In this document: piece by piece, positions 1-48,152 of the stretch
Position numbering within the stretch: position 1 is the first letter of the stretch
How the letters are laid out: each line of letters opens with the position of its first letter
Assembly (NCBI GenBank): GCA_028278405.1
Contig: JANQEK010000010.1
Coordinates: 1-48,152, forward strand
Direction of reading: 5' to 3'
DNA: 48,152 nucleotides
Origin: Nitrospinaceae bacterium
GTDB taxonomy: Bacteria; Nitrospinota; Nitrospinia; Nitrospinales; Nitrospinaceae
Position numbers and translations under genes: made by a program
Notes under the pieces: model-generated
What the model saw: the letters and a program-made list of their open reading frames with translations, nothing else
The model's database searches: none
Told to the model about the DNA's origin: nothing

Positions 1-312
1 AATCCACGTGTTTTGTGGGTAGGCCTTAAAAATAACGACGGAACACTGCAATCACTCCAGACCGCTATCGAGAAAACTCTGGAGAGTGTCGGGTTTCCCT
101 CGGAGCAGCGGCCTTTCTCGCCGCACCTGACGTTGGCGCGAATCAAATCGCCCAAGGGTAAACAAGAATTGAGAGACGAACTGGATGCCATAAACCAAGA
201 TGGCATTGACCCCCACCCGTTTGAGGTGGACGCAATCCATTTATACGAAAGCCAATTGACGCCCAAAGGCTCCATCTATACCGTATTGGCGAACTTTAAA
301 CTGAATCCCTGA
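1..312 (+). CDS. thpR: RNA 2',3'-cyclic phosphodiesterase ThpR (C-terminal part)
   Basis: The C-terminal ~103 residues of a 2H-phosphoesterase; the reading frame is open to the left edge, so the start and the first HxTx motif lie outside the window. The visible second motif, HLTLAR (near residue 42 of the fragment), and the preceding PRVLWVGL strand are typical of ThpR/LigT, which acts on 2',3'-cyclic phosphate RNA ends. The gene lies 47 bp upstream of recA. A (cinA)-thpR-recA order is common in deltaproteobacteria-like genomes, which supports the assignment. The TTG at position 13 should not be taken as the start. Confidence 0.85.
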   Translation, partial: NPRVLWVGLKNNDGTLQSLQTAIEKTLESVGFPSEQRPFSPHLTLARIKSPKGKQELRDELDAINQDGIDPHPFEVDAIHLYESQLTPKGSIYTVLANFKLNP

Positions 313-359
313 TCCGAAGGATGGAAACCGGGTCTACATTCAGCAAGGAGACGTGAATC

Positions 360-1433
360 ATGGCAGTAAAAAACGAACGAGATAAAGCGCTGGACCTGGC
401 CTTTTCGCAAATCGAAAAACAATTCGGCAAAGGAGCGATCATGAAGCTGGGCCAGACGGAAGCCCGGAAAGATATTTCCGTCATTTCCACCGGGTCCATT
501 TCCCTCGACAGCGCCCTGGGCATCGGTGGTATCCCCCGCGGCAGAATTATTGAAATCTACGGCCCGGAGGCTTCCGGCAAAACGAGCCTGACGCTTCACA
601 TCATCGCCGAAGCACAAAAGGCGGGCGGCACAGCGGCCTTCATCGACGTTGAACACGCACTGGACCCGAAATATGCGGAAAGCCTGGGAGTGAACCTCGA
701 CGACCTGTTGCTCTCCCAGCCCGATACCGGCGAACAAACGCTGGAGATCGCCGAAGTACTGGTACGCAGCGGCGCGGTCGACGTCATCGTCGTTGACTCA
801 GTCGCGGCCATGGTACCCAAAGCCGAACTCGACGGTGACATGGGCGACTCGCATATGGGCCTGCAGGCCCGGCTGATGTCCCAGGCCATGCGCAAACTGA
901 CCGGGGTCATCAACAAATCCAACACCGCACTCATCTTCATCAACCAGATCCGCATGAAAATCGGTGTCATGTTCGGCTCACCGGAAACCACCACCGGCGG
1001 TAACGCCCTCAAGTTTTATTCGTCGCTGCGTATGGACATCCGCCGCATCTCCGCGCTCAAGGACGGCGACAAAGTGATCGGCAACCGCACCCGCGTCAAG
1101 GTGGTCAAGAACAAACTGGCGCCGCCGTTTCGCGATTGCGAATTCGACATCCTGTACGGCAAGGGAATTTCCAAAACCGGCGACCTGCTGGACTTGGCGG
1201 TCAATCACGAAATCGTCAACAAAAGCGGAACCTGGTTTTCCTACGGCGATACCCGTATCGGACAGGGCCGGGAAAATTCCCGTAATTTCCTGAACGATAA
1301 TCAGGATATCCGTACTGAAATCGAAACACGGCTGCGCGACAAACTGGAGCTCCCCGCGCCCCACATCGATATGGGGAACGAGGAACAGCCTGCCGCCAAA
1401 GGAAAAAAATCATCCAAGGCTGAGGCCTCCTGA
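360..1433 (+). CDS. recA: Recombinase RecA
   Basis: ATP-dependent DNA strand-exchange protein and co-protease for LexA-type repressors. At 357 residues it is full length. The Walker A motif GPEASGKT is at residues 68-75; the conserved [14 protein letters not shown] segment and the [12 protein letters not shown] loop region are present. The acidic/lysine-rich C-tail is normal. The ATG follows AAGGAGACG at a good distance. recX starts 8 bp after its stop, so the two are probably co-transcribed. I see no obvious SOS box in the short thpR-recA spacer. Confidence 0.99.
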
Positions 1434-1441
1434 CCGGCGTC

Positions 1442-1900
1442 ATGCCCTCGGATGAAGAACTCAAACAGGCGCGGGCTCTCGCCTACCGATACCTTTCACA
1501 CCGGGACCGCAGTACCCGCGAAACGGCGGATCATCTCAAGAAAAAGGGATTGAAGGAAGCGGTCGTTCAGGAAACGCTGAGTCATCTGAAAGAAGCGAAC
1601 TATCTGGACGACCGCCGGTTCGCCGAGCACTGGTCCCGTACCCGTGCGGAGAACCGGCAATACGGCAGATACCGCCTGCGCCAGGAATTGCTCGGCAAGG
1701 GAGTGTCCCGGGAGCTCATCGACGAAACCCTGGATGCTTTGTTCGAATCGGTTCAGGAAATCGATCTCGCCCGCGCGGTGGTCGAAAAAAAACTGCCTGC
1801 GATGCAGGACCTCGATGCCGACAAAAGAAAACGCCGCCTCACCGGACTCCTGCAACGCAAAGGTTTTTCCAGCGACGTCATTTACAAAGTACTGGATTGA
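1442..1900 (+). CDS. recX: Regulatory protein RecX
   Basis: A small helical-repeat protein that binds RecA filaments and limits RecA activity. The 152-residue product carries the RecX signatures: an N-terminal ALAYRYLSHRDRS-like segment, YLDDRRFAEHWSRTR around residue 57, and a C-terminal RKRRLTGLLQRKGFSSDVI repeat. It lies directly after recA with only 8 bp between them and no clear Shine-Dalgarno sequence, so translational coupling is likely. The stop codon lies between 4-base arms (TGGA/TCCA). Confidence 0.95.
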   Translation: MPSDEELKQARALAYRYLSHRDRSTRETADHLKKKGLKEAVVQETLSHLKEANYLDDRRFAEHWSRTRAENRQYGRYRLRQELLGKGVSRELIDETLDALFESVQEIDLARAVVEKKLPAMQDLDADKRKRRLTGLLQRKGFSSDVIYKVLD

Positions 1901-1942
1901 TCTCCATTCTGTCGTTTCCAACAAAAAATTTAATTCCGCGTT

Positions 1943-1970
1943 TTGAAAGTACCGATTTCCCCCTTACAAT
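1943..1970 (+). promoter_or_regulatory. Sigma70-type promoter placing the prepilin peptidase start at +1
   Basis: TTGAAA (1943-1948), a 16-bp spacer and TACAAT (1965-1970). The predicted transcription start falls about 7 bp downstream, on or next to the ATG at 1977, and no ribosome-binding site precedes that ATG, so a leaderless mRNA is suggested. The elements are read from sequence; activity is inferred. Confidence 0.45.
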
Positions 1971-1976
1971 ATTAAG

Positions 1977-2777
1977 ATGATCGAAAACATCTCCCAGCTC
2001 CCCCCTTGGATATTTTCTTTGATCGGATTGGCCTACGGTTTAATCGTGGGCAGTTTCGCCAACGTCTGCATTTCACGCCTGCCGAAAAAGGAATCAGTGG
2101 TGTTTCCGGCGTCTCACTGCCCTCATTGCAATAAACCGATCCATGCAACCGATAACATTCCGTTGATCAGTTATATTCTGCTGAAAGGCAAATGCCGCAA
2201 CTGCAAACGGAAAATTTCTCTGATTTATCCGGTTATCGAGCTGATCACCGGCTTGCTCATGGCTGCGGTGTTTTATCGGTTCGGTTTTTCGTGGGAATGC
2301 CTGATCTTTGCCATCGTCGTGCCAGCGCTGGTTATCATCACTATGATCGACATCGAACACCAGATTATTCCCGATGCCATCACTCTTCCCGGCATCATAT
2401 TCGGCCTGGCGGCAGGGAGTTACCTGAACGGTTGGCTTGATTCGGTCATCGGACTGGTATTGGGCGGAGGCATGTTCTGGCTTCTGGCAGAAGGTTATCT
2501 CCGTATGCGGGGAAAGATGGGAATGGGCGGCGGCGACATCAAATACATCGCTGCAGCCGGGGCATTGATGGGTTGGGTGCAGGTGCTGTTCATTATTTTC
2601 ATCGGGGCACTGGCAGGAGGCATATTTGGCGGAATCGGTATGGGGGTCAAGAAATTAAACTTTTTAAGCCGAATCCCTTTCGGTCCTTTTCTTGCGCTAG
2701 CGACGCTTATTTCAATATTTTTCGGAGATCCCATCGTTAACTGGTACCTGAACCTGGTGACCCGACAACCGTTGTGA
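1977..2777 (+). CDS. Type IV prepilin peptidase / N-methyltransferase (PilD family)
   Basis: A membrane aspartyl protease that cleaves prepilin or pseudopilin leaders and methylates the new N-terminus. At 266 residues it is the full bifunctional type. The cytoplasmic loop has two CxxC pairs (C48/C51 and C73/C76) expected to hold zinc. The catalytic aspartates are D125 (in MIDIEHQIIPD) and D187 (in the GxGD-like GMGGGDIK). There are about seven hydrophobic segments. No pilus or type II secretion genes are adjacent, so its substrates are encoded elsewhere. The start has no Shine-Dalgarno and sits just after a promoter-like element. Confidence 0.95.
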   Translation: MIENISQLPPWIFSLIGLAYGLIVGSFANVCISRLPKKESVVFPASHCPHCNKPIHATDNIPLISYILLKGKCRNCKRKISLIYPVIELITGLLMAAVFYRFGFSWECLIFAIVVPALVIITMIDIEHQIIPDAITLPGIIFGLAAGSYLNGWLDSVIGLVLGGGMFWLLAEGYLRMRGKMGMGGGDIKYIAAAGALMGWVQVLFIIFIGALAGGIFGGIGMGVKKLNFLSRIPFGPFLALATLISIFFGDPIVNWYLNLVTRQPL

Positions 2778-2800
2778 CCCCTACCCGTGGGTGTTACACT
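2772..2800 (+). promoter_or_regulatory. Putative sigma70 promoter for the 143-residue membrane protein
   Basis: TTGTGA (2772-2777, overlapping the end of the prepilin peptidase gene), a 17-bp spacer and TACACT (2795-2800), followed by an AT-rich leader and AGGAAAC before the ATG at 2833. Confidence 0.4.
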
Positions 2801-2832
2801 AAATATATAAATATTTATACAGGAAACTAATT

Positions 2833-3264
2833 ATGGCATTCGATTTAACTTCCAAATTAAAAGATGACGTGTCTCCCCCCACCGAGGATCTGGAAAGCCT
2901 GATCCGCAAATGCCGGAGCGATATTTTCGGCCTTAAAATCATGATCTATACGGCGGTGATTCTGCTGGTAGGGGGTTTCCTGTATTACACCAATGCCGAG
3001 CAGTCAACGCATAAGGATTTTGATGTCGAAATGCAAGGCATCCAGCGAAAACTTGATGCCCTGCTGCAGGGCCGAGCTTTGGGTCCTGGCCACCGAGTAG
3101 AGGGAGTCGTGGAAGAAATGAACAGCACCATTTCCCGTCTCGACAACGAACCACCGAAGGTGCAACAATTGATCGAACAGGTCAAAGAGGACTCTGGCGA
3201 TTTCCTGTATACGTATCGAAAATATTCAAAAGACAAGCCTACCCGTATTCGCGGGAATTCCTGA
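2833..3264 (+). CDS. Small membrane-anchored protein of unknown function
   Basis: A 143-residue protein I do not recognise. It has a ~32-residue polar N-terminus, one membrane segment at about residues 33-52 (KIMIYTAVILLVGGFLYYT) and a ~90-residue polar C-terminal part with coiled-coil-like heptads (EMQGIQRKLDALL, VEEMNSTISRLD, VQQLIEQVKED). It has its own promoter candidate and a good Shine-Dalgarno (AGGAAAC). The next gene converges on it 9 bp away. GCGGG/CCCGC arms flank its stop codon with a larger (13-nt) loop. Confidence 0.7.
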   Translation: MAFDLTSKLKDDVSPPTEDLESLIRKCRSDIFGLKIMIYTAVILLVGGFLYYTNAEQSTHKDFDVEMQGIQRKLDALLQGRALGPGHRVEGVVEEMNSTISRLDNEPPKVQQLIEQVKEDSGDFLYTYRKYSKDKPTRIRGNS

Positions 3265-3273
3265 CCAACCCGC

Positions 3274-4218
3274 TCATCCCTCGGCAAATATTTTGTCGAT
3301 TTCTTCCCGCACCGGGTTTTCCGGCTGCCAACCGATCGATTTTAAATTCTCCTCCACCTGGCGGTCGTTTTTGACTCCTACCAGCGCCGAAGCCACACCC
3401 GGCTGATGAACCACCCAATTGATAGCCATCTGTCCGCAGGTTTTTTTCTGTGACTCGGTAATCGTTTTTAACTGCTCCACTTTTTCGATGTTCTTCACAA
3501 ACGCCTCGCCTGTAAATTGACCGATGATGCCCTTGCTCCGCCAATCCTTGAACTTTGTGTCCCGGCCGTACTTGCCGGTCAACACTCCGGAAGCCAACGG
3601 GCTGTAAGCAATGATGCCGATATCGTGGATCAGGCAAAACGGAACGGTCTCTCTTTCAATGGAGCGCTGGAGCAAACTGTACTCCGGCTGCAGGGAAACC
3701 AGCGGTCCGACTTTCAAACATTCCTGCATCTGCACGACGGAATAATTGCTGACACCGATATGACGTATCTTTCCCTGCTTTTGGATTTCCAACAGGGTTT
3801 GCATCGTTTCCTCGTGCGGCGTCTTGCCGTCCGGCCAGTGAACCTGGTACAGATCGATATAGTCGGTGTCCAAGCGCTCCAGGCTCTGATCGATCTCTTC
3901 CAAAATCGATTCCCGGGTGGCGAGCTTCGAAATGGACCCCAGTACCTCCTTCTCCCACCGCAGGCCGCATTTGGTCGCCAGAATAACCTTGTCGCGCACC
4001 GGCTTCAGCGCCTTGCCGATCAACCGCTCCGACAGGCCGAACCCGTACACGGGAGCGGTATCGAAAAAGTTGATTCCCATATCGTAGGCTTTTTGAATGG
4101 CTTTGAGGGAGATGTTATCGCCTTCACTGCTCCAAAACGGCGCTCCGCCGACCCCCCAGGCCCCAAACCCGATCACCGATACATTTAAATCGCTGCATCC
4201 TAATTTTCTGTATTCCAT
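3274..4218 (-). CDS. Aldo/keto reductase
   Basis: NAD(P)H-dependent TIM-barrel oxidoreductase of about 314 residues. Motifs: FFDTAPVYGFGLSERLIGKAL near the N-terminus (catalytic Asp and Tyr), ILATKCG (Lys) and the YIDLYQVHWPD strand (His). The C-terminal NADP-binding part is recognisable. I chose the ATG at 4218 (MEYRKLGCSDLNVS), which is the usual family N-terminus and is preceded by AAAGGG; a 28-residue upstream extension is open but atypical. It diverges from the ABC exporter gene across ~145 bp. The substrate cannot be told. Confidence 0.93.
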   Translation of the reverse strand: MEYRKLGCSDLNVSVIGFGAWGVGGAPFWSSEGDNISLKAIQKAYDMGINFFDTAPVYGFGLSERLIGKALKPVRDKVILATKCGLRWEKEVLGSISKLATRESILEEIDQSLERLDTDYIDLYQVHWPDGKTPHEETMQTLLEIQKQGKIRHIGVSNYSVVQMQECLKVGPLVSLQPEYSLLQRSIERETVPFCLIHDIGIIAYSPLASGVLTGKYGRDTKFKDWRSKGIIGQFTGEAFVKNIEKVEQLKTITESQKKTCGQMAINWVVHQPGVASALVGVKNDRQVEENLKSIGWQPENPVREEIDKIFAEG

Positions 4219-4362
4219 ATGGCGCCCTTTGCTATATATTAAGAATACCCTCTGCAAACCCAACCGGGTCTGCTTGAATGGTGAATGGAAACAAAATATC
4301 ATTGAATGCCGACCGTGTCAGGCGAAAATCCAGACTGAACGGTTTTTTTGTAAGAACACTCT

Positions 4363-6087
4363 ATGAAATCGTTGCTCCGCGTTTTAGGTTACCTGAAACC
4401 TTATAAAAAATTTGTCGTATTGACCCTCGGGTTCGCCATCCTCACCACCTTGCTCGATCTGGTCCCGCCCTGGCTGATCAAGGTGATCGTTGATCGCCTG
4501 GTGGAACATGTCGAGGACATCTGGGTGTACGTCTTCGTTCTTGCTTTAGTGTTGGCTTATTTTGGCAGGAATTATTCCAATTACAAGCGAATCCTGATCA
4601 ACAACCAGTTGGAACAAAAAGTCGTGTTCGATATCCGCTCGCACGTTTATCGGGCTCTGCAAAAGCTATCCCTCAATTACTTCGAGAACCGCTCTACCGG
4701 TGAGATCATGTCGCGTGTCAATGATGACGTCACCTATGTAGAACGGATTTTTATCGATGGAGTTGAACAAGTTGTTACCGCCACACTGACCTTGATCGGC
4801 ATCATGATCATCCTGTTCAATATGCACTGGAAACTGGCGGTCGCTTCACTGGTCCCCATTCCTTTTCTTGTAATCGGTGCATGGAAGTACACGTTACGGG
4901 CGCACAGTCTGTATCATCTGGTGCGGGAGCGCGCCGCTAAAATGAACGGCACCCTGCAGGACGGTATTTCAGGAATCAAGGAAACTCTCGCTTTCAACCG
5001 CCAGCCGCATGAAGTGCAACGGTTCGAAAAACGCAGTGACGATTACTGCAAGGGAACGCTAGAGGTAATGCGATTATGGGCTGTGTACTCTCCAGCCATG
5101 ATGTTTCTCGGCTCGATGGGAACGGTCGCAATCATTCTTTATGGAATCGGTCTGGTGCAGGCGCAGGAGATCACCGTAGGCACACTGGTTGCGTTTATCT
5201 GGTACCTCGGCTTGTTTTACACTCCGATCAACCAGCTTCATACACTCAACCATATGCTCCAGCATGCCCTGGCCTCCGGCGAGCGGTTGTTCGAAATTAT
5301 CGACGCGCAACCGGATGTACAGGAAAATCCGGGTTCGGTTCACCCCACCACTCCGGTCCGGGGAAACGTTACGTTTGATGCAGTTGATTTTTCCTATGTG
5401 CCAGACAAACAGATTCTACATCAAGTGTCCTTCAGCCTGCTGCCGGGAGAAAAAGTGGCGTTGGTCGGCCATACCGGAAGCGGCAAGTCGACACTCGTCA
5501 AATTACTCATGCGGTTTTATGATGCGAATTCCGGACAAATCCGAATCGATGATTACCCTATCCAAAAACTGAGTTTGGCCTATTTGCGGGAGCAAATAGG
5601 CCTAGTCTCGCAGGAACCGTTTCTGTTCAACGGCAGCGTACTGGAAAATATTCTATACGGAAAGCTGGATGCCGACCGCGACCAGGTGGAGCGCACCGCC
5701 CGCGCGGCTCACGCTCATGAGTTCATCACTCAACTGCCCAACGGATATGAAACACTGATCGGGGAGCGCGGAGTCAAACTTTCCGGCGGCGAGAGACATC
5801 GGTTGGCCATTGCCCGCGTATTCCTGAAGGACCCGCCCATTCTGATACTCGACGAAGCCACTGCCTCGGTCGATGCGGAAACGGAAGCTAAAATCAAGGA
5901 AGCGTTGACCCAGTTGATGGCGCTCCGTACCACTCTGGTTATTGCACACCGGTTGTCGACTCTCGAAGGGGCGAACCGGGTACTGGTGCTGAAAGGCGGA
6001 CGACTGGTCGAATCCGGCTCGCACAAAGAATTGATCCAAACCGACAGCGAATACGCCAGCCTGTTCAAATCACAACTTCATTTGTAA
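4363..6087 (+). CDS. ABC exporter, fused membrane and ATPase domains (MsbA-like)
   Basis: A 574-residue half-transporter. Residues ~1-310 form a six-helix type 1 ABC exporter domain; residues ~335-574 form the nucleotide-binding domain with Walker A GHTGSGKST, signature LSGGERHRLAIAR, Walker B ILILDEA and H-loop IAHR. Such proteins work as dimers and export lipids, lipid A precursors, peptides or drugs. Similarity in layout to MsbA is clear, but motifs alone do not decide the substrate, so I give no symbol. The convergent acyltransferase gene ends 46 bp away. Confidence 0.93.
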   Translation: MKSLLRVLGYLKPYKKFVVLTLGFAILTTLLDLVPPWLIKVIVDRLVEHVEDIWVYVFVLALVLAYFGRNYSNYKRILINNQLEQKVVFDIRSHVYRALQKLSLNYFENRSTGEIMSRVNDDVTYVERIFIDGVEQVVTATLTLIGIMIILFNMHWKLAVASLVPIPFLVIGAWKYTLRAHSLYHLVRERAAKMNGTLQDGISGIKETLAFNRQPHEVQRFEKRSDDYCKGTLEVMRLWAVYSPAMMFLGSMGTVAIILYGIGLVQAQEITVGTLVAFIWYLGLFYTPINQLHTLNHMLQHALASGERLFEIIDAQPDVQENPGSVHPTTPVRGNVTFDAVDFSYVPDKQILHQVSFSLLPGEKVALVGHTGSGKSTLVKLLMRFYDANSGQIRIDDYPIQKLSLAYLREQIGLVSQEPFLFNGSVLENILYGKLDADRDQVERTARAAHAHEFITQLPNGYETLIGERGVKLSGGERHRLAIARVFLKDPPILILDEATASVDAETEAKIKEALTQLMALRTTLVIAHRLSTLEGANRVLVLKGGRLVESGSHKELIQTDSEYASLFKSQLHL

Positions 6088-6133
6088 TAAGGGCACATCC
6101 AGGTAAATCCTATCACCTACGCATGTGTTTTCA

Positions 6134-7351
6134 TCACAAATATTTTCGCCGAATTGCATTCTGGGTTGGCATCTCAAAATATTTGTAACTTCCCAACGAT
6201 AATGAAATCAGGACAAAAAAGTAAGCCAGAAAAATCGAATGTTTCGCATAAAGCCAGGGGTCATTTCCAATCAATAAAATGAAAAAGAGCTGCAACGGAA
6301 AATGCAAAAGATAAGAAGAGTAACTTATATTGCCCATAAATGACAACTTGGCCCCGATTCTATTTTCCCTGGAATCTAAAAGAGCGAAAGTAAAAAGCAT
6401 TACAGGAAAAAGCAAGCCGCCATAGAATATAGTCCTTATAACGAGAACGCCCGTCACACCGACTTGGAACGTTGTATAAAACCAATTGTAATAAATCTCC
6501 ATTACCGCAAAGACAGCCAGGACTGGAAGAATTGTGATGAACCCCTTTAAAAAATTGACCGCCTTACCATTTCTAATGATCCACCGATACCCGTAAAAAG
6601 TAAGCCCTCCAACAAAAAATAAAAATACCCACCTGCCTAATGGATATGAATGCCAAAAATCATGCAATCCTAAACTGGCTCCGAACAAGGCAATCAAAAA
6701 CATATATCTCGCCTTGATAATCCCGGATATGCATAAACAGAAAAAAACGAGATACAAAAAAGCCTCTATCGATACCGACCAGACTGGAGCATTGAATGAC
6801 ATTTCCTGTTCCAACCCATGACTCAGAACAAGCAAAAAATTACCGGGGCTTGGAATAAGCAAAACATTCAGTAGGAAGTGGTATGCATCATTGAACTTGA
6901 AAATGAAAAAATCTGAATACCTTTGGAAGTACAGGTACTGCATGATCGCAACGAGAACCAGAGTGAGCGCATGAAGTGGATATAAACGTGAAAACCTGAG
7001 AATAAAGAACTCTTTGGAGCTGACTTCTTTCCTAAAAACTTTGTCTGCATATTTCCAATAAAAAATAAAACCGGACAAATTGAAAAAAAAATCTACACCG
7101 AAGGCTCCGGCGTTATAAAAAACAAAAAGCACGTTATAAAATGGCGGCCAATCACCTGAGATTACGCTGTTCATTCCCATTGCGTTGTCCCAAAAATGCG
7201 ACCAGTGAAAACACACCACTGCCAGGGGAGCCAAACCCCTCAAAACATCCAGAAAATGAAATCTACTTGGAATGGAATAAATAATTTCCCGTTTAATCTC
7301 AACCTCCAATTCTAAATGTTTCGCAGGTTGTCGGGGTATCGGTAGGACCAA
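6134..7351 (-). CDS. Acyltransferase family 3 membrane protein (OafA/YrhL type)
   Basis: A multi-pass membrane O-acyltransferase of 405 residues with the family N-terminus FHFLDVLRGLAPLAVVCFHW (catalytic-type His after the LRG motif) and about ten hydrophobic segments. Relatives acetylate or succinylate O-antigen, exopolysaccharide or peptidoglycan. The gene is visibly more AT-rich than its neighbours, with many A and T runs, which suggests recent transfer. The proposed start is a TTG at 7351 with no clear ribosome-binding site; an in-frame stop lies 24 bp upstream, so a longer protein is excluded, but an internal start is possible. Confidence 0.88.
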   Translation of the reverse strand: MVLPIPRQPAKHLELEVEIKREIIYSIPSRFHFLDVLRGLAPLAVVCFHWSHFWDNAMGMNSVISGDWPPFYNVLFVFYNAGAFGVDFFFNLSGFIFYWKYADKVFRKEVSSKEFFILRFSRLYPLHALTLVLVAIMQYLYFQRYSDFFIFKFNDAYHFLLNVLLIPSPGNFLLVLSHGLEQEMSFNAPVWSVSIEAFLYLVFFCLCISGIIKARYMFLIALFGASLGLHDFWHSYPLGRWVFLFFVGGLTFYGYRWIIRNGKAVNFLKGFITILPVLAVFAVMEIYYNWFYTTFQVGVTGVLVIRTIFYGGLLFPVMLFTFALLDSRENRIGAKLSFMGNISYSSYLLHFPLQLFFILLIGNDPWLYAKHSIFLAYFFVLISLSLGSYKYFEMPTQNAIRRKYL

Positions 7352-7496
7352 GGACCGGTAATGCAGCCAAGAAGAGACTTAAGCTCTTCAACATTTCTTT
7401 TGGCCTGACCACCTCTGTTCAATTTGTCTCTTGAATATTCTCTCGTTGCGATCCGTCCCATCGCGACTAGTGAGGGGTGAAATTCGGAAGAGAGGT

Positions 7497-8465
7497 TTAT
7501 TCTTTTTCGGTATTGAAGACGCCCATGTTGCGGAATTTTTCCTGCCGTTGTTCGATCAATTCGCTCGGCTTTAACGCCATCAACTCCTTCAGTTGAGTCC
7601 GCAAAGCCTTTTTAAGCATAATAGCCGCCCATTTATGATGACGGTGGGCTCCACCCAGAGGTTCGCCGACGACTTGATCAATCACGTTGAGTTTTTGCAA
7701 TTGTTTGGAAGTCATATTGAGGGCCTGCGCAGCCTGTTTGACCTTTTCCTTGTCGCCCCACAGAATGGAGGCACATCCTTCGGGAGAAATTACGGAATAC
7801 ACCGAGTGCTCGAGCATGAGAACGCGGTTGCCCAATCCGATAGCCAGCGCTCCGCCACTGCCACCTTCTCCTATGATGACGGCAATGATGGGAACCTTGA
7901 GACCGGACATCACAAACAGATTGTAGGCGATAGCTTCGGATTGTCCCTGTTGCTCCGCATCCATGCCAGGATAAGCACCGGGCGTATCGATCAGGGTGAT
8001 GATGGGAATATTGAACTTTTCCGCCAGTTGCATCAACCTTAAGGCTTTACGGTATCCGGCGGGTTGCGACATGCCGAAATTACGACGAATCTTCTCCTCA
8101 GTGTCGCGGCCTTTCTGATGGCCGATCACCATCACGGTCTGGTTATCAAACTTGGCAAATCCGCCTGCGATGGAGACACCCGCTCCTCCATGCCGGTCGC
8201 CATGCAATTCCTCGAAATCCGTGAACATGTTATGGATATAGTCCAGCGTGTAGGGACGGTCGGGATGCCGTGCCACCTGGGTCTTTTGCCAACCGTCGAG
8301 GCCGTTGAAGATATCCCGTTTCATGTGGCGAAGCTTTTTCTTCAGCTTGGTAATTTCATGGGTCAGATCGCCGACGCTGTCGTACATGTTCGACAGCGAA
8401 TACAATTCCTTGATCTGGCTTTCCACCGCGAATATATCTTTTTCAAAATCTAAAATTTGTGCCAT
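7497..8465 (-). CDS. accA: Acetyl-CoA carboxylase carboxyltransferase subunit alpha
   Basis: Transfers the carboxyl group from biotin carrier protein to acetyl-CoA to form malonyl-CoA, the first step of fatty acid synthesis; works as an A2D2 complex with AccD. The 322-residue length matches the family (~319). Visible landmarks are the helical N-terminal segment, HPDRPYTLDYI, the GDRHGGAGVSIAGG region, the oxyanion-type IGEGGSGGALAIG and the ISPEGCASILW motif. accD is not in the window. It sits downstream of lpxD and the LRR gene on the same strand. Confidence 0.98.
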   Translation of the reverse strand: MAQILDFEKDIFAVESQIKELYSLSNMYDSVGDLTHEITKLKKKLRHMKRDIFNGLDGWQKTQVARHPDRPYTLDYIHNMFTDFEELHGDRHGGAGVSIAGGFAKFDNQTVMVIGHQKGRDTEEKIRRNFGMSQPAGYRKALRLMQLAEKFNIPIITLIDTPGAYPGMDAEQQGQSEAIAYNLFVMSGLKVPIIAVIIGEGGSGGALAIGLGNRVLMLEHSVYSVISPEGCASILWGDKEKVKQAAQALNMTSKQLQKLNVIDQVVGEPLGGAHRHHKWAAIMLKKALRTQLKELMALKPSELIEQRQEKFRNMGVFNTEKE

Positions 8466-8496
8466 GGTTTTGCAGGTACCTTTGATAGGTGGTTGA

Positions 8497-9561
8497 TCAA
8501 TAAAACCCGAAAATAGGATAAATTAAATTTTTTAGTGTAGCAGATTCGGCCAGGGCCTTGGCTCCCTCCGATCCAATCTTGTTCTGCCCCAGGCGCAGAG
8601 ACTCCAGCTGAGCCATCGTTTGCGACCGGGCCAACGCCCGCGCACCGGCGTTGCCGATGTAGTTGAAATTCAAATCCAGGTTTTTCAGATTTTTCAAAAC
8701 CTTGGATTCCGCCAACGCTCGTGCTCCACGATCGGTAATACGATTCGCCGCTAGATGAAGGGAAACCAACTGCTTCAATTTGGGCGACCGGGCCAGGGAA
8801 ACCACAGCTTCGTCACTCAGGTTGTTGTTATTCAGGTTGAGTTCCCGAATATCTTCCAGATACGCCGAATCCAGCAACACCTTGAAACCGGAATCGCCGA
8901 TATAGTAATTCTCAAGGTTCCCCTGTACACCCTGAGTCTTCCAAAATTTTATCTTCTGCTGGAATCTAAAAATCTCCAATGCCCTGCGCCCGGCATCATT
9001 CAGAGGATTGTAAGACAACCCTAACCGCGCCAGGCGGGTCAAACCGGAAGAATGGGTCAGCGCTTGTGCACCGGCATCTCCCACCCGGTTGTAGTTCAGA
9101 TTCAATTCCAGCAGATTCGACAAATGCTTTGATTGCGCCAGGACCTTGGCCCCTGCGTTGCCAATCTGGTTCCGGTACAGATTCAGCACTTCTAGTTGGC
9201 TCAGCGATGCCGACTCCGCAAGATAACGTGCGCCTCGATCAGTCACCAGATTGTTTTCGATATACAACTCTTTCAGGTTTCCGAGATTAGAGGAAACAGC
9301 CAACGCATGCACACCCTCATCTCCAACGAAGCCTTTATAAATCTTGAGTACCCTCACGTTTTTCATCAGAGGGGACCGGGCCAACAGAACAGCACCTTGG
9401 TCTCCGATAATTTTTTCGTTCAGGCGCAGGATGTGAGGGTTTCGGCGCAGTTTCTTTTCAATATATTTTTCAAGCGCCTCGGGAGGCATCTGCTGTGCTG
9501 CTGCGAAAGAAAACAGAAACACAAACAGCAGACCCAGAGCCCGCCAACTTGGCTTACACAT
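8497..9561 (-). CDS. Secreted leucine-rich-repeat protein (ribonuclease-inhibitor-like)
   Basis: A 354-residue protein with a signal peptide (residues 1-~22: WRALGLLFVFLFSFAAA then Q). The rest is about eleven LRRs of ~24-28 residues with the pattern LxxLxLxxNxIGxxGAxALAxS, typical of the RNI-like subfamily. One irregular stretch (around residues 185-205, with a KFWKTQ segment) breaks the array. No enzymatic domain is visible; LRRs normally bind protein. It ends soon after the last repeat (IYPIFGFY), without a clear capping domain. Its stop lies inside the palindrome TTGATCAA. Confidence 0.85.
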   Translation of the reverse strand: MCKPSWRALGLLFVFLFSFAAAQQMPPEALEKYIEKKLRRNPHILRLNEKIIGDQGAVLLARSPLMKNVRVLKIYKGFVGDEGVHALAVSSNLGNLKELYIENNLVTDRGARYLAESASLSQLEVLNLYRNQIGNAGAKVLAQSKHLSNLLELNLNYNRVGDAGAQALTHSSGLTRLARLGLSYNPLNDAGRRALEIFRFQQKIKFWKTQGVQGNLENYYIGDSGFKVLLDSAYLEDIRELNLNNNNLSDEAVVSLARSPKLKQLVSLHLAANRITDRGARALAESKVLKNLKNLDLNFNYIGNAGARALARSQTMAQLESLRLGQNKIGSEGAKALAESATLKNLIYPIFGFY

Positions 9562-9636
9562 AACAATCTGTCAACTGGATAACGATATTGAATTTAAAAG
9601 GGTAACTGAACTTTAATCTTATTGTAACAAGGAAGG

Positions 9637-10653
9637 TTATTCTTTTTCAATCGCATTCAACCGTTTTTCCAGTTCCTGGATTTTACGGGACAACTCCGGT
9701 AATTTGGGCAAAAGAGTCGTGTACCGCTTCCAGGTCATGGCGGAAATCGCCGGTGAACCCCCATAAAAACCGGGCTCTGACAGATCTTTGTTGACCCCCG
9801 CCTGCGCCGCCACAATGACCTGATCGCCGATTGTCACATGGTCGGCCAACCCCACCTGACCGGCCAGAACGACATGATGCCCCAGTTTACAGGTACCGGC
9901 AATGCCCGCCTGGGAAACGATAATGGAGTGCGGCCCAATATCGCAGTTGTGTGCAATCTGCACCAGGTTATCGATTTTTGTTCCTTCTCCCACCACGGTT
10001 TCTCCGAACGCGGCGCGGTCGATACAGGTATTGGCCCCTACTTCCACATGATCCTCGATAACCACCCGGCCCACCTGGTTGATCTTAACGTGCCGCCCCT
10101 TTTCATCCGGTGTGTAGCCGAACCCGTCGGCACCAATCACCACTCCGGCGTGCAAAACGACATGATTTCCGATGACTGAATTCCGGTATACCGTGACATT
10201 GGCAAACAGGGTTGAATTGTTACCGATGCGGCATCCCTCGTGCACCACCACACCGGGATGCAGAACCGTGTTGTCGCCAATGACGACATCTTTCCCAAGG
10301 GCAACGAACGGGCTGATGGTAACGTCTTTCCCCAACTGTACGCCATCGGCGATGCAAGCGCTCTCATCGACTCCGGGTTGGGGCCGCGGTTCAGGGTGGT
10401 ATTCTGCCAGCAGTTTGGCAAATGCTAACGCGGGTGCGGGATGAACCACCTGCGCTTTGTCGGTTTCCATTTTCTTTGGAACGATCACAGCTGAAGCGTT
10501 GCAGGTTTTCAACTGGTCTTTAAATTTCTTATCGGCTAAAAACGTGATCTGGCCTTGCTCCGCCAGCTCCATACCGTTCACTCCGGTAATTTCGAGGGAA
10601 CCGTCCCCTTCGACAGTGCCGCCCAATCGTTCAGCGATTTCTTGCAATTTCAT
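9637..10653 (-). CDS. lpxD: UDP-3-O-acyl-glucosamine N-acyltransferase
   Basis: Adds the second 3-hydroxyacyl chain in lipid A synthesis. The 338-residue protein has the N-terminal uridine-binding domain (LQEIAERLGG, ITFLADKKF), a long hexapeptide-repeat left-handed beta helix (about residues 100-300), the catalytic-type His in IAHNCDIG, and a C-terminal helix (LPELSRKIQELEKRL). I chose the ATG at 10653, preceded by GAGAG at 7 bp, over a TTG two codons earlier. It follows lolD directly; the frequent partners bamA, skp, fabZ and lpxA are absent here. Confidence 0.97.
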   Translation of the reverse strand: MKLQEIAERLGGTVEGDGSLEITGVNGMELAEQGQITFLADKKFKDQLKTCNASAVIVPKKMETDKAQVVHPAPALAFAKLLAEYHPEPRPQPGVDESACIADGVQLGKDVTISPFVALGKDVVIGDNTVLHPGVVVHEGCRIGNNSTLFANVTVYRNSVIGNHVVLHAGVVIGADGFGYTPDEKGRHVKINQVGRVVIEDHVEVGANTCIDRAAFGETVVGEGTKIDNLVQIAHNCDIGPHSIIVSQAGIAGTCKLGHHVVLAGQVGLADHVTIGDQVIVAAQAGVNKDLSEPGFYGGSPAISAMTWKRYTTLLPKLPELSRKIQELEKRLNAIEKE

Positions 10654-10680
10654 AACCAACTCTCATGTTGTGGTTTGGAT

Positions 10681-11397
10681 TTATAAAATCAATTCCTTGC
10701 CAATGGGTTTGACCTGACCATCGGCCAATTGTAAAACCCGATCCAGGCTGCGCGCAATTTTCGCGCTGTGCGTCACGATCACAAAGGTTTGATTGATCTC
10801 TTCATTTAATTTCCGGGTCAGGTCCAGAAAATGTTCGCTGGCACGGGTATCCAGGTTACCGGTCGGTTCATCGGCCAGCAACAGTTCCGGCTGGTTGACG
10901 AGACTGCGGGCCAGGGCCACCCGCTGGGTTTCTCCTCCGGAAAGCTCACCGGGCTTGTGATGCAGCCGGTCTTTCAATCCCAGCAGGCCCAACAATTCTT
11001 CGGCCTTTTCCTGCACCGATTTTCTGTCGCGATTCGCGATCAATCCCGGAAACATCGTGTTCTCCAGCGCCGTAAAATCAGGCAGCAAATTAAACAATTG
11101 AAAAACGAAACCGATATGCCGATTACGGTACTCCTCCAGGTAATCGCTTCCCTGAGAAAAAATGTTCCGCCCTTTGAACAATACCTCACCCGCCGCTGGT
11201 CGGTCCAACCCTCCTAGAATGTGGAGCAGAGTGCTTTTCCCGGAACCGGAAGCACCGACAATTCCCAAAACTTCTCCCGAATGTACCTCCAGGCTGGCAT
11301 CCGCCAACACCTCAACCGCTTTTGTTTTGCTATTGTAGGATTTCGCCAGCCCGACGGCTGAGAGTAAAGGATCTATGTTCGCCAAGGATTTACTCAT
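10681..11397 (-). CDS. lolD: Lipoprotein-releasing ABC transporter ATPase LolD
   Basis: ATPase of the LolCDE complex, which extracts outer-membrane lipoproteins from the inner membrane and hands them to LolA. Walker A GASGSGKST, signature LSGGETQRVALARSL, Walker B LLLADEPTGNLD and the H-loop VTHS are all present. The ATG at 11397 overlaps the end of the lolC/E gene by 8 bp; a second ATG 12 bp further upstream would also work. A small hairpin (GATTT/AAATC) straddles the stop codon. Confidence 0.93.
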   Translation of the reverse strand: MSKSLANIDPLLSAVGLAKSYNSKTKAVEVLADASLEVHSGEVLGIVGASGSGKSTLLHILGGLDRPAAGEVLFKGRNIFSQGSDYLEEYRNRHIGFVFQLFNLLPDFTALENTMFPGLIANRDRKSVQEKAEELLGLLGLKDRLHHKPGELSGGETQRVALARSLVNQPELLLADEPTGNLDTRASEHFLDLTRKLNEEINQTFVIVTHSAKIARSLDRVLQLADGQVKPIGKELIL

Positions 11398-12670
11398 AAC
11401 GCAATCCATCCACAGGGTCCAGGCGGGAGGCTCGCCAGGCAGGATACAGGGAAGCCAGAAAACAAATCAGGATCGAAAACACGACAATCAGAAATGAATC
11501 GAACCACTGGATCTGGGAAGGCAGGGCATCCAGATAATAGACGTCCTCGGGGAACGCCTTGAAGTCAAACAACCATTCGATGAACCCAACAATCTCATTG
11601 AGGTTGGGGACAATGGTAAATCCAGCAATGCAACCCAGCGCCGTACCGCAGATTCCGATGATCAATCCCTGCATGCTGAAAATCTGCATGATGCTTCCCC
11701 GGGTCGCGCCCATGGATTTCAAAATAGCGATGTCTTTGGCCTTGTCCATGACTACCATGAACAATGTGCTGATGATGTTGAACGCGGCTACGAGGATAAT
11801 CAGAATCAAGATAATGAACATGGTGACTTTTTCCACTTTGAGCGCCGAGAAAAGATTTCGATTCATTTTCATCCAGTCTCGCGCAAAATAGGGTCTCCCC
11901 AGTTTCTCCTGAATCGCATCGGAAATTTTACCGGCTGCGTCGATATCATCCACTTTGATTTCGATGCCCGTAACCCTGTCACTGATTCCAAACAGGGACT
12001 GTGCGGAAGAAATGGAGATAAACGCCAGGTTGGCGTCATATTCATACATTTTCGATTCGAAAATCCCCACCACCTCCACCATTTTCATTTTGGGAATGAT
12101 GCCTAGCGGTGTCATGCGTACCGAAGGGGACATGATTCCAAGAATATCGCCGAGGTCAACACCCAGGGAGCGGGCAAGTTCCTTGCCAAGAATAATTCCC
12201 TTGCGCGAAACGCCCGAAGTCGCTTGAGACGAACTCGAGGGTGCGCGGTCAAGATAAGCAAGCTTCCCTTTTGTCAGGTTTTTCTGGAGATCAGATATGT
12301 TGGCTTCGCGCTCCGGATCAACACCGCGAACCACCACTCCGGAGTTTCTCTGCCCGAAGATCAACATGACCTGTTTGATAATAAACGGTGCTGCGTCTTT
12401 TACCTGAGGAACACTTTTAACCTGGCGTATGACGTTTTCATAATCTCTCATGCCACCACTCATCGGCTGAGTGACCACGATATGGCTGTTGGTTCCCAGA
12501 ATTTTATCGCGCAGGTTCTGGCCAAATCCTGTCATGACCGCAATCACCACGATCAGAGCCATAACACCTAACGCCACTCCACCCATAGAAATGAAAGTGA
12601 TGAGAGAAATGAATTTCTGGGATTTGCGGGAGCAGAGGTGACGCCAGCTGATTCGTAGTTCGTAGCTCAT
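11390..12670 (-). CDS. lolC: Lipoprotein-releasing ABC transporter permease LolC/LolE
   Basis: Inner-membrane permease for outer-membrane lipoprotein sorting. The 426-residue protein has the family start MSYELRISWRHL, one N-terminal membrane helix (ISLITFISMGGVALGVMALI), a ~220-residue periplasmic MacB-like domain, and three C-terminal helices of the FtsX domain (around residues 280-420). It ends inside the start of lolD. Only one permease is present, so it probably forms a homodimer with LolD, as in lineages with a single LolC/E. Confidence 0.93.
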   Translation of the reverse strand: MSYELRISWRHLCSRKSQKFISLITFISMGGVALGVMALIVVIAVMTGFGQNLRDKILGTNSHIVVTQPMSGGMRDYENVIRQVKSVPQVKDAAPFIIKQVMLIFGQRNSGVVVRGVDPEREANISDLQKNLTKGKLAYLDRAPSSSSQATSGVSRKGIILGKELARSLGVDLGDILGIMSPSVRMTPLGIIPKMKMVEVVGIFESKMYEYDANLAFISISSAQSLFGISDRVTGIEIKVDDIDAAGKISDAIQEKLGRPYFARDWMKMNRNLFSALKVEKVTMFIILILIILVAAFNIISTLFMVVMDKAKDIAILKSMGATRGSIMQIFSMQGLIIGICGTALGCIAGFTIVPNLNEIVGFIEWLFDFKAFPEDVYYLDALPSQIQWFDSFLIVVFSILICFLASLYPAWRASRLDPVDGLRYE

Positions 12671-12717
12671 GGGGCTCCGTGGAAAGGAATGGATAACCCG
12701 GCCCGGGCACCGGTTTT

Positions 12718-12733
12718 AACAGCTTAAACTGTT
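12718..12733 (-). other. Hairpin with the lysS stop codon in its loop
   Basis: On the minus strand AACAG-TTTAAG-CTGTT: a perfect 5-bp stem and 6-nt loop. The loop contains the TAA stop of lysS. No U-tract follows, so it is not a standard intrinsic terminator. Confidence 0.5.
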
Positions 12734-14238
12734 CCGGCTTCCTTTTTCAACTGCGGGAACAAAATAACATCGCGGATCGATTGGGCATCGGTGAACATCA
12801 TGGCAAGACGGTCGATTCCGATCCCTTCACCGGCGGTCGGCGGCAGGCCGTATTCCAGAGCTCGGATGAAGTCGTGGTCCATCCAATGCGCCTCTTCATC
12901 GCCCGCATCTTTTTGCTCCACCTGCTGTTCGAAGCGCTCTTTCTGGTCAATCGGATCGTTCAACTCGGTATAGGCATTGGCAAGCTCGCGCCGTCCGGCG
13001 AACAATTCGAAACGCTCCACCAGACTGGGATCATCTTCTTTCTTTTTGGATAGAGGTGACAGTTCCAGCGGATAATCGATAATGAACGTCGGCTGCACCA
13101 ACAACGGCTCCACAAAATGGTCGAACAGTTTGCCCAGCACCTTACCAAAGGTATCCCGTTTCTCCAGAAGCACTTTGTGCTCCAGGGCATACGCCACGGC
13201 GCTTTCCTGAGTGGCTACCGCCTCCGGCGGGATCTTGCCCACTTCGGTCAAAGATGCTTTGAACGTATGTACTCGAAAGGGTTGTGAGAAATCGATGGTC
13301 TCCTGCCGGGTTTCACCGTTTTCCTCATACGTGCAGGGAAAAACCTGCTTACCGAAAACCGTCTCCCCTATGTATCTGAACAATTCCTCGGTAAGCTGCA
13401 TCAAGTCCCGGTAATCGGCATACGCCGTATAAAACTCCAGCATGGTGAATTCCGGATTGTGTTCGGTGGAAATACCTTCATTGCGGAAGTTACGGTTGAT
13501 CTCATAAACCCGCTCGATTCCGCCCACCACCAGCCGCTTCAGGTAAAGCTCCGGAGCCACGCGCAGATACAAGTCCATGTCCAACGCATTGTGATGAGTC
13601 TCGAACGGTTTGGCGGTAGCGCCGCCGGGGATGGACTGCATCATCGGCGTTTCCACTTCCAGATAATTCCGGTCGTTGAGAAAATTCCGGATTGACTGGA
13701 TGATTTTACTGCGGGCAATAAAGACTTCCTTCACTTCCGGATTGACGATCAAATCAACATACCGCTGGCGGTACCTGAGCTCGACATCCTTGAGGCCGTG
13801 CCACTTTTCCGGAAGCGGCAAAAGCGACTTGGTCAGCAAAGTTATCTTTTTTGAAAAAATCGTCAGCTCACCGGTTTTGGTTTTGGACAACCTCCCTTCC
13901 ACTCCGATGAAATCGCCAATATCGAATTTGGAAAACAACTCATAGGAATCGGCGCCGATATCATCCTTTTTGATATACACTTGGATATTACCGCTGCCAT
14001 CTTTGATATTGCAAAAGGTCGTCTTGCCGTGTTTACGCCGGGTCATGATTCGTCCCGCGACAATGTATTCGCGCGGTGTTTCTTCCAGTTCCTCCTTCGA
14101 AAGCTCGTGGAATTCGTTGGTCAGATCCCCGATAAAGGCATTGACCTTGAACCGGTTAATGTAAGGATTGATTCCTTTTTCGCGAAACTCGACGATTTTA
14201 TCGCGGCGTAGTTTGAGCAGGTCTGTAGATTCTTCCAT
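12724..14238 (-). CDS. lysS: Lysyl-tRNA synthetase, class II
   Basis: Charges tRNA-Lys. The 504-residue length is normal. It has the N-terminal OB-fold anticodon-binding domain (residues ~55-150, with [16 protein letters not shown]), class II motif 2 ([19 protein letters not shown]) and motif 3 ([13 protein letters not shown]). It lies upstream of lolC/E-lolD-lpxD on the same strand; a lysS-lolC-lolD order is widespread in deltaproteobacteria. The stop codon is within a small hairpin loop. Confidence 0.98.
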
Positions 14239-14326
14239 GAAACGTGTGCAGGATTTTAATTGTGGATTAGACGATCACGAAAACGGTATCGGTCATGAAC
14301 CGGTTTCGGTGGGTTTGGGTCCTTTC

Positions 14327-14342
14327 GCCCGGGTTACCGGGC
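14327..14342 (-). other. Hairpin with the rny stop codon in its loop
   Basis: Minus strand GCCCGG-TAAC-CCGGGC: a perfect 6-bp GC-only stem, and the tetraloop is the TAA stop of rny plus one base. GAAAGG follows, so there is no U-tract. Confidence 0.55.
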
Positions 14343-15920
14343 CATCTGGACGTAACGCGCTTCCCGGACCACCGTTATTTTGATCTCACCCGGATAGGTG
14401 ACTTCCTTTTCTATACGCTTGGCCACATCTTTAGAAAGCAGATTGGCTTCGTCGTCGGAGATATTGTCGGGAACAACAATGATGCGGACTTCCCGGCCCG
14501 CCTGAATGGCATACGTTTTTTCCACTCCCTTGAAAGAGTCGCCGATTTCTTCCAACTGACCCATTCGCTTCACATAGGTTTCCAGCATTTCCCGCCGTGC
14601 CCCAGGCCGTGAAGCGGAAATGGTATCACCTGCGGCAGTCAACACCGCATACAGGGATTCCGGCTCTACGTCTTCGTGATGCGATGCGATGGAGTTCACC
14701 ACATATTTGTGCTCGTTATATTTGTTGGCGATTTCCACACCCAGTTGTGTGTGGGTGCCGTCGGTGTAACGGTCGATGGCCTTGCCAATATCGTGAAGCA
14801 GACCGGACCGCTTGGCGAGTTGAACATCTAATCCCAACTCGGCAGCCATGGCACCACATACCCAGGCGACTTCCTTGACATGCTCGAGAACGTTTTGGGT
14901 GTAACTGGTCCGGTATTTGAGGCGTCCTAGCATTTTAACCATTTCGGGATGCACGTAGTCGACTCCGACTTCCATGACCGCCTGCTCTCCGGCTTCCTTG
15001 ATACCCTGGTTGATTTCTTTTTTACACTTTGCGACCACTTCCTCGATACGCCCGGGATGAATGCGTCCATCAAGAGTCAACTTTTCCAAAGCCCGCTTGG
15101 CAATTTCACGCCGAATAGGATCGAACCCGGAAAGCACGACAGCACCGGGAGTGTCGTCGATAATCAGATCGATACCGGTCGCCTGTTCCAAAGCACGGAT
15201 GTTTCTTCCTTCGCGGCCGATGATCCGGCCCTTGATTTCGTCATTCGGCAATTCCACCACGGAGACGGAGGACTCGGCCACATGGTCCGACGCCAGCCGT
15301 TGTACGGCTTGGGAGATAATTTTGCGCGCCTCATCCTCTGCATTATTTTTGGCGCTCTCTTCAATTTTTTTGACTTCCCGGGCTGCCTCCACCCGCGCCG
15401 TTTGAATCACCTGGTTCTTAATCGCCTCTTTGGCCTCCTCGGCAGAATAGGAACTGATTTCCTCCAGCCGTTTGATTTCGTCAGCGATCAACTGATCATA
15501 TTCTTTCTGCTTGGCGTCCAGTTTTTCCTGCTTTTCTTTCAGCTCCTGTTGTCTGCGCTCAAAATTTCTTTCGGCTTCCCGGTTTTTGTCTACCAGGGAA
15601 TTCAATTCGTTTTCTTTTTGGCGATTGTCTTTTTCTTTGTCGCGCAGTTCGGCCTGCTTGCTTTCGAGTTCTTTCTTGGCCTCACCGATCAGGGCAAGCT
15701 TCTGTTCTTTGGCATCGATCTCGGCTTCTTTCTTGAGCGTTTCCGATTCCCGTTCCGCTTCTTTGATGATTTTTTCGCCCAGAGCTTCCGCTTCTTTGAT
15801 CTGGAAGTCAGTAAAGATTTTGCGGAGGAAATACCCCAGCAGATACCCGGCCGCCAAAGCCAGGATAATCCCTATAATCAAGGTAATTAAGTTAACCTGA
15901 ACATTCTGGAAAGCTTCCAT
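14334..15920 (-). CDS. rny: Ribonuclease Y
   Basis: Membrane-bound endoribonuclease that starts bulk mRNA decay in bacteria with an RNase Y-type degradosome. The 528 residues show one N-terminal membrane helix (~10-30), a long coiled coil (~35-200), a KH domain ([23 protein letters not shown]) and an HD domain with LLHDIGKA. rny near zapA and fau is a common arrangement. With rnr at 20149 the window encodes both an endo- and an exonuclease of RNA turnover. The gene ends in a GC-rich hairpin whose loop is the stop codon. Confidence 0.98.
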
Positions 15921-15965
15921 TTTCTAACCCTCTACTTTCTATAGTAAAAATGAACCCTCCGCTCC

Positions 15966-16595
15966 CTAGTTACCGGAACAGTTCATCGTGGTTTTCTCAG
16001 TAATGACGGCGTTGACCCGGATATCGCTCTCATCTTGAGGAACAGCATCCAAAACCTGAAAATCAAACGCCAAAGCAATTCGGGGCACCTGAACACCCAA
16101 ACGGCTTAACAGCCGATCGTAGTACCCTTTGCCGTATCCGATTCGGCCCCCCTGCCGGTCAAACGCCAGACCGGGGGTCACCACCAGATCAACCTGATCT
16201 GGCGAAATAAAATTCAAATGTTCTTTTGCCGGTTCGCGTATCCCGAAAGGTCCCAACCGGAACTCGACTTCGGGACCGGGTAACTCCGAAACATGGAGTT
16301 CTTCCTTTTTCCGGTCGACTACCGGAACACAAACCCGTTTTCCCAATTCGAACGCGCGAACCAACAAATGATCCGTCTCGACTTCTCCGTCCTTGGAAAG
16401 GTAAATCAAAATCGTGTTCGCTTTTTTAAACTCTGTGAGACTCAACAGAGTCCCTACAATACTGACGCTTAGCGTGGCCCTTGTCTTCGGATCCTGGGAC
16501 GCGCGCTTTTTTAAAATTTCTTTTCGAATCGTTGCTTTCTGCCGAAACAGCGCTTCCGCGGTCACATCCGGTTTCCCAATCCTCCCTGAAGTCAT
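15966..16595 (-). CDS. fau: 5-formyltetrahydrofolate cyclo-ligase
   Basis: ATP-dependent conversion of 5-formyl-THF to 5,10-methenyl-THF. Family motifs: RQKATIRKEILKKR near the N-terminus, LIYLSKDGEVETDHLL, LVVTPGLAFDRQGGRIGYGKGYYDR, and the C-terminal LAFDFQVLDAVPQDESDIRVNAVITE. In gammaproteobacteria the homologue ygfA is co-transcribed with 6S RNA; here a 6S RNA lies upstream in the same orientation, behind zapA. The ATG at 16595 has no Shine-Dalgarno; a GTG ten codons in, downstream of GGGAGG, is an alternative. Confidence 0.93.
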   Translation of the reverse strand: MTSGRIGKPDVTAEALFRQKATIRKEILKKRASQDPKTRATLSVSIVGTLLSLTEFKKANTILIYLSKDGEVETDHLLVRAFELGKRVCVPVVDRKKEELHVSELPGPEVEFRLGPFGIREPAKEHLNFISPDQVDLVVTPGLAFDRQGGRIGYGKGYYDRLLSRLGVQVPRIALAFDFQVLDAVPQDESDIRVNAVITEKTTMNCSGN

Positions 16596-16962
16596 CCAGG
16601 AGGAATTCTTTGCAACTCCAGTCGATACACATTCGTTCTGGAACAGCCGGCTCTGCCGGACTTGCCCAAAAGAAAATCAACCGGTCGCTGGTTTCAAGAG
16701 AGGAATCAGATAAAAGCAGACTCAGCCCCTGGGCTGCAAGGTCAAACGGAATTGAAGGATATCAAGGAAAGATATGGGTTTTGACCCCTGGTCGACCCGG
16801 CGGGAGAAGGTCGAAATTTCAAGTACTCCAGAAAACACCACGTATCTATATCGATTAAAAACGTATCCTTGAATCGTGATCCGTTCATCATTGCCATTGC
16901 CATCATCCCATCAGGGCAGCCGATTCATACCCTCTACCTTCACGGCCATTGAAACAATTTGT
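16596..16962. other. 367-bp non-coding interval between 6S RNA and fau
   Basis: No convincing gene: the short open frames here lack ribosome-binding sites and recognisable motifs. On the minus strand there are hairpins: CAGCCC/GGGCTG and an overlapping GCAG/CTGC arm followed by TTTTAT (about 16712-16737), CCGGC-AGA-GCCGG (about 16646-16658), and GGG-TCAAAA-CCC (about 16776-16787). It could be a long leader of fau or hold an additional small RNA. Confidence 0.5.
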
Positions 16963-17155
16963 AAAAAAATGCTTCCCCGCGAATGCCGTGCAAAAATCAT
17001 TTTTTGAACCTGCCAAGGACAGGTGGGATCTCCGTAAACTGCTTCAGGCTTCCTCCGGGGAGGCATGCTCACCACAGCTAGTTTCGACCCCTGGTTTTAA
17101 TGTTGGCTCAAGAATTGATCTTGTACTCGAGCACCACAGGGAAGCACAATACCCC
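16963..17155 (-). ncRNA. ssrS: 6S RNA (SsrS), regulator of sigma70 RNA polymerase
   Basis: 6S RNA mimics an open promoter and sequesters housekeeping RNA polymerase. On the minus strand I see, in order: a 5' closing-stem strand TGCTTCCC (plus 17139-17146), TTGAGCCAACATT (central bubble, as in the E. coli TGAGCCGATATTT), the hallmark GGTGAGCATGCC (17062-17073) with its CCTCC/GGAGG apical hairpin followed by AAGCC, the 3' side hairpin ACCTG/CAGGT (17008-17024), and a closing GGGAAGCA followed by seven T. The length of ~190 nt matches the family (184 in E. coli). The position between zapA and fau is the classical one. The 5' end is uncertain by about 10 nt. Confidence 0.9.
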
Positions 17156-17169
17156 TTTTTCTACGGCAT

Positions 17170-17199
17170 ATCCTATCATAATTTCCGAAGCCCCCTCAA
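17170..17199 (-). promoter_or_regulatory. Possible promoter of 6S RNA
   Basis: Minus strand TTGAGG (17194-17199), an 18-bp spacer and TAGGAT (17170-17175), just downstream of the zapA stop. It predicts a 5' end near 17163. The match is modest. Confidence 0.3.
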
Positions 17200-17207
17200 G
17201 GGATAAC

Positions 17208-17540
17208 TCACTTGGCAGCCCCTCTGGAGGACTTGATCTGACTCAGTTCTTTTTCGACCATTTGCACCAAATGGCGGGCTTTTTGGTCCTCCTCCTTCTG
17301 GCCCGATTTTTTCTGCGCCATCTCCTTTTTCTGGGCCTCTTTTATTTCAAACAATTCTCCGGCAATATTCAAGGCGGTCAAAATAGCCAAATCAATCATC
17401 GATGGTTTCGTTTTACTGCCCGATAATTCGTGCATCCTTTCGTCCACATAATCCGCCAGATCCTGTGGACTGACATCGGACAAATCGGTTTTGATATTAT
17501 AGGTTTTCCCGTAAACGGTGATCCGGCTTTTTTCAGTCAT
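17208..17540 (-). CDS. zapA: Cell division protein ZapA
   Basis: Small FtsZ-bundling protein of the division ring. The 110-residue product has the ZapA core (ITVYGKTYNIKTDLS, YVDERMHEL, the LAILTALNIAGELFEI helix) and a C-terminal coiled coil rich in K/E. It lies 5 bp after the ZapB-like gene and upstream of 6S RNA. The C-terminal ~40 residues are lysine-rich beyond the usual domain. Confidence 0.92.
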   Translation of the reverse strand: MTEKSRITVYGKTYNIKTDLSDVSPQDLADYVDERMHELSGSKTKPSMIDLAILTALNIAGELFEIKEAQKKEMAQKKSGQKEEDQKARHLVQMVEKELSQIKSSRGAAK

Positions 17541-17545
17541 AGGAT

Positions 17546-17827
17546 TTAGGGAGCGTCACCGATTTTTTCGATTCCCGCCAAAAGGTTCTTCACAGTATTC
17601 CGGATTTTACTCTGATCCTTTTCTAACTGTTTGTGTGCACTTTCCAGTTTTCCCAATCGTTCGATCTTGCCCTGCAGGCTTGCCCCGTTTTTCTGGGCAC
17701 GCTCCAAATCCGAACGGAAAACTTTTAGCTCCTTCTGCAAACGCTGATTATCTTCACGCAACTGCCGGGTTTCATCGACCAACTTGGGGATCAATTCTTC
17801 CAGCTTGTCTATGGGGTTCTTGGGCAT
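17546..17827 (-). CDS. ZapB-like coiled-coil protein
   Basis: A 93-residue, almost entirely coiled-coil protein (heptads from IDKLEELIPKLVDETRQLREDNQRL to the NTVKNLLAGI helix). Small coiled-coil genes immediately upstream of zapA are commonly annotated as ZapB-like and are thought to join ZapA at the division ring. The role rests on context and composition, not on a catalytic motif. It begins 69 bp after pheT and ends 5 bp before zapA. Confidence 0.7.
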   Translation of the reverse strand: MPKNPIDKLEELIPKLVDETRQLREDNQRLQKELKVFRSDLERAQKNGASLQGKIERLGKLESAHKQLEKDQSKIRNTVKNLLAGIEKIGDAP

Positions 17828-17889
17828 GGGCGAATCCTACCATCGCCGCCGGAAGGTGTCAATCCACCTTAACAATAGCCCGGGTTGGA

Positions 17890-17905
17890 CGCGAAATCAC
17901 TCGCG
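17890..17905 (-). other. Hairpin with the pheT stop codon in its loop
   Basis: Minus strand CGCGA-GTGATT-TCGCG: a perfect 5-bp stem whose 6-nt loop contains the TGA stop of pheT. No U-tract follows. Confidence 0.5.
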
Positions 17906-19990
17906 AAGAGCTGCACCCAACTGATCTGAAAGGCTTCCCACGATTTTCTCGAAAATGGGGTTCACTTCTTCGTCGGTCAGTGTTTTTTCGGGAGACTGAA
18001 AAGAAAGGGCGAAGGTCAGACTTTTCTTGCCGGAGGGTAGTCTTTTCCCCTGATATTGATCGTACAATTCCACCCGGCGGATCAACGGTCCGCTGGTTTG
18101 ACGAATCAAATCTGAGATGGTCTGGGCCTGGACGGTCTGATCCACCAAAATCGAAATGTCCCGGTAGGTTTCCGGATATTTGGGAATGGATTTGAAACGG
18201 GTCTGCTCGGGAATCGACGCCGCCAATGCTTCCATATTCAATTCAAAGACATAGATATTGGGACTCAGTTCCCATTGGGTAGCCAACGCCGGGGCCAATC
18301 GGCCCAGGTAAGCGATACATCGATTCCCGATAAAACCCTCCGCAGATTGACCGGGATCCAGAAAACTCCGCTGTGATGATTGATATTCCAACTCCACCTG
18401 AAAATGTTCAGCCAGGGTTTCCAACGCGCCTTTCAAATCATAAAAATCGAACGGTTTGCCGCTGTCCTTCCACACGCTGTTGGGATAAGGACCCGTGGCC
18501 AGTGCGGCGAGACAGGCAATTTCATGGGAGCCTTTGCCCTTCTTGCTGAAAAAAATGTGGCCCTGCTCGAAAATTTGCAGGTTCTTTTGTCCCCGGTTGA
18601 TGTTGCGTGCGGCTGATTTGATCAAACCCGGCAACAAGCTGGGACGCATGGTGTTCATATCCGAACTGATCGGGTTGTCCAACCGAACCACCGCCGGGGA
18701 TGAATCGCCAAACGTATCCAAAAAACGTTGAGACCAGTCATCCTCGATAAAACTGTAGTTAATCGCTTCCGAATAACCGAGATTGCGTAAGACCTCTTTA
18801 CCCTGCCGGACGGCAGATTGAATTTTCGAAAACCGGACCGGGCTCACCGAAGCCACCGGATGGGAAATTTCAACCTCGTCATACCCATCGAGACGTGCCA
18901 CCTCCTCGATCAAGTCTATCTCACGGGTCAATGTGGGACGAGACGACGGCGGCTCGACCAGATAACATTCGCCGGTCTTTTTTTCTTTTACGATCGTCAC
19001 ACCGAGACCCTTCAGGTACTTCACGATTTTTTTGGCGCCTAGTTGAGTGCCCAGAACCTGGTTGGTGCGTGAAATACGGAAATCAAACCGTCTGGACTTC
19101 CGGGATTTAAAATAAATGTCGACCCGTCCCTTGCAGATGTCACCACCCGCCAACTCCTGAATCAACAATGCTGCCCGGCTGGACGCGGTTGCAACCGCTT
19201 CAATATCGACATCGCGTTCGAAACGGTAGGAAGAATCGGAACGCAGGCCGTATTTTTTAGACGCTTTGCGCACCGCGACCGGATCGAAACTGGCGCTCTC
19301 CAAAACCACGGTCTGCGTGGATTCATCCACCTGGCTGTTTGCACCTCCCATGATCCCCGCCAAGGCTACCGGTTTTTCGGCATCGGCGATCACTAACGCA
19401 TCAGTCGACAATTTTAATTCTGTACCGTCCAATGCGGCAAACGGCTCTCCCTTACGGGCTCGGCGAATAACAATCTTCGGTCCAGCTAGCCGTGCAATGT
19501 CAAAAGCATGCAGAGGCTGACCGTACTCCATCATGACAAAGTTGGTAACATCGACAACATTGTTGATGGGACGCAGACCCACCGCTTTCAACCGGTCCGC
19601 CAGCCATTTGGGAGAAGGGCCGGGTTTGACGTTCTCGATCACCATCGCGGTATAACGCGGACACAACTCCGGCTCTTCATTGACCACAGTGATCCTTTTC
19701 TTTACCGGGGTCGTTCCCATGGCTTTGGTCAATTGTTTGTCCGGCGCGGGCAGTTTGCATTTCTTATGAATCATCGCTCCGACTTCACGGGCCACGCCGA
19801 TATGGCTCAAACAGTAGCCACGGTTGGGCGTTACGTTCAACTCGAGCACCTCGGTGGTTCGTCCGCCGCCCAAATCCACCGATTCACGGCTTTCGATTTC
19901 CAACCCTCCCATGGTGAGCAGGTCGCTCAGTTTCTTTGCAGACAAACCATGGTCGATGTAAGTTTTCAGCCAGTCGAGTTGAATCTTCAT
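17897..19990 (-). CDS. pheT: Phenylalanyl-tRNA synthetase beta subunit, lacking the EMAP tRNA-binding domain
   Basis: Beta subunit of PheRS (alpha2beta2). The 697 residues contain the B3/B4 editing domain (~100-280), a B5 domain (~300-370), the synthetase-like core and the C-terminal FDX-ACB anticodon-binding domain (~605-697, with YPETYRDISILV). Unlike the usual ~800-residue protein, the N-terminal MKIQLDWLKTYID...GLEIESRE passes almost directly into LNVTPNRGYCLSHIGVAREVGA, so the ~100-residue OB-fold (EMAP/B2) domain is absent. The usual TPNRxD reads TPNRGY. pheS is not adjacent: the upstream neighbour is the divergent rnr. Confidence 0.95.
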   Translation of the reverse strand: MKIQLDWLKTYIDHGLSAKKLSDLLTMGGLEIESRESVDLGGGRTTEVLELNVTPNRGYCLSHIGVAREVGAMIHKKCKLPAPDKQLTKAMGTTPVKKRITVVNEEPELCPRYTAMVIENVKPGPSPKWLADRLKAVGLRPINNVVDVTNFVMMEYGQPLHAFDIARLAGPKIVIRRARKGEPFAALDGTELKLSTDALVIADAEKPVALAGIMGGANSQVDESTQTVVLESASFDPVAVRKASKKYGLRSDSSYRFERDVDIEAVATASSRAALLIQELAGGDICKGRVDIYFKSRKSRRFDFRISRTNQVLGTQLGAKKIVKYLKGLGVTIVKEKKTGECYLVEPPSSRPTLTREIDLIEEVARLDGYDEVEISHPVASVSPVRFSKIQSAVRQGKEVLRNLGYSEAINYSFIEDDWSQRFLDTFGDSSPAVVRLDNPISSDMNTMRPSLLPGLIKSAARNINRGQKNLQIFEQGHIFFSKKGKGSHEIACLAALATGPYPNSVWKDSGKPFDFYDLKGALETLAEHFQVELEYQSSQRSFLDPGQSAEGFIGNRCIAYLGRLAPALATQWELSPNIYVFELNMEALAASIPEQTRFKSIPKYPETYRDISILVDQTVQAQTISDLIRQTSGPLIRRVELYDQYQGKRLPSGKKSLTFALSFQSPEKTLTDEEVNPIFEKIVGSLSDQLGAALRE

Positions 19991-20029
19991 ATCATTCCTT
20001 TGAAAAATACCTTATATAATAGGAATCGG

Positions 20030-20058
20030 ATTATAGGTGAACTTCCGGAAAAAATCAA
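20030..20058 (-). promoter_or_regulatory. Strong sigma70-type promoter of pheT
   Basis: Minus strand TTGATT (plus 20053-20058), a 17-bp spacer and a perfect TATAAT (20030-20035). The predicted start near 20023 leaves a ~33-nt leader with AAAGGAATG before the pheT ATG. It could drive the pheT-zapB-zapA run. Confidence 0.6.
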
Positions 20059-20148
20059 AACAGCGTCCGGCATCCCGATCTCTTCTTTAACGGTTTCATC
20101 CAGCACAACATTTTAAGTAAAGGCAATCTTAATTTCCTGCGGAACACT

Positions 20149-22269
20149 ATGGATCTCTCCGAAACCAAGATATTAAAACTCCTGCGCGCGAAAACCAACC
20201 GGCCCATGAAATTTTCGGAGCTCATGAGCCTCCTGGGCATTCCCGAAAAACAGCGTCGGGAGTTCCGAGCTCAACTCAAGGAAATGGCGCACGAAGGATC
20301 GGTGGTCAAACTGCGCGGCGGACGTTACGGCCTGCCGGATGAAATGAATCTGATTCCCGGCGTTTTGTCCGGCCACCCGGACGGCTACGGATTTGTGATC
20401 ACCGAGGACGATTCGGAGGACATTTACATCAGCCGCAATAAACTGGGCGGTGCGATGCACAACGATCACGTTCTGGTGCGTATCGAATCTCGCGCCCACC
20501 GCTTCGGACGGCAGGAAGGACGAATTGTCCGCATCCTGGAACGCCGCACCACTACGCTGGTCGGCCTGTTCGAAGCCCTGAACCGGGACGGCTGGGTGAT
20601 CCCTTCAGAACATAAGTACTTTCAGGATGTGTTCGTGCCCGGCAAGGAGAAAAAAGGCGCGAAACCGGGGCAACTAGTTTCTGTGGAAATCATCACCTAT
20701 CCCACGCGGCACCATCCCCCGGTGGGGCGGGTCATCAAAGTGCTGGGAGATGCCAACGACCCTGAAGTGGAACTGCGCTCCATCATCCATAAATTCGGCG
20801 TGCGCCAGGAGTTTTCTTCCAAAGTCCGGAAACAGGTGCAAAAAATTTCCGGGAACATCAGCGATCGGGAAAAGAAGCAGAGACGCGACCTCACTGGAGA
20901 AATGATTTTCACCATCGACGGCGAACGCGCCAAGGATTTCGACGACGCGGTTTCGCTCGAAACCACGGAAAGCGGCTATCTGTTGGGAGTTCATATCGCC
21001 GACGTCAGTCATTACGTCACAGAAAACAGCCCGCTCGATAAAGAAGCGCTGGAACGCGGTACCAGTATCTATTATGCGGACGGGGTGATCCCGATGCTGC
21101 CGTTCGAATTGTCCAATGAGTTGTGCAGTCTCAAGCCGAGGCAGGAACGCCTGACCCTGAGCGCCTCAATTGCATTCGATAAACAGGGCAATGTCTTGAA
21201 CTACGAGCTTTTCAACTCAGTGATCAAAAGTAAATTCCGCTTCACCTACAATCAGGTGGCGGAAATGCTGGAAACCCGTTCAACGGACAAAAAATATGCG
21301 AAGGCTCTGCCGGTATTACAGAGTATGTTCGAGCTCAGCCAGCTGCTGCGCAAACGCCGGTTTCAGGAAGGCAGTGTCGACTTCAACATCCCCGAGCCGG
21401 AAATCCTGATGGGCCCCAACGGCCAGGTTCAAAACATCGTGAAGGCAGGACACAACGTCGCCCACGAACTGATTGAGGAATTTATGCTGGCGGCCAACCG
21501 GGTCGTGGCGGAACATCTCGACAAAAAAAACCTGCCGGGAATTCACCGTATCCACGAAGCACCCGATCAGGACAAACTGCACCGATTCCAGGAATTCATC
21601 AAGGATATCGGGTTTCGCCTGCCGAGTCTTCGCAACGTGCAGTCGGATCACCTGCAAAATCTGCTGACGCGGGTGCGTGGTCATGCCGAAGAGCGGTCTA
21701 TCAACCTCTTGCTGTTGCGATCCTTGAAAAAGGCGGTGTATTCGGAAAAAGATCCGGGGCATTTCTGTCTTGGGTTCGAGCACTATACCCATTTCACCTC
21801 CCCTATCCGCCGCTACCCGGACCTGGCGACGCACCGGATGGTTAAAACTTTTCTCTCCAAAAAGAAGGCGAGTCAACAGGACCGGAAAAAACTTCTACCG
21901 GTATCAAGGAGTCAGGCTGAGCAATCCAGCATGAGGGAGATCAAAGCGATGGAAGTGGAACGGGAAGTCGCCAATCTCCGACGGGCACAATTTATGGCCG
22001 ATAAAGTGGGTAAGGAATACGCCGGACACATTGTATCGGTCACCGGGTTCGGACTGTTTGTGGAACTGGACAAAGTGTTCGTGGAAGGATTGATCCACAT
22101 CTCCAGTCTGGGAGACGATTACTACATCTATTACGAACACGAGCACATGCTGAAAGGCCAGCATAAGTACAAGACGTACCGGATCGGTGACGCCATTCGG
22201 GTGCGTGTTACGGGTGTCGACATTTCCAAAAAACAGATCGACCTGACTCCTGTGTTTAAAAAGCGTTAG
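20149..22269 (+). CDS. rnr: Ribonuclease R
   Basis: Processive 3'-5' exoribonuclease that can degrade structured RNA. The 706 residues show an N-terminal winged helix (1-65), cold-shock/OB domains (~70-240), the RNB catalytic domain (~245-575) with IDGERAKDFDDAVSLE supplying catalytic aspartates, and a C-terminal S1 domain (~620-705, GFGLFVELDKVFVEGLIHIS). It lacks the long basic tail of the E. coli enzyme. It diverges from pheT. Confidence 0.97.
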   Translation: MDLSETKILKLLRAKTNRPMKFSELMSLLGIPEKQRREFRAQLKEMAHEGSVVKLRGGRYGLPDEMNLIPGVLSGHPDGYGFVITEDDSEDIYISRNKLGGAMHNDHVLVRIESRAHRFGRQEGRIVRILERRTTTLVGLFEALNRDGWVIPSEHKYFQDVFVPGKEKKGAKPGQLVSVEIITYPTRHHPPVGRVIKVLGDANDPEVELRSIIHKFGVRQEFSSKVRKQVQKISGNISDREKKQRRDLTGEMIFTIDGERAKDFDDAVSLETTESGYLLGVHIADVSHYVTENSPLDKEALERGTSIYYADGVIPMLPFELSNELCSLKPRQERLTLSASIAFDKQGNVLNYELFNSVIKSKFRFTYNQVAEMLETRSTDKKYAKALPVLQSMFELSQLLRKRRFQEGSVDFNIPEPEILMGPNGQVQNIVKAGHNVAHELIEEFMLAANRVVAEHLDKKNLPGIHRIHEAPDQDKLHRFQEFIKDIGFRLPSLRNVQSDHLQNLLTRVRGHAEERSINLLLLRSLKKAVYSEKDPGHFCLGFEHYTHFTSPIRRYPDLATHRMVKTFLSKKKASQQDRKKLLPVSRSQAEQSSMREIKAMEVEREVANLRRAQFMADKVGKEYAGHIVSVTGFGLFVELDKVFVEGLIHISSLGDDYYIYYEHEHMLKGQHKYKTYRIGDAIRVRVTGVDISKKQIDLTPVFKKR

Positions 22270-22379
22270 CTCTCCCCTGATTTTTCTTTCGGAATTTTTT
22301 CCGCACAACGATCCAAACTGGGTTACAATTTGCCCGCCTTCCCCATACGGATAACTTTTATTCAATTGACTGGAAAAGA

Positions 22380-24920
22380 ATGACGCCTCTGCTTCCCTAT
22401 TTTCTGGTTTACTTGTCGGGCATTCTCGCTGCTTTGCCGGCGGCACAGAATTTCCTGTTTCCCTATTTTCTGCCGCTCGCAACAGCCAGCGCCGGCGCGT
22501 TTCTGTTTGCCCAGTGCTGCCCCAGATTTTCCGTAAAGGCTGTGGTGCTCATTTTGCTGTTCCCGCTTGGCTTCTCATCGCCCGGCTGGCAGGACCAACT
22601 GAAACCGGACCATCACATCTGGAATCATTTGCAGGAAGGTCAACGTGCGACGGTGGAGGGCTGGGTCGAAGACACACCCACGGTTTATCCAGACAAAGTG
22701 CAATACCGCGTTCATCTGGAGAAAATCACTTACACCCAATCTCTTCCGATCCGCGTCACCGGCACCGCCCGCATCACCCTGTATCAGCCGGATAACCCCT
22801 TGCGAGCCGGTGACCGTTTTCGCATCAACAGAATCAAACTGAAGCGGCCGCGTAATTTCAAGAATCCCGGACGATTCGATTATGTGCACTACATCCGGTC
22901 ACAGGGAATTGACGTATTGGGTGGATTGTCAAAAGCCAAACACATCGAACGTCTGGGAACCGTTCCGTTGGGCGCTTTCACTTCTCTCCGCAGCAATGTC
23001 AGAGAGCGCATGTTGTATTTTTTTGACCGGCATCTGCCACAGGATTCGGCGGCTCTGCTCAAGGCCATGTTGCTGGGGGAAAAACAATATCTAAGCAAGG
23101 AGCTGCGGCAGACTTACATCGATACTGGATTGGCGCACCTCATGGCGGTCTCCGGCCTGCATATCGGTTTTGTGGCGGGTGCCTGCTTTCTCATCCTGTA
23201 TCCGTTGGTCTTCTACCTGCTTTGGAAATTTCGTGACTCATGGGCTTTGATGGGCTACGGACGTAAAATCGTCGCCCTGCTTTGTATCGCTCCAGTTTTG
23301 TTCTACATGTTATTGGTGGGTGCGAAAATATCCGCTTTGCGCGCAGGCATCATGATCCTGGTTTATCTCCTTGCCGTTCTGATCAACCGGGAAAAATATC
23401 TATTGAACGCTTTACTGGTCGCTGCTTTCCTGATTCTGATCTGGAATCCGGAAGCGGTCGTTGGACCCGGATTTCTCCTTTCCTTCGGAGCCTTATTGAC
23501 CATCGTCCTGGCCATCCGGTTTATGGAAACTCTCCCAAGAGATGCCCTGGACCGGTTGGGCGAGTCTCCCTGGTACCGCCGCCTGCCGAAGCCCCGCTTA
23601 AAGGAAGCCTCCTGGGGAGCACGCGCTTACGACGTATTGCAATCCACCGTTTTCATCACCCTGGCCGCACTTTTGGGAACACTGCCCATACTGGTTTACT
23701 TTTTCAATCATATCAGTATCGGCGGAATTTTCCTGAACCTGCTGTTGGTTCCGCTGACGGCCCTGCTGATCCCGTTAGGATTGCTGGCCTCTTTGTTAGC
23801 CATACTCTATGAACCTCTGGGAACCTTGTTGATGCCTTTAACGGCGGGTCTGCTCCATATTTATGTCGAACTGCCGCAACTCGCCGCCAAGCTGCCTTTC
23901 ATGTCCTTTTACGTCCCGACACCACCGGAAATCTGGCCGATTCTTTACTACGCATTGCTGATCGTGGTTCCATTATGGTTTCGGTCCCGAAGATCGACAC
24001 AAGCACCCATGGTCGAATATCGCAACCTCTGGAGCAGGGTGTATCCCTGGGGATTGGCATTGGCTTCGTTTTTATTGATCGCCACTTTCATCTGGCCGCG
24101 CCTTCCCTTTAAAAACGGAGAGCTTTCGGTTTATCTTCTCGACGTGGGACAAGGCGAATCGATTTACATGGAATTCCCCAATGGTAAAACGCTGTTACTG
24201 GATGGCGGTGGTTATTTCCGCAACAGCCTGGATGTCGGCAAGCTTGTCGTCGCTCCGTTCCTCTGGCACCGCGGCCTGTGGGGACTCAGTTATGTGGGAG
24301 CCACTCATTCCGACCATGATCATATCTCCGGCTTGGAATCGCTCGCAGAATTGGTTTCAATCGACCGCTTTCTGGACCGGCATCCCGCAGTGCAGGACCA
24401 CCGCATCGAACGACTGAGATCCCGCCTGATCCAACAGGAGACTGTTCCACTCTCTCTGCGCCCGGGTCAACCCTGGAAAGTCGGCGAGGTGCAACTGACC
24501 CTGCTTCATCCCACGCCGGAGTTCATTGCCGCTTATCCGGCACAAAACAGGATCGGCAACGATTTATCCATGGTTTGGAAAATCGAATACGGAACGTTCA
24601 GCATGCTGTTGACGGGAGACATCACTGAAAAAGCCGAGCGATATCTATTGGAACATGCCGCTCCCCTGCAGGCGAAAATCCTGAAGATTCCGCACCATGG
24701 CAGCCGCACATCGAGTCATCCGGATTTTATTCGCGCGGTCGGGGCCAAGGATGTGATCGTTTCCAGTGGACGCTTCAATGTCTTTCATCATCCACACCCT
24801 GCAATTGTGGACCGGTACGCCAATCACGGGGCCACTCTGTGGCGGACCGACCTGCAGGGAGCCATTCGCATCACCACGGACGGCAACAATACGCGGATCA
24901 TTGATCATAAAGATTTATAA
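22380..24920 (+). CDS. comEC: ComEC/Rec2 family DNA uptake channel
   Basis: Inner-membrane channel for single-stranded DNA in natural transformation. The 846-residue protein has the full three-part layout: an N-terminal DUF4131/OB-like region (~1-200), the competence domain (~215-520) with LAHLMAVSGLHIGFVAG and many membrane helices, and a C-terminal metallo-beta-lactamase domain (from ~585, LLDVGQGESIYMEF) with the metal motif HSDHDH. Together with the prepilin peptidase at 1977 it hints at pilus-linked competence, though no other com gene is here. Confidence 0.95.
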   Translation: MTPLLPYFLVYLSGILAALPAAQNFLFPYFLPLATASAGAFLFAQCCPRFSVKAVVLILLFPLGFSSPGWQDQLKPDHHIWNHLQEGQRATVEGWVEDTPTVYPDKVQYRVHLEKITYTQSLPIRVTGTARITLYQPDNPLRAGDRFRINRIKLKRPRNFKNPGRFDYVHYIRSQGIDVLGGLSKAKHIERLGTVPLGAFTSLRSNVRERMLYFFDRHLPQDSAALLKAMLLGEKQYLSKELRQTYIDTGLAHLMAVSGLHIGFVAGACFLILYPLVFYLLWKFRDSWALMGYGRKIVALLCIAPVLFYMLLVGAKISALRAGIMILVYLLAVLINREKYLLNALLVAAFLILIWNPEAVVGPGFLLSFGALLTIVLAIRFMETLPRDALDRLGESPWYRRLPKPRLKEASWGARAYDVLQSTVFITLAALLGTLPILVYFFNHISIGGIFLNLLLVPLTALLIPLGLLASLLAILYEPLGTLLMPLTAGLLHIYVELPQLAAKLPFMSFYVPTPPEIWPILYYALLIVVPLWFRSRRSTQAPMVEYRNLWSRVYPWGLALASFLLIATFIWPRLPFKNGELSVYLLDVGQGESIYMEFPNGKTLLLDGGGYFRNSLDVGKLVVAPFLWHRGLWGLSYVGATHSDHDHISGLESLAELVSIDRFLDRHPAVQDHRIERLRSRLIQQETVPLSLRPGQPWKVGEVQLTLLHPTPEFIAAYPAQNRIGNDLSMVWKIEYGTFSMLLTGDITEKAERYLLEHAAPLQAKILKIPHHGSRTSSHPDFIRAVGAKDVIVSSGRFNVFHHPHPAIVDRYANHGATLWRTDLQGAIRITTDGNNTRIIDHKDL

Positions 24921-24927
24921 AATAATC

Positions 24928-24944
24928 CATTAGGTATCCTAATG
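24928..24944. other. Short inverted repeat after comEC
   Basis: CATTAGG-TAT-CCTAATG: perfect 7-base arms, 3-nt centre, 8 bp after the comEC stop. No U-run follows; it could be a weak terminator or an operator for the downstream cyclase gene. Confidence 0.35.
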
Positions 24945-25015
24945 CTCAATCAGGCCTATATTTGGTTTGTGAACGGCACACAATGTTGGCCTTTGAAAAA
25001 AAACCTGCTATCCTT

Positions 25016-25024
25016 TGTTATACC
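25016..25024 (+). promoter_or_regulatory. Extended -10 promoter candidate for the diguanylate cyclase gene
   Basis: TGTTATACC (TG one base before TATACC); TTGAAA lies upstream at 24993 with an over-long 20-bp spacer. The predicted start near 25030 agrees with translation from 25049/25055 rather than from the longer open frame. Confidence 0.3.
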
Positions 25025-25054
25025 CTGATTACAGACAACTTAGCGGAGATGCGC

Positions 25055-26401
25055 TTGTCCAAAGCCAATAAAACATACTTGATTTATGCCGGTCTCGGGT
25101 TGATCACCATTTTCCTGTATGCTCTTCCTCAGCCCGACCCAAAGGGGACTTTCACCCAAGGCTTGGTAAACATATTTCCTTATCCTCTGTATATGGGATT
25201 CGCGTTGGTGGGTTTTCTGGGTCTGAAGCTGAATCAGAATAGAATCCTGTTTTCCGCCCTGATCTATTTATGTGTGTGCTACCTTTTGATCAATCCCCTC
25301 ACTCTTAATTCCATCGGCATTAGCTTGTACGGCCTTTATTACATGATTGGGATGTCTTTTCCGCTGACCCTGGCCATAATGTTCAGTAGTCGAGGGGCAC
25401 GGCCTTTAGACCTTCCGAATATCGGCAAGTTGTCATTCTCGCTTTTTCCGATGATCCTCTTCGGTTACTTTCTTGCACGCGATAAACCGGTTTTTTCAAA
25501 AATTGCTTTCTTGAAAATCATCCCCGGGCTTACTCCCAACAACAATTTTTTTCTCCCGCAATTCGCCTTGTTTGCCTTGGCCGCTTTAGGATTGGTGATC
25601 TATTTTCAAAGAGATCGGATCAAACCATTTATCAAAGTGCTTGGCCTTTCCATGATCCCTCTCATGGGCACAATCTGGGTCGTTTTGAAACTATTTCACG
25701 GATTTTTAAAGGAACATTCAAAATTCAAGCTGGCGGAACTGCAAGAATGGGTGGCAACCACTTTCCCCTCCATTCAAGTGATTGCGGCGTTCACCGTCAT
25801 CTGCGGCATCCTTCTTCATGCTGTTTTTCAAATGTACTGGCACCGTGTTTACGTCGATGAACTGACCGATGTCCCCAATCGCCGGGCTTTGGACGAATGT
25901 CTTTCCGGTCTGTCTGGTGAATACGCCATCGCCATGATGGATATCGATCATTTCAAATCCTTCAACGATAACTACGGACACGATGAAGGCGACAACGTGT
26001 TGCGACTGGTGGGGAGTGTCCTGAGCAATGAGTTGGGAGACCGGATTTTCCGTTATGGCGGCGAAGAGTTCTGTGCTGTGTTCAAGGGGGTTTCTGCGGA
26101 AGACGCGTATATGTTCGCCAACAAAGTCCGACGGAAACTGGAGGAGCGGGATTTTTACATTCGCAAGCCCAATTCCAAACGGGAGCCGACCTCCGCTTTC
26201 GACCGGAGAAAAACCAAAAAGAGCAGTAATGGTAAAAAAGTCCAGATCACCATCAGCATCGGCCTCGCCAACCCGAACAAAAAATCCAAAACCGTCGAAG
26301 ATGTGCTGAAATTAGCCGATCAAGCCCTGTACCAGGCCAAAAGAAAAGGCCGCAACCGGGTTGTGATCTGGGAAAATGAAAGCGTAAAGTCTGCGGTATA
26401 A
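25055..26401 (+). CDS. Membrane-bound GGDEF diguanylate cyclase
   Basis: Makes cyclic di-GMP from two GTP. About eight membrane helices fill the N-terminal ~290 residues, followed by a GGDEF domain with DELTDVPNRRALDE, MMDIDHFKSFNDNYGHDEGD and the active-site RYGGEEF. The inhibitory I-site (RxxD) reads ELGD, so product inhibition is probably lost. I place the start at the TTG 25055, 6 bp after GGAG; the ATG at 25049 touches that GGAG, and an open frame extends up to 24962. The sensory ligand of the membrane part is unknown. No phosphodiesterase gene is adjacent. Confidence 0.9.
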   Translation: MSKANKTYLIYAGLGLITIFLYALPQPDPKGTFTQGLVNIFPYPLYMGFALVGFLGLKLNQNRILFSALIYLCVCYLLINPLTLNSIGISLYGLYYMIGMSFPLTLAIMFSSRGARPLDLPNIGKLSFSLFPMILFGYFLARDKPVFSKIAFLKIIPGLTPNNNFFLPQFALFALAALGLVIYFQRDRIKPFIKVLGLSMIPLMGTIWVVLKLFHGFLKEHSKFKLAELQEWVATTFPSIQVIAAFTVICGILLHAVFQMYWHRVYVDELTDVPNRRALDECLSGLSGEYAIAMMDIDHFKSFNDNYGHDEGDNVLRLVGSVLSNELGDRIFRYGGEEFCAVFKGVSAEDAYMFANKVRRKLEERDFYIRKPNSKREPTSAFDRRKTKKSSNGKKVQITISIGLANPNKKSKTVEDVLKLADQALYQAKRKGRNRVVIWENESVKSAV

Positions 26402-26429
26402 CCTCCCCCGTCCACTTCATGTTTTCCCA

Positions 26430-26458
26430 TTGAGAAGACTGTAGAAATCTGATATAAA
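26430..26458 (+). promoter_or_regulatory. Good sigma70-type promoter upstream of the Lys-rich small gene and gatCA
   Basis: TTGAGA (26430-26435), a 17-bp spacer and TATAAA (26453-26458), each one base from consensus. The start is predicted near 26465, about 35 nt before the ATG at 26500. Confidence 0.6.
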
Positions 26459-26499
26459 CGATCCTTTCCAATTCAATATTCACCCTTTGAGGACGTTTC

Positions 26500-26718
26500 A
26501 TGGCAACACTGGAGCAATTGAAGACCCATATTTCCACCACTAAAACCAAGCTGGATGAGGCCCAAAAGAAAGCGGGCGACGCCAAGTACGATCCGGAAGT
26601 CCGGAAAATCCAGAAAAAATACAAACGGCTGACCCGTAAAGCGGGAAAGATCGTTTATATGGAAAAGAAAAAAGAGGAAAAAGGGAAGAAGAAAAAAGAA
26701 GAAGGCGGCGGAGAGTAA
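26500..26718 (+). CDS. Small lysine-rich coiled-coil protein of unknown function
   Basis: A 72-residue, very charged protein, helical throughout: LEQLKTHISTTKTKLDEAQKK at the start, then KIQKKYKRLTRKAGKIVY and a run of K/E ending in GGGE. It has a good ribosome-binding site (TTTGAGGACG) and a strong promoter candidate, so it is very likely real. No family recognised; the basic character would suit nucleic-acid or ribosome binding, but that is a guess. gatC follows 40 bp later. Confidence 0.7.
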   Translation: MATLEQLKTHISTTKTKLDEAQKKAGDAKYDPEVRKIQKKYKRLTRKAGKIVYMEKKKEEKGKKKKEEGGGE

Positions 26719-26758
26719 TTATCCCGCTCTATTATTGTTTCTCTTCCGGTCCCCCATC

Positions 26759-27043
26759 ATGTCTTCCGATTCATTTGATATTAAAAAAATCGCCCTCCTG
26801 GCCCGCCTGAAACTCACAGAGGAGGAGCAAACCCGATTGGGTCGCCAATTCGAAGGCATTCTCGAACATATCGACCAATTGAACCAGCTCGACACGGAAA
26901 AAGTTGAACCCACCTCGCACGTGCTGCCTCTCCAGAATGTATTTCGTGAAGACGAAGTGCAACAAACTTTCGAGGATGGGAAATACCTGCCCCTGGCCCC
27001 CCGACAGGACAAAGACCATTACGAAGTCCCTCAGATCATCTGA
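26759..27043 (+). CDS. gatC: Asp/Glu-tRNA amidotransferase subunit C
   Basis: Small structural subunit of the GatCAB amidotransferase that converts mischarged Glu-tRNA(Gln) or Asp-tRNA(Asn). The 94 residues carry the family pattern: [49 protein letters not shown] and the C-terminal [10 protein letters not shown] chose the ATG at 26759; an in-frame ATG 8 codons earlier is open. It ends 1 bp before gatA, with the stop codon in the arm of a small hairpin. Confidence 0.95.
27031..27043 (+). other. Hairpin at the gatC stop / gatA start junction
   Basis: TCAGA-TCA-TCTGA: a perfect 5-bp stem with 3-nt loop. The 3' arm contains the gatC TGA, and the gatA ATG begins 1 bp later, so it may influence coupled initiation. 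Confidence 0.4.
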
Positions 27044-27044
27044 C

Positions 27045-28496
27045 ATGCATCAGCCCACCATTGCCCAGGCAAAACACCAACTGCTTGAAAAAAAATATTC
27101 CGCGGTGGAACTTCTGGATGCCGTCTACAAGCGAATCGATGCGGTGGACGACCAAGTGCAAGCCTATATCCACCTGACACGCGACATCGCACACCGGCAG
27201 GCGGAGGAAGCGGACAAGAAGCTCGCTGCCGGGGAAGACTCGCCGTTGTTGGGAGTTCCCATTGCCCTCAAGGATTTGATCTGTATGAAAGACACACCGA
27301 CCACCTGCGCCTCGCACATTCTGGAAAAGTTTGTGTCACCGTATGACGCCACCGTCGTCCAACGGTTGAAAGCAGCCGGAGCGGTGTTGATCGGCAAAAC
27401 CAATATGGACGAATTCGCGATGGGTTCGTCCAACGAAAACTCTTATTTCCACGTCACCAAAAACCCCTGGGACTTGAGTCGGGTTCCCGGTGGTTCCAGC
27501 GGCGGCTCGGGCGCAGCCGTGGCGGCTAACGAATGCATGGGCGCTCTGGGGAGTGATACTGGCGGGTCCATCCGCCAGCCGGCGGCATTCTGCGGAATCA
27601 CCGGGCTCAAACCGACCTATGGCCGGGTGTCGCGATTCGGACTGGTGGCGTTTGCTTCGTCCTTCGACCAGATCGGACCAATGACCAAAACAGTGGAAGA
27701 CGCGGCGATACTCATGAATGTCATCGGCGGGCACGATCCGATGGACTCCACATCCGCTGATGTCCCGCTACCGGACTTTACTGCGGCTTTATCGAACGAT
27801 ATTAAAGGACTCAAAGTCGGTATCCCTAAGGAGTATTTCGGGAAAGGTCTGGATCCCAACGTCGAAAAGGCGGTGCAGGAAGCCATTAAAACGCTGGAAT
27901 CGATGGGCCTGCAAACGGTTGAAGTGTCGCTGCCGCACACCGAGTATGCCGTGGCGACGTATTACATCCTCGCCTGCGCGGAAGCCAGCGCCAATCTATC
28001 ACGCTACGACGGTGTCAAGTACGGCTACCGTTCAGAACACGCCGACAACCTGATGGACATGTACACCAACACACGTGAGGAAGGTTTCGGCGAAGAAGTG
28101 AAACGAAGAATTCTATTGGGCACATTCGTGCTCAGTTCGGGTTATTACGACGCCTACTACTTGAAAGGACAGAAAGTACGGACGCTGATCAAACAGGATT
28201 TCGACGAAGCTTACAAAAAATGCGATTTGATGGCTGGACCCATTGCGCCGGCACCGGCTTTCAAACTGGGCGAGAAACTGGATGATCCTCTACAGATGTA
28301 CCTATCAGATATTTTTACTATCTCCGCCAACCTCGCGGGTACTCCGGCGATATCGATTCCCTGCGGTCAGTCCCAGGATAATTTGCCTATCGGCTTGCAG
28401 TTGATGGGCAAACATTTTGATGAAGCCACGCTCCTCAATGTCGCCCATAAGTACCAGCAGGCCACCGAGCACCACCTCCAACACCCGGTTCTATAG
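27045..28496 (+). CDS. gatA: Asp/Glu-tRNA amidotransferase subunit A
   Basis: Amidase subunit that releases ammonia from glutamine for transamidation. The 483 residues have the amidase signature: Lys in [16 protein letters not shown], the Ser-rich [14 protein letters not shown], and [14 protein letters not shown] with the nucleophilic Ser. The ATG at 27045 is chosen because it follows the gatC stop and gives the family N-terminus ([19 protein letters not shown]). gatB is not in the window. Confidence 0.98.
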
Positions 28497-28584
28497 ACCT
28501 TCTCAACCCCCCATTGACATTAGCAGCCACTTGCAATACCGTTTTGGATTACCGATGATTTCAGACCTCTGACGGAGGAACTTT

Positions 28585-29535
28585 ATGAGCCAAACCGGAA
28601 AAGTTACGGCTTCTGTACTCAACTTCAGGCCGGAGCCTTCGACCCGGCGTCCCCCACTCGGCCAACTCAAACGCGGCGACCTTGTTAAGATCATCGGCAA
28701 GGAGGGAAACTGGTACAAAATTCAATCCGGCGATAGAACCGGATATGTGTTTGGAAATTTTTTGGAGATCCAGGACGACCAGCCTTTCCATCAGTTTTTA
28801 CTCGAGCAGCAAGCCTTGCAGACGCATCCGCTGGAACCTTCCTCAAGTGAAACCATAACCATCGAGACGGATTTTTCGAGAAATGAAAAACAGGTGGCTC
28901 GAACCTGGAACCGGTTCGGCGGCTTGATCGGGAAACTGAGCGATGTGGTCGACATCGATCCCGGAGCGGCTCTTGCGGTACTGGTAGTGGAATCAAGTGG
29001 CAGAGGCTTTTCCCAGGACGGACGCATGGTCATCCGGTTCGAAAATCATAAGTTCCTGAAATATTACGGTAAGAAACATCCGGACACGTTTAAATCCCAT
29101 TTCAAGTACAACCAGGACAAACGATGGTTGGGGCATCAATTCCGTAAATCGCCCACTGGCCGATGGAAAAAGTTTCACGGCAACCAGTCCAGAGAGTGGG
29201 AGGTATTCGACTTTGCACAAGGTTTGAATGCATCGGCCGCCCGTCGTTCGATCAGCATGGGACTGCCGCAGATTATGGGATTCAATTATGCCGCGATCGG
29301 TTACGACTCGGTGAGTGAGATGTTCGACAACTTCTCAAATGACATCCGTTTTCATATTCTGGGGCTGTTCGATTTTATTCGGGGGGCAGGCAACACCTCA
29401 CGTATGCTTCAGGCCCTGCAAACTGGGAACTTTGAACAGTTTGCCAGCCGTTACAACGGTCCCGGCCAAGCCGCCAAATATGGAGACTGGATCGATGCCA
29501 GATTTGAAACCTTCAATCAAATTTCAAACTTGTAA
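28585..29535 (+). CDS. SH3b domain plus N-acetylmuramidase (DUF3380-type) protein
   Basis: A 316-residue putative cell-wall hydrolase. Residues ~1-62 form a bacterial SH3 domain (VTASVLNFRPEPSTRRPPLG, WYKIQSGDRTGYVFGNFLEI); residues ~105-310 match the N-acetylmuramidase family found in phage endolysins (ALAVLVVESSGRGF with the catalytic-type Glu, MVIRFENHKF, SMGLPQIMGFN, ARYNGPGQAA-like SRYNGPGQAAKYG). There is no signal peptide or membrane helix and no holin or phage gene nearby. It could be a domesticated endolysin, a recycling enzyme or a secreted effector. Shine-Dalgarno GGAGGA precedes the ATG. Confidence 0.85.
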   Translation: MSQTGKVTASVLNFRPEPSTRRPPLGQLKRGDLVKIIGKEGNWYKIQSGDRTGYVFGNFLEIQDDQPFHQFLLEQQALQTHPLEPSSSETITIETDFSRNEKQVARTWNRFGGLIGKLSDVVDIDPGAALAVLVVESSGRGFSQDGRMVIRFENHKFLKYYGKKHPDTFKSHFKYNQDKRWLGHQFRKSPTGRWKKFHGNQSREWEVFDFAQGLNASAARRSISMGLPQIMGFNYAAIGYDSVSEMFDNFSNDIRFHILGLFDFIRGAGNTSRMLQALQTGNFEQFASRYNGPGQAAKYGDWIDARFETFNQISNL

Positions 29536-29541
29536 CAAGTT
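29527..29541. other. Palindromic hairpin shared by two convergent stop codons
   Basis: AACTTG-TAA-CAAGTT: perfect 6-bp arms. The 3-nt loop is exactly the TAA stop of the muramidase gene on the plus strand; on the minus strand the palindrome overlaps the stop of the dehydrogenase gene. A second inverted repeat (CCCGT/ACGGG, 29549-29565) lies beside it. Confidence 0.55.
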
Positions 29542-30475
29542 ATACGTGCCCGTTCTTAAGACGGGGAATCAATTCCTCGATAAACAGATCCAGGTAATGG
29601 GGAGAAGCGGCGGACAAGTGCGGTTGAATGAGCACGTTTTCCATTGCCCACAGCTCGGAAGTTTCAGGAAGGGGCTCGGTTTCGAACACATCAAGGTAAG
29701 CGCCGGCAATATATTTCTCCCTTAGGGCGTGAACCAGGTCGATTTCCCGATAGGCGTTACCGCGTCCAACGTTGTATACGACACAGTGTCGCGGAAGCTG
29801 TTTAAAATGATTGCGGGTGAGTAACCCCTGCGTGTCCGCTTCACCGGGCAGAACGACGATCAGGTGATCGGTCTCCGGCAAAACCTGCGCCAACTGATCG
29901 GCGTTCACAATCTTATCGCCGTCATCAAAATAATCCGGCGGATCGATGGCCCGGCGTTTCACTCCGGTGAGGTAACACCCGAAGGGTTTAAAGACCCGGC
30001 CCAGGGTCTGGCCGATACGTCCGAACCCAAGGATCGTTACCTTTTTCTGATGTAGAGAAGTGATCCGTTGAGACAGTTTGACACGGGCCCACTTTTTCTT
30101 TTTCTGAAGATCATGTGAAAACTGAAAAGCTTTGCAGAAGTAAAGGGCCGCCCCCAGGACGCTCTCAGCCATCATCAGCCCGTGAAAACCTCCAAACAGC
30201 ACGGTCAGGTTGGAGCCCGGTTCGACCTCTATCCAGTCCTTACCGGCGGCGGGGGTGGCAATCCACTTCAGATGAGGTGAAATTTCTTCCCATTCAGGCT
30301 TGAAATACCACACAATTACCCCCTCCGCAGAAGGCAGGCTGGCCAGAAATTCCTTTGAATTTCGGCAAACTACAACCGAAACCTTCTCCAAGTGTCTACT
30401 AATTTGCTCCTTATGGCGATCATGAAAGTTCCAGGCTTCCACATGGGGATGGGTCAGATAGACCAAAATTTTCAT
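29540..30475 (-). CDS. D-2-hydroxyacid dehydrogenase (GhrA-like)
   Basis: NAD(P)-dependent dehydrogenase of 2-hydroxyacids, perhaps a glyoxylate/hydroxypyruvate reductase. The 311 residues show the Rossmann motif ILGFGRIGQTLG, YNVGRGNAYREIDLV (catalytic-type Arg region), YLDVFETEPLP (Glu) and QPHLSA (His). GAGGAG precedes the ATG by about 11 bp. It converges with the muramidase gene, with only 4 bp between the two stops, and diverges from the HU gene. Confidence 0.9.
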   Translation of the reverse strand: MKILVYLTHPHVEAWNFHDRHKEQISRHLEKVSVVVCRNSKEFLASLPSAEGVIVWYFKPEWEEISPHLKWIATPAAGKDWIEVEPGSNLTVLFGGFHGLMMAESVLGAALYFCKAFQFSHDLQKKKKWARVKLSQRITSLHQKKVTILGFGRIGQTLGRVFKPFGCYLTGVKRRAIDPPDYFDDGDKIVNADQLAQVLPETDHLIVVLPGEADTQGLLTRNHFKQLPRHCVVYNVGRGNAYREIDLVHALREKYIAGAYLDVFETEPLPETSELWAMENVLIQPHLSAASPHYLDLFIEELIPRLKNGHV

Positions 30476-30615
30476 TTGGATTGAAAACTCCTCATTTAGG
30501 GGTAGTACAGCTTTCCATACACCGATTTACCAAAAACTATACAATTTTGAAACACCTCATCTAACCCCCAATTTTTAAATCATTCTAAATCAATCACTTA
30601 ATATTTTTAGGCGTT

Positions 30616-30632
30616 TTGGCACGACTTTTGAA
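30616..30632 (+). promoter_or_regulatory. -24/-12 (sigma54-like) promoter candidate of the HU gene
   Basis: TTGGCACG (30616-30623), four bases (ACTT), then TTGAA: the GG and the -12 G are 10 bases apart, as in sigma54 promoters. The -24 half is perfect; the -12 half has TTGA instead of TTGC. The predicted start is ~30 nt before the HU ATG. It lies in an AT-rich divergent spacer of ~200 bp. Confidence 0.4.
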
Positions 30633-30673
30633 GTAACAGGGTGTAATTGATAAACCTTAACCCGAGGAAGCCC

Positions 30674-31006
30674 ATGATACGCTCCGATTTAGCCAACAAA
30701 CTGGCCGCCAAAATGAATATTTCCAAGCAGGAAGCCGATCGGACCCTGCTGGCCTTCATTAATGGCATCATGACCAATCTGGAAAAAGATGGCCGTGTCG
30801 TCATTCAGGGATTCGGTTCATTCCGCCTGAAAGAGTACGAAGCCCGTATCGGCAAAAAGCCGGTAACCGGTGAGCCCATCCAGATTCCGGCCCGCAAAAA
30901 GCCGGTATTCCACGCCAGCAAGGAACTGAACCAGCTCATCAACCGTGAGCGCACAGAACGTCCGGTTTACGTGGAAACGGTACAGACTCCTGTTTTCGCG
31001 GCGTAA
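30674..31006 (+). CDS. HU/IHF family nucleoid protein
   Basis: Dimeric DNA-bending protein. The core has IRSDLANKLAAKMNISKQEADRTLLAFINGI, the GRVVIQGFGSFRL strand, then RIGKKPVTGEPIQIPARKKPVFHASKEL, with a Pro-tipped arm. At 110 residues it carries ~15-20 extra C-terminal residues (RTERPVYVETVQTPVFAA) beyond the ~90-residue family. I chose the ATG at 30674, after GAGGAAG. HU versus IHF subunit cannot be decided here. It diverges from the dehydrogenase gene. Confidence 0.93.
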   Translation: MIRSDLANKLAAKMNISKQEADRTLLAFINGIMTNLEKDGRVVIQGFGSFRLKEYEARIGKKPVTGEPIQIPARKKPVFHASKELNQLINRERTERPVYVETVQTPVFAA

Positions 31007-31046
31007 GAGAAGAAATTATTGCCCAAATCCGCTCAGCGGTATCTTG

Positions 31047-31055
31047 TGTTATAAT
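31047..31055 (+). promoter_or_regulatory. Extended -10 promoter of the zinc-ribbon gene
   Basis: TGTTATAAT: TG, one base, then a perfect TATAAT (31050-31055). No good -35 is visible, as expected for extended -10 promoters. It implies a ~83-nt leader. Confidence 0.5.
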
Positions 31056-31081
31056 TTCCTCACTTGATTGATTTTCGAACC

Positions 31082-31114
31082 GAGGGAGGTTTGGGGACAC
31101 CCAGCCTTTCCCTC
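31082..31114 (+). promoter_or_regulatory. Stable leader hairpin upstream of the zinc-ribbon gene
   Basis: GAGGGA (31082-31087) pairs with TCCCTC (31109-31114); inside, GGTTTGGG pairs with CCCAGCC with one bulge. The 3' strand CTTTCCCTC is also roughly complementary to the Shine-Dalgarno GAGGAAA (31132-31138), so an alternative fold could hide it. Confidence 0.4.
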
Positions 31115-31144
31115 AGTCCGAAATCCCCAACGAGGAAACTGGAT

Positions 31145-31417
31145 ATGAGCGATCCCAACACCTGCAGTAAATGCGGTGCGAAAAGCATCCTAAAGGGGGA
31201 GATCGGTCTTCGTACCAGCAAGGACCTCGAACTGATCATGGTCGTCCGTAAAGACCATGGCATTGAGAAGAAGGTTCCTCTCCAACCGCGGGTCTGTGCC
31301 CAATGCGGATTCGTCGACCTGTTTGTCGAAAATCCCGAGAACCTGAAAATCACCTCCGGTGACAAGCCGGTCGATCCCGGTTTCAAACAACGCCCCCTTC
31401 TCGAATACGATTTCTGA
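31145..31417 (+). CDS. Small zinc-ribbon protein
   Basis: A 90-residue protein with two CxxC pairs (C7/C10 in CSKCG and C51/C54 in CAQCG), the spacing of a zinc ribbon, separated by a charged stretch. The ATG at 31145 follows GAGGAAA. The family name is unknown to me; proteins of this shape often bind nucleic acid or a partner protein. It has its own promoter and a structured leader, unusual for so small a gene. Confidence 0.8.
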   Translation: MSDPNTCSKCGAKSILKGEIGLRTSKDLELIMVVRKDHGIEKKVPLQPRVCAQCGFVDLFVENPENLKITSGDKPVDPGFKQRPLLEYDF

Positions 31418-31554
31418 ACCCCATTTTTGCCTCCCATCACCGCTCAGATTTTTCTCCCGAAAACTCTTGTCTTCAATTTGTGATTAAGTAAAAATACAAA
31501 GAGAGTCTTCCAATCCCCAATCGAAACGCTCACGTTCGCAAACAGGGGTTCCAG

Positions 31555-32238
31555 ATGGGCAGTATCACAAAAGGTCAGGCGCACTTTCTCCTTTTAAAAA
31601 TTCATTCCCTGACCGGTCTGGTTCCCATCGGTCTGTTCCTGACGTTTCATCTTCTCGTCAACTCATTGAGAACCGTCGGAGTGCTTCCCTACCAGTGGAG
31701 CATCGACGTGATCAACAACCTTCCCTTTCTGATCTGGATTGAAATATTTTTTATTTATATCCCACTTCTATTCCACTCCTTCATGGGCTTCTACATCACT
31801 CAAGTTGCGAAAATGAATGCGATCCGGTATCGCTATCCCCGCAACTGGATGTATGTGATGCAGCGACTCACAGGCGCCGTGGTGTTTGTGTTTCTCATTT
31901 ATCACATGGGAACGACAGTGGTCCCGAAAATTTGGAACGGCCATCATTTGTTTGAAGCGGCACCTTTTTTGATTGAAGTGATGAATCAGGAGTTCGCCAC
32001 CTGGACAGGAAGGATTATTTATCTTGTGGGGATCCTGAGCGCCACCTTTCATTTCGCCAACGGACTCTGGGCGTTCTGCATTTCCTGGGGGATCATTATA
32101 GGACCGAGGGCGCAACGCAACGCCAGTATCGTGTTCATGTTGTTTGGTGGGGTGCTGACGGTTCTCGGATTCGCCACGGTTCTCGAATTCTCATTGCATC
32201 CTGTAGACGTCGAGCCGACTCTCAAGGGAGCCTTCTGA
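31555..32238 (+). CDS. sdhC: Succinate dehydrogenase/fumarate reductase cytochrome b subunit
   Basis: Single membrane-anchor subunit of the b558 type, as in Bacillus SQR and Wolinella fumarate reductase: 227 residues, five hydrophobic helices, with conserved His in FLTFHLLVN, LLFHSFMGFYI, FLIYHMGTT and SATFHFANGLW as likely ligands of two hemes. These enzymes use menaquinone. No SdhD gene is present, consistent with this type. AGGGG lies before the ATG; its stop overlaps the sdhA start by one base. Confidence 0.93.
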   Translation: MGSITKGQAHFLLLKIHSLTGLVPIGLFLTFHLLVNSLRTVGVLPYQWSIDVINNLPFLIWIEIFFIYIPLLFHSFMGFYITQVAKMNAIRYRYPRNWMYVMQRLTGAVVFVFLIYHMGTTVVPKIWNGHHLFEAAPFLIEVMNQEFATWTGRIIYLVGILSATFHFANGLWAFCISWGIIIGPRAQRNASIVFMLFGGVLTVLGFATVLEFSLHPVDVEPTLKGAF

Positions 32239-34178
32239 TGCCGAAACGCAAACCCCAATTTATTGTGATCGGCGGAGGACTGGCCGGACTGGCGGCCACC
32301 ATGAAATTGTGCGAGGACAAAGCCAGGGTCACTCTTGTCTCGTACCAGCCCGTCAAGCGATCCCATTCCGTCTGTGCTCAGGGCGGCATCAACGCTGCCA
32401 TTGACACCAAGGGCGAAGGCGATTCACCGGAAACGCATTTTTATGACACCGTCAAGGGCGGGGATTTTCTGGCGCATCAGCCGCTGGTGCGGGACATGTG
32501 TCATCAGGCTCCGGCCATTGTTCATTTGATGGACCGGTTGGGAGTCGCCTTCAACCGAACACCGGAAGGGCACCTCGAGTTCCGCCGGTTCGGCGGTACC
32601 CTGTTCTCCCGCACGGCATTTGCGGGGGCCACCACCGGACAACAATTGCTTTACGCACTTGACGAGCAGGTCCGTCGTTACGAACACGACGGACAGGTAC
32701 AAAAACTGGAATGGCACGAATACCTCTCCGCCATCCTCGATTCCCAAGGTGTCTGCCGCGGGGCGGTACTGCATGATCTCCATACTGGAGAAATTTTTTC
32801 CGCCAAGGGGGATGCGGTGATTCTCGCCACTGGCGGACCTGCTCAGGTTTACGGCAAAACCACCGGTTCGACCGTGTGTAATGGCGTCGCCACCACCGCC
32901 GCTTATCTGCAGGGCGCCAAATACGCCAATGGTGAATTCATTCAGGTGCATCCCACCGCTATCCCCGGACAAGACAAACTGCGATTGATGAGCGAATCGG
33001 CGCGTGGGGAAGGAGGTCGCATTTGGGTCCCCAGAAAAAAGAACGACGATCGTGATCCACTCACGATTCCGGAAAGCGAACGCTACTATTTTCTGGAGGA
33101 AAACCATCCGCGCTTCGGCAACCTGGTGCCACGCGATGTCGCCAGCCGGGAAATTCATGACGTCGTATACAACAAGGAGCTGGGCGTCGAAGGTCAACCC
33201 ATGGTGTACCTCGATCTGACCCATCAATCCGAAGAATTTCTGGAACACCGGCTGGGAGGCATTCTCGACATCTACGCCAAGTTCACGGGTGACAACCCCA
33301 AAAAAGTGCCGATGAAAATTTTTCCGGCGGTGCATTATTCCATGGGCGGCATTTGGACCGACTACGAAAGCAATGGCAGCGGCCTGATCGACCATCAGTC
33401 CCCGCGCAACCAGATGACTTCCATACAGGGATTGTACGCTGCGGGAGAATGCGACTATCAATTCCACGGCGCCAACCGCCTGGGTGCCAATTCCCTGCTG
33501 AGTTGCATCTATACCGGGCTGATGATGGGACCGGGATTGATCCAGTACAGCCGAAATCTCAATTCGCATTTTGAGGATGTGCCTTCTTCGGTATTCGACC
33601 AGGCGCGCGACCAGTGGCAGGGCCGCATGCAGTCCTTCAAACAAATGAAGGGACCGGAAAACCCCTACGTCCTACACCAGGAACTGGGCGATATCCTGCT
33701 GGCTAACGTGCTGATCGTCCGGGAAAACTCCAAGCTTGAGAAAGCACTTACTCAGATCAGCGATTTGGAAATCCGTTTCAAAAATGTGCAATGCCTCGAC
33801 ACCACCCATTGGTCCAACCCTGCGCCCAGTATGATCCAGCAACTATTCTGCCAGATACAGCTTGCTAAAATCATCACCCAGGGAGCCCTGGTCCGGAACG
33901 AATTTCGTGGCGCACATTACAAACCGGAATACGATTTGAACCAGCCCAAAGATTTCGATCCGCATGAATACGTCGAGTACATCGAGAAGAAGCAATACGG
34001 TGAAGTCCTTGAGAGTGAGTTTCCCTCCGGACATACCGCTTACATGAAACGCTACGAAGAATGTAACGAACAATGGTTGAAAACGACCATCGCAAAACAT
34101 AATAACAATCAGCCGGAGATCAGCTTTGAAGAAGTAAACACTTCACTGGTCCAGCCCCGGCCGCGAAAATACGATTGA
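32238..34178 (+). CDS. sdhA: Succinate dehydrogenase/fumarate reductase flavoprotein subunit
   Basis: Catalytic subunit interconverting succinate and fumarate. The 646 residues show the dinucleotide motif IGGGLAGLAA (~11-20), the covalent-FAD His at residue 43 (RSHSVCAQGGINAA), HPTAIPG, the catalytic-loop SESARGEGGRIWV, and the C-terminal capping helices. This is the Bacillus/Wolinella-like branch, matching the five-helix cytochrome b. Direction (oxidation or reduction) cannot be read from sequence. Confidence 0.96.
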   Translation: MPKRKPQFIVIGGGLAGLAATMKLCEDKARVTLVSYQPVKRSHSVCAQGGINAAIDTKGEGDSPETHFYDTVKGGDFLAHQPLVRDMCHQAPAIVHLMDRLGVAFNRTPEGHLEFRRFGGTLFSRTAFAGATTGQQLLYALDEQVRRYEHDGQVQKLEWHEYLSAILDSQGVCRGAVLHDLHTGEIFSAKGDAVILATGGPAQVYGKTTGSTVCNGVATTAAYLQGAKYANGEFIQVHPTAIPGQDKLRLMSESARGEGGRIWVPRKKNDDRDPLTIPESERYYFLEENHPRFGNLVPRDVASREIHDVVYNKELGVEGQPMVYLDLTHQSEEFLEHRLGGILDIYAKFTGDNPKKVPMKIFPAVHYSMGGIWTDYESNGSGLIDHQSPRNQMTSIQGLYAAGECDYQFHGANRLGANSLLSCIYTGLMMGPGLIQYSRNLNSHFEDVPSSVFDQARDQWQGRMQSFKQMKGPENPYVLHQELGDILLANVLIVRENSKLEKALTQISDLEIRFKNVQCLDTTHWSNPAPSMIQQLFCQIQLAKIITQGALVRNEFRGAHYKPEYDLNQPKDFDPHEYVEYIEKKQYGEVLESEFPSGHTAYMKRYEECNEQWLKTTIAKHNNNQPEISFEEVNTSLVQPRPRKYD

Positions 34179-34187
34179 AGGTGAACC

Positions 34188-34940
34188 ATGCCCGAAGATA
34201 AAACAATCCGGCTGAAAATCAAACGCCAGGATCAACCGGACTCGAAAGCTTACTGGGAGGAATTTGATCTGCCCCACAAACCCCGTGCCAACGTCATCTC
34301 CTGCCTGATGGATATCCAGATGAACCCGGTGACACGGCAGGAAAAAACCGTAACGCCCGTGGTGTGGGAAAGCAACTGCCTGGAGGAAGTCTGTGGTTCA
34401 TGCACCATGATCATCAACGGCAAGGTGCGTCAAGCCTGCACGGCACTGATAGATGCCCTGCCCCAGCCCATTGTGCTGGAACCTTTGACCAAATTTCCCA
34501 TCGTTCGCGACTTGCAGGTAGACCGGACCCGCATGTTTGAAAACCTGAAAAAAGTCAAAGCCTGGATTCATATCGATGGAACATATAACATCGGCGAAGG
34601 TCCGGTAATCCCTGAGAAACAGCGCGCCAAGGCGTACCTGTTGTCCGAATGCATGACCTGCGGATGTTGTCTGGAAGCCTGCCCTCAATTCACAAAAAAC
34701 AACAATTTTGTGGGCGCATCGACAATCAGCCAGGTAAGACTATTCAATATGCATCCCACAGGCGCGATGGAATCCGAGGAGCGTCTTGAAACGATTATGG
34801 GCGATGGCGGGATAGCCGATTGCGGCAACGCCCAGGTGTGTGTGGAAGTGTGTCCGAAGAAAATCCCGCTGACCGAATCGATCGCGGAAATCGGACGGGA
34901 GACCACATTACAATTGCTGAAAAACCTGTTTTTAAAGTAA
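34188..34940 (+). CDS. sdhB: Succinate dehydrogenase/fumarate reductase iron-sulfur subunit
   Basis: Electron-transfer subunit with three clusters. C64, C69, C72 and C84 bind [2Fe-2S] (SNCLEEVCGSC..C); C155, C158, C161 and C165 (CMTCGCCLEACP) and C212, C218 and C222 (CVEVCPKKIPL) bind the [4Fe-4S] and [3Fe-4S] clusters. The 250-residue length is normal. It lies 9 bp after sdhA in one operon. Confidence 0.96.
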   Translation: MPEDKTIRLKIKRQDQPDSKAYWEEFDLPHKPRANVISCLMDIQMNPVTRQEKTVTPVVWESNCLEEVCGSCTMIINGKVRQACTALIDALPQPIVLEPLTKFPIVRDLQVDRTRMFENLKKVKAWIHIDGTYNIGEGPVIPEKQRAKAYLLSECMTCGCCLEACPQFTKNNNFVGASTISQVRLFNMHPTGAMESEERLETIMGDGGIADCGNAQVCVEVCPKKIPLTESIAEIGRETTLQLLKNLFLK

Positions 34941-35023
34941 TTGGACCTTTACCGCATCCCGATTTTTATTTAATTCCCCTAGTCAGTCTGATATCATTAA
35001 AAATTAGGATTCAACAACCATTC

Positions 35024-35039
35024 ACCGTTGAGAAACGGT
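35024..35039 (+). promoter_or_regulatory. GNRA-loop hairpin upstream of ispH
   Basis: ACCGTT-GAGA-AACGGT: a perfect 6-bp stem closed by a GAGA tetraloop, 31 bp before the ispH ATG. There is no U-tract, so a leader element is more likely than a terminator. CAACC upstream could pair alternatively with GGTTG downstream. Confidence 0.35.
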
Positions 35040-35070
35040 TGATCCCCATATTCTTTTCGAAGGAAAACCC

Positions 35071-35955
35071 ATGAAAGTATCACTCGCCAGCGCTCTTGGA
35101 ACCTGCTTCGGAGTCAAGGACGCCATCAATCTCGCTCTGGAACCCCAGTTCAAGGGAGATCTCACAATCGTCGGCCAACTGGTTCATAACCGGCAAGTCA
35201 ACGAATCCCTTAAAAAAAACGGGGTCTCCGTCGTCGATGGAGCCGACGCCATCGATCAAATCAAAACCAAGAAAGTCATGATCACCGCCCACGGTGCTGC
35301 TGAAAAAATGAAAAAGAAACTGGCGGACGCCGGACTAATTGTGTACGACGCCAGCTGCCCTCTGGTGATGCGGGTCCATAGCACGATCAAATCCATGGTC
35401 GATAAAAATTATTTTCCTGTCGTGATCGGCCAGGAAGACCACGTCGAAGTCAAAGGCATTGTCGGCGATCTTGATGACTATATCGTTGTGGGCAGCGAGG
35501 ATGATTTGGAGAAACTAAGAGCCACCGGAAAACGAAAATTCGGTATTGTCAGCCAAACCACGCAACAGGTGGGGAAAGTGGAGCACCTGGTCGGGAAAAT
35601 CCGGAAAATGGATTGCGTGGATGACGTCGCTTTCGTCAACACGATTTGCCAACCGACCCGCGACCGTCAAATTGCAGTCGGGGATCTTGCGGATCAGGTG
35701 GACCTGATGATCGTCATCGGCGGTTACAACTCATCGAACACCAAAAAACTGGTCCAGGTGTGTGATGAAAAAAATGTGGAAGCCCATCACGTCGAGGCCT
35801 CGTCACAACTGGACAAACAATGGTTCATCAACAAAAAACATGTCGGGATTACGGCGGGAACCAGCACACCGGAATACATTATCAATGACGTGCATTCGGC
35901 GATCCTCGAAATCGCCAGGGAAATGGGCGAACTGGAAATCCAACCGGTTCATTAG
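35071..35955 (+). CDS. ispH: 4-hydroxy-3-methylbut-2-enyl diphosphate reductase
   Basis: Last step of the MEP isoprenoid pathway, giving IPP and DMAPP. The 294 residues include the three cluster cysteines C12 (GTCFGV), C96 (YDASCPLV) and C193 (NTICQPTRDRQ), with VHN and AHGA supplying conserved His. GGYNSSNTKKL and the GTSTPEYII C-terminal motif are also typical. AAGGAAAA precedes the ATG. The next gene, an isoprenoid condensing enzyme, begins within ~30 bp. Confidence 0.96.
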   Translation: MKVSLASALGTCFGVKDAINLALEPQFKGDLTIVGQLVHNRQVNESLKKNGVSVVDGADAIDQIKTKKVMITAHGAAEKMKKKLADAGLIVYDASCPLVMRVHSTIKSMVDKNYFPVVIGQEDHVEVKGIVGDLDDYIVVGSEDDLEKLRATGKRKFGIVSQTTQQVGKVEHLVGKIRKMDCVDDVAFVNTICQPTRDRQIAVGDLADQVDLMIVIGGYNSSNTKKLVQVCDEKNVEAHHVEASSQLDKQWFINKKHVGITAGTSTPEYIINDVHSAILEIAREMGELEIQPVH

Positions 35956-35981
35956 GTCTGGAGGATTTGAAGCGCAAGGTG

Positions 35982-37088
35982 ATGGAGGACTGGGAATATT
36001 GCCAAAAAACTTTGCCGAGAGTCAGCCGGACTTTTGCGCTCAATATCTCCGTCCTCAGGGGTGATTTACACCGAAGCATTCTGACGGCCTACCTGTTCTG
36101 CCGTATCATCGACACCATCGAAGATGCCGCTCAACTCAATCCCAAAATTAAAATCAAACTGCTCCACGAGTTTTCACGCCTGATCCAGGACGCGGACTAC
36201 CGCAAGGGCGCCTTGACTTCCTGGCTCCGCGAGTGCCAAGCAGTCGACGGCAGCCCTAATGATCTGGAACTCCTATCCCAAACCCAGCGCGTGTTCAACG
36301 TGTTCGACACGTTGAAAAATAATCACCAGGCGCAAATCATTCCTTCCGTCTCTGAAATGGCCCGCGGCATGGCCTACTTCCAGAAAAAATTTGATGCCAG
36401 CGCTCTCACGCTTTTGGAGAATGAAGAGGAGTTGGAAGAATACTGTTATTTCGTGGCCGGTGCGGTCGGTGAAATGCTCTGTAATCTATTTCTGGAAGAG
36501 ATCCCTCATTTGAGCCAGTACGCCCGGCAAACCATGCGTGACACCGCGGTTTCGTTCGGTCTCGGACTACAGATGACGAATATCTCCAAGGACATCATTG
36601 TCGACCGGGGACGCGGCTGGTCCTATGTGCCGCGTTCTTATATCGAATCCAACGGCCTGACCGTGGAAGAGTTCAGCGCCGGGGCCTCGGAGGAAAAAAA
36701 CCTTCAAATCCTGGCGCAGCTTCTTAACAAGACCATGGGACATTTGCAGGATGCCCTGGAATTCACCCTGGCCATTCCCCGAAAAGATCCGCGCATCCGA
36801 TTGTTCTGTATCTGGCCGCTGTGGATGGCCGTGGAAACTGTCGCCGTGTTGCATAACAACCGGGAACTTTTGAAATCCGACGACCCGGTGAAAATATCGC
36901 GGAAGACCGTGCGCCAGATTCTGCGTCGAACCCCTCTGCTTTGCTATTCGGACACTCTCTTGAAACTGTCCTTCGAACGCATCCAGAAACGCGCAGAATT
37001 TCCCCATCCGCCGAAGTTCGATCTCAAAAACCTGAAAACCCGTTTGTCCGCCCTGTCGATTGAAGACCAGGCGGCTCTGCGAACCTGA
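35982..37088 (+). CDS. Squalene/phytoene synthase family protein
   Basis: Head-to-head prenyl condensing enzyme of ~368 residues. The first Asp-rich motif is DTIED (~44-48) after VSRTFALNISVL; the second is NISKDIIVDRGRGWSYVPRSY. Length and the DTIED/NISKD pattern suit squalene synthase-type more than phytoene synthase, but this is a judgement by eye. Start: GGAGG lies 2 bp before a TTG (35967) and 17 bp before the ATG 35982; neither spacing is ideal. Proximity to ispH suggests a shared isoprenoid unit. Confidence 0.87.
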   Translation: MEDWEYCQKTLPRVSRTFALNISVLRGDLHRSILTAYLFCRIIDTIEDAAQLNPKIKIKLLHEFSRLIQDADYRKGALTSWLRECQAVDGSPNDLELLSQTQRVFNVFDTLKNNHQAQIIPSVSEMARGMAYFQKKFDASALTLLENEEELEEYCYFVAGAVGEMLCNLFLEEIPHLSQYARQTMRDTAVSFGLGLQMTNISKDIIVDRGRGWSYVPRSYIESNGLTVEEFSAGASEEKNLQILAQLLNKTMGHLQDALEFTLAIPRKDPRIRLFCIWPLWMAVETVAVLHNNRELLKSDDPVKISRKTVRQILRRTPLLCYSDTLLKLSFERIQKRAEFPHPPKFDLKNLKTRLSALSIEDQAALRT

Positions 37089-37095
37089 ACCTATT

Positions 37096-37545
37096 ATGAC
37101 CGACGAAAAACCGCGATTCACCGATAACAACGACGGCACCATCACCGATAACCTGACCGGCCTGATGTGGGCTAAAGAGGATTCCTGGCAGATGGAATCC
37201 CGCTGGCTCTCCTGGGATGAAGCCAGCGAATATACCAAGAACATGGCTTACCAGAAATTGGCGGGTTACAACGACTGGCGGCTTCCGGAAAAGGAGGAAG
37301 TCTTATCTCTGGTCGACCCGGACCACACGATTCAGGACAAATACGGTAAAGATATGAAAATGAACCCGGTCTTCCCCAACGGTCCCCTGGCCAACGTCTG
37401 GACGGCTGACGGCATCGGACAGGACGGGTTTATCGTAAATTTCACCACCGGCGAAGCCGATACCCTCTATAAAAGCAAAAGCGGTCGGATGGCAGCACGG
37501 GCCATCCGGGGCACCCCGATGAGCGAACGCCCTTCCCAACGATAA
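37096..37545 (+). CDS. DUF1566 (Lcl C-terminal-like) domain protein
   Basis: A 149-residue single-domain protein with the DUF1566 pattern: RFTDNNDGTITDNLTGLMWAK, WDEASEYTKNM, GYNDWRLPEKEEVLSLVD, VWTAD, and a C-terminal ARAIRG. The domain is related to sulfatase-modifying/C-type-lectin-like folds and is usually exported, yet no signal peptide is visible here. Function unknown. It starts 7 bp after the synthase stop. Confidence 0.85.
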   Translation: MTDEKPRFTDNNDGTITDNLTGLMWAKEDSWQMESRWLSWDEASEYTKNMAYQKLAGYNDWRLPEKEEVLSLVDPDHTIQDKYGKDMKMNPVFPNGPLANVWTADGIGQDGFIVNFTTGEADTLYKSKSGRMAARAIRGTPMSERPSQR

Positions 37546-37621
37546 CCTTTCTCTGATACAATCCTTTTCGCATTCCCATCATCTAAATAAAAGTCGCTAA
37601 CCGCTTTTTGAGGATAGTCCT

Positions 37622-38068
37622 GTGAATAAAAACAGTCTTTATACCCTGGCCGGTTCCATTTGGGGACTGGTGGGTTTATTTTTGATCATCCGGGGGGCGA
37701 TCATGTATCAGGACGCTCTGAATACACAAAACGCCACCCAAACCGCCCTGATGATTTCCATTGCCGTCAGCGTCATTATCGGTGTGGCCAAGGGCCGTTT
37801 CGTGCTTTCCAAAACAGCGCGGCGCAACAAAACGCGTATCGATAGCATCGAAGAGCCTTTAAAAATCCATCATGTGTATGCCAAATCGTTTTATTTTCTG
37901 ATCGCCGGAATGATTGCACTGGGCATCATCTTGCGAACCTTCAATGAATACCTGGGTGGTTACGTGGTGGTCGCGGCCATCTATTGCGGTATCGGTCTGG
38001 CATTGATGGTCTCCAGTCTGACCTACTGGAAAACAGAAACCCCACCCGCAGCGGAAGAAAACTCCTAA
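37622..38068 (+). CDS. Four-helix membrane protein of unknown function
   Basis: A 148-residue protein starting with GTG after TTGAGGATAG. Four hydrophobic segments: ~8-28 (TLAGSIWGLVGLFLIIRGAI), ~41-57, ~86-104 (FYFLIAGMIALGIILRTF) and ~111-130. A basic cytoplasmic loop (KTARRNKTRID) sits between helices 2 and 3. No family recognised. It is followed 19 bp later by another four-helix gene, suggesting an operon. Confidence 0.75.
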   Translation: MNKNSLYTLAGSIWGLVGLFLIIRGAIMYQDALNTQNATQTALMISIAVSVIIGVAKGRFVLSKTARRNKTRIDSIEEPLKIHHVYAKSFYFLIAGMIALGIILRTFNEYLGGYVVVAAIYCGIGLALMVSSLTYWKTETPPAAEENS

Positions 38069-38087
38069 GACAGGCGCTTCGATTCCT

Positions 38088-38495
38088 ATGAAAAATTTCT
38101 TCCTGACGCTCCATATGGTTTCGATGTGTCTCGTAGTGGGCACTCTGTTTCTGCAATCGCTGACCGTTGTATTTCGCCTGCGTCTCAAGTCAGCGCACGA
38201 GCGTGAAGGTCTCAGAAAAACACAGGTCCGTATCCACAAATTTATTTATTACCCGATTCTGTTTGTGACTATAGCTTCCGGTCTCTATCTGGCGATCAAG
38301 ACCGGGGTATTCAATGAGTCCCAATGGATTTATCCCAAGCTGGGGTTGTTGTTGGTGTTGGTGGCCCTGGGATTCCAGAACGGCCGGCAAATCAATCAGA
38401 ACCAATTACCCAAAAAATACGCTATGATGGTGCATATCGCCATATTCATCATTGCAGGTATTATGATCTATCTCGCGACCGTCAAACCGTTTTAG
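38088..38495 (+). CDS. Four-helix membrane protein, HemJ/CopD-like
   Basis: A 135-residue protein with four helices. The overall plan resembles HemJ-type proteins: an early LH in helix 1 (H9), a basic loop then RIHKF entering helix 2 (H50), YPKLGLLLVLVALGFQNGRQ in helix 3 and a helix-4 His (H116), ending in VKPF, the same ending HemJ proteins have. HemJ is a heme-binding protoporphyrinogen oxidase; CopD-like and related families share the fold. The exact family is uncertain. Confidence 0.72.
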   Translation: MKNFFLTLHMVSMCLVVGTLFLQSLTVVFRLRLKSAHEREGLRKTQVRIHKFIYYPILFVTIASGLYLAIKTGVFNESQWIYPKLGLLLVLVALGFQNGRQINQNQLPKKYAMMVHIAIFIIAGIMIYLATVKPF

Positions 38496-38499
38496 AACC

Positions 38500-38649
38500 A
38501 TGGATATTATTTTCACCATCATCGCCAGCGTTTTGTTACTCGTGGGATTCCTCGTCATCTGCCGTTCCAGCCTGGATGATGAAGACGAATACGAAGAGGA
38601 AGAAGAAACACCTGCACCTCCCACCACCCACGACAAGAAATCCTCCTGA
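38500..38649 (+). CDS. Mini membrane protein with acidic tail (49 residues)
   Basis: An ATG four bases after the preceding stop opens a 49-codon frame. Residues 3-20 are a single hydrophobic helix (IIFTIIASVLLLVGFLVI); residues 25-36 are almost all Asp/Glu, and the tail is Pro/Thr-rich, ending DKKSS. Tight spacing with both neighbours (8 bp to the next GTG) and the clear helix-plus-tail design support a real gene. Function unknown. Confidence 0.6.
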   Translation: MDIIFTIIASVLLLVGFLVICRSSLDDEDEYEEEEETPAPPTTHDKKSS

Positions 38650-38657
38650 GCGTTCCC

Positions 38658-39242
38658 GTGTCCGACTCACGCAATGAATTCGACCGCCTGTCGCAACAAG
38701 CCGCGGAGTGCACCACCTGTCCAAACATGGCTGATCAGAGCGCTGTCCTTGGACCCGCCAACGGATCGATCGATTCCGACATCCTGTTTGTCGCCGAAGC
38801 CCCCGGACGTTTCGGTGCCGGACGCACCGGTATCCCATTCTCCGGTGACAAGTCCGGTGAAAACTTTGAAGCGCTGATCGCACATGTGGGATTGACGCGT
38901 CAGGACATCTTCATCACCAACGCGGTGCTGTGCAATCCCCTCCATAACGGCATCAACCGGCGTCCAACGTCGAAAGAAATCGGCAACTGCTCTTACTATC
39001 TGGAATCCGTGTTGGAATTAATGCAACCGAGGATTGTGGTCACACTGGGTGGTGTCGGACTGGAAGCGATCAACCGAATCCTGGAAACCCGTTACAAGTT
39101 AGCGGACATCATTGGGAAACCTCAGCGAACGGAGCGTTTTACGCTCCTGGCCCTGTACCATCCCAGCCCGCGCGTCACCAATTGGAAACGGCCGTTGAGC
39201 GCTCAAAAGCGCGATTTTAAAAAGATTTTGAAGATCGCCTGA
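38658..39242 (+). CDS. Uracil-DNA glycosylase superfamily protein with Fe-S cysteines
   Basis: A 194-residue UDG-fold protein. Four Cys (C18, C21, C92, C111) match the [4Fe-4S] ligands of family 4/5 enzymes. Motif 1 reads AEAPGRFGAGRTGIPFSGDKSG, mixing a family-4-like AxxPG with the RTGxPFxGDxSG of family 5; the C-terminal motif is HPSPRV. Such enzymes remove uracil from deaminated DNA. The start is a GTG 8 bp after the mini-gene stop. Subfamily uncertain. Confidence 0.85.
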   Translation: MSDSRNEFDRLSQQAAECTTCPNMADQSAVLGPANGSIDSDILFVAEAPGRFGAGRTGIPFSGDKSGENFEALIAHVGLTRQDIFITNAVLCNPLHNGINRRPTSKEIGNCSYYLESVLELMQPRIVVTLGGVGLEAINRILETRYKLADIIGKPQRTERFTLLALYHPSPRVTNWKRPLSAQKRDFKKILKIA

Positions 39243-39279
39243 TACCCGGTCTAAACCTCCGATTTCTGTATCCTCCGCC

Positions 39280-39308
39280 TTGACCTCTTTACTGGAAAAT
39301 CTTATATA
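39280..39308 (+). promoter_or_regulatory. Sigma70-type promoter of the two-helix membrane gene
   Basis: TTGACC (39280-39285), a 17-bp spacer and TATATA (39303-39308). The start is predicted near 39315, ~40 nt before the ATG at 39356. Confidence 0.5.
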
Positions 39309-39330
39309 AATACAGGTAAAAACATTAGCC

Positions 39331-39350
39331 CCGGCCCTTGGCCGGAGGAG
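39331..39350 (+). promoter_or_regulatory. GC hairpin abutting the Shine-Dalgarno
   Basis: CCGGCC-CTT-GGCCGG (39331-39345) is a perfect 6-bp GC stem; its last bases GG begin the Shine-Dalgarno GGAGGAG (39344-39350) of the gene starting at 39356. Folding would partly cover the ribosome site. Confidence 0.45.
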
Positions 39351-39355
39351 GAATC

Positions 39356-39670
39356 ATGTTTGAACGCAATCCGTATCACAAAGATATTTTCGACGAAGGT
39401 TACAAATCCCTGCAAAAGGGCATCCTGCTATTCGGCGGATCGCTGGTGGTCCTGGGGATTTTGATCTTTATGTTTCCGGCTTTGATCGGATTCATGTTCG
39501 CCGCCTTTATCCTGTTCGTCGGGGCAATGTTCCTGGCAGTCGGCTGGAAGGTGTGGCGTTTCAAAAAACATCTCGAAAGCTCGGGAGAAGAACCGAAACC
39601 TTTCAAAGCTTCTTTCCGCACCGAGGGTCCGCATTACACACGCAGACGCATTTTCGTGGTGATGAAGTAA
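39356..39670 (+). CDS. Small two-helix membrane protein
   Basis: A 104-residue protein with two adjacent helices (~22-40, GILLFGGSLVVLGILIFMF, and ~44-63), polar ends and a basic C-terminus. GGAGGAG precedes the ATG at 39356. Its stop is directly followed by the ATG of the next gene (TAAATG), so translation is probably coupled. No family recognised with confidence. Confidence 0.72.
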   Translation: MFERNPYHKDIFDEGYKSLQKGILLFGGSLVVLGILIFMFPALIGFMFAAFILFVGAMFLAVGWKVWRFKKHLESSGEEPKPFKASFRTEGPHYTRRRIFVVMK

Positions 39671-40603
39671 ATGCGGAGCGTCCCCTGCAAAGGTCTCGAC
39701 AAACCGTGGAGCATTCTCACCTTCGGATGCTGGCAGATCGCACCCAGCGGCGGCTGGGGTGATTACTGCACCGCAGAGGATGCCGATGCCTCGGTGAAAA
39801 CCGCGCTCGAGGGTGGCATTACCGCTTTCGATACTGCGGAAGGTTACGGCGACGGTGAATCAGAACGCCGACTCGGAAAGGCTCTTGGCTCCAAAAAGAA
39901 TGATGTCCTAATCATTTCCAAAATATGGCCGGACGCGGAACTGACACTTGGCAGCTATCAGGAAAGACTGGAAGGCACTCTCCGCGCCCTGGCCCGGGAC
40001 ACCGTCGATGTTTACCTCGTCCACTGGCCCGGTAGTTATTTCAACACCCCTGACAAATCCAAAAAACTTGCGGAAATCATGATCGCTCTCCGCGACAGCG
40101 GCAAAGCTAAAACCATCGGCTTGTCCAATTTCGAGGCGGACGATTTAAACCGGCTCGGCGCCGATTTGTCCGAATTCGTGGTCAACCAGATTTCCTACAA
40201 CCTGCTCGAACGCGAATATGAAACACAAGATCTCGAAATATGCCGAAACGCTAAGGTCGGCACGATGGCCTATTCCCCATCGGCGCGCGGCCTTTTGGGA
40301 GGCCGCCTCAAAGCCGATTCCCGCACCCGACAGCAATATGAAGTGTATCAGGAACCGCTGTTCAGCCATTCCAAGAAGGTCCTGAAAACCGTTGAGGCCA
40401 TCGCCGAAGAACTGAAAACCGCTCCGATCAACGTGGCTGTCTCCTGGGTGCTTTCCCAGCCGAATGTCGTGACCGCCGCGGTCGGCTCCCGCAAACCCGA
40501 GCAAATTCGACAATTCTGTAAGGCGAGCGATCTCGAACTCAGCCCGGAACACCTGTCCCGATTGACCGCCGCCAGCGACGCATTTCACACCCACAAATCC
40601 TGA
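39671..40603 (+). CDS. Aldo/keto reductase
   Basis: A second NADPH-dependent aldo/keto reductase (310 residues). FDTAEGYGDGESERRLGKAL holds the catalytic Asp and Tyr, LIISKIWPD the Lys, and VDVYLVHWPG the His. The C-terminal NADP site (AVGSRKPEQI) is present. It differs from the copy at 3274 in sequence and length, so it is not a recent duplicate. It starts immediately after the upstream stop. Substrate unknown. Confidence 0.92.
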   Translation: MRSVPCKGLDKPWSILTFGCWQIAPSGGWGDYCTAEDADASVKTALEGGITAFDTAEGYGDGESERRLGKALGSKKNDVLIISKIWPDAELTLGSYQERLEGTLRALARDTVDVYLVHWPGSYFNTPDKSKKLAEIMIALRDSGKAKTIGLSNFEADDLNRLGADLSEFVVNQISYNLLEREYETQDLEICRNAKVGTMAYSPSARGLLGGRLKADSRTRQQYEVYQEPLFSHSKKVLKTVEAIAEELKTAPINVAVSWVLSQPNVVTAAVGSRKPEQIRQFCKASDLELSPEHLSRLTAASDAFHTHKS

Positions 40604-40652
40604 CTACGGCTCCTCCATTTTCATATCCATCGAATGAGAGTATGATGGAGCC

Positions 40653-41021
40653 ATGACAGACGAATGGCAGGACACTTCTGAAGAAGACGGCATTACCCTG
40701 GGCCCGGAAGAGGTGTTGGGAAGAGAAATCGCCAAATCCAAAGCTCTGAAGGTAGAACGTCTGCAATTGAGGGATCAGATAGAGCGTTTGACCGCTCAAA
40801 ACCAGTCCCTGCGCGATCAATTGGAAGCCTTGAAACAAAACGCGGGGGAATCCTCCGGCGATTCCGGGCATTCTCCAGATACGTCCAATAGCCGGTATTC
40901 AGGGACTCCGACGCCGGCTCATGGCTCTCGGCCAAATCGTTGGGCGCTCTTTCTTCTCGTATTCAATCTGGCCGCTATCGGACTTCTCCTGATTTTGCTT
41001 CTCCAAAAACCCCTCCAGTGA
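40653..41021 (+). CDS. Tail-anchored coiled-coil protein of unknown function
   Basis: A 122-residue protein: acidic N-terminus, a coiled coil (~31-65, KVERLQLRDQIERLTAQNQS), a Ser/Gly/Pro-rich linker (~66-96), and a single C-terminal helix (WALFLLVFNLAAIGLLLILLL) ending in a few residues. This suggests a cytoplasmic coiled coil held to the membrane by its tail. No family recognised. Confidence 0.65.
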   Translation: MTDEWQDTSEEDGITLGPEEVLGREIAKSKALKVERLQLRDQIERLTAQNQSLRDQLEALKQNAGESSGDSGHSPDTSNSRYSGTPTPAHGSRPNRWALFLLVFNLAAIGLLLILLLQKPLQ

Positions 41022-41092
41022 TGCCCGAATAAGGCCGTAAAACACTTAAAACTATCAAAATAATTGAATCCCGGTTATCATTTTCCCATCTT

Positions 41093-41124
41093 ATCCAGTA
41101 ATTGGAGGGGTTTCCCAACTGGAT
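41093..41124 (+). promoter_or_regulatory. Inverted repeat upstream of the PuuD-like gene
   Basis: ATCCAG (41093-41098) pairs with CTGGAT (41119-41124); inside, TTGG pairs with CCAA around a 9-nt loop. No U-run follows. It lies 63 bp before the ATG at 41188 and could be an operator or leader structure. Confidence 0.35.
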
Positions 41125-41187
41125 GTTTACCCGGATTTTCAGGTTTACCATATACCAATATCAATTTGGAACTTTAGGAGGGCACTT

Positions 41188-41658
41188 ATGTGGGTAGCTG
41201 AATTTTTTCATGTGCTGATAGGAATCCTTTGGATTGGCCTACTGTACTTTTTCAACCTGGTACAGGTGCAGTCCATGCCCAAGATGACCGAAGCGGGTGC
41301 GGCCAAAGCGTATACGCAGATCATTTTGCCGAAAGCCTTGTTCTTTTTCCGTCACGCGGCCTTGTGGACAGTGATTACGGGGATCATCTATTATGTGCTC
41401 GGAATGCGTTCGGGCACTATCCAGGGAATCCCCAGTTGGGAAATTCATATGGGCATGGTACTGGGTATTATCATGATGCTGAACGTGTGGATACTGATCT
41501 GGCCCAACCAGAAAAAAATCATCGCCGGAGAACTGGAAGGCGACGCGTTGGCTAAAGCCAAACGAACGGCTTTCCTCGCCAGCCGGACCAACGCCTGGCT
41601 CTCACTTCCCATGCTGGTAGGCATGGTAGCAGCCAATCATGGCGGACTCGGATTTTAA
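41188..41658 (+). CDS. PuuD-type (urate hydroxylase N-terminal-like) membrane protein
   Basis: A 156-residue, four-helix protein resembling the membrane domain of PuuD: EFFHVLIGILWIGLLYFFN in helix 1, then ILPKALFFFRHAALWTVITGI, IHMGMVLGIIMMLNVWILIWP and a final LSLPMLVGMVAANHGG. Histidines in each helix suggest heme binding. It lacks the C-terminal cytochrome c domain of true PuuD and no purine genes are near, so urate oxidation is not implied. AGGAGGG precedes the ATG. The stop is in a hairpin loop and a strong terminator follows. Confidence 0.8.
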   Translation: MWVAEFFHVLIGILWIGLLYFFNLVQVQSMPKMTEAGAAKAYTQIILPKALFFFRHAALWTVITGIIYYVLGMRSGTIQGIPSWEIHMGMVLGIIMMLNVWILIWPNQKKIIAGELEGDALAKAKRTAFLASRTNAWLSLPMLVGMVAANHGGLGF

Positions 41659-41664
41659 TTCCGA
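41648..41664 (+). other. Hairpin with the PuuD-like stop codon in its loop
   Basis: TCGGA-TTTTAAT-TCCGA: a perfect 5-bp stem, 7-nt loop containing the TAA stop. It is separate from the true terminator 30 bp downstream. Confidence 0.5.
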
Positions 41665-41694
41665 CAATTTCTCTTAAAGAAAACAATCGTTTCG

Positions 41695-41743
41695 ATGGAG
41701 ACGGCGGGCTGAAACCTCAGTCCTGACCGTCTCCATTTTTTTT
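41695..41743 (+). terminator. Rho-independent terminator
   Basis: ATGGAGACGG (41695-41704) pairs perfectly with CCGTCTCCAT (41727-41736); the inner GGGCTGA/TCAGTCC extends the stem with G-U pairs around AACC. A run of eight T (41736-41743) follows. It is the clearest intrinsic terminator in the window. Confidence 0.9.
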
Positions 41744-41839
41744 CAGTTCCCATTTTGTCTATAAAAGTAGACCTTTCAACTCTTTTACCCCCAAAATTTC
41801 AGGAATCCCCCTTCCATGCGAGCGCCTCATTGATATAAG

Positions 41840-43981
41840 ATGTCTCCTATGAGCGCCGTTTCCAAAGATTCTGACTACACGCCCTGGAAAAATTCGCCCC
41901 CAAGTAGATGGGGAAAATTTTTCAAGGTCATCCTTTTGGGTTGCACCCTGCTCCTCGCAGGAGTTTTCGCCGGCCTCATGTTTCTGGATATGGACACTCT
42001 CCGGCAGTCGCTGGCAAAAACCTTGTCTGAAAACACCGGCACACAGGTCGAGATACAATTTCTCGATTTGGGTTATTCACGCGGGCTGGGTCTTGAAGCC
42101 GGTGGGTTGACGGTTCGCGACAATGAAAAAGCTCACCAACTGTTATGGGCGGAAAGCCTGTTTCTGGAGGTCAAGGTTCTGCCTCTTTTAACTGGGGAAG
42201 TGGTGGTCGAAAATGCGGCCATTATCAAACCGAGGATCAAGGTGTATCGGGATTCCAGGGGTTCCCTGAAGACAGAGTTTAAAAAAACTTCGCTGTCTTC
42301 TCCCGGGAAAAGGACTGTGGGAGATTATTCCATGGCCCAGGTGATCAAACCCGGCACTCCGGCCCAGAAAAAGCCCAAACCTCCGAAAGAACTTTCATCG
42401 CCGCTGATCGATCGTCGCATCATTGATGAATTTAGAAACCGGTTGAAAAAATTTCATATCACCGCCGAAAATATCCATGTGGAGCAGGGAACCCTTCAAA
42501 TTGTTCGCGGTGTTGCCGATGAATCGGACGAAAGCAAACCTCTGGGTTTTTCATTTGATCTGAAAATCCGCCGACCCAGCGCCGAGGTGATCGATGTCAT
42601 TCTGGAGGATCTCCACCTGGATATGGGACCGCTTTTTCTCCTGGGAAGGATTGAGGCCGACGATGTGCTTTCGAAAACCTCCCGGCTGGAAGTTCAGATT
42701 CGCACCAAGCCTTTTGCCATCTCGGAATTGGTCCGGGTATTCAAAGTCCTTCCAGAGGACCCGAACAAAAATTCAGGAAATACCGGAATCCCGTTTCAGA
42801 TCGAGCAGCTGACTCTGCTCGCTTCCTGTCCTCTCGATTCTCTCGTGAACACGGCAACTCTACAACGCGACCTGAAAGCGGAAACCCGGTTCGTGACCCG
42901 GGACGCACAAATTCCCATTGGTGAGCATGAATTTCAGGTCTCCCAGATCAAGGGAACCGCGAAGTGGGAAGGAAGCTATATCCTCTATGAAATCCAGGGA
43001 GAAACTCTCAATGGGAAGGCGCGTATTGACGGTCAACAGCCCTTTCCTTTCAATACCCCTGACGATCCCAATCCGCTGCTGGAAACCGAAATTCATTTAA
43101 CCGCACTCGATTTTTCCCGGCTTCCACTTCCAAAAGGCTGGGAACAATCCAAAGGCTCGATTTCCGGAGTTCTGAAAGTGGCTATCCCCTGGAAAGGAGA
43201 AAATCCGCCGTTTGTCACTGGCTCTCTGATGGGAGAAAACCTGAAATTGGCGGGGGAAAGCTTCCAGTTATTCTCTCAGAAAACCGAAATCCAATTTGAA
43301 TCAGCTCCGGACAAACCGGTCTCCATGAATCTGGTTTCAAATCAGATGTCAACGGATAACCTCCGTTTTAAAAAGGTCACCGCGCAGATATCTTTTTCTC
43401 CCGACCAGGTTGTCCTCAAACGATCCACGTTTTCTCCCGGACATGGCAGTCTCACCGCGCACGGTACTTACAATGTGCAATCTCAAAAATACAAATTGGA
43501 ATTTCTTGGAAGAGGTCTTTGGGCCGGTGATTTCACGAAAAACGAAGTGTTGGGAATCATGAGAACACACGGTTCGGTAAACGGTCATGTACCTGAAAAG
43601 CTTCCGGGAATACGCGGACTGTTCGGCAAGGTTTCACTGAAAATTTCGCCCGTCAATTTTGAAAAAGCGAAAGAGGTCAAAACCATTCTGGCCGTCATCG
43701 ATCCCACTTTTTTCAGAAAACAAAATATCCGGGGACTGCGGTTCGATTACCTGGGGGGAAATTTTAAAATCATCAATGGAAAATTCAACACCAGCAACCT
43801 CACCCTGAAGGGCAAACCGATGGACGTCTATTTCGAAGGCCTCTTTGATGGACACGGCCAATCCTTAAACATGCTGGGGAAAGCTATTCCAAAATTCAAA
43901 AGGGATTTGATCAAGACCCGTTTCAAACTGGAAGGTCCGGCCTCTCGCCCGCAAATGACTCTGCTTGGAATCGAGCCGTAA
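41840..43981 (+). CDS. AsmA-like envelope protein
   Basis: A 713-residue protein with a short cytoplasmic N-terminus, one membrane helix (~27-50, VILLGCTLLLAGVFAGLMF) and a large beta-rich periplasmic part. The first ~120 residues after the helix follow the AsmA pattern (TGTQVEIQFLDLGYSRGLGLEAGGLTV, LPLLTGEVVVENAAIIKPRI), and the C-terminus resembles the AsmA-C region. These proteins bridge the periplasm and are implicated in phospholipid transport to the outer membrane. The start is ambiguous between ATGs at 41840 and 41849; no Shine-Dalgarno is seen. Confidence 0.82.
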   Translation: MSPMSAVSKDSDYTPWKNSPPSRWGKFFKVILLGCTLLLAGVFAGLMFLDMDTLRQSLAKTLSENTGTQVEIQFLDLGYSRGLGLEAGGLTVRDNEKAHQLLWAESLFLEVKVLPLLTGEVVVENAAIIKPRIKVYRDSRGSLKTEFKKTSLSSPGKRTVGDYSMAQVIKPGTPAQKKPKPPKELSSPLIDRRIIDEFRNRLKKFHITAENIHVEQGTLQIVRGVADESDESKPLGFSFDLKIRRPSAEVIDVILEDLHLDMGPLFLLGRIEADDVLSKTSRLEVQIRTKPFAISELVRVFKVLPEDPNKNSGNTGIPFQIEQLTLLASCPLDSLVNTATLQRDLKAETRFVTRDAQIPIGEHEFQVSQIKGTAKWEGSYILYEIQGETLNGKARIDGQQPFPFNTPDDPNPLLETEIHLTALDFSRLPLPKGWEQSKGSISGVLKVAIPWKGENPPFVTGSLMGENLKLAGESFQLFSQKTEIQFESAPDKPVSMNLVSNQMSTDNLRFKKVTAQISFSPDQVVLKRSTFSPGHGSLTAHGTYNVQSQKYKLEFLGRGLWAGDFTKNEVLGIMRTHGSVNGHVPEKLPGIRGLFGKVSLKISPVNFEKAKEVKTILAVIDPTFFRKQNIRGLRFDYLGGNFKIINGKFNTSNLTLKGKPMDVYFEGLFDGHGQSLNMLGKAIPKFKRDLIKTRFKLEGPASRPQMTLLGIEP

Positions 43982-44038
43982 AAAATAAAAGTAAACCGTT
44001 CCTGAAAATTTAGTGATTGATTGTAGAGCAGGAAGAAA

Positions 44039-44695
44039 TTAAACAGATTTAACGGTGAGATCGCCGTCGAGCTGCTGCTTGATCAGCCGCTCGATATGCT
44101 GGAGGGTGCCCGTCAAAGAAGATGGACAATCGCCGCACGCTCCCTGGTAATGAATCTGAACCTCATTCCCTTCCAGTCCTTTCAGATCCACGCCACCACC
44201 ATCCTGGGACAACTGGAACCGTATAGACCGGTCCAGCACCATTTCGATAGCCGCCAGCTTTTTTTCCTGGGGAAGTGCGTGAAAATCGGAGACATCAATA
44301 TCAATCTTCTTTTCGCTGGACTCCGAGGGATACACATGGACTTTTTCATCAATGATATTCCACACCGGCGTCTTCAGATGATGCCAGTCCGCCTCGTTTT
44401 TCATGGTTACCGTAACGAAATTTTTCATGATGTAAACACTGGCAATCTCATCATGATCCATCAGCGCCGTTGCCAATGCATCGCCCGCCGAATCGGCCTT
44501 ACCCGCAAATGAACGGTAGCCGTTCTCGAGAATCTGGGCGTTTAACACAAACTGCAGGGCTTTGGGATTGGGAGTCTCGCGGGTACGGATCACTTTCAGT
44601 GCTTTTTTGTCCACCGGTTTGCGCGGACGGTCCTCCGGCGGCTTCCCGGCATTTTTCTGTTCGGCCTGACGGGCCAGTATTTCACTGATTTTCAC
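44039..44695 (-). CDS. NifU-like iron-sulfur cluster scaffold (Nfu type)
   Basis: Carrier of Fe-S clusters to target proteins. The 218 residues have a basic N-terminal extension (~1-32), an Nfu N-terminal domain (~35-125, RTRETPNPKALQFVLN), and a NifU C-terminal domain (~145-215) with the cluster CxxC at C187/C190 (YQGACGDCPSS). The start GTG at 44695 follows GAGG at ~9 bp; a TTG at 44710 is the outer limit. No isc or suf genes are adjacent. A good promoter candidate lies just upstream. Confidence 0.92.
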   Translation of the reverse strand: MKISEILARQAEQKNAGKPPEDRPRKPVDKKALKVIRTRETPNPKALQFVLNAQILENGYRSFAGKADSAGDALATALMDHDEIASVYIMKNFVTVTMKNEADWHHLKTPVWNIIDEKVHVYPSESSEKKIDIDVSDFHALPQEKKLAAIEMVLDRSIRFQLSQDGGGVDLKGLEGNEVQIHYQGACGDCPSSLTGTLQHIERLIKQQLDGDLTVKSV

Positions 44696-44727
44696 GATTC
44701 GTACCCTCAATAAACGTTGAACGGCTC

Positions 44728-44755
44728 ATCATAATACATTTCAACAGAAAATCAA
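44728..44755 (-). promoter_or_regulatory. Sigma70-type promoter of the NifU-like gene
   Basis: Minus strand TTGATT (44750-44755), a 16-bp spacer and TATGAT (44728-44733), ~33 bp before the GTG start. Confidence 0.55.
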
Positions 44756-44757
44756 AG

Positions 44758-44770
44758 CGGAGCGCCTCCG
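44758..44770 (-). terminator. GC hairpin after cstA, possible weak terminator
   Basis: CGGAG-GCG-CTCCG on the minus strand: a perfect 5-bp stem, followed by CTTTGATTTTC. The T-run is broken, and the hairpin touches the -35 of the next promoter, so it may be a terminator or an operator. Confidence 0.4.
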
Positions 44771-44800
44771 TTCAAACCTCGAAAATTGATCCGGGCCTTG

Positions 44801-46507
44801 TCAGCCAGCTGCCTCCCCCGGTAGAGGTCGCAGTTTGTGCATTTTCAGGGCCTGCAGTCCTTCATACCCGACAAATAGCGCCAACCCGATCAATACCACG
44901 GAGGTGCTTCCCAGAAACCAGTTCGGCTGCGGCGCGGTCACAAACCGGTACGCCTGCCACGCCAGCGCGCCGATGGTGGTGATCACCATGAACACTGCCG
45001 GCACCAGCGTATAGGTGGTCGGCTTGCGGACTCCGATCAGATACGTGGAGATCACAAACAAAGCCACCGCCGCGATGAGTTGATTGGTCGCGCCGAAAAT
45101 CGGCCAGATTTTCTGCCAGCCGTCGGTCGCACCGATGAGATAAGCAAGCAACACAACCAAAGCCGTCGTCGCATATTTGTTGAGCATAACCGGTGCCTTC
45201 GCTCCGGCACTTTCCTGCACGATGAACCGCGTGATGCGCACCGCGGTATCCAGTGTCGTCATGACAAACGTGTTCAAAGCCAGCACCGCCACCATGGAAG
45301 CCACGGTGAATCCCAGAAACGGCAGCATCTGGCTGACCACATTGCCGTAGCCGCTGCCGAAAGCATGAATCCATCCGCCAGCCTTTAACGTTTCGCGGAA
45401 TCCCAGTACCGACATATCAATACTGCCAGCCGCTGGAGCCACCCAGTATAATCCGCCACCGACCAACAGCACGGTGCAGACAGCAACTACGCCCTCGGTC
45501 AACATGCCGCCGTAGCTGATCAGGCGGCCTTCGGTTTCATTGGAAATCTGTTTGGACACAGTACCGCCCGCCACCAGGGAATGGAACCCGGACACTGCAC
45601 CACACGCTACCAACACAAACAGCATCGGCCACACCGGCCCCTGTCCTTCGGAGTACGCACCGAGATACGCAGGCGTGTTCAATCCGGGATGCACCCACAA
45701 CAGGGCGATGATTCCGAGAGTCATGCTCCCGAAGAGCACATAAGTCGATAGATAATCGCGCGGCTGCAGGAGCAGTTGCACGGGCATCACCGAAGCCACG
45801 CCGGCGTACAACATCAACACCACAAACCAGAACATGAGCGGTGACAATCCGAGAATACCCTCTTCAGGCAGAGGAATCGGATGTTTGAATCCGAGATAGA
45901 TGCTCGACAACAATGCAATGATCGCCAGAACCGATGACAACCCGAGTGGAAATCCCCTGCGGTAAATCGCCCAGCCCAACAACATCGACACCGGAATAAT
46001 CGCCAGTGTGGGTATCACCATCTGCGGTTGCGCGATCAACGTCTTGGCCGCCACCACACCGAACACAGCGATTACCAACAGCATGGCCAGCACCAGAAAC
46101 AGTGCGAACACGTTTTTGGCGCGCAGACCCATAGCGGTCTCGGCGATGTCGGCGATCGAACTGCCGCGGCTGCGCACGGAAATCATGAGCGTCAGGTAAT
46201 CGTGCACGGCACCGATGAACACGTTGCCCAGCAGAATCCAAACGAGAGTCAGTGCCCAACCGAAATGGTGCATGGCGATGATCGGACCGATGACCGGCCC
46301 CGCCCCGGCGATAGACGCAAAATTATGGCCGAACAGCACCACCGGTTTGCTGGGAACGTAATCGACGCCGTCGTTTTGCGACACAGCGGGGGTTTTAAAT
46401 CCAGCATCGGGCTGAACCACGTCGCGGTCGATTCGCGCGGCATAAAACCGGTAGCCCACGAAATAAAAAAACAGGCAGGAAAAAATGAGTATGACCAGCG
46501 TCCACAT
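44801..46507 (-). CDS. cstA: CstA family carbon starvation / peptide transporter
   Basis: Multi-pass inner-membrane protein of 568 residues, with the CstA core (DYVPSKPVVLFGHNFASIAGAGPVIGP, VLIGNVF-like LLGNVFIGAVHDYLTLMISVRSRG, HSLVAGGTVSKQI) and about 14 or more helices. Relatives import peptides or pyruvate on carbon limitation. It is shorter than E. coli CstA (~700). Downstream of the purA pair on the same strand. Confidence 0.94.
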   Translation of the reverse strand: MWTLVILIFSCLFFYFVGYRFYAARIDRDVVQPDAGFKTPAVSQNDGVDYVPSKPVVLFGHNFASIAGAGPVIGPIIAMHHFGWALTLVWILLGNVFIGAVHDYLTLMISVRSRGSSIADIAETAMGLRAKNVFALFLVLAMLLVIAVFGVVAAKTLIAQPQMVIPTLAIIPVSMLLGWAIYRRGFPLGLSSVLAIIALLSSIYLGFKHPIPLPEEGILGLSPLMFWFVVLMLYAGVASVMPVQLLLQPRDYLSTYVLFGSMTLGIIALLWVHPGLNTPAYLGAYSEGQGPVWPMLFVLVACGAVSGFHSLVAGGTVSKQISNETEGRLISYGGMLTEGVVAVCTVLLVGGGLYWVAPAAGSIDMSVLGFRETLKAGGWIHAFGSGYGNVVSQMLPFLGFTVASMVAVLALNTFVMTTLDTAVRITRFIVQESAGAKAPVMLNKYATTALVVLLAYLIGATDGWQKIWPIFGATNQLIAAVALFVISTYLIGVRKPTTYTLVPAVFMVITTIGALAWQAYRFVTAPQPNWFLGSTSVVLIGLALFVGYEGLQALKMHKLRPLPGEAAG

Positions 46508-46565
46508 AGTTGCTTAACCCGGGGAAATTATCCCTTAAATCCTTAAAATTAAAGGCTAATGGCTA

Positions 46566-48151
<1,586 letters not shown>

Positions 48152-48152
48152 T

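Follow-up and report, generated by a model that had tools for sequence, protein, structure and literature searches.

A bacterial-type phenylalanyl-tRNA synthetase beta subunit without domain B2 in Nitrospinota

By its title, Roy and Ibba 2006 reportedly found the RNA-binding domain of phenylalanyl-tRNA synthetase (PheRS) to be dispensable and to contribute to editing. A natural lack of this domain, the OB-fold domain B2 of the beta subunit (PheT), has been stated for many CPR bacteria (e.g., OGE14653.1) in a passage of an article of 2017 in Life (PMC5370408). The openly licensed literature searched yielded no description of such a loss for bacteria other than CPR, and no paper naming both Nitrospina and phenylalanyl-tRNA synthetase. 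EvoProDom (PMC8409312) treats indels of PheRS domains, and B2 loss is absent from the parts of it consulted. Mycoplasma PheT is functional when split after B1-B2-B1, according to a section of PMC12494982, which shows the modularity of PheT, and bacterial pheS and pheT may be unlinked, as a passage of PMC8464048 has it. Here we describe a PheT without B2 encoded in a stretch of 48,152 nucleotides from a Nitrospinaceae bacterium (the window), and its relatives in this and other phyla.

The window pheT and its genome

The pheT frame of the window (Table 1) starts with ATG and is open throughout, and the B3_4, B5, tRNA_synthFbeta and FDX-ACB domains follow one another in order, each above its Pfam gathering cut-off. 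No match to the tRNA_bind/EMAP OB domain (PF01588, B2) was obtained in this protein by the Pfam search. The protein scored 645.3 bits against TIGR00472 (pheT_bact; cut-off 402.65), and because the best stretch begins at residue 46, which corresponds to profile position 158, about 115 profile positions representing B2 are missing. The preliminary description, made from the sequence alone, had thus read the gene correctly as an intact PheT with all later domains and without the OB domain. The archaeal-type profile TIGR00471 was also considered, and gave 113 bits, below its cut-off of 283.

Table 1. Features of pheT and of its neighbours in the window
Feature	Position	Strand	Basis
pheT, bacterial-type PheRS beta subunit without domain B2 (697 aa)	17897..19990	-	ORF, Pfam, TIGR00472
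Domain B1, first half (residues 1-40)	19871..19990	-	Alignment to full-length PheT (short stretches score weakly alone), model
Hairpin turn (residues 41-44), B2 insertion site of other PheTs	19859..19870	-	AlphaFold2 model, alignment
Domain B1, second half including TPNRGY (residues 45-109)	19664..19858	-	Alignment
Tyr59 codon (Asp in the non-Nitrospinota rows counted)	19814..19816	-	Alignment
B3/4 editing domain (residues 110-282), with H161, G215 and E231	19145..19663	-	Pfam B3_4, alignment
B5 domain (residues 303-370)	18881..19084	-	Pfam
B6-B7 catalytic-like module, tRNA_synthFbeta (residues 378-586)	18233..18859	-	Pfam
B8, FDX-ACB anticodon-binding domain (residues 603-696)	17903..18184	-	Pfam
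zapB-like coiled-coil ORF adjoining pheT, conserved neighbour	17546..17827	-	Name by inspection
zapA-like ORF, conserved neighbour	17208..17540	-	Name by inspection
rnr (RNase R), divergent, where pheS normally stands	20149..22269	+	Profile match

The B2 site is occupied by 7 residues in the window PheT versus at least 56 in the B2-containing rows of the alignment. Residues 1-39 align, weakly by themselves, to the start of solved PheTs, and M1, W7, L8, Y11, T26, G29 and E31 are invariant with B2-containing PheTs in a 54-row alignment. A frameshift or a wrong start was rejected, as the frame is open and the first half of B1 is present in it. The replacement of Asp by Tyr in the TPNRxD motif was also noted correctly at the outset: the window PheT has TPNRGY, while the aligned position is Asp in 38/38 non-Nitrospinota rows (22/22 B2-containing, and 13/13 and 3/3 B2-less). 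The nearest named records are MAGs of Nitrospinaceae, Nitrospina and Nitrospinota with 84-88% identity.

An AlphaFold2 model built on the 54-row alignment has a mean pLDDT of 88.6 and a pTM of only 0.57. Strands 31-41 and 44-52 of the model form a beta-hairpin at the site of the B2 insertion in other PheTs, so the gap left by B2 is predicted to be closed by this hairpin. Aligned to Thermus thermophilus 1pys_B with VIA-align, the model gave a Z of 48.1 and an rmsd of 23.3 Å over 658 residues; because the rmsd to solved full-length chains exceeds 20 Å, the placement of the domains in the model is unsure or different. In an f9 relative (L192; kinship groups are given below), an in-frame proline/glycine-rich insertion of the PPPLQGGG type, perhaps a small repeat element, lies at the hairpin before TPNR, which fits a permissive surface loop.

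The PheS partner is present in this genome. Its single pheS is located on another contig (G000:C25:187006-187743) beside frames that resemble rplT and infC by inspection, in agreement with the earlier remark that pheS is not adjacent to pheT and that a divergent rnr stands upstream. A second full-length pheT and a stand-alone tRNA-binding protein, both raised in the preliminary description, were looked for and not found: B3_4 matches once in the genome (95.2% complete by tool), in the window pheT, and the only PF01588 match by profile search is at the end of metG. The frame following metG (L001:104-1492, minus strand) looks by inspection like a fusion of a TatD-type nuclease with a radical-SAM domain, and similar frames occur in L202 and L203. 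A 6S (SsrS) RNA (Rfam RF00013, 90 bits) lies at 16970-17145 of the window on the minus strand, between the zapA-like ORF and an ORF that resembles 5-formyltetrahydrofolate cyclo-ligase (names by inspection).

Distribution of B2-less PheT

Seventy-seven Nitrospinota genomes were searched with the TIGR00472 profile and the relatives were sorted into kinship groups f1 to f9; the surveyed genomes overlap with the named Nitrospinota loci, so that the two sets are not independent. An uninterrupted B2-less PheT, matching from profile position 153-160 on, was found in 61/77 genomes, the junction being read in one locus per genome (58-59 by motif pattern, G021 and G070 directly). The same junction was seen in pieces in five others, namely G006, G037, G039 (where the piece ends just before TPNR), G041 and G052 (missed by the motif pattern and read directly). 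Nine genomes are uninformative for B2, of which G003, G004 and G053 have C-terminal pieces only and G020, G051, G056, G067, G069 and G072 show no PheT. No bacterial-type PheT with B2 was among the matches listed for the 77 genomes. The distance from the conserved Trp to TPNR is 42-63 residues in 59 Nitrospinota genes (47 in 44/59), and the loss is present in f1, f2, f4, f5, f6, f8 and f9. The loss of B2 is genuine and phylum-wide in Nitrospinota. The remaining two genomes, G013 (f3) and G068 (f7), have an archaeal-type PheT above the TIGR00471 cut-off with pheS nearby (L174 and L175), which has apparently replaced the bacterial type.

Two further features of the window gene have a narrower distribution. 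The pheS gene directly adjoins pheT in f6 (G042, G043), f8 (G070) and f9 (G071, G073, G074, G075), and was not found for G072 and G076. The two genes are apart in f1, f2 and f4, by hundreds of kilobases in the single-contig genomes G008, G017 and G031, and in f5 (G041) the pheS locus runs for >4 kb without pheT. In 26/26 loci of relatives (L064-L089), rnr is upstream and divergent of pheT, with one to two kilobases between them in a few, and 24/26 have a zapA match after pheT (none in L077, while L088 stops at the contig end). TPNRGY is found in 53/61 uninterrupted Nitrospinota genes, and Asp is kept in eight (f6, f8 and f9); of the five genes in pieces, Tyr is present in three and Asp in G041 (f5), and the position cannot be read in G039. 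Counted by distinct sequence, Tyr is present in 47/55 Nitrospinota sequences, a motif count that missed 21 other rows and two of Nitrospinota, both of them one f8 protein that was inspected by eye. The change of Asp to Tyr was observed in f1/f2/f4 alone. Because f6, f8 and f9 are without B2 and yet keep both the Asp and the adjacency of pheS and pheT, the loss of B2, the split of pheS from pheT, and the change of Asp to Tyr are separate changes and not one package.

For other phyla, samples of about 145 genomes each were drawn around named loci (Syntrophaceae for Desulfobacterota, Chloroflexi for Chloroflexota, and Firmicutes for Bacillota). A PheT match was obtained in 140/143 Desulfobacterota genomes, with an intact B2-less PheT in 3/140 (G118, G155, G188), and in 143/146 Chloroflexota genomes, with 0/143 clearly B2-less. 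Bacillota gave a match in 139/144 genomes, and 13/139 are B2-less (G375, G388, G392, G403, G408, G422, G434, G445, G461, G473, G486, G496, G507). The junction, checked in all 16 B2-less PheTs of Bacillota and Desulfobacterota, has 2-3 residues versus at least 56 in B2-containing rows. Contig-edge fragments were left out of these counts (G450 and G482 of Bacillota, G181 of Desulfobacterota, G282 of Chloroflexota). L219 (G447, Bacillota) has a masked stretch that leaves its B2 state undecided; it was entered as a B2 row in the 52-row tree and the AU tests described below and excluded from the counts of changes and residues. Among 50 non-Nitrospinota named loci, a TPNR-like motif stands at frame position 123 or beyond; the distance from Trp to TPNR was measured directly in 30 of them (154-160 in 29, 229 in one), and the other 20, missed by the motif pattern, were placed only by motif position in the open frame. 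The locus with the lowest motif position, L138, is truncated by the start of its contig and contains B2-like sequence.

Given these 13/139 Bacillota and 3/140 Desulfobacterota, B2 is a common but by no means universal domain of bacterial PheT. The preliminary description had called the missing ~100 residues nearly universal, which does not hold. Its suggestion of a lineage-specific architecture was right in that the B2-less form is fixed across the Nitrospinota lineage, and wrong in that the form occurs also in Bacillota and Desulfobacterota and, as stated in PMC5370408, in many CPR bacteria.

Editing, number of losses and alternative readings

The equivalents of Escherichia coli PheT N254, H265, G315, G318 and E334, numbered from the alignment to the E. 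coli chain, are invariant in 29/29 B2-less and 22/22 B2-containing rows, including the window PheT, where H161, G215 and E231 correspond to H265, G318 and E334. The positions other than G318 are presumably involved in editing in E. coli. The G318W mutant of E. coli PheT has lost post-transfer editing and is sensitive to m-Tyr, while its growth is unchanged over 1920 conditions, according to a part of PMC4066437.

Judging from the sequence, we consider it very probable that the window encodes the sole beta subunit of a working (alpha-beta)2 bacterial-type PheRS, which charges and edits, and from which B2 was precisely removed from inside B1, as happened independently elsewhere. The OB-fold insertion would have been excised from within B1 and the two B1 halves rejoined, with the other domains and the editing residues kept. 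tRNAPhe would be aminoacylated normally by the catalytic alpha subunit with anticodon binding by B8, and mischarged Tyr-tRNAPhe would still be edited in B3/4. Trbp111, a member of the same OB family as B2, binds the 3' CA of tRNA (PMC11286949, in a passage of it), and by analogy B2 of PheRS may likewise bind the tRNA 3' end. Because an accessory domain of this 3'-end-binding fold is gone, editing is probably less efficient, and the 3' end is possibly passed on less well to the editing site. As separate steps, pheT would have parted from infC-rplT-pheS in f1/f2/f4 and f5, and the Asp of TPNRxD would have become Tyr in f1/f2/f4. The best reading is a PheRS that probably still works and has lost an accessory domain it could do without.

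A more ambitious and rather doubtful extension is that B2 is a conditionally useful module for 3'-end capture and editing, shed repeatedly when selection against mischarging with Tyr or m-Tyr is weak or when a remodelled B1/B3-4 copes without it, the fixed Asp-to-Tyr change of Nitrospinales beside the excision site being part of this remodelling. If it were true, Nitrospinota would be a natural counterpart of the laboratory deletion of B2.

We think it unlikely that editing degenerated in the B2-less lineages, making B2 useless before it was lost. Going by its title, Roy and Ibba 2006 reportedly credits B2 with a contribution to editing, and the window PheT has Ser at the equivalents of both E. 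coli T354 and A356, which would suit such a decay; however, Ser is found also in 5/22 and 7/22 B2-containing rows at these positions, respectively, and the five editing positions named above do not vary in any B2-less row.

Compensation in trans, in which a stand-alone tRNA-binding protein (Trbp111/CsaA-like) or the C-terminal domain of MetRS received the OB domain or took its place, has a still smaller chance in our opinion. The PF01588 domain retained in MetG of the window's genome is compatible with it, and a class-level relative, G070 (f8), has a stand-alone PF01588 protein of 134 aa (L200:2169-2573, minus strand) just after an sdhB/frdB-like ORF. This EMAP/Trbp-like protein may be a split-off C-terminal domain of MetRS, because it is the only PF01588 match of its genome. 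Against compensation, none of 80 genomes has more than one PF01588 match (72 have one and eight have none), and 61/72 matches belong to a frame of 634-712 aa, the length expected of MetG, some of the other 11 being in broken or contig-end frames. Moreover, G118, a B2-less Desulfobacterota genome that includes a 3.4 Mb contig, has no PF01588 match at E 0.001, so that its MetRS also seems to be without the OB domain.

How often the domain was lost was approached with unrooted trees, the B2-less group having been named before tree building and long branches being in play. A 55-row tree, built without the B2 columns, has five B2 changes, and places the B2-less Desulfobacterota rows within a Desulfobacterota clade (97/98) beside B2-containing rows. 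On this tree a single clade of all B2-less PheTs is 36.5 log units worse and not rejected (p-AU 0.0587), partial unions gave p-AU of 0.123 and 0.204, and the 17 Nitrospinota rows as one clade are not rejected either (p-AU 0.485). A 52-row tree, which has 13 additional Bacillota rows and a smaller number of other rows, needs eight B2 changes; it rejects a single origin of all B2-less PheTs (p-AU 0.000228), which the 55-row tree did not, as well as a joint clade of B2-less Nitrospinota and Bacillota (p-AU 0.00334). Independent loss is thus supported in at least Nitrospinota and Bacillota, and favoured less firmly in Desulfobacterota. The simplest account for Nitrospinota is a single loss that preceded the divergence of its families; as neither tree draws the Nitrospinota rows as one clade, with deep forks open and a long branch at L045, the domain may instead have been lost more than once within the phylum.

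On these unrooted trees, loss is preferred over gain because the insertion site is fixed, B2 interrupting B1 at one common position in all aligned B2-containing rows. We accordingly give very little weight to an ancestral absence of B2 from bacterial-type PheT with later gain and spread between lineages, although B2-less PheTs are known in several phyla and archaeal/eukaryotic-type PheT, too, is to our knowledge without the EMAP OB domain: the common insertion place speaks against it, as do the position of B2-less rows among B2-containing phylum-mates and the rejection of these rows as one clade. An assembly deletion or a mis-annotated start can be dismissed, even though the named relatives in the phylum are MAGs, because the junction is shared by 66/77 genomes of the phylum, including the three single-contig ones, and the first half of B1 is in frame.

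Comparison with known PheRS beta subunits

A domain often taken as standard in bacterial PheRS has disappeared repeatedly, and its loss is nearly fixed in one phylum, Nitrospinota, which includes marine nitrite oxidisers. For genome annotation, this means that a PheT of 690 aa is not to be taken for a fragment. Natural B2-less enzymes would also allow the proposed proofreading role of B2 to be examined across related enzymes instead of by truncation. The B2-less E. coli PheRS of Roy and Ibba 2006 reportedly misses the same domain as the window PheT, as a laboratory deletion and not as a natural lineage.

With the beta subunit of the bacterial (alpha-beta)2 PheRS (TIGR00472; solved in 1pys, 2rhs, 3pco and 7k98), the window PheT shares both B1 halves, B3/4, B5, B6-B7, B8 and the editing residues, and differs from it by the absence of B2, Tyr59 for Asp, and the unlinked pheS. 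Of the archaeal/eukaryotic type (TIGR00471), human 3l4g_B aligned to the model with a VIA Z of 23.5 and an rmsd of 9.3 Å over 509 residues, and the window PheT, in contrast to this type, has a C-terminal FDX-ACB domain and is below the TIGR00471 cut-off. B2 is usual, and not defining, for the bacterial PheRS beta subunit. The window protein is a TIGR00472-type PheT without B2, just as stated for the CPR forms, which are known here by the statement in PMC5370408 and lack the same domain in a different phylum; the loss of B2 in Nitrospinota is nothing unusual in kind, this accessory domain having been lost independently several times.
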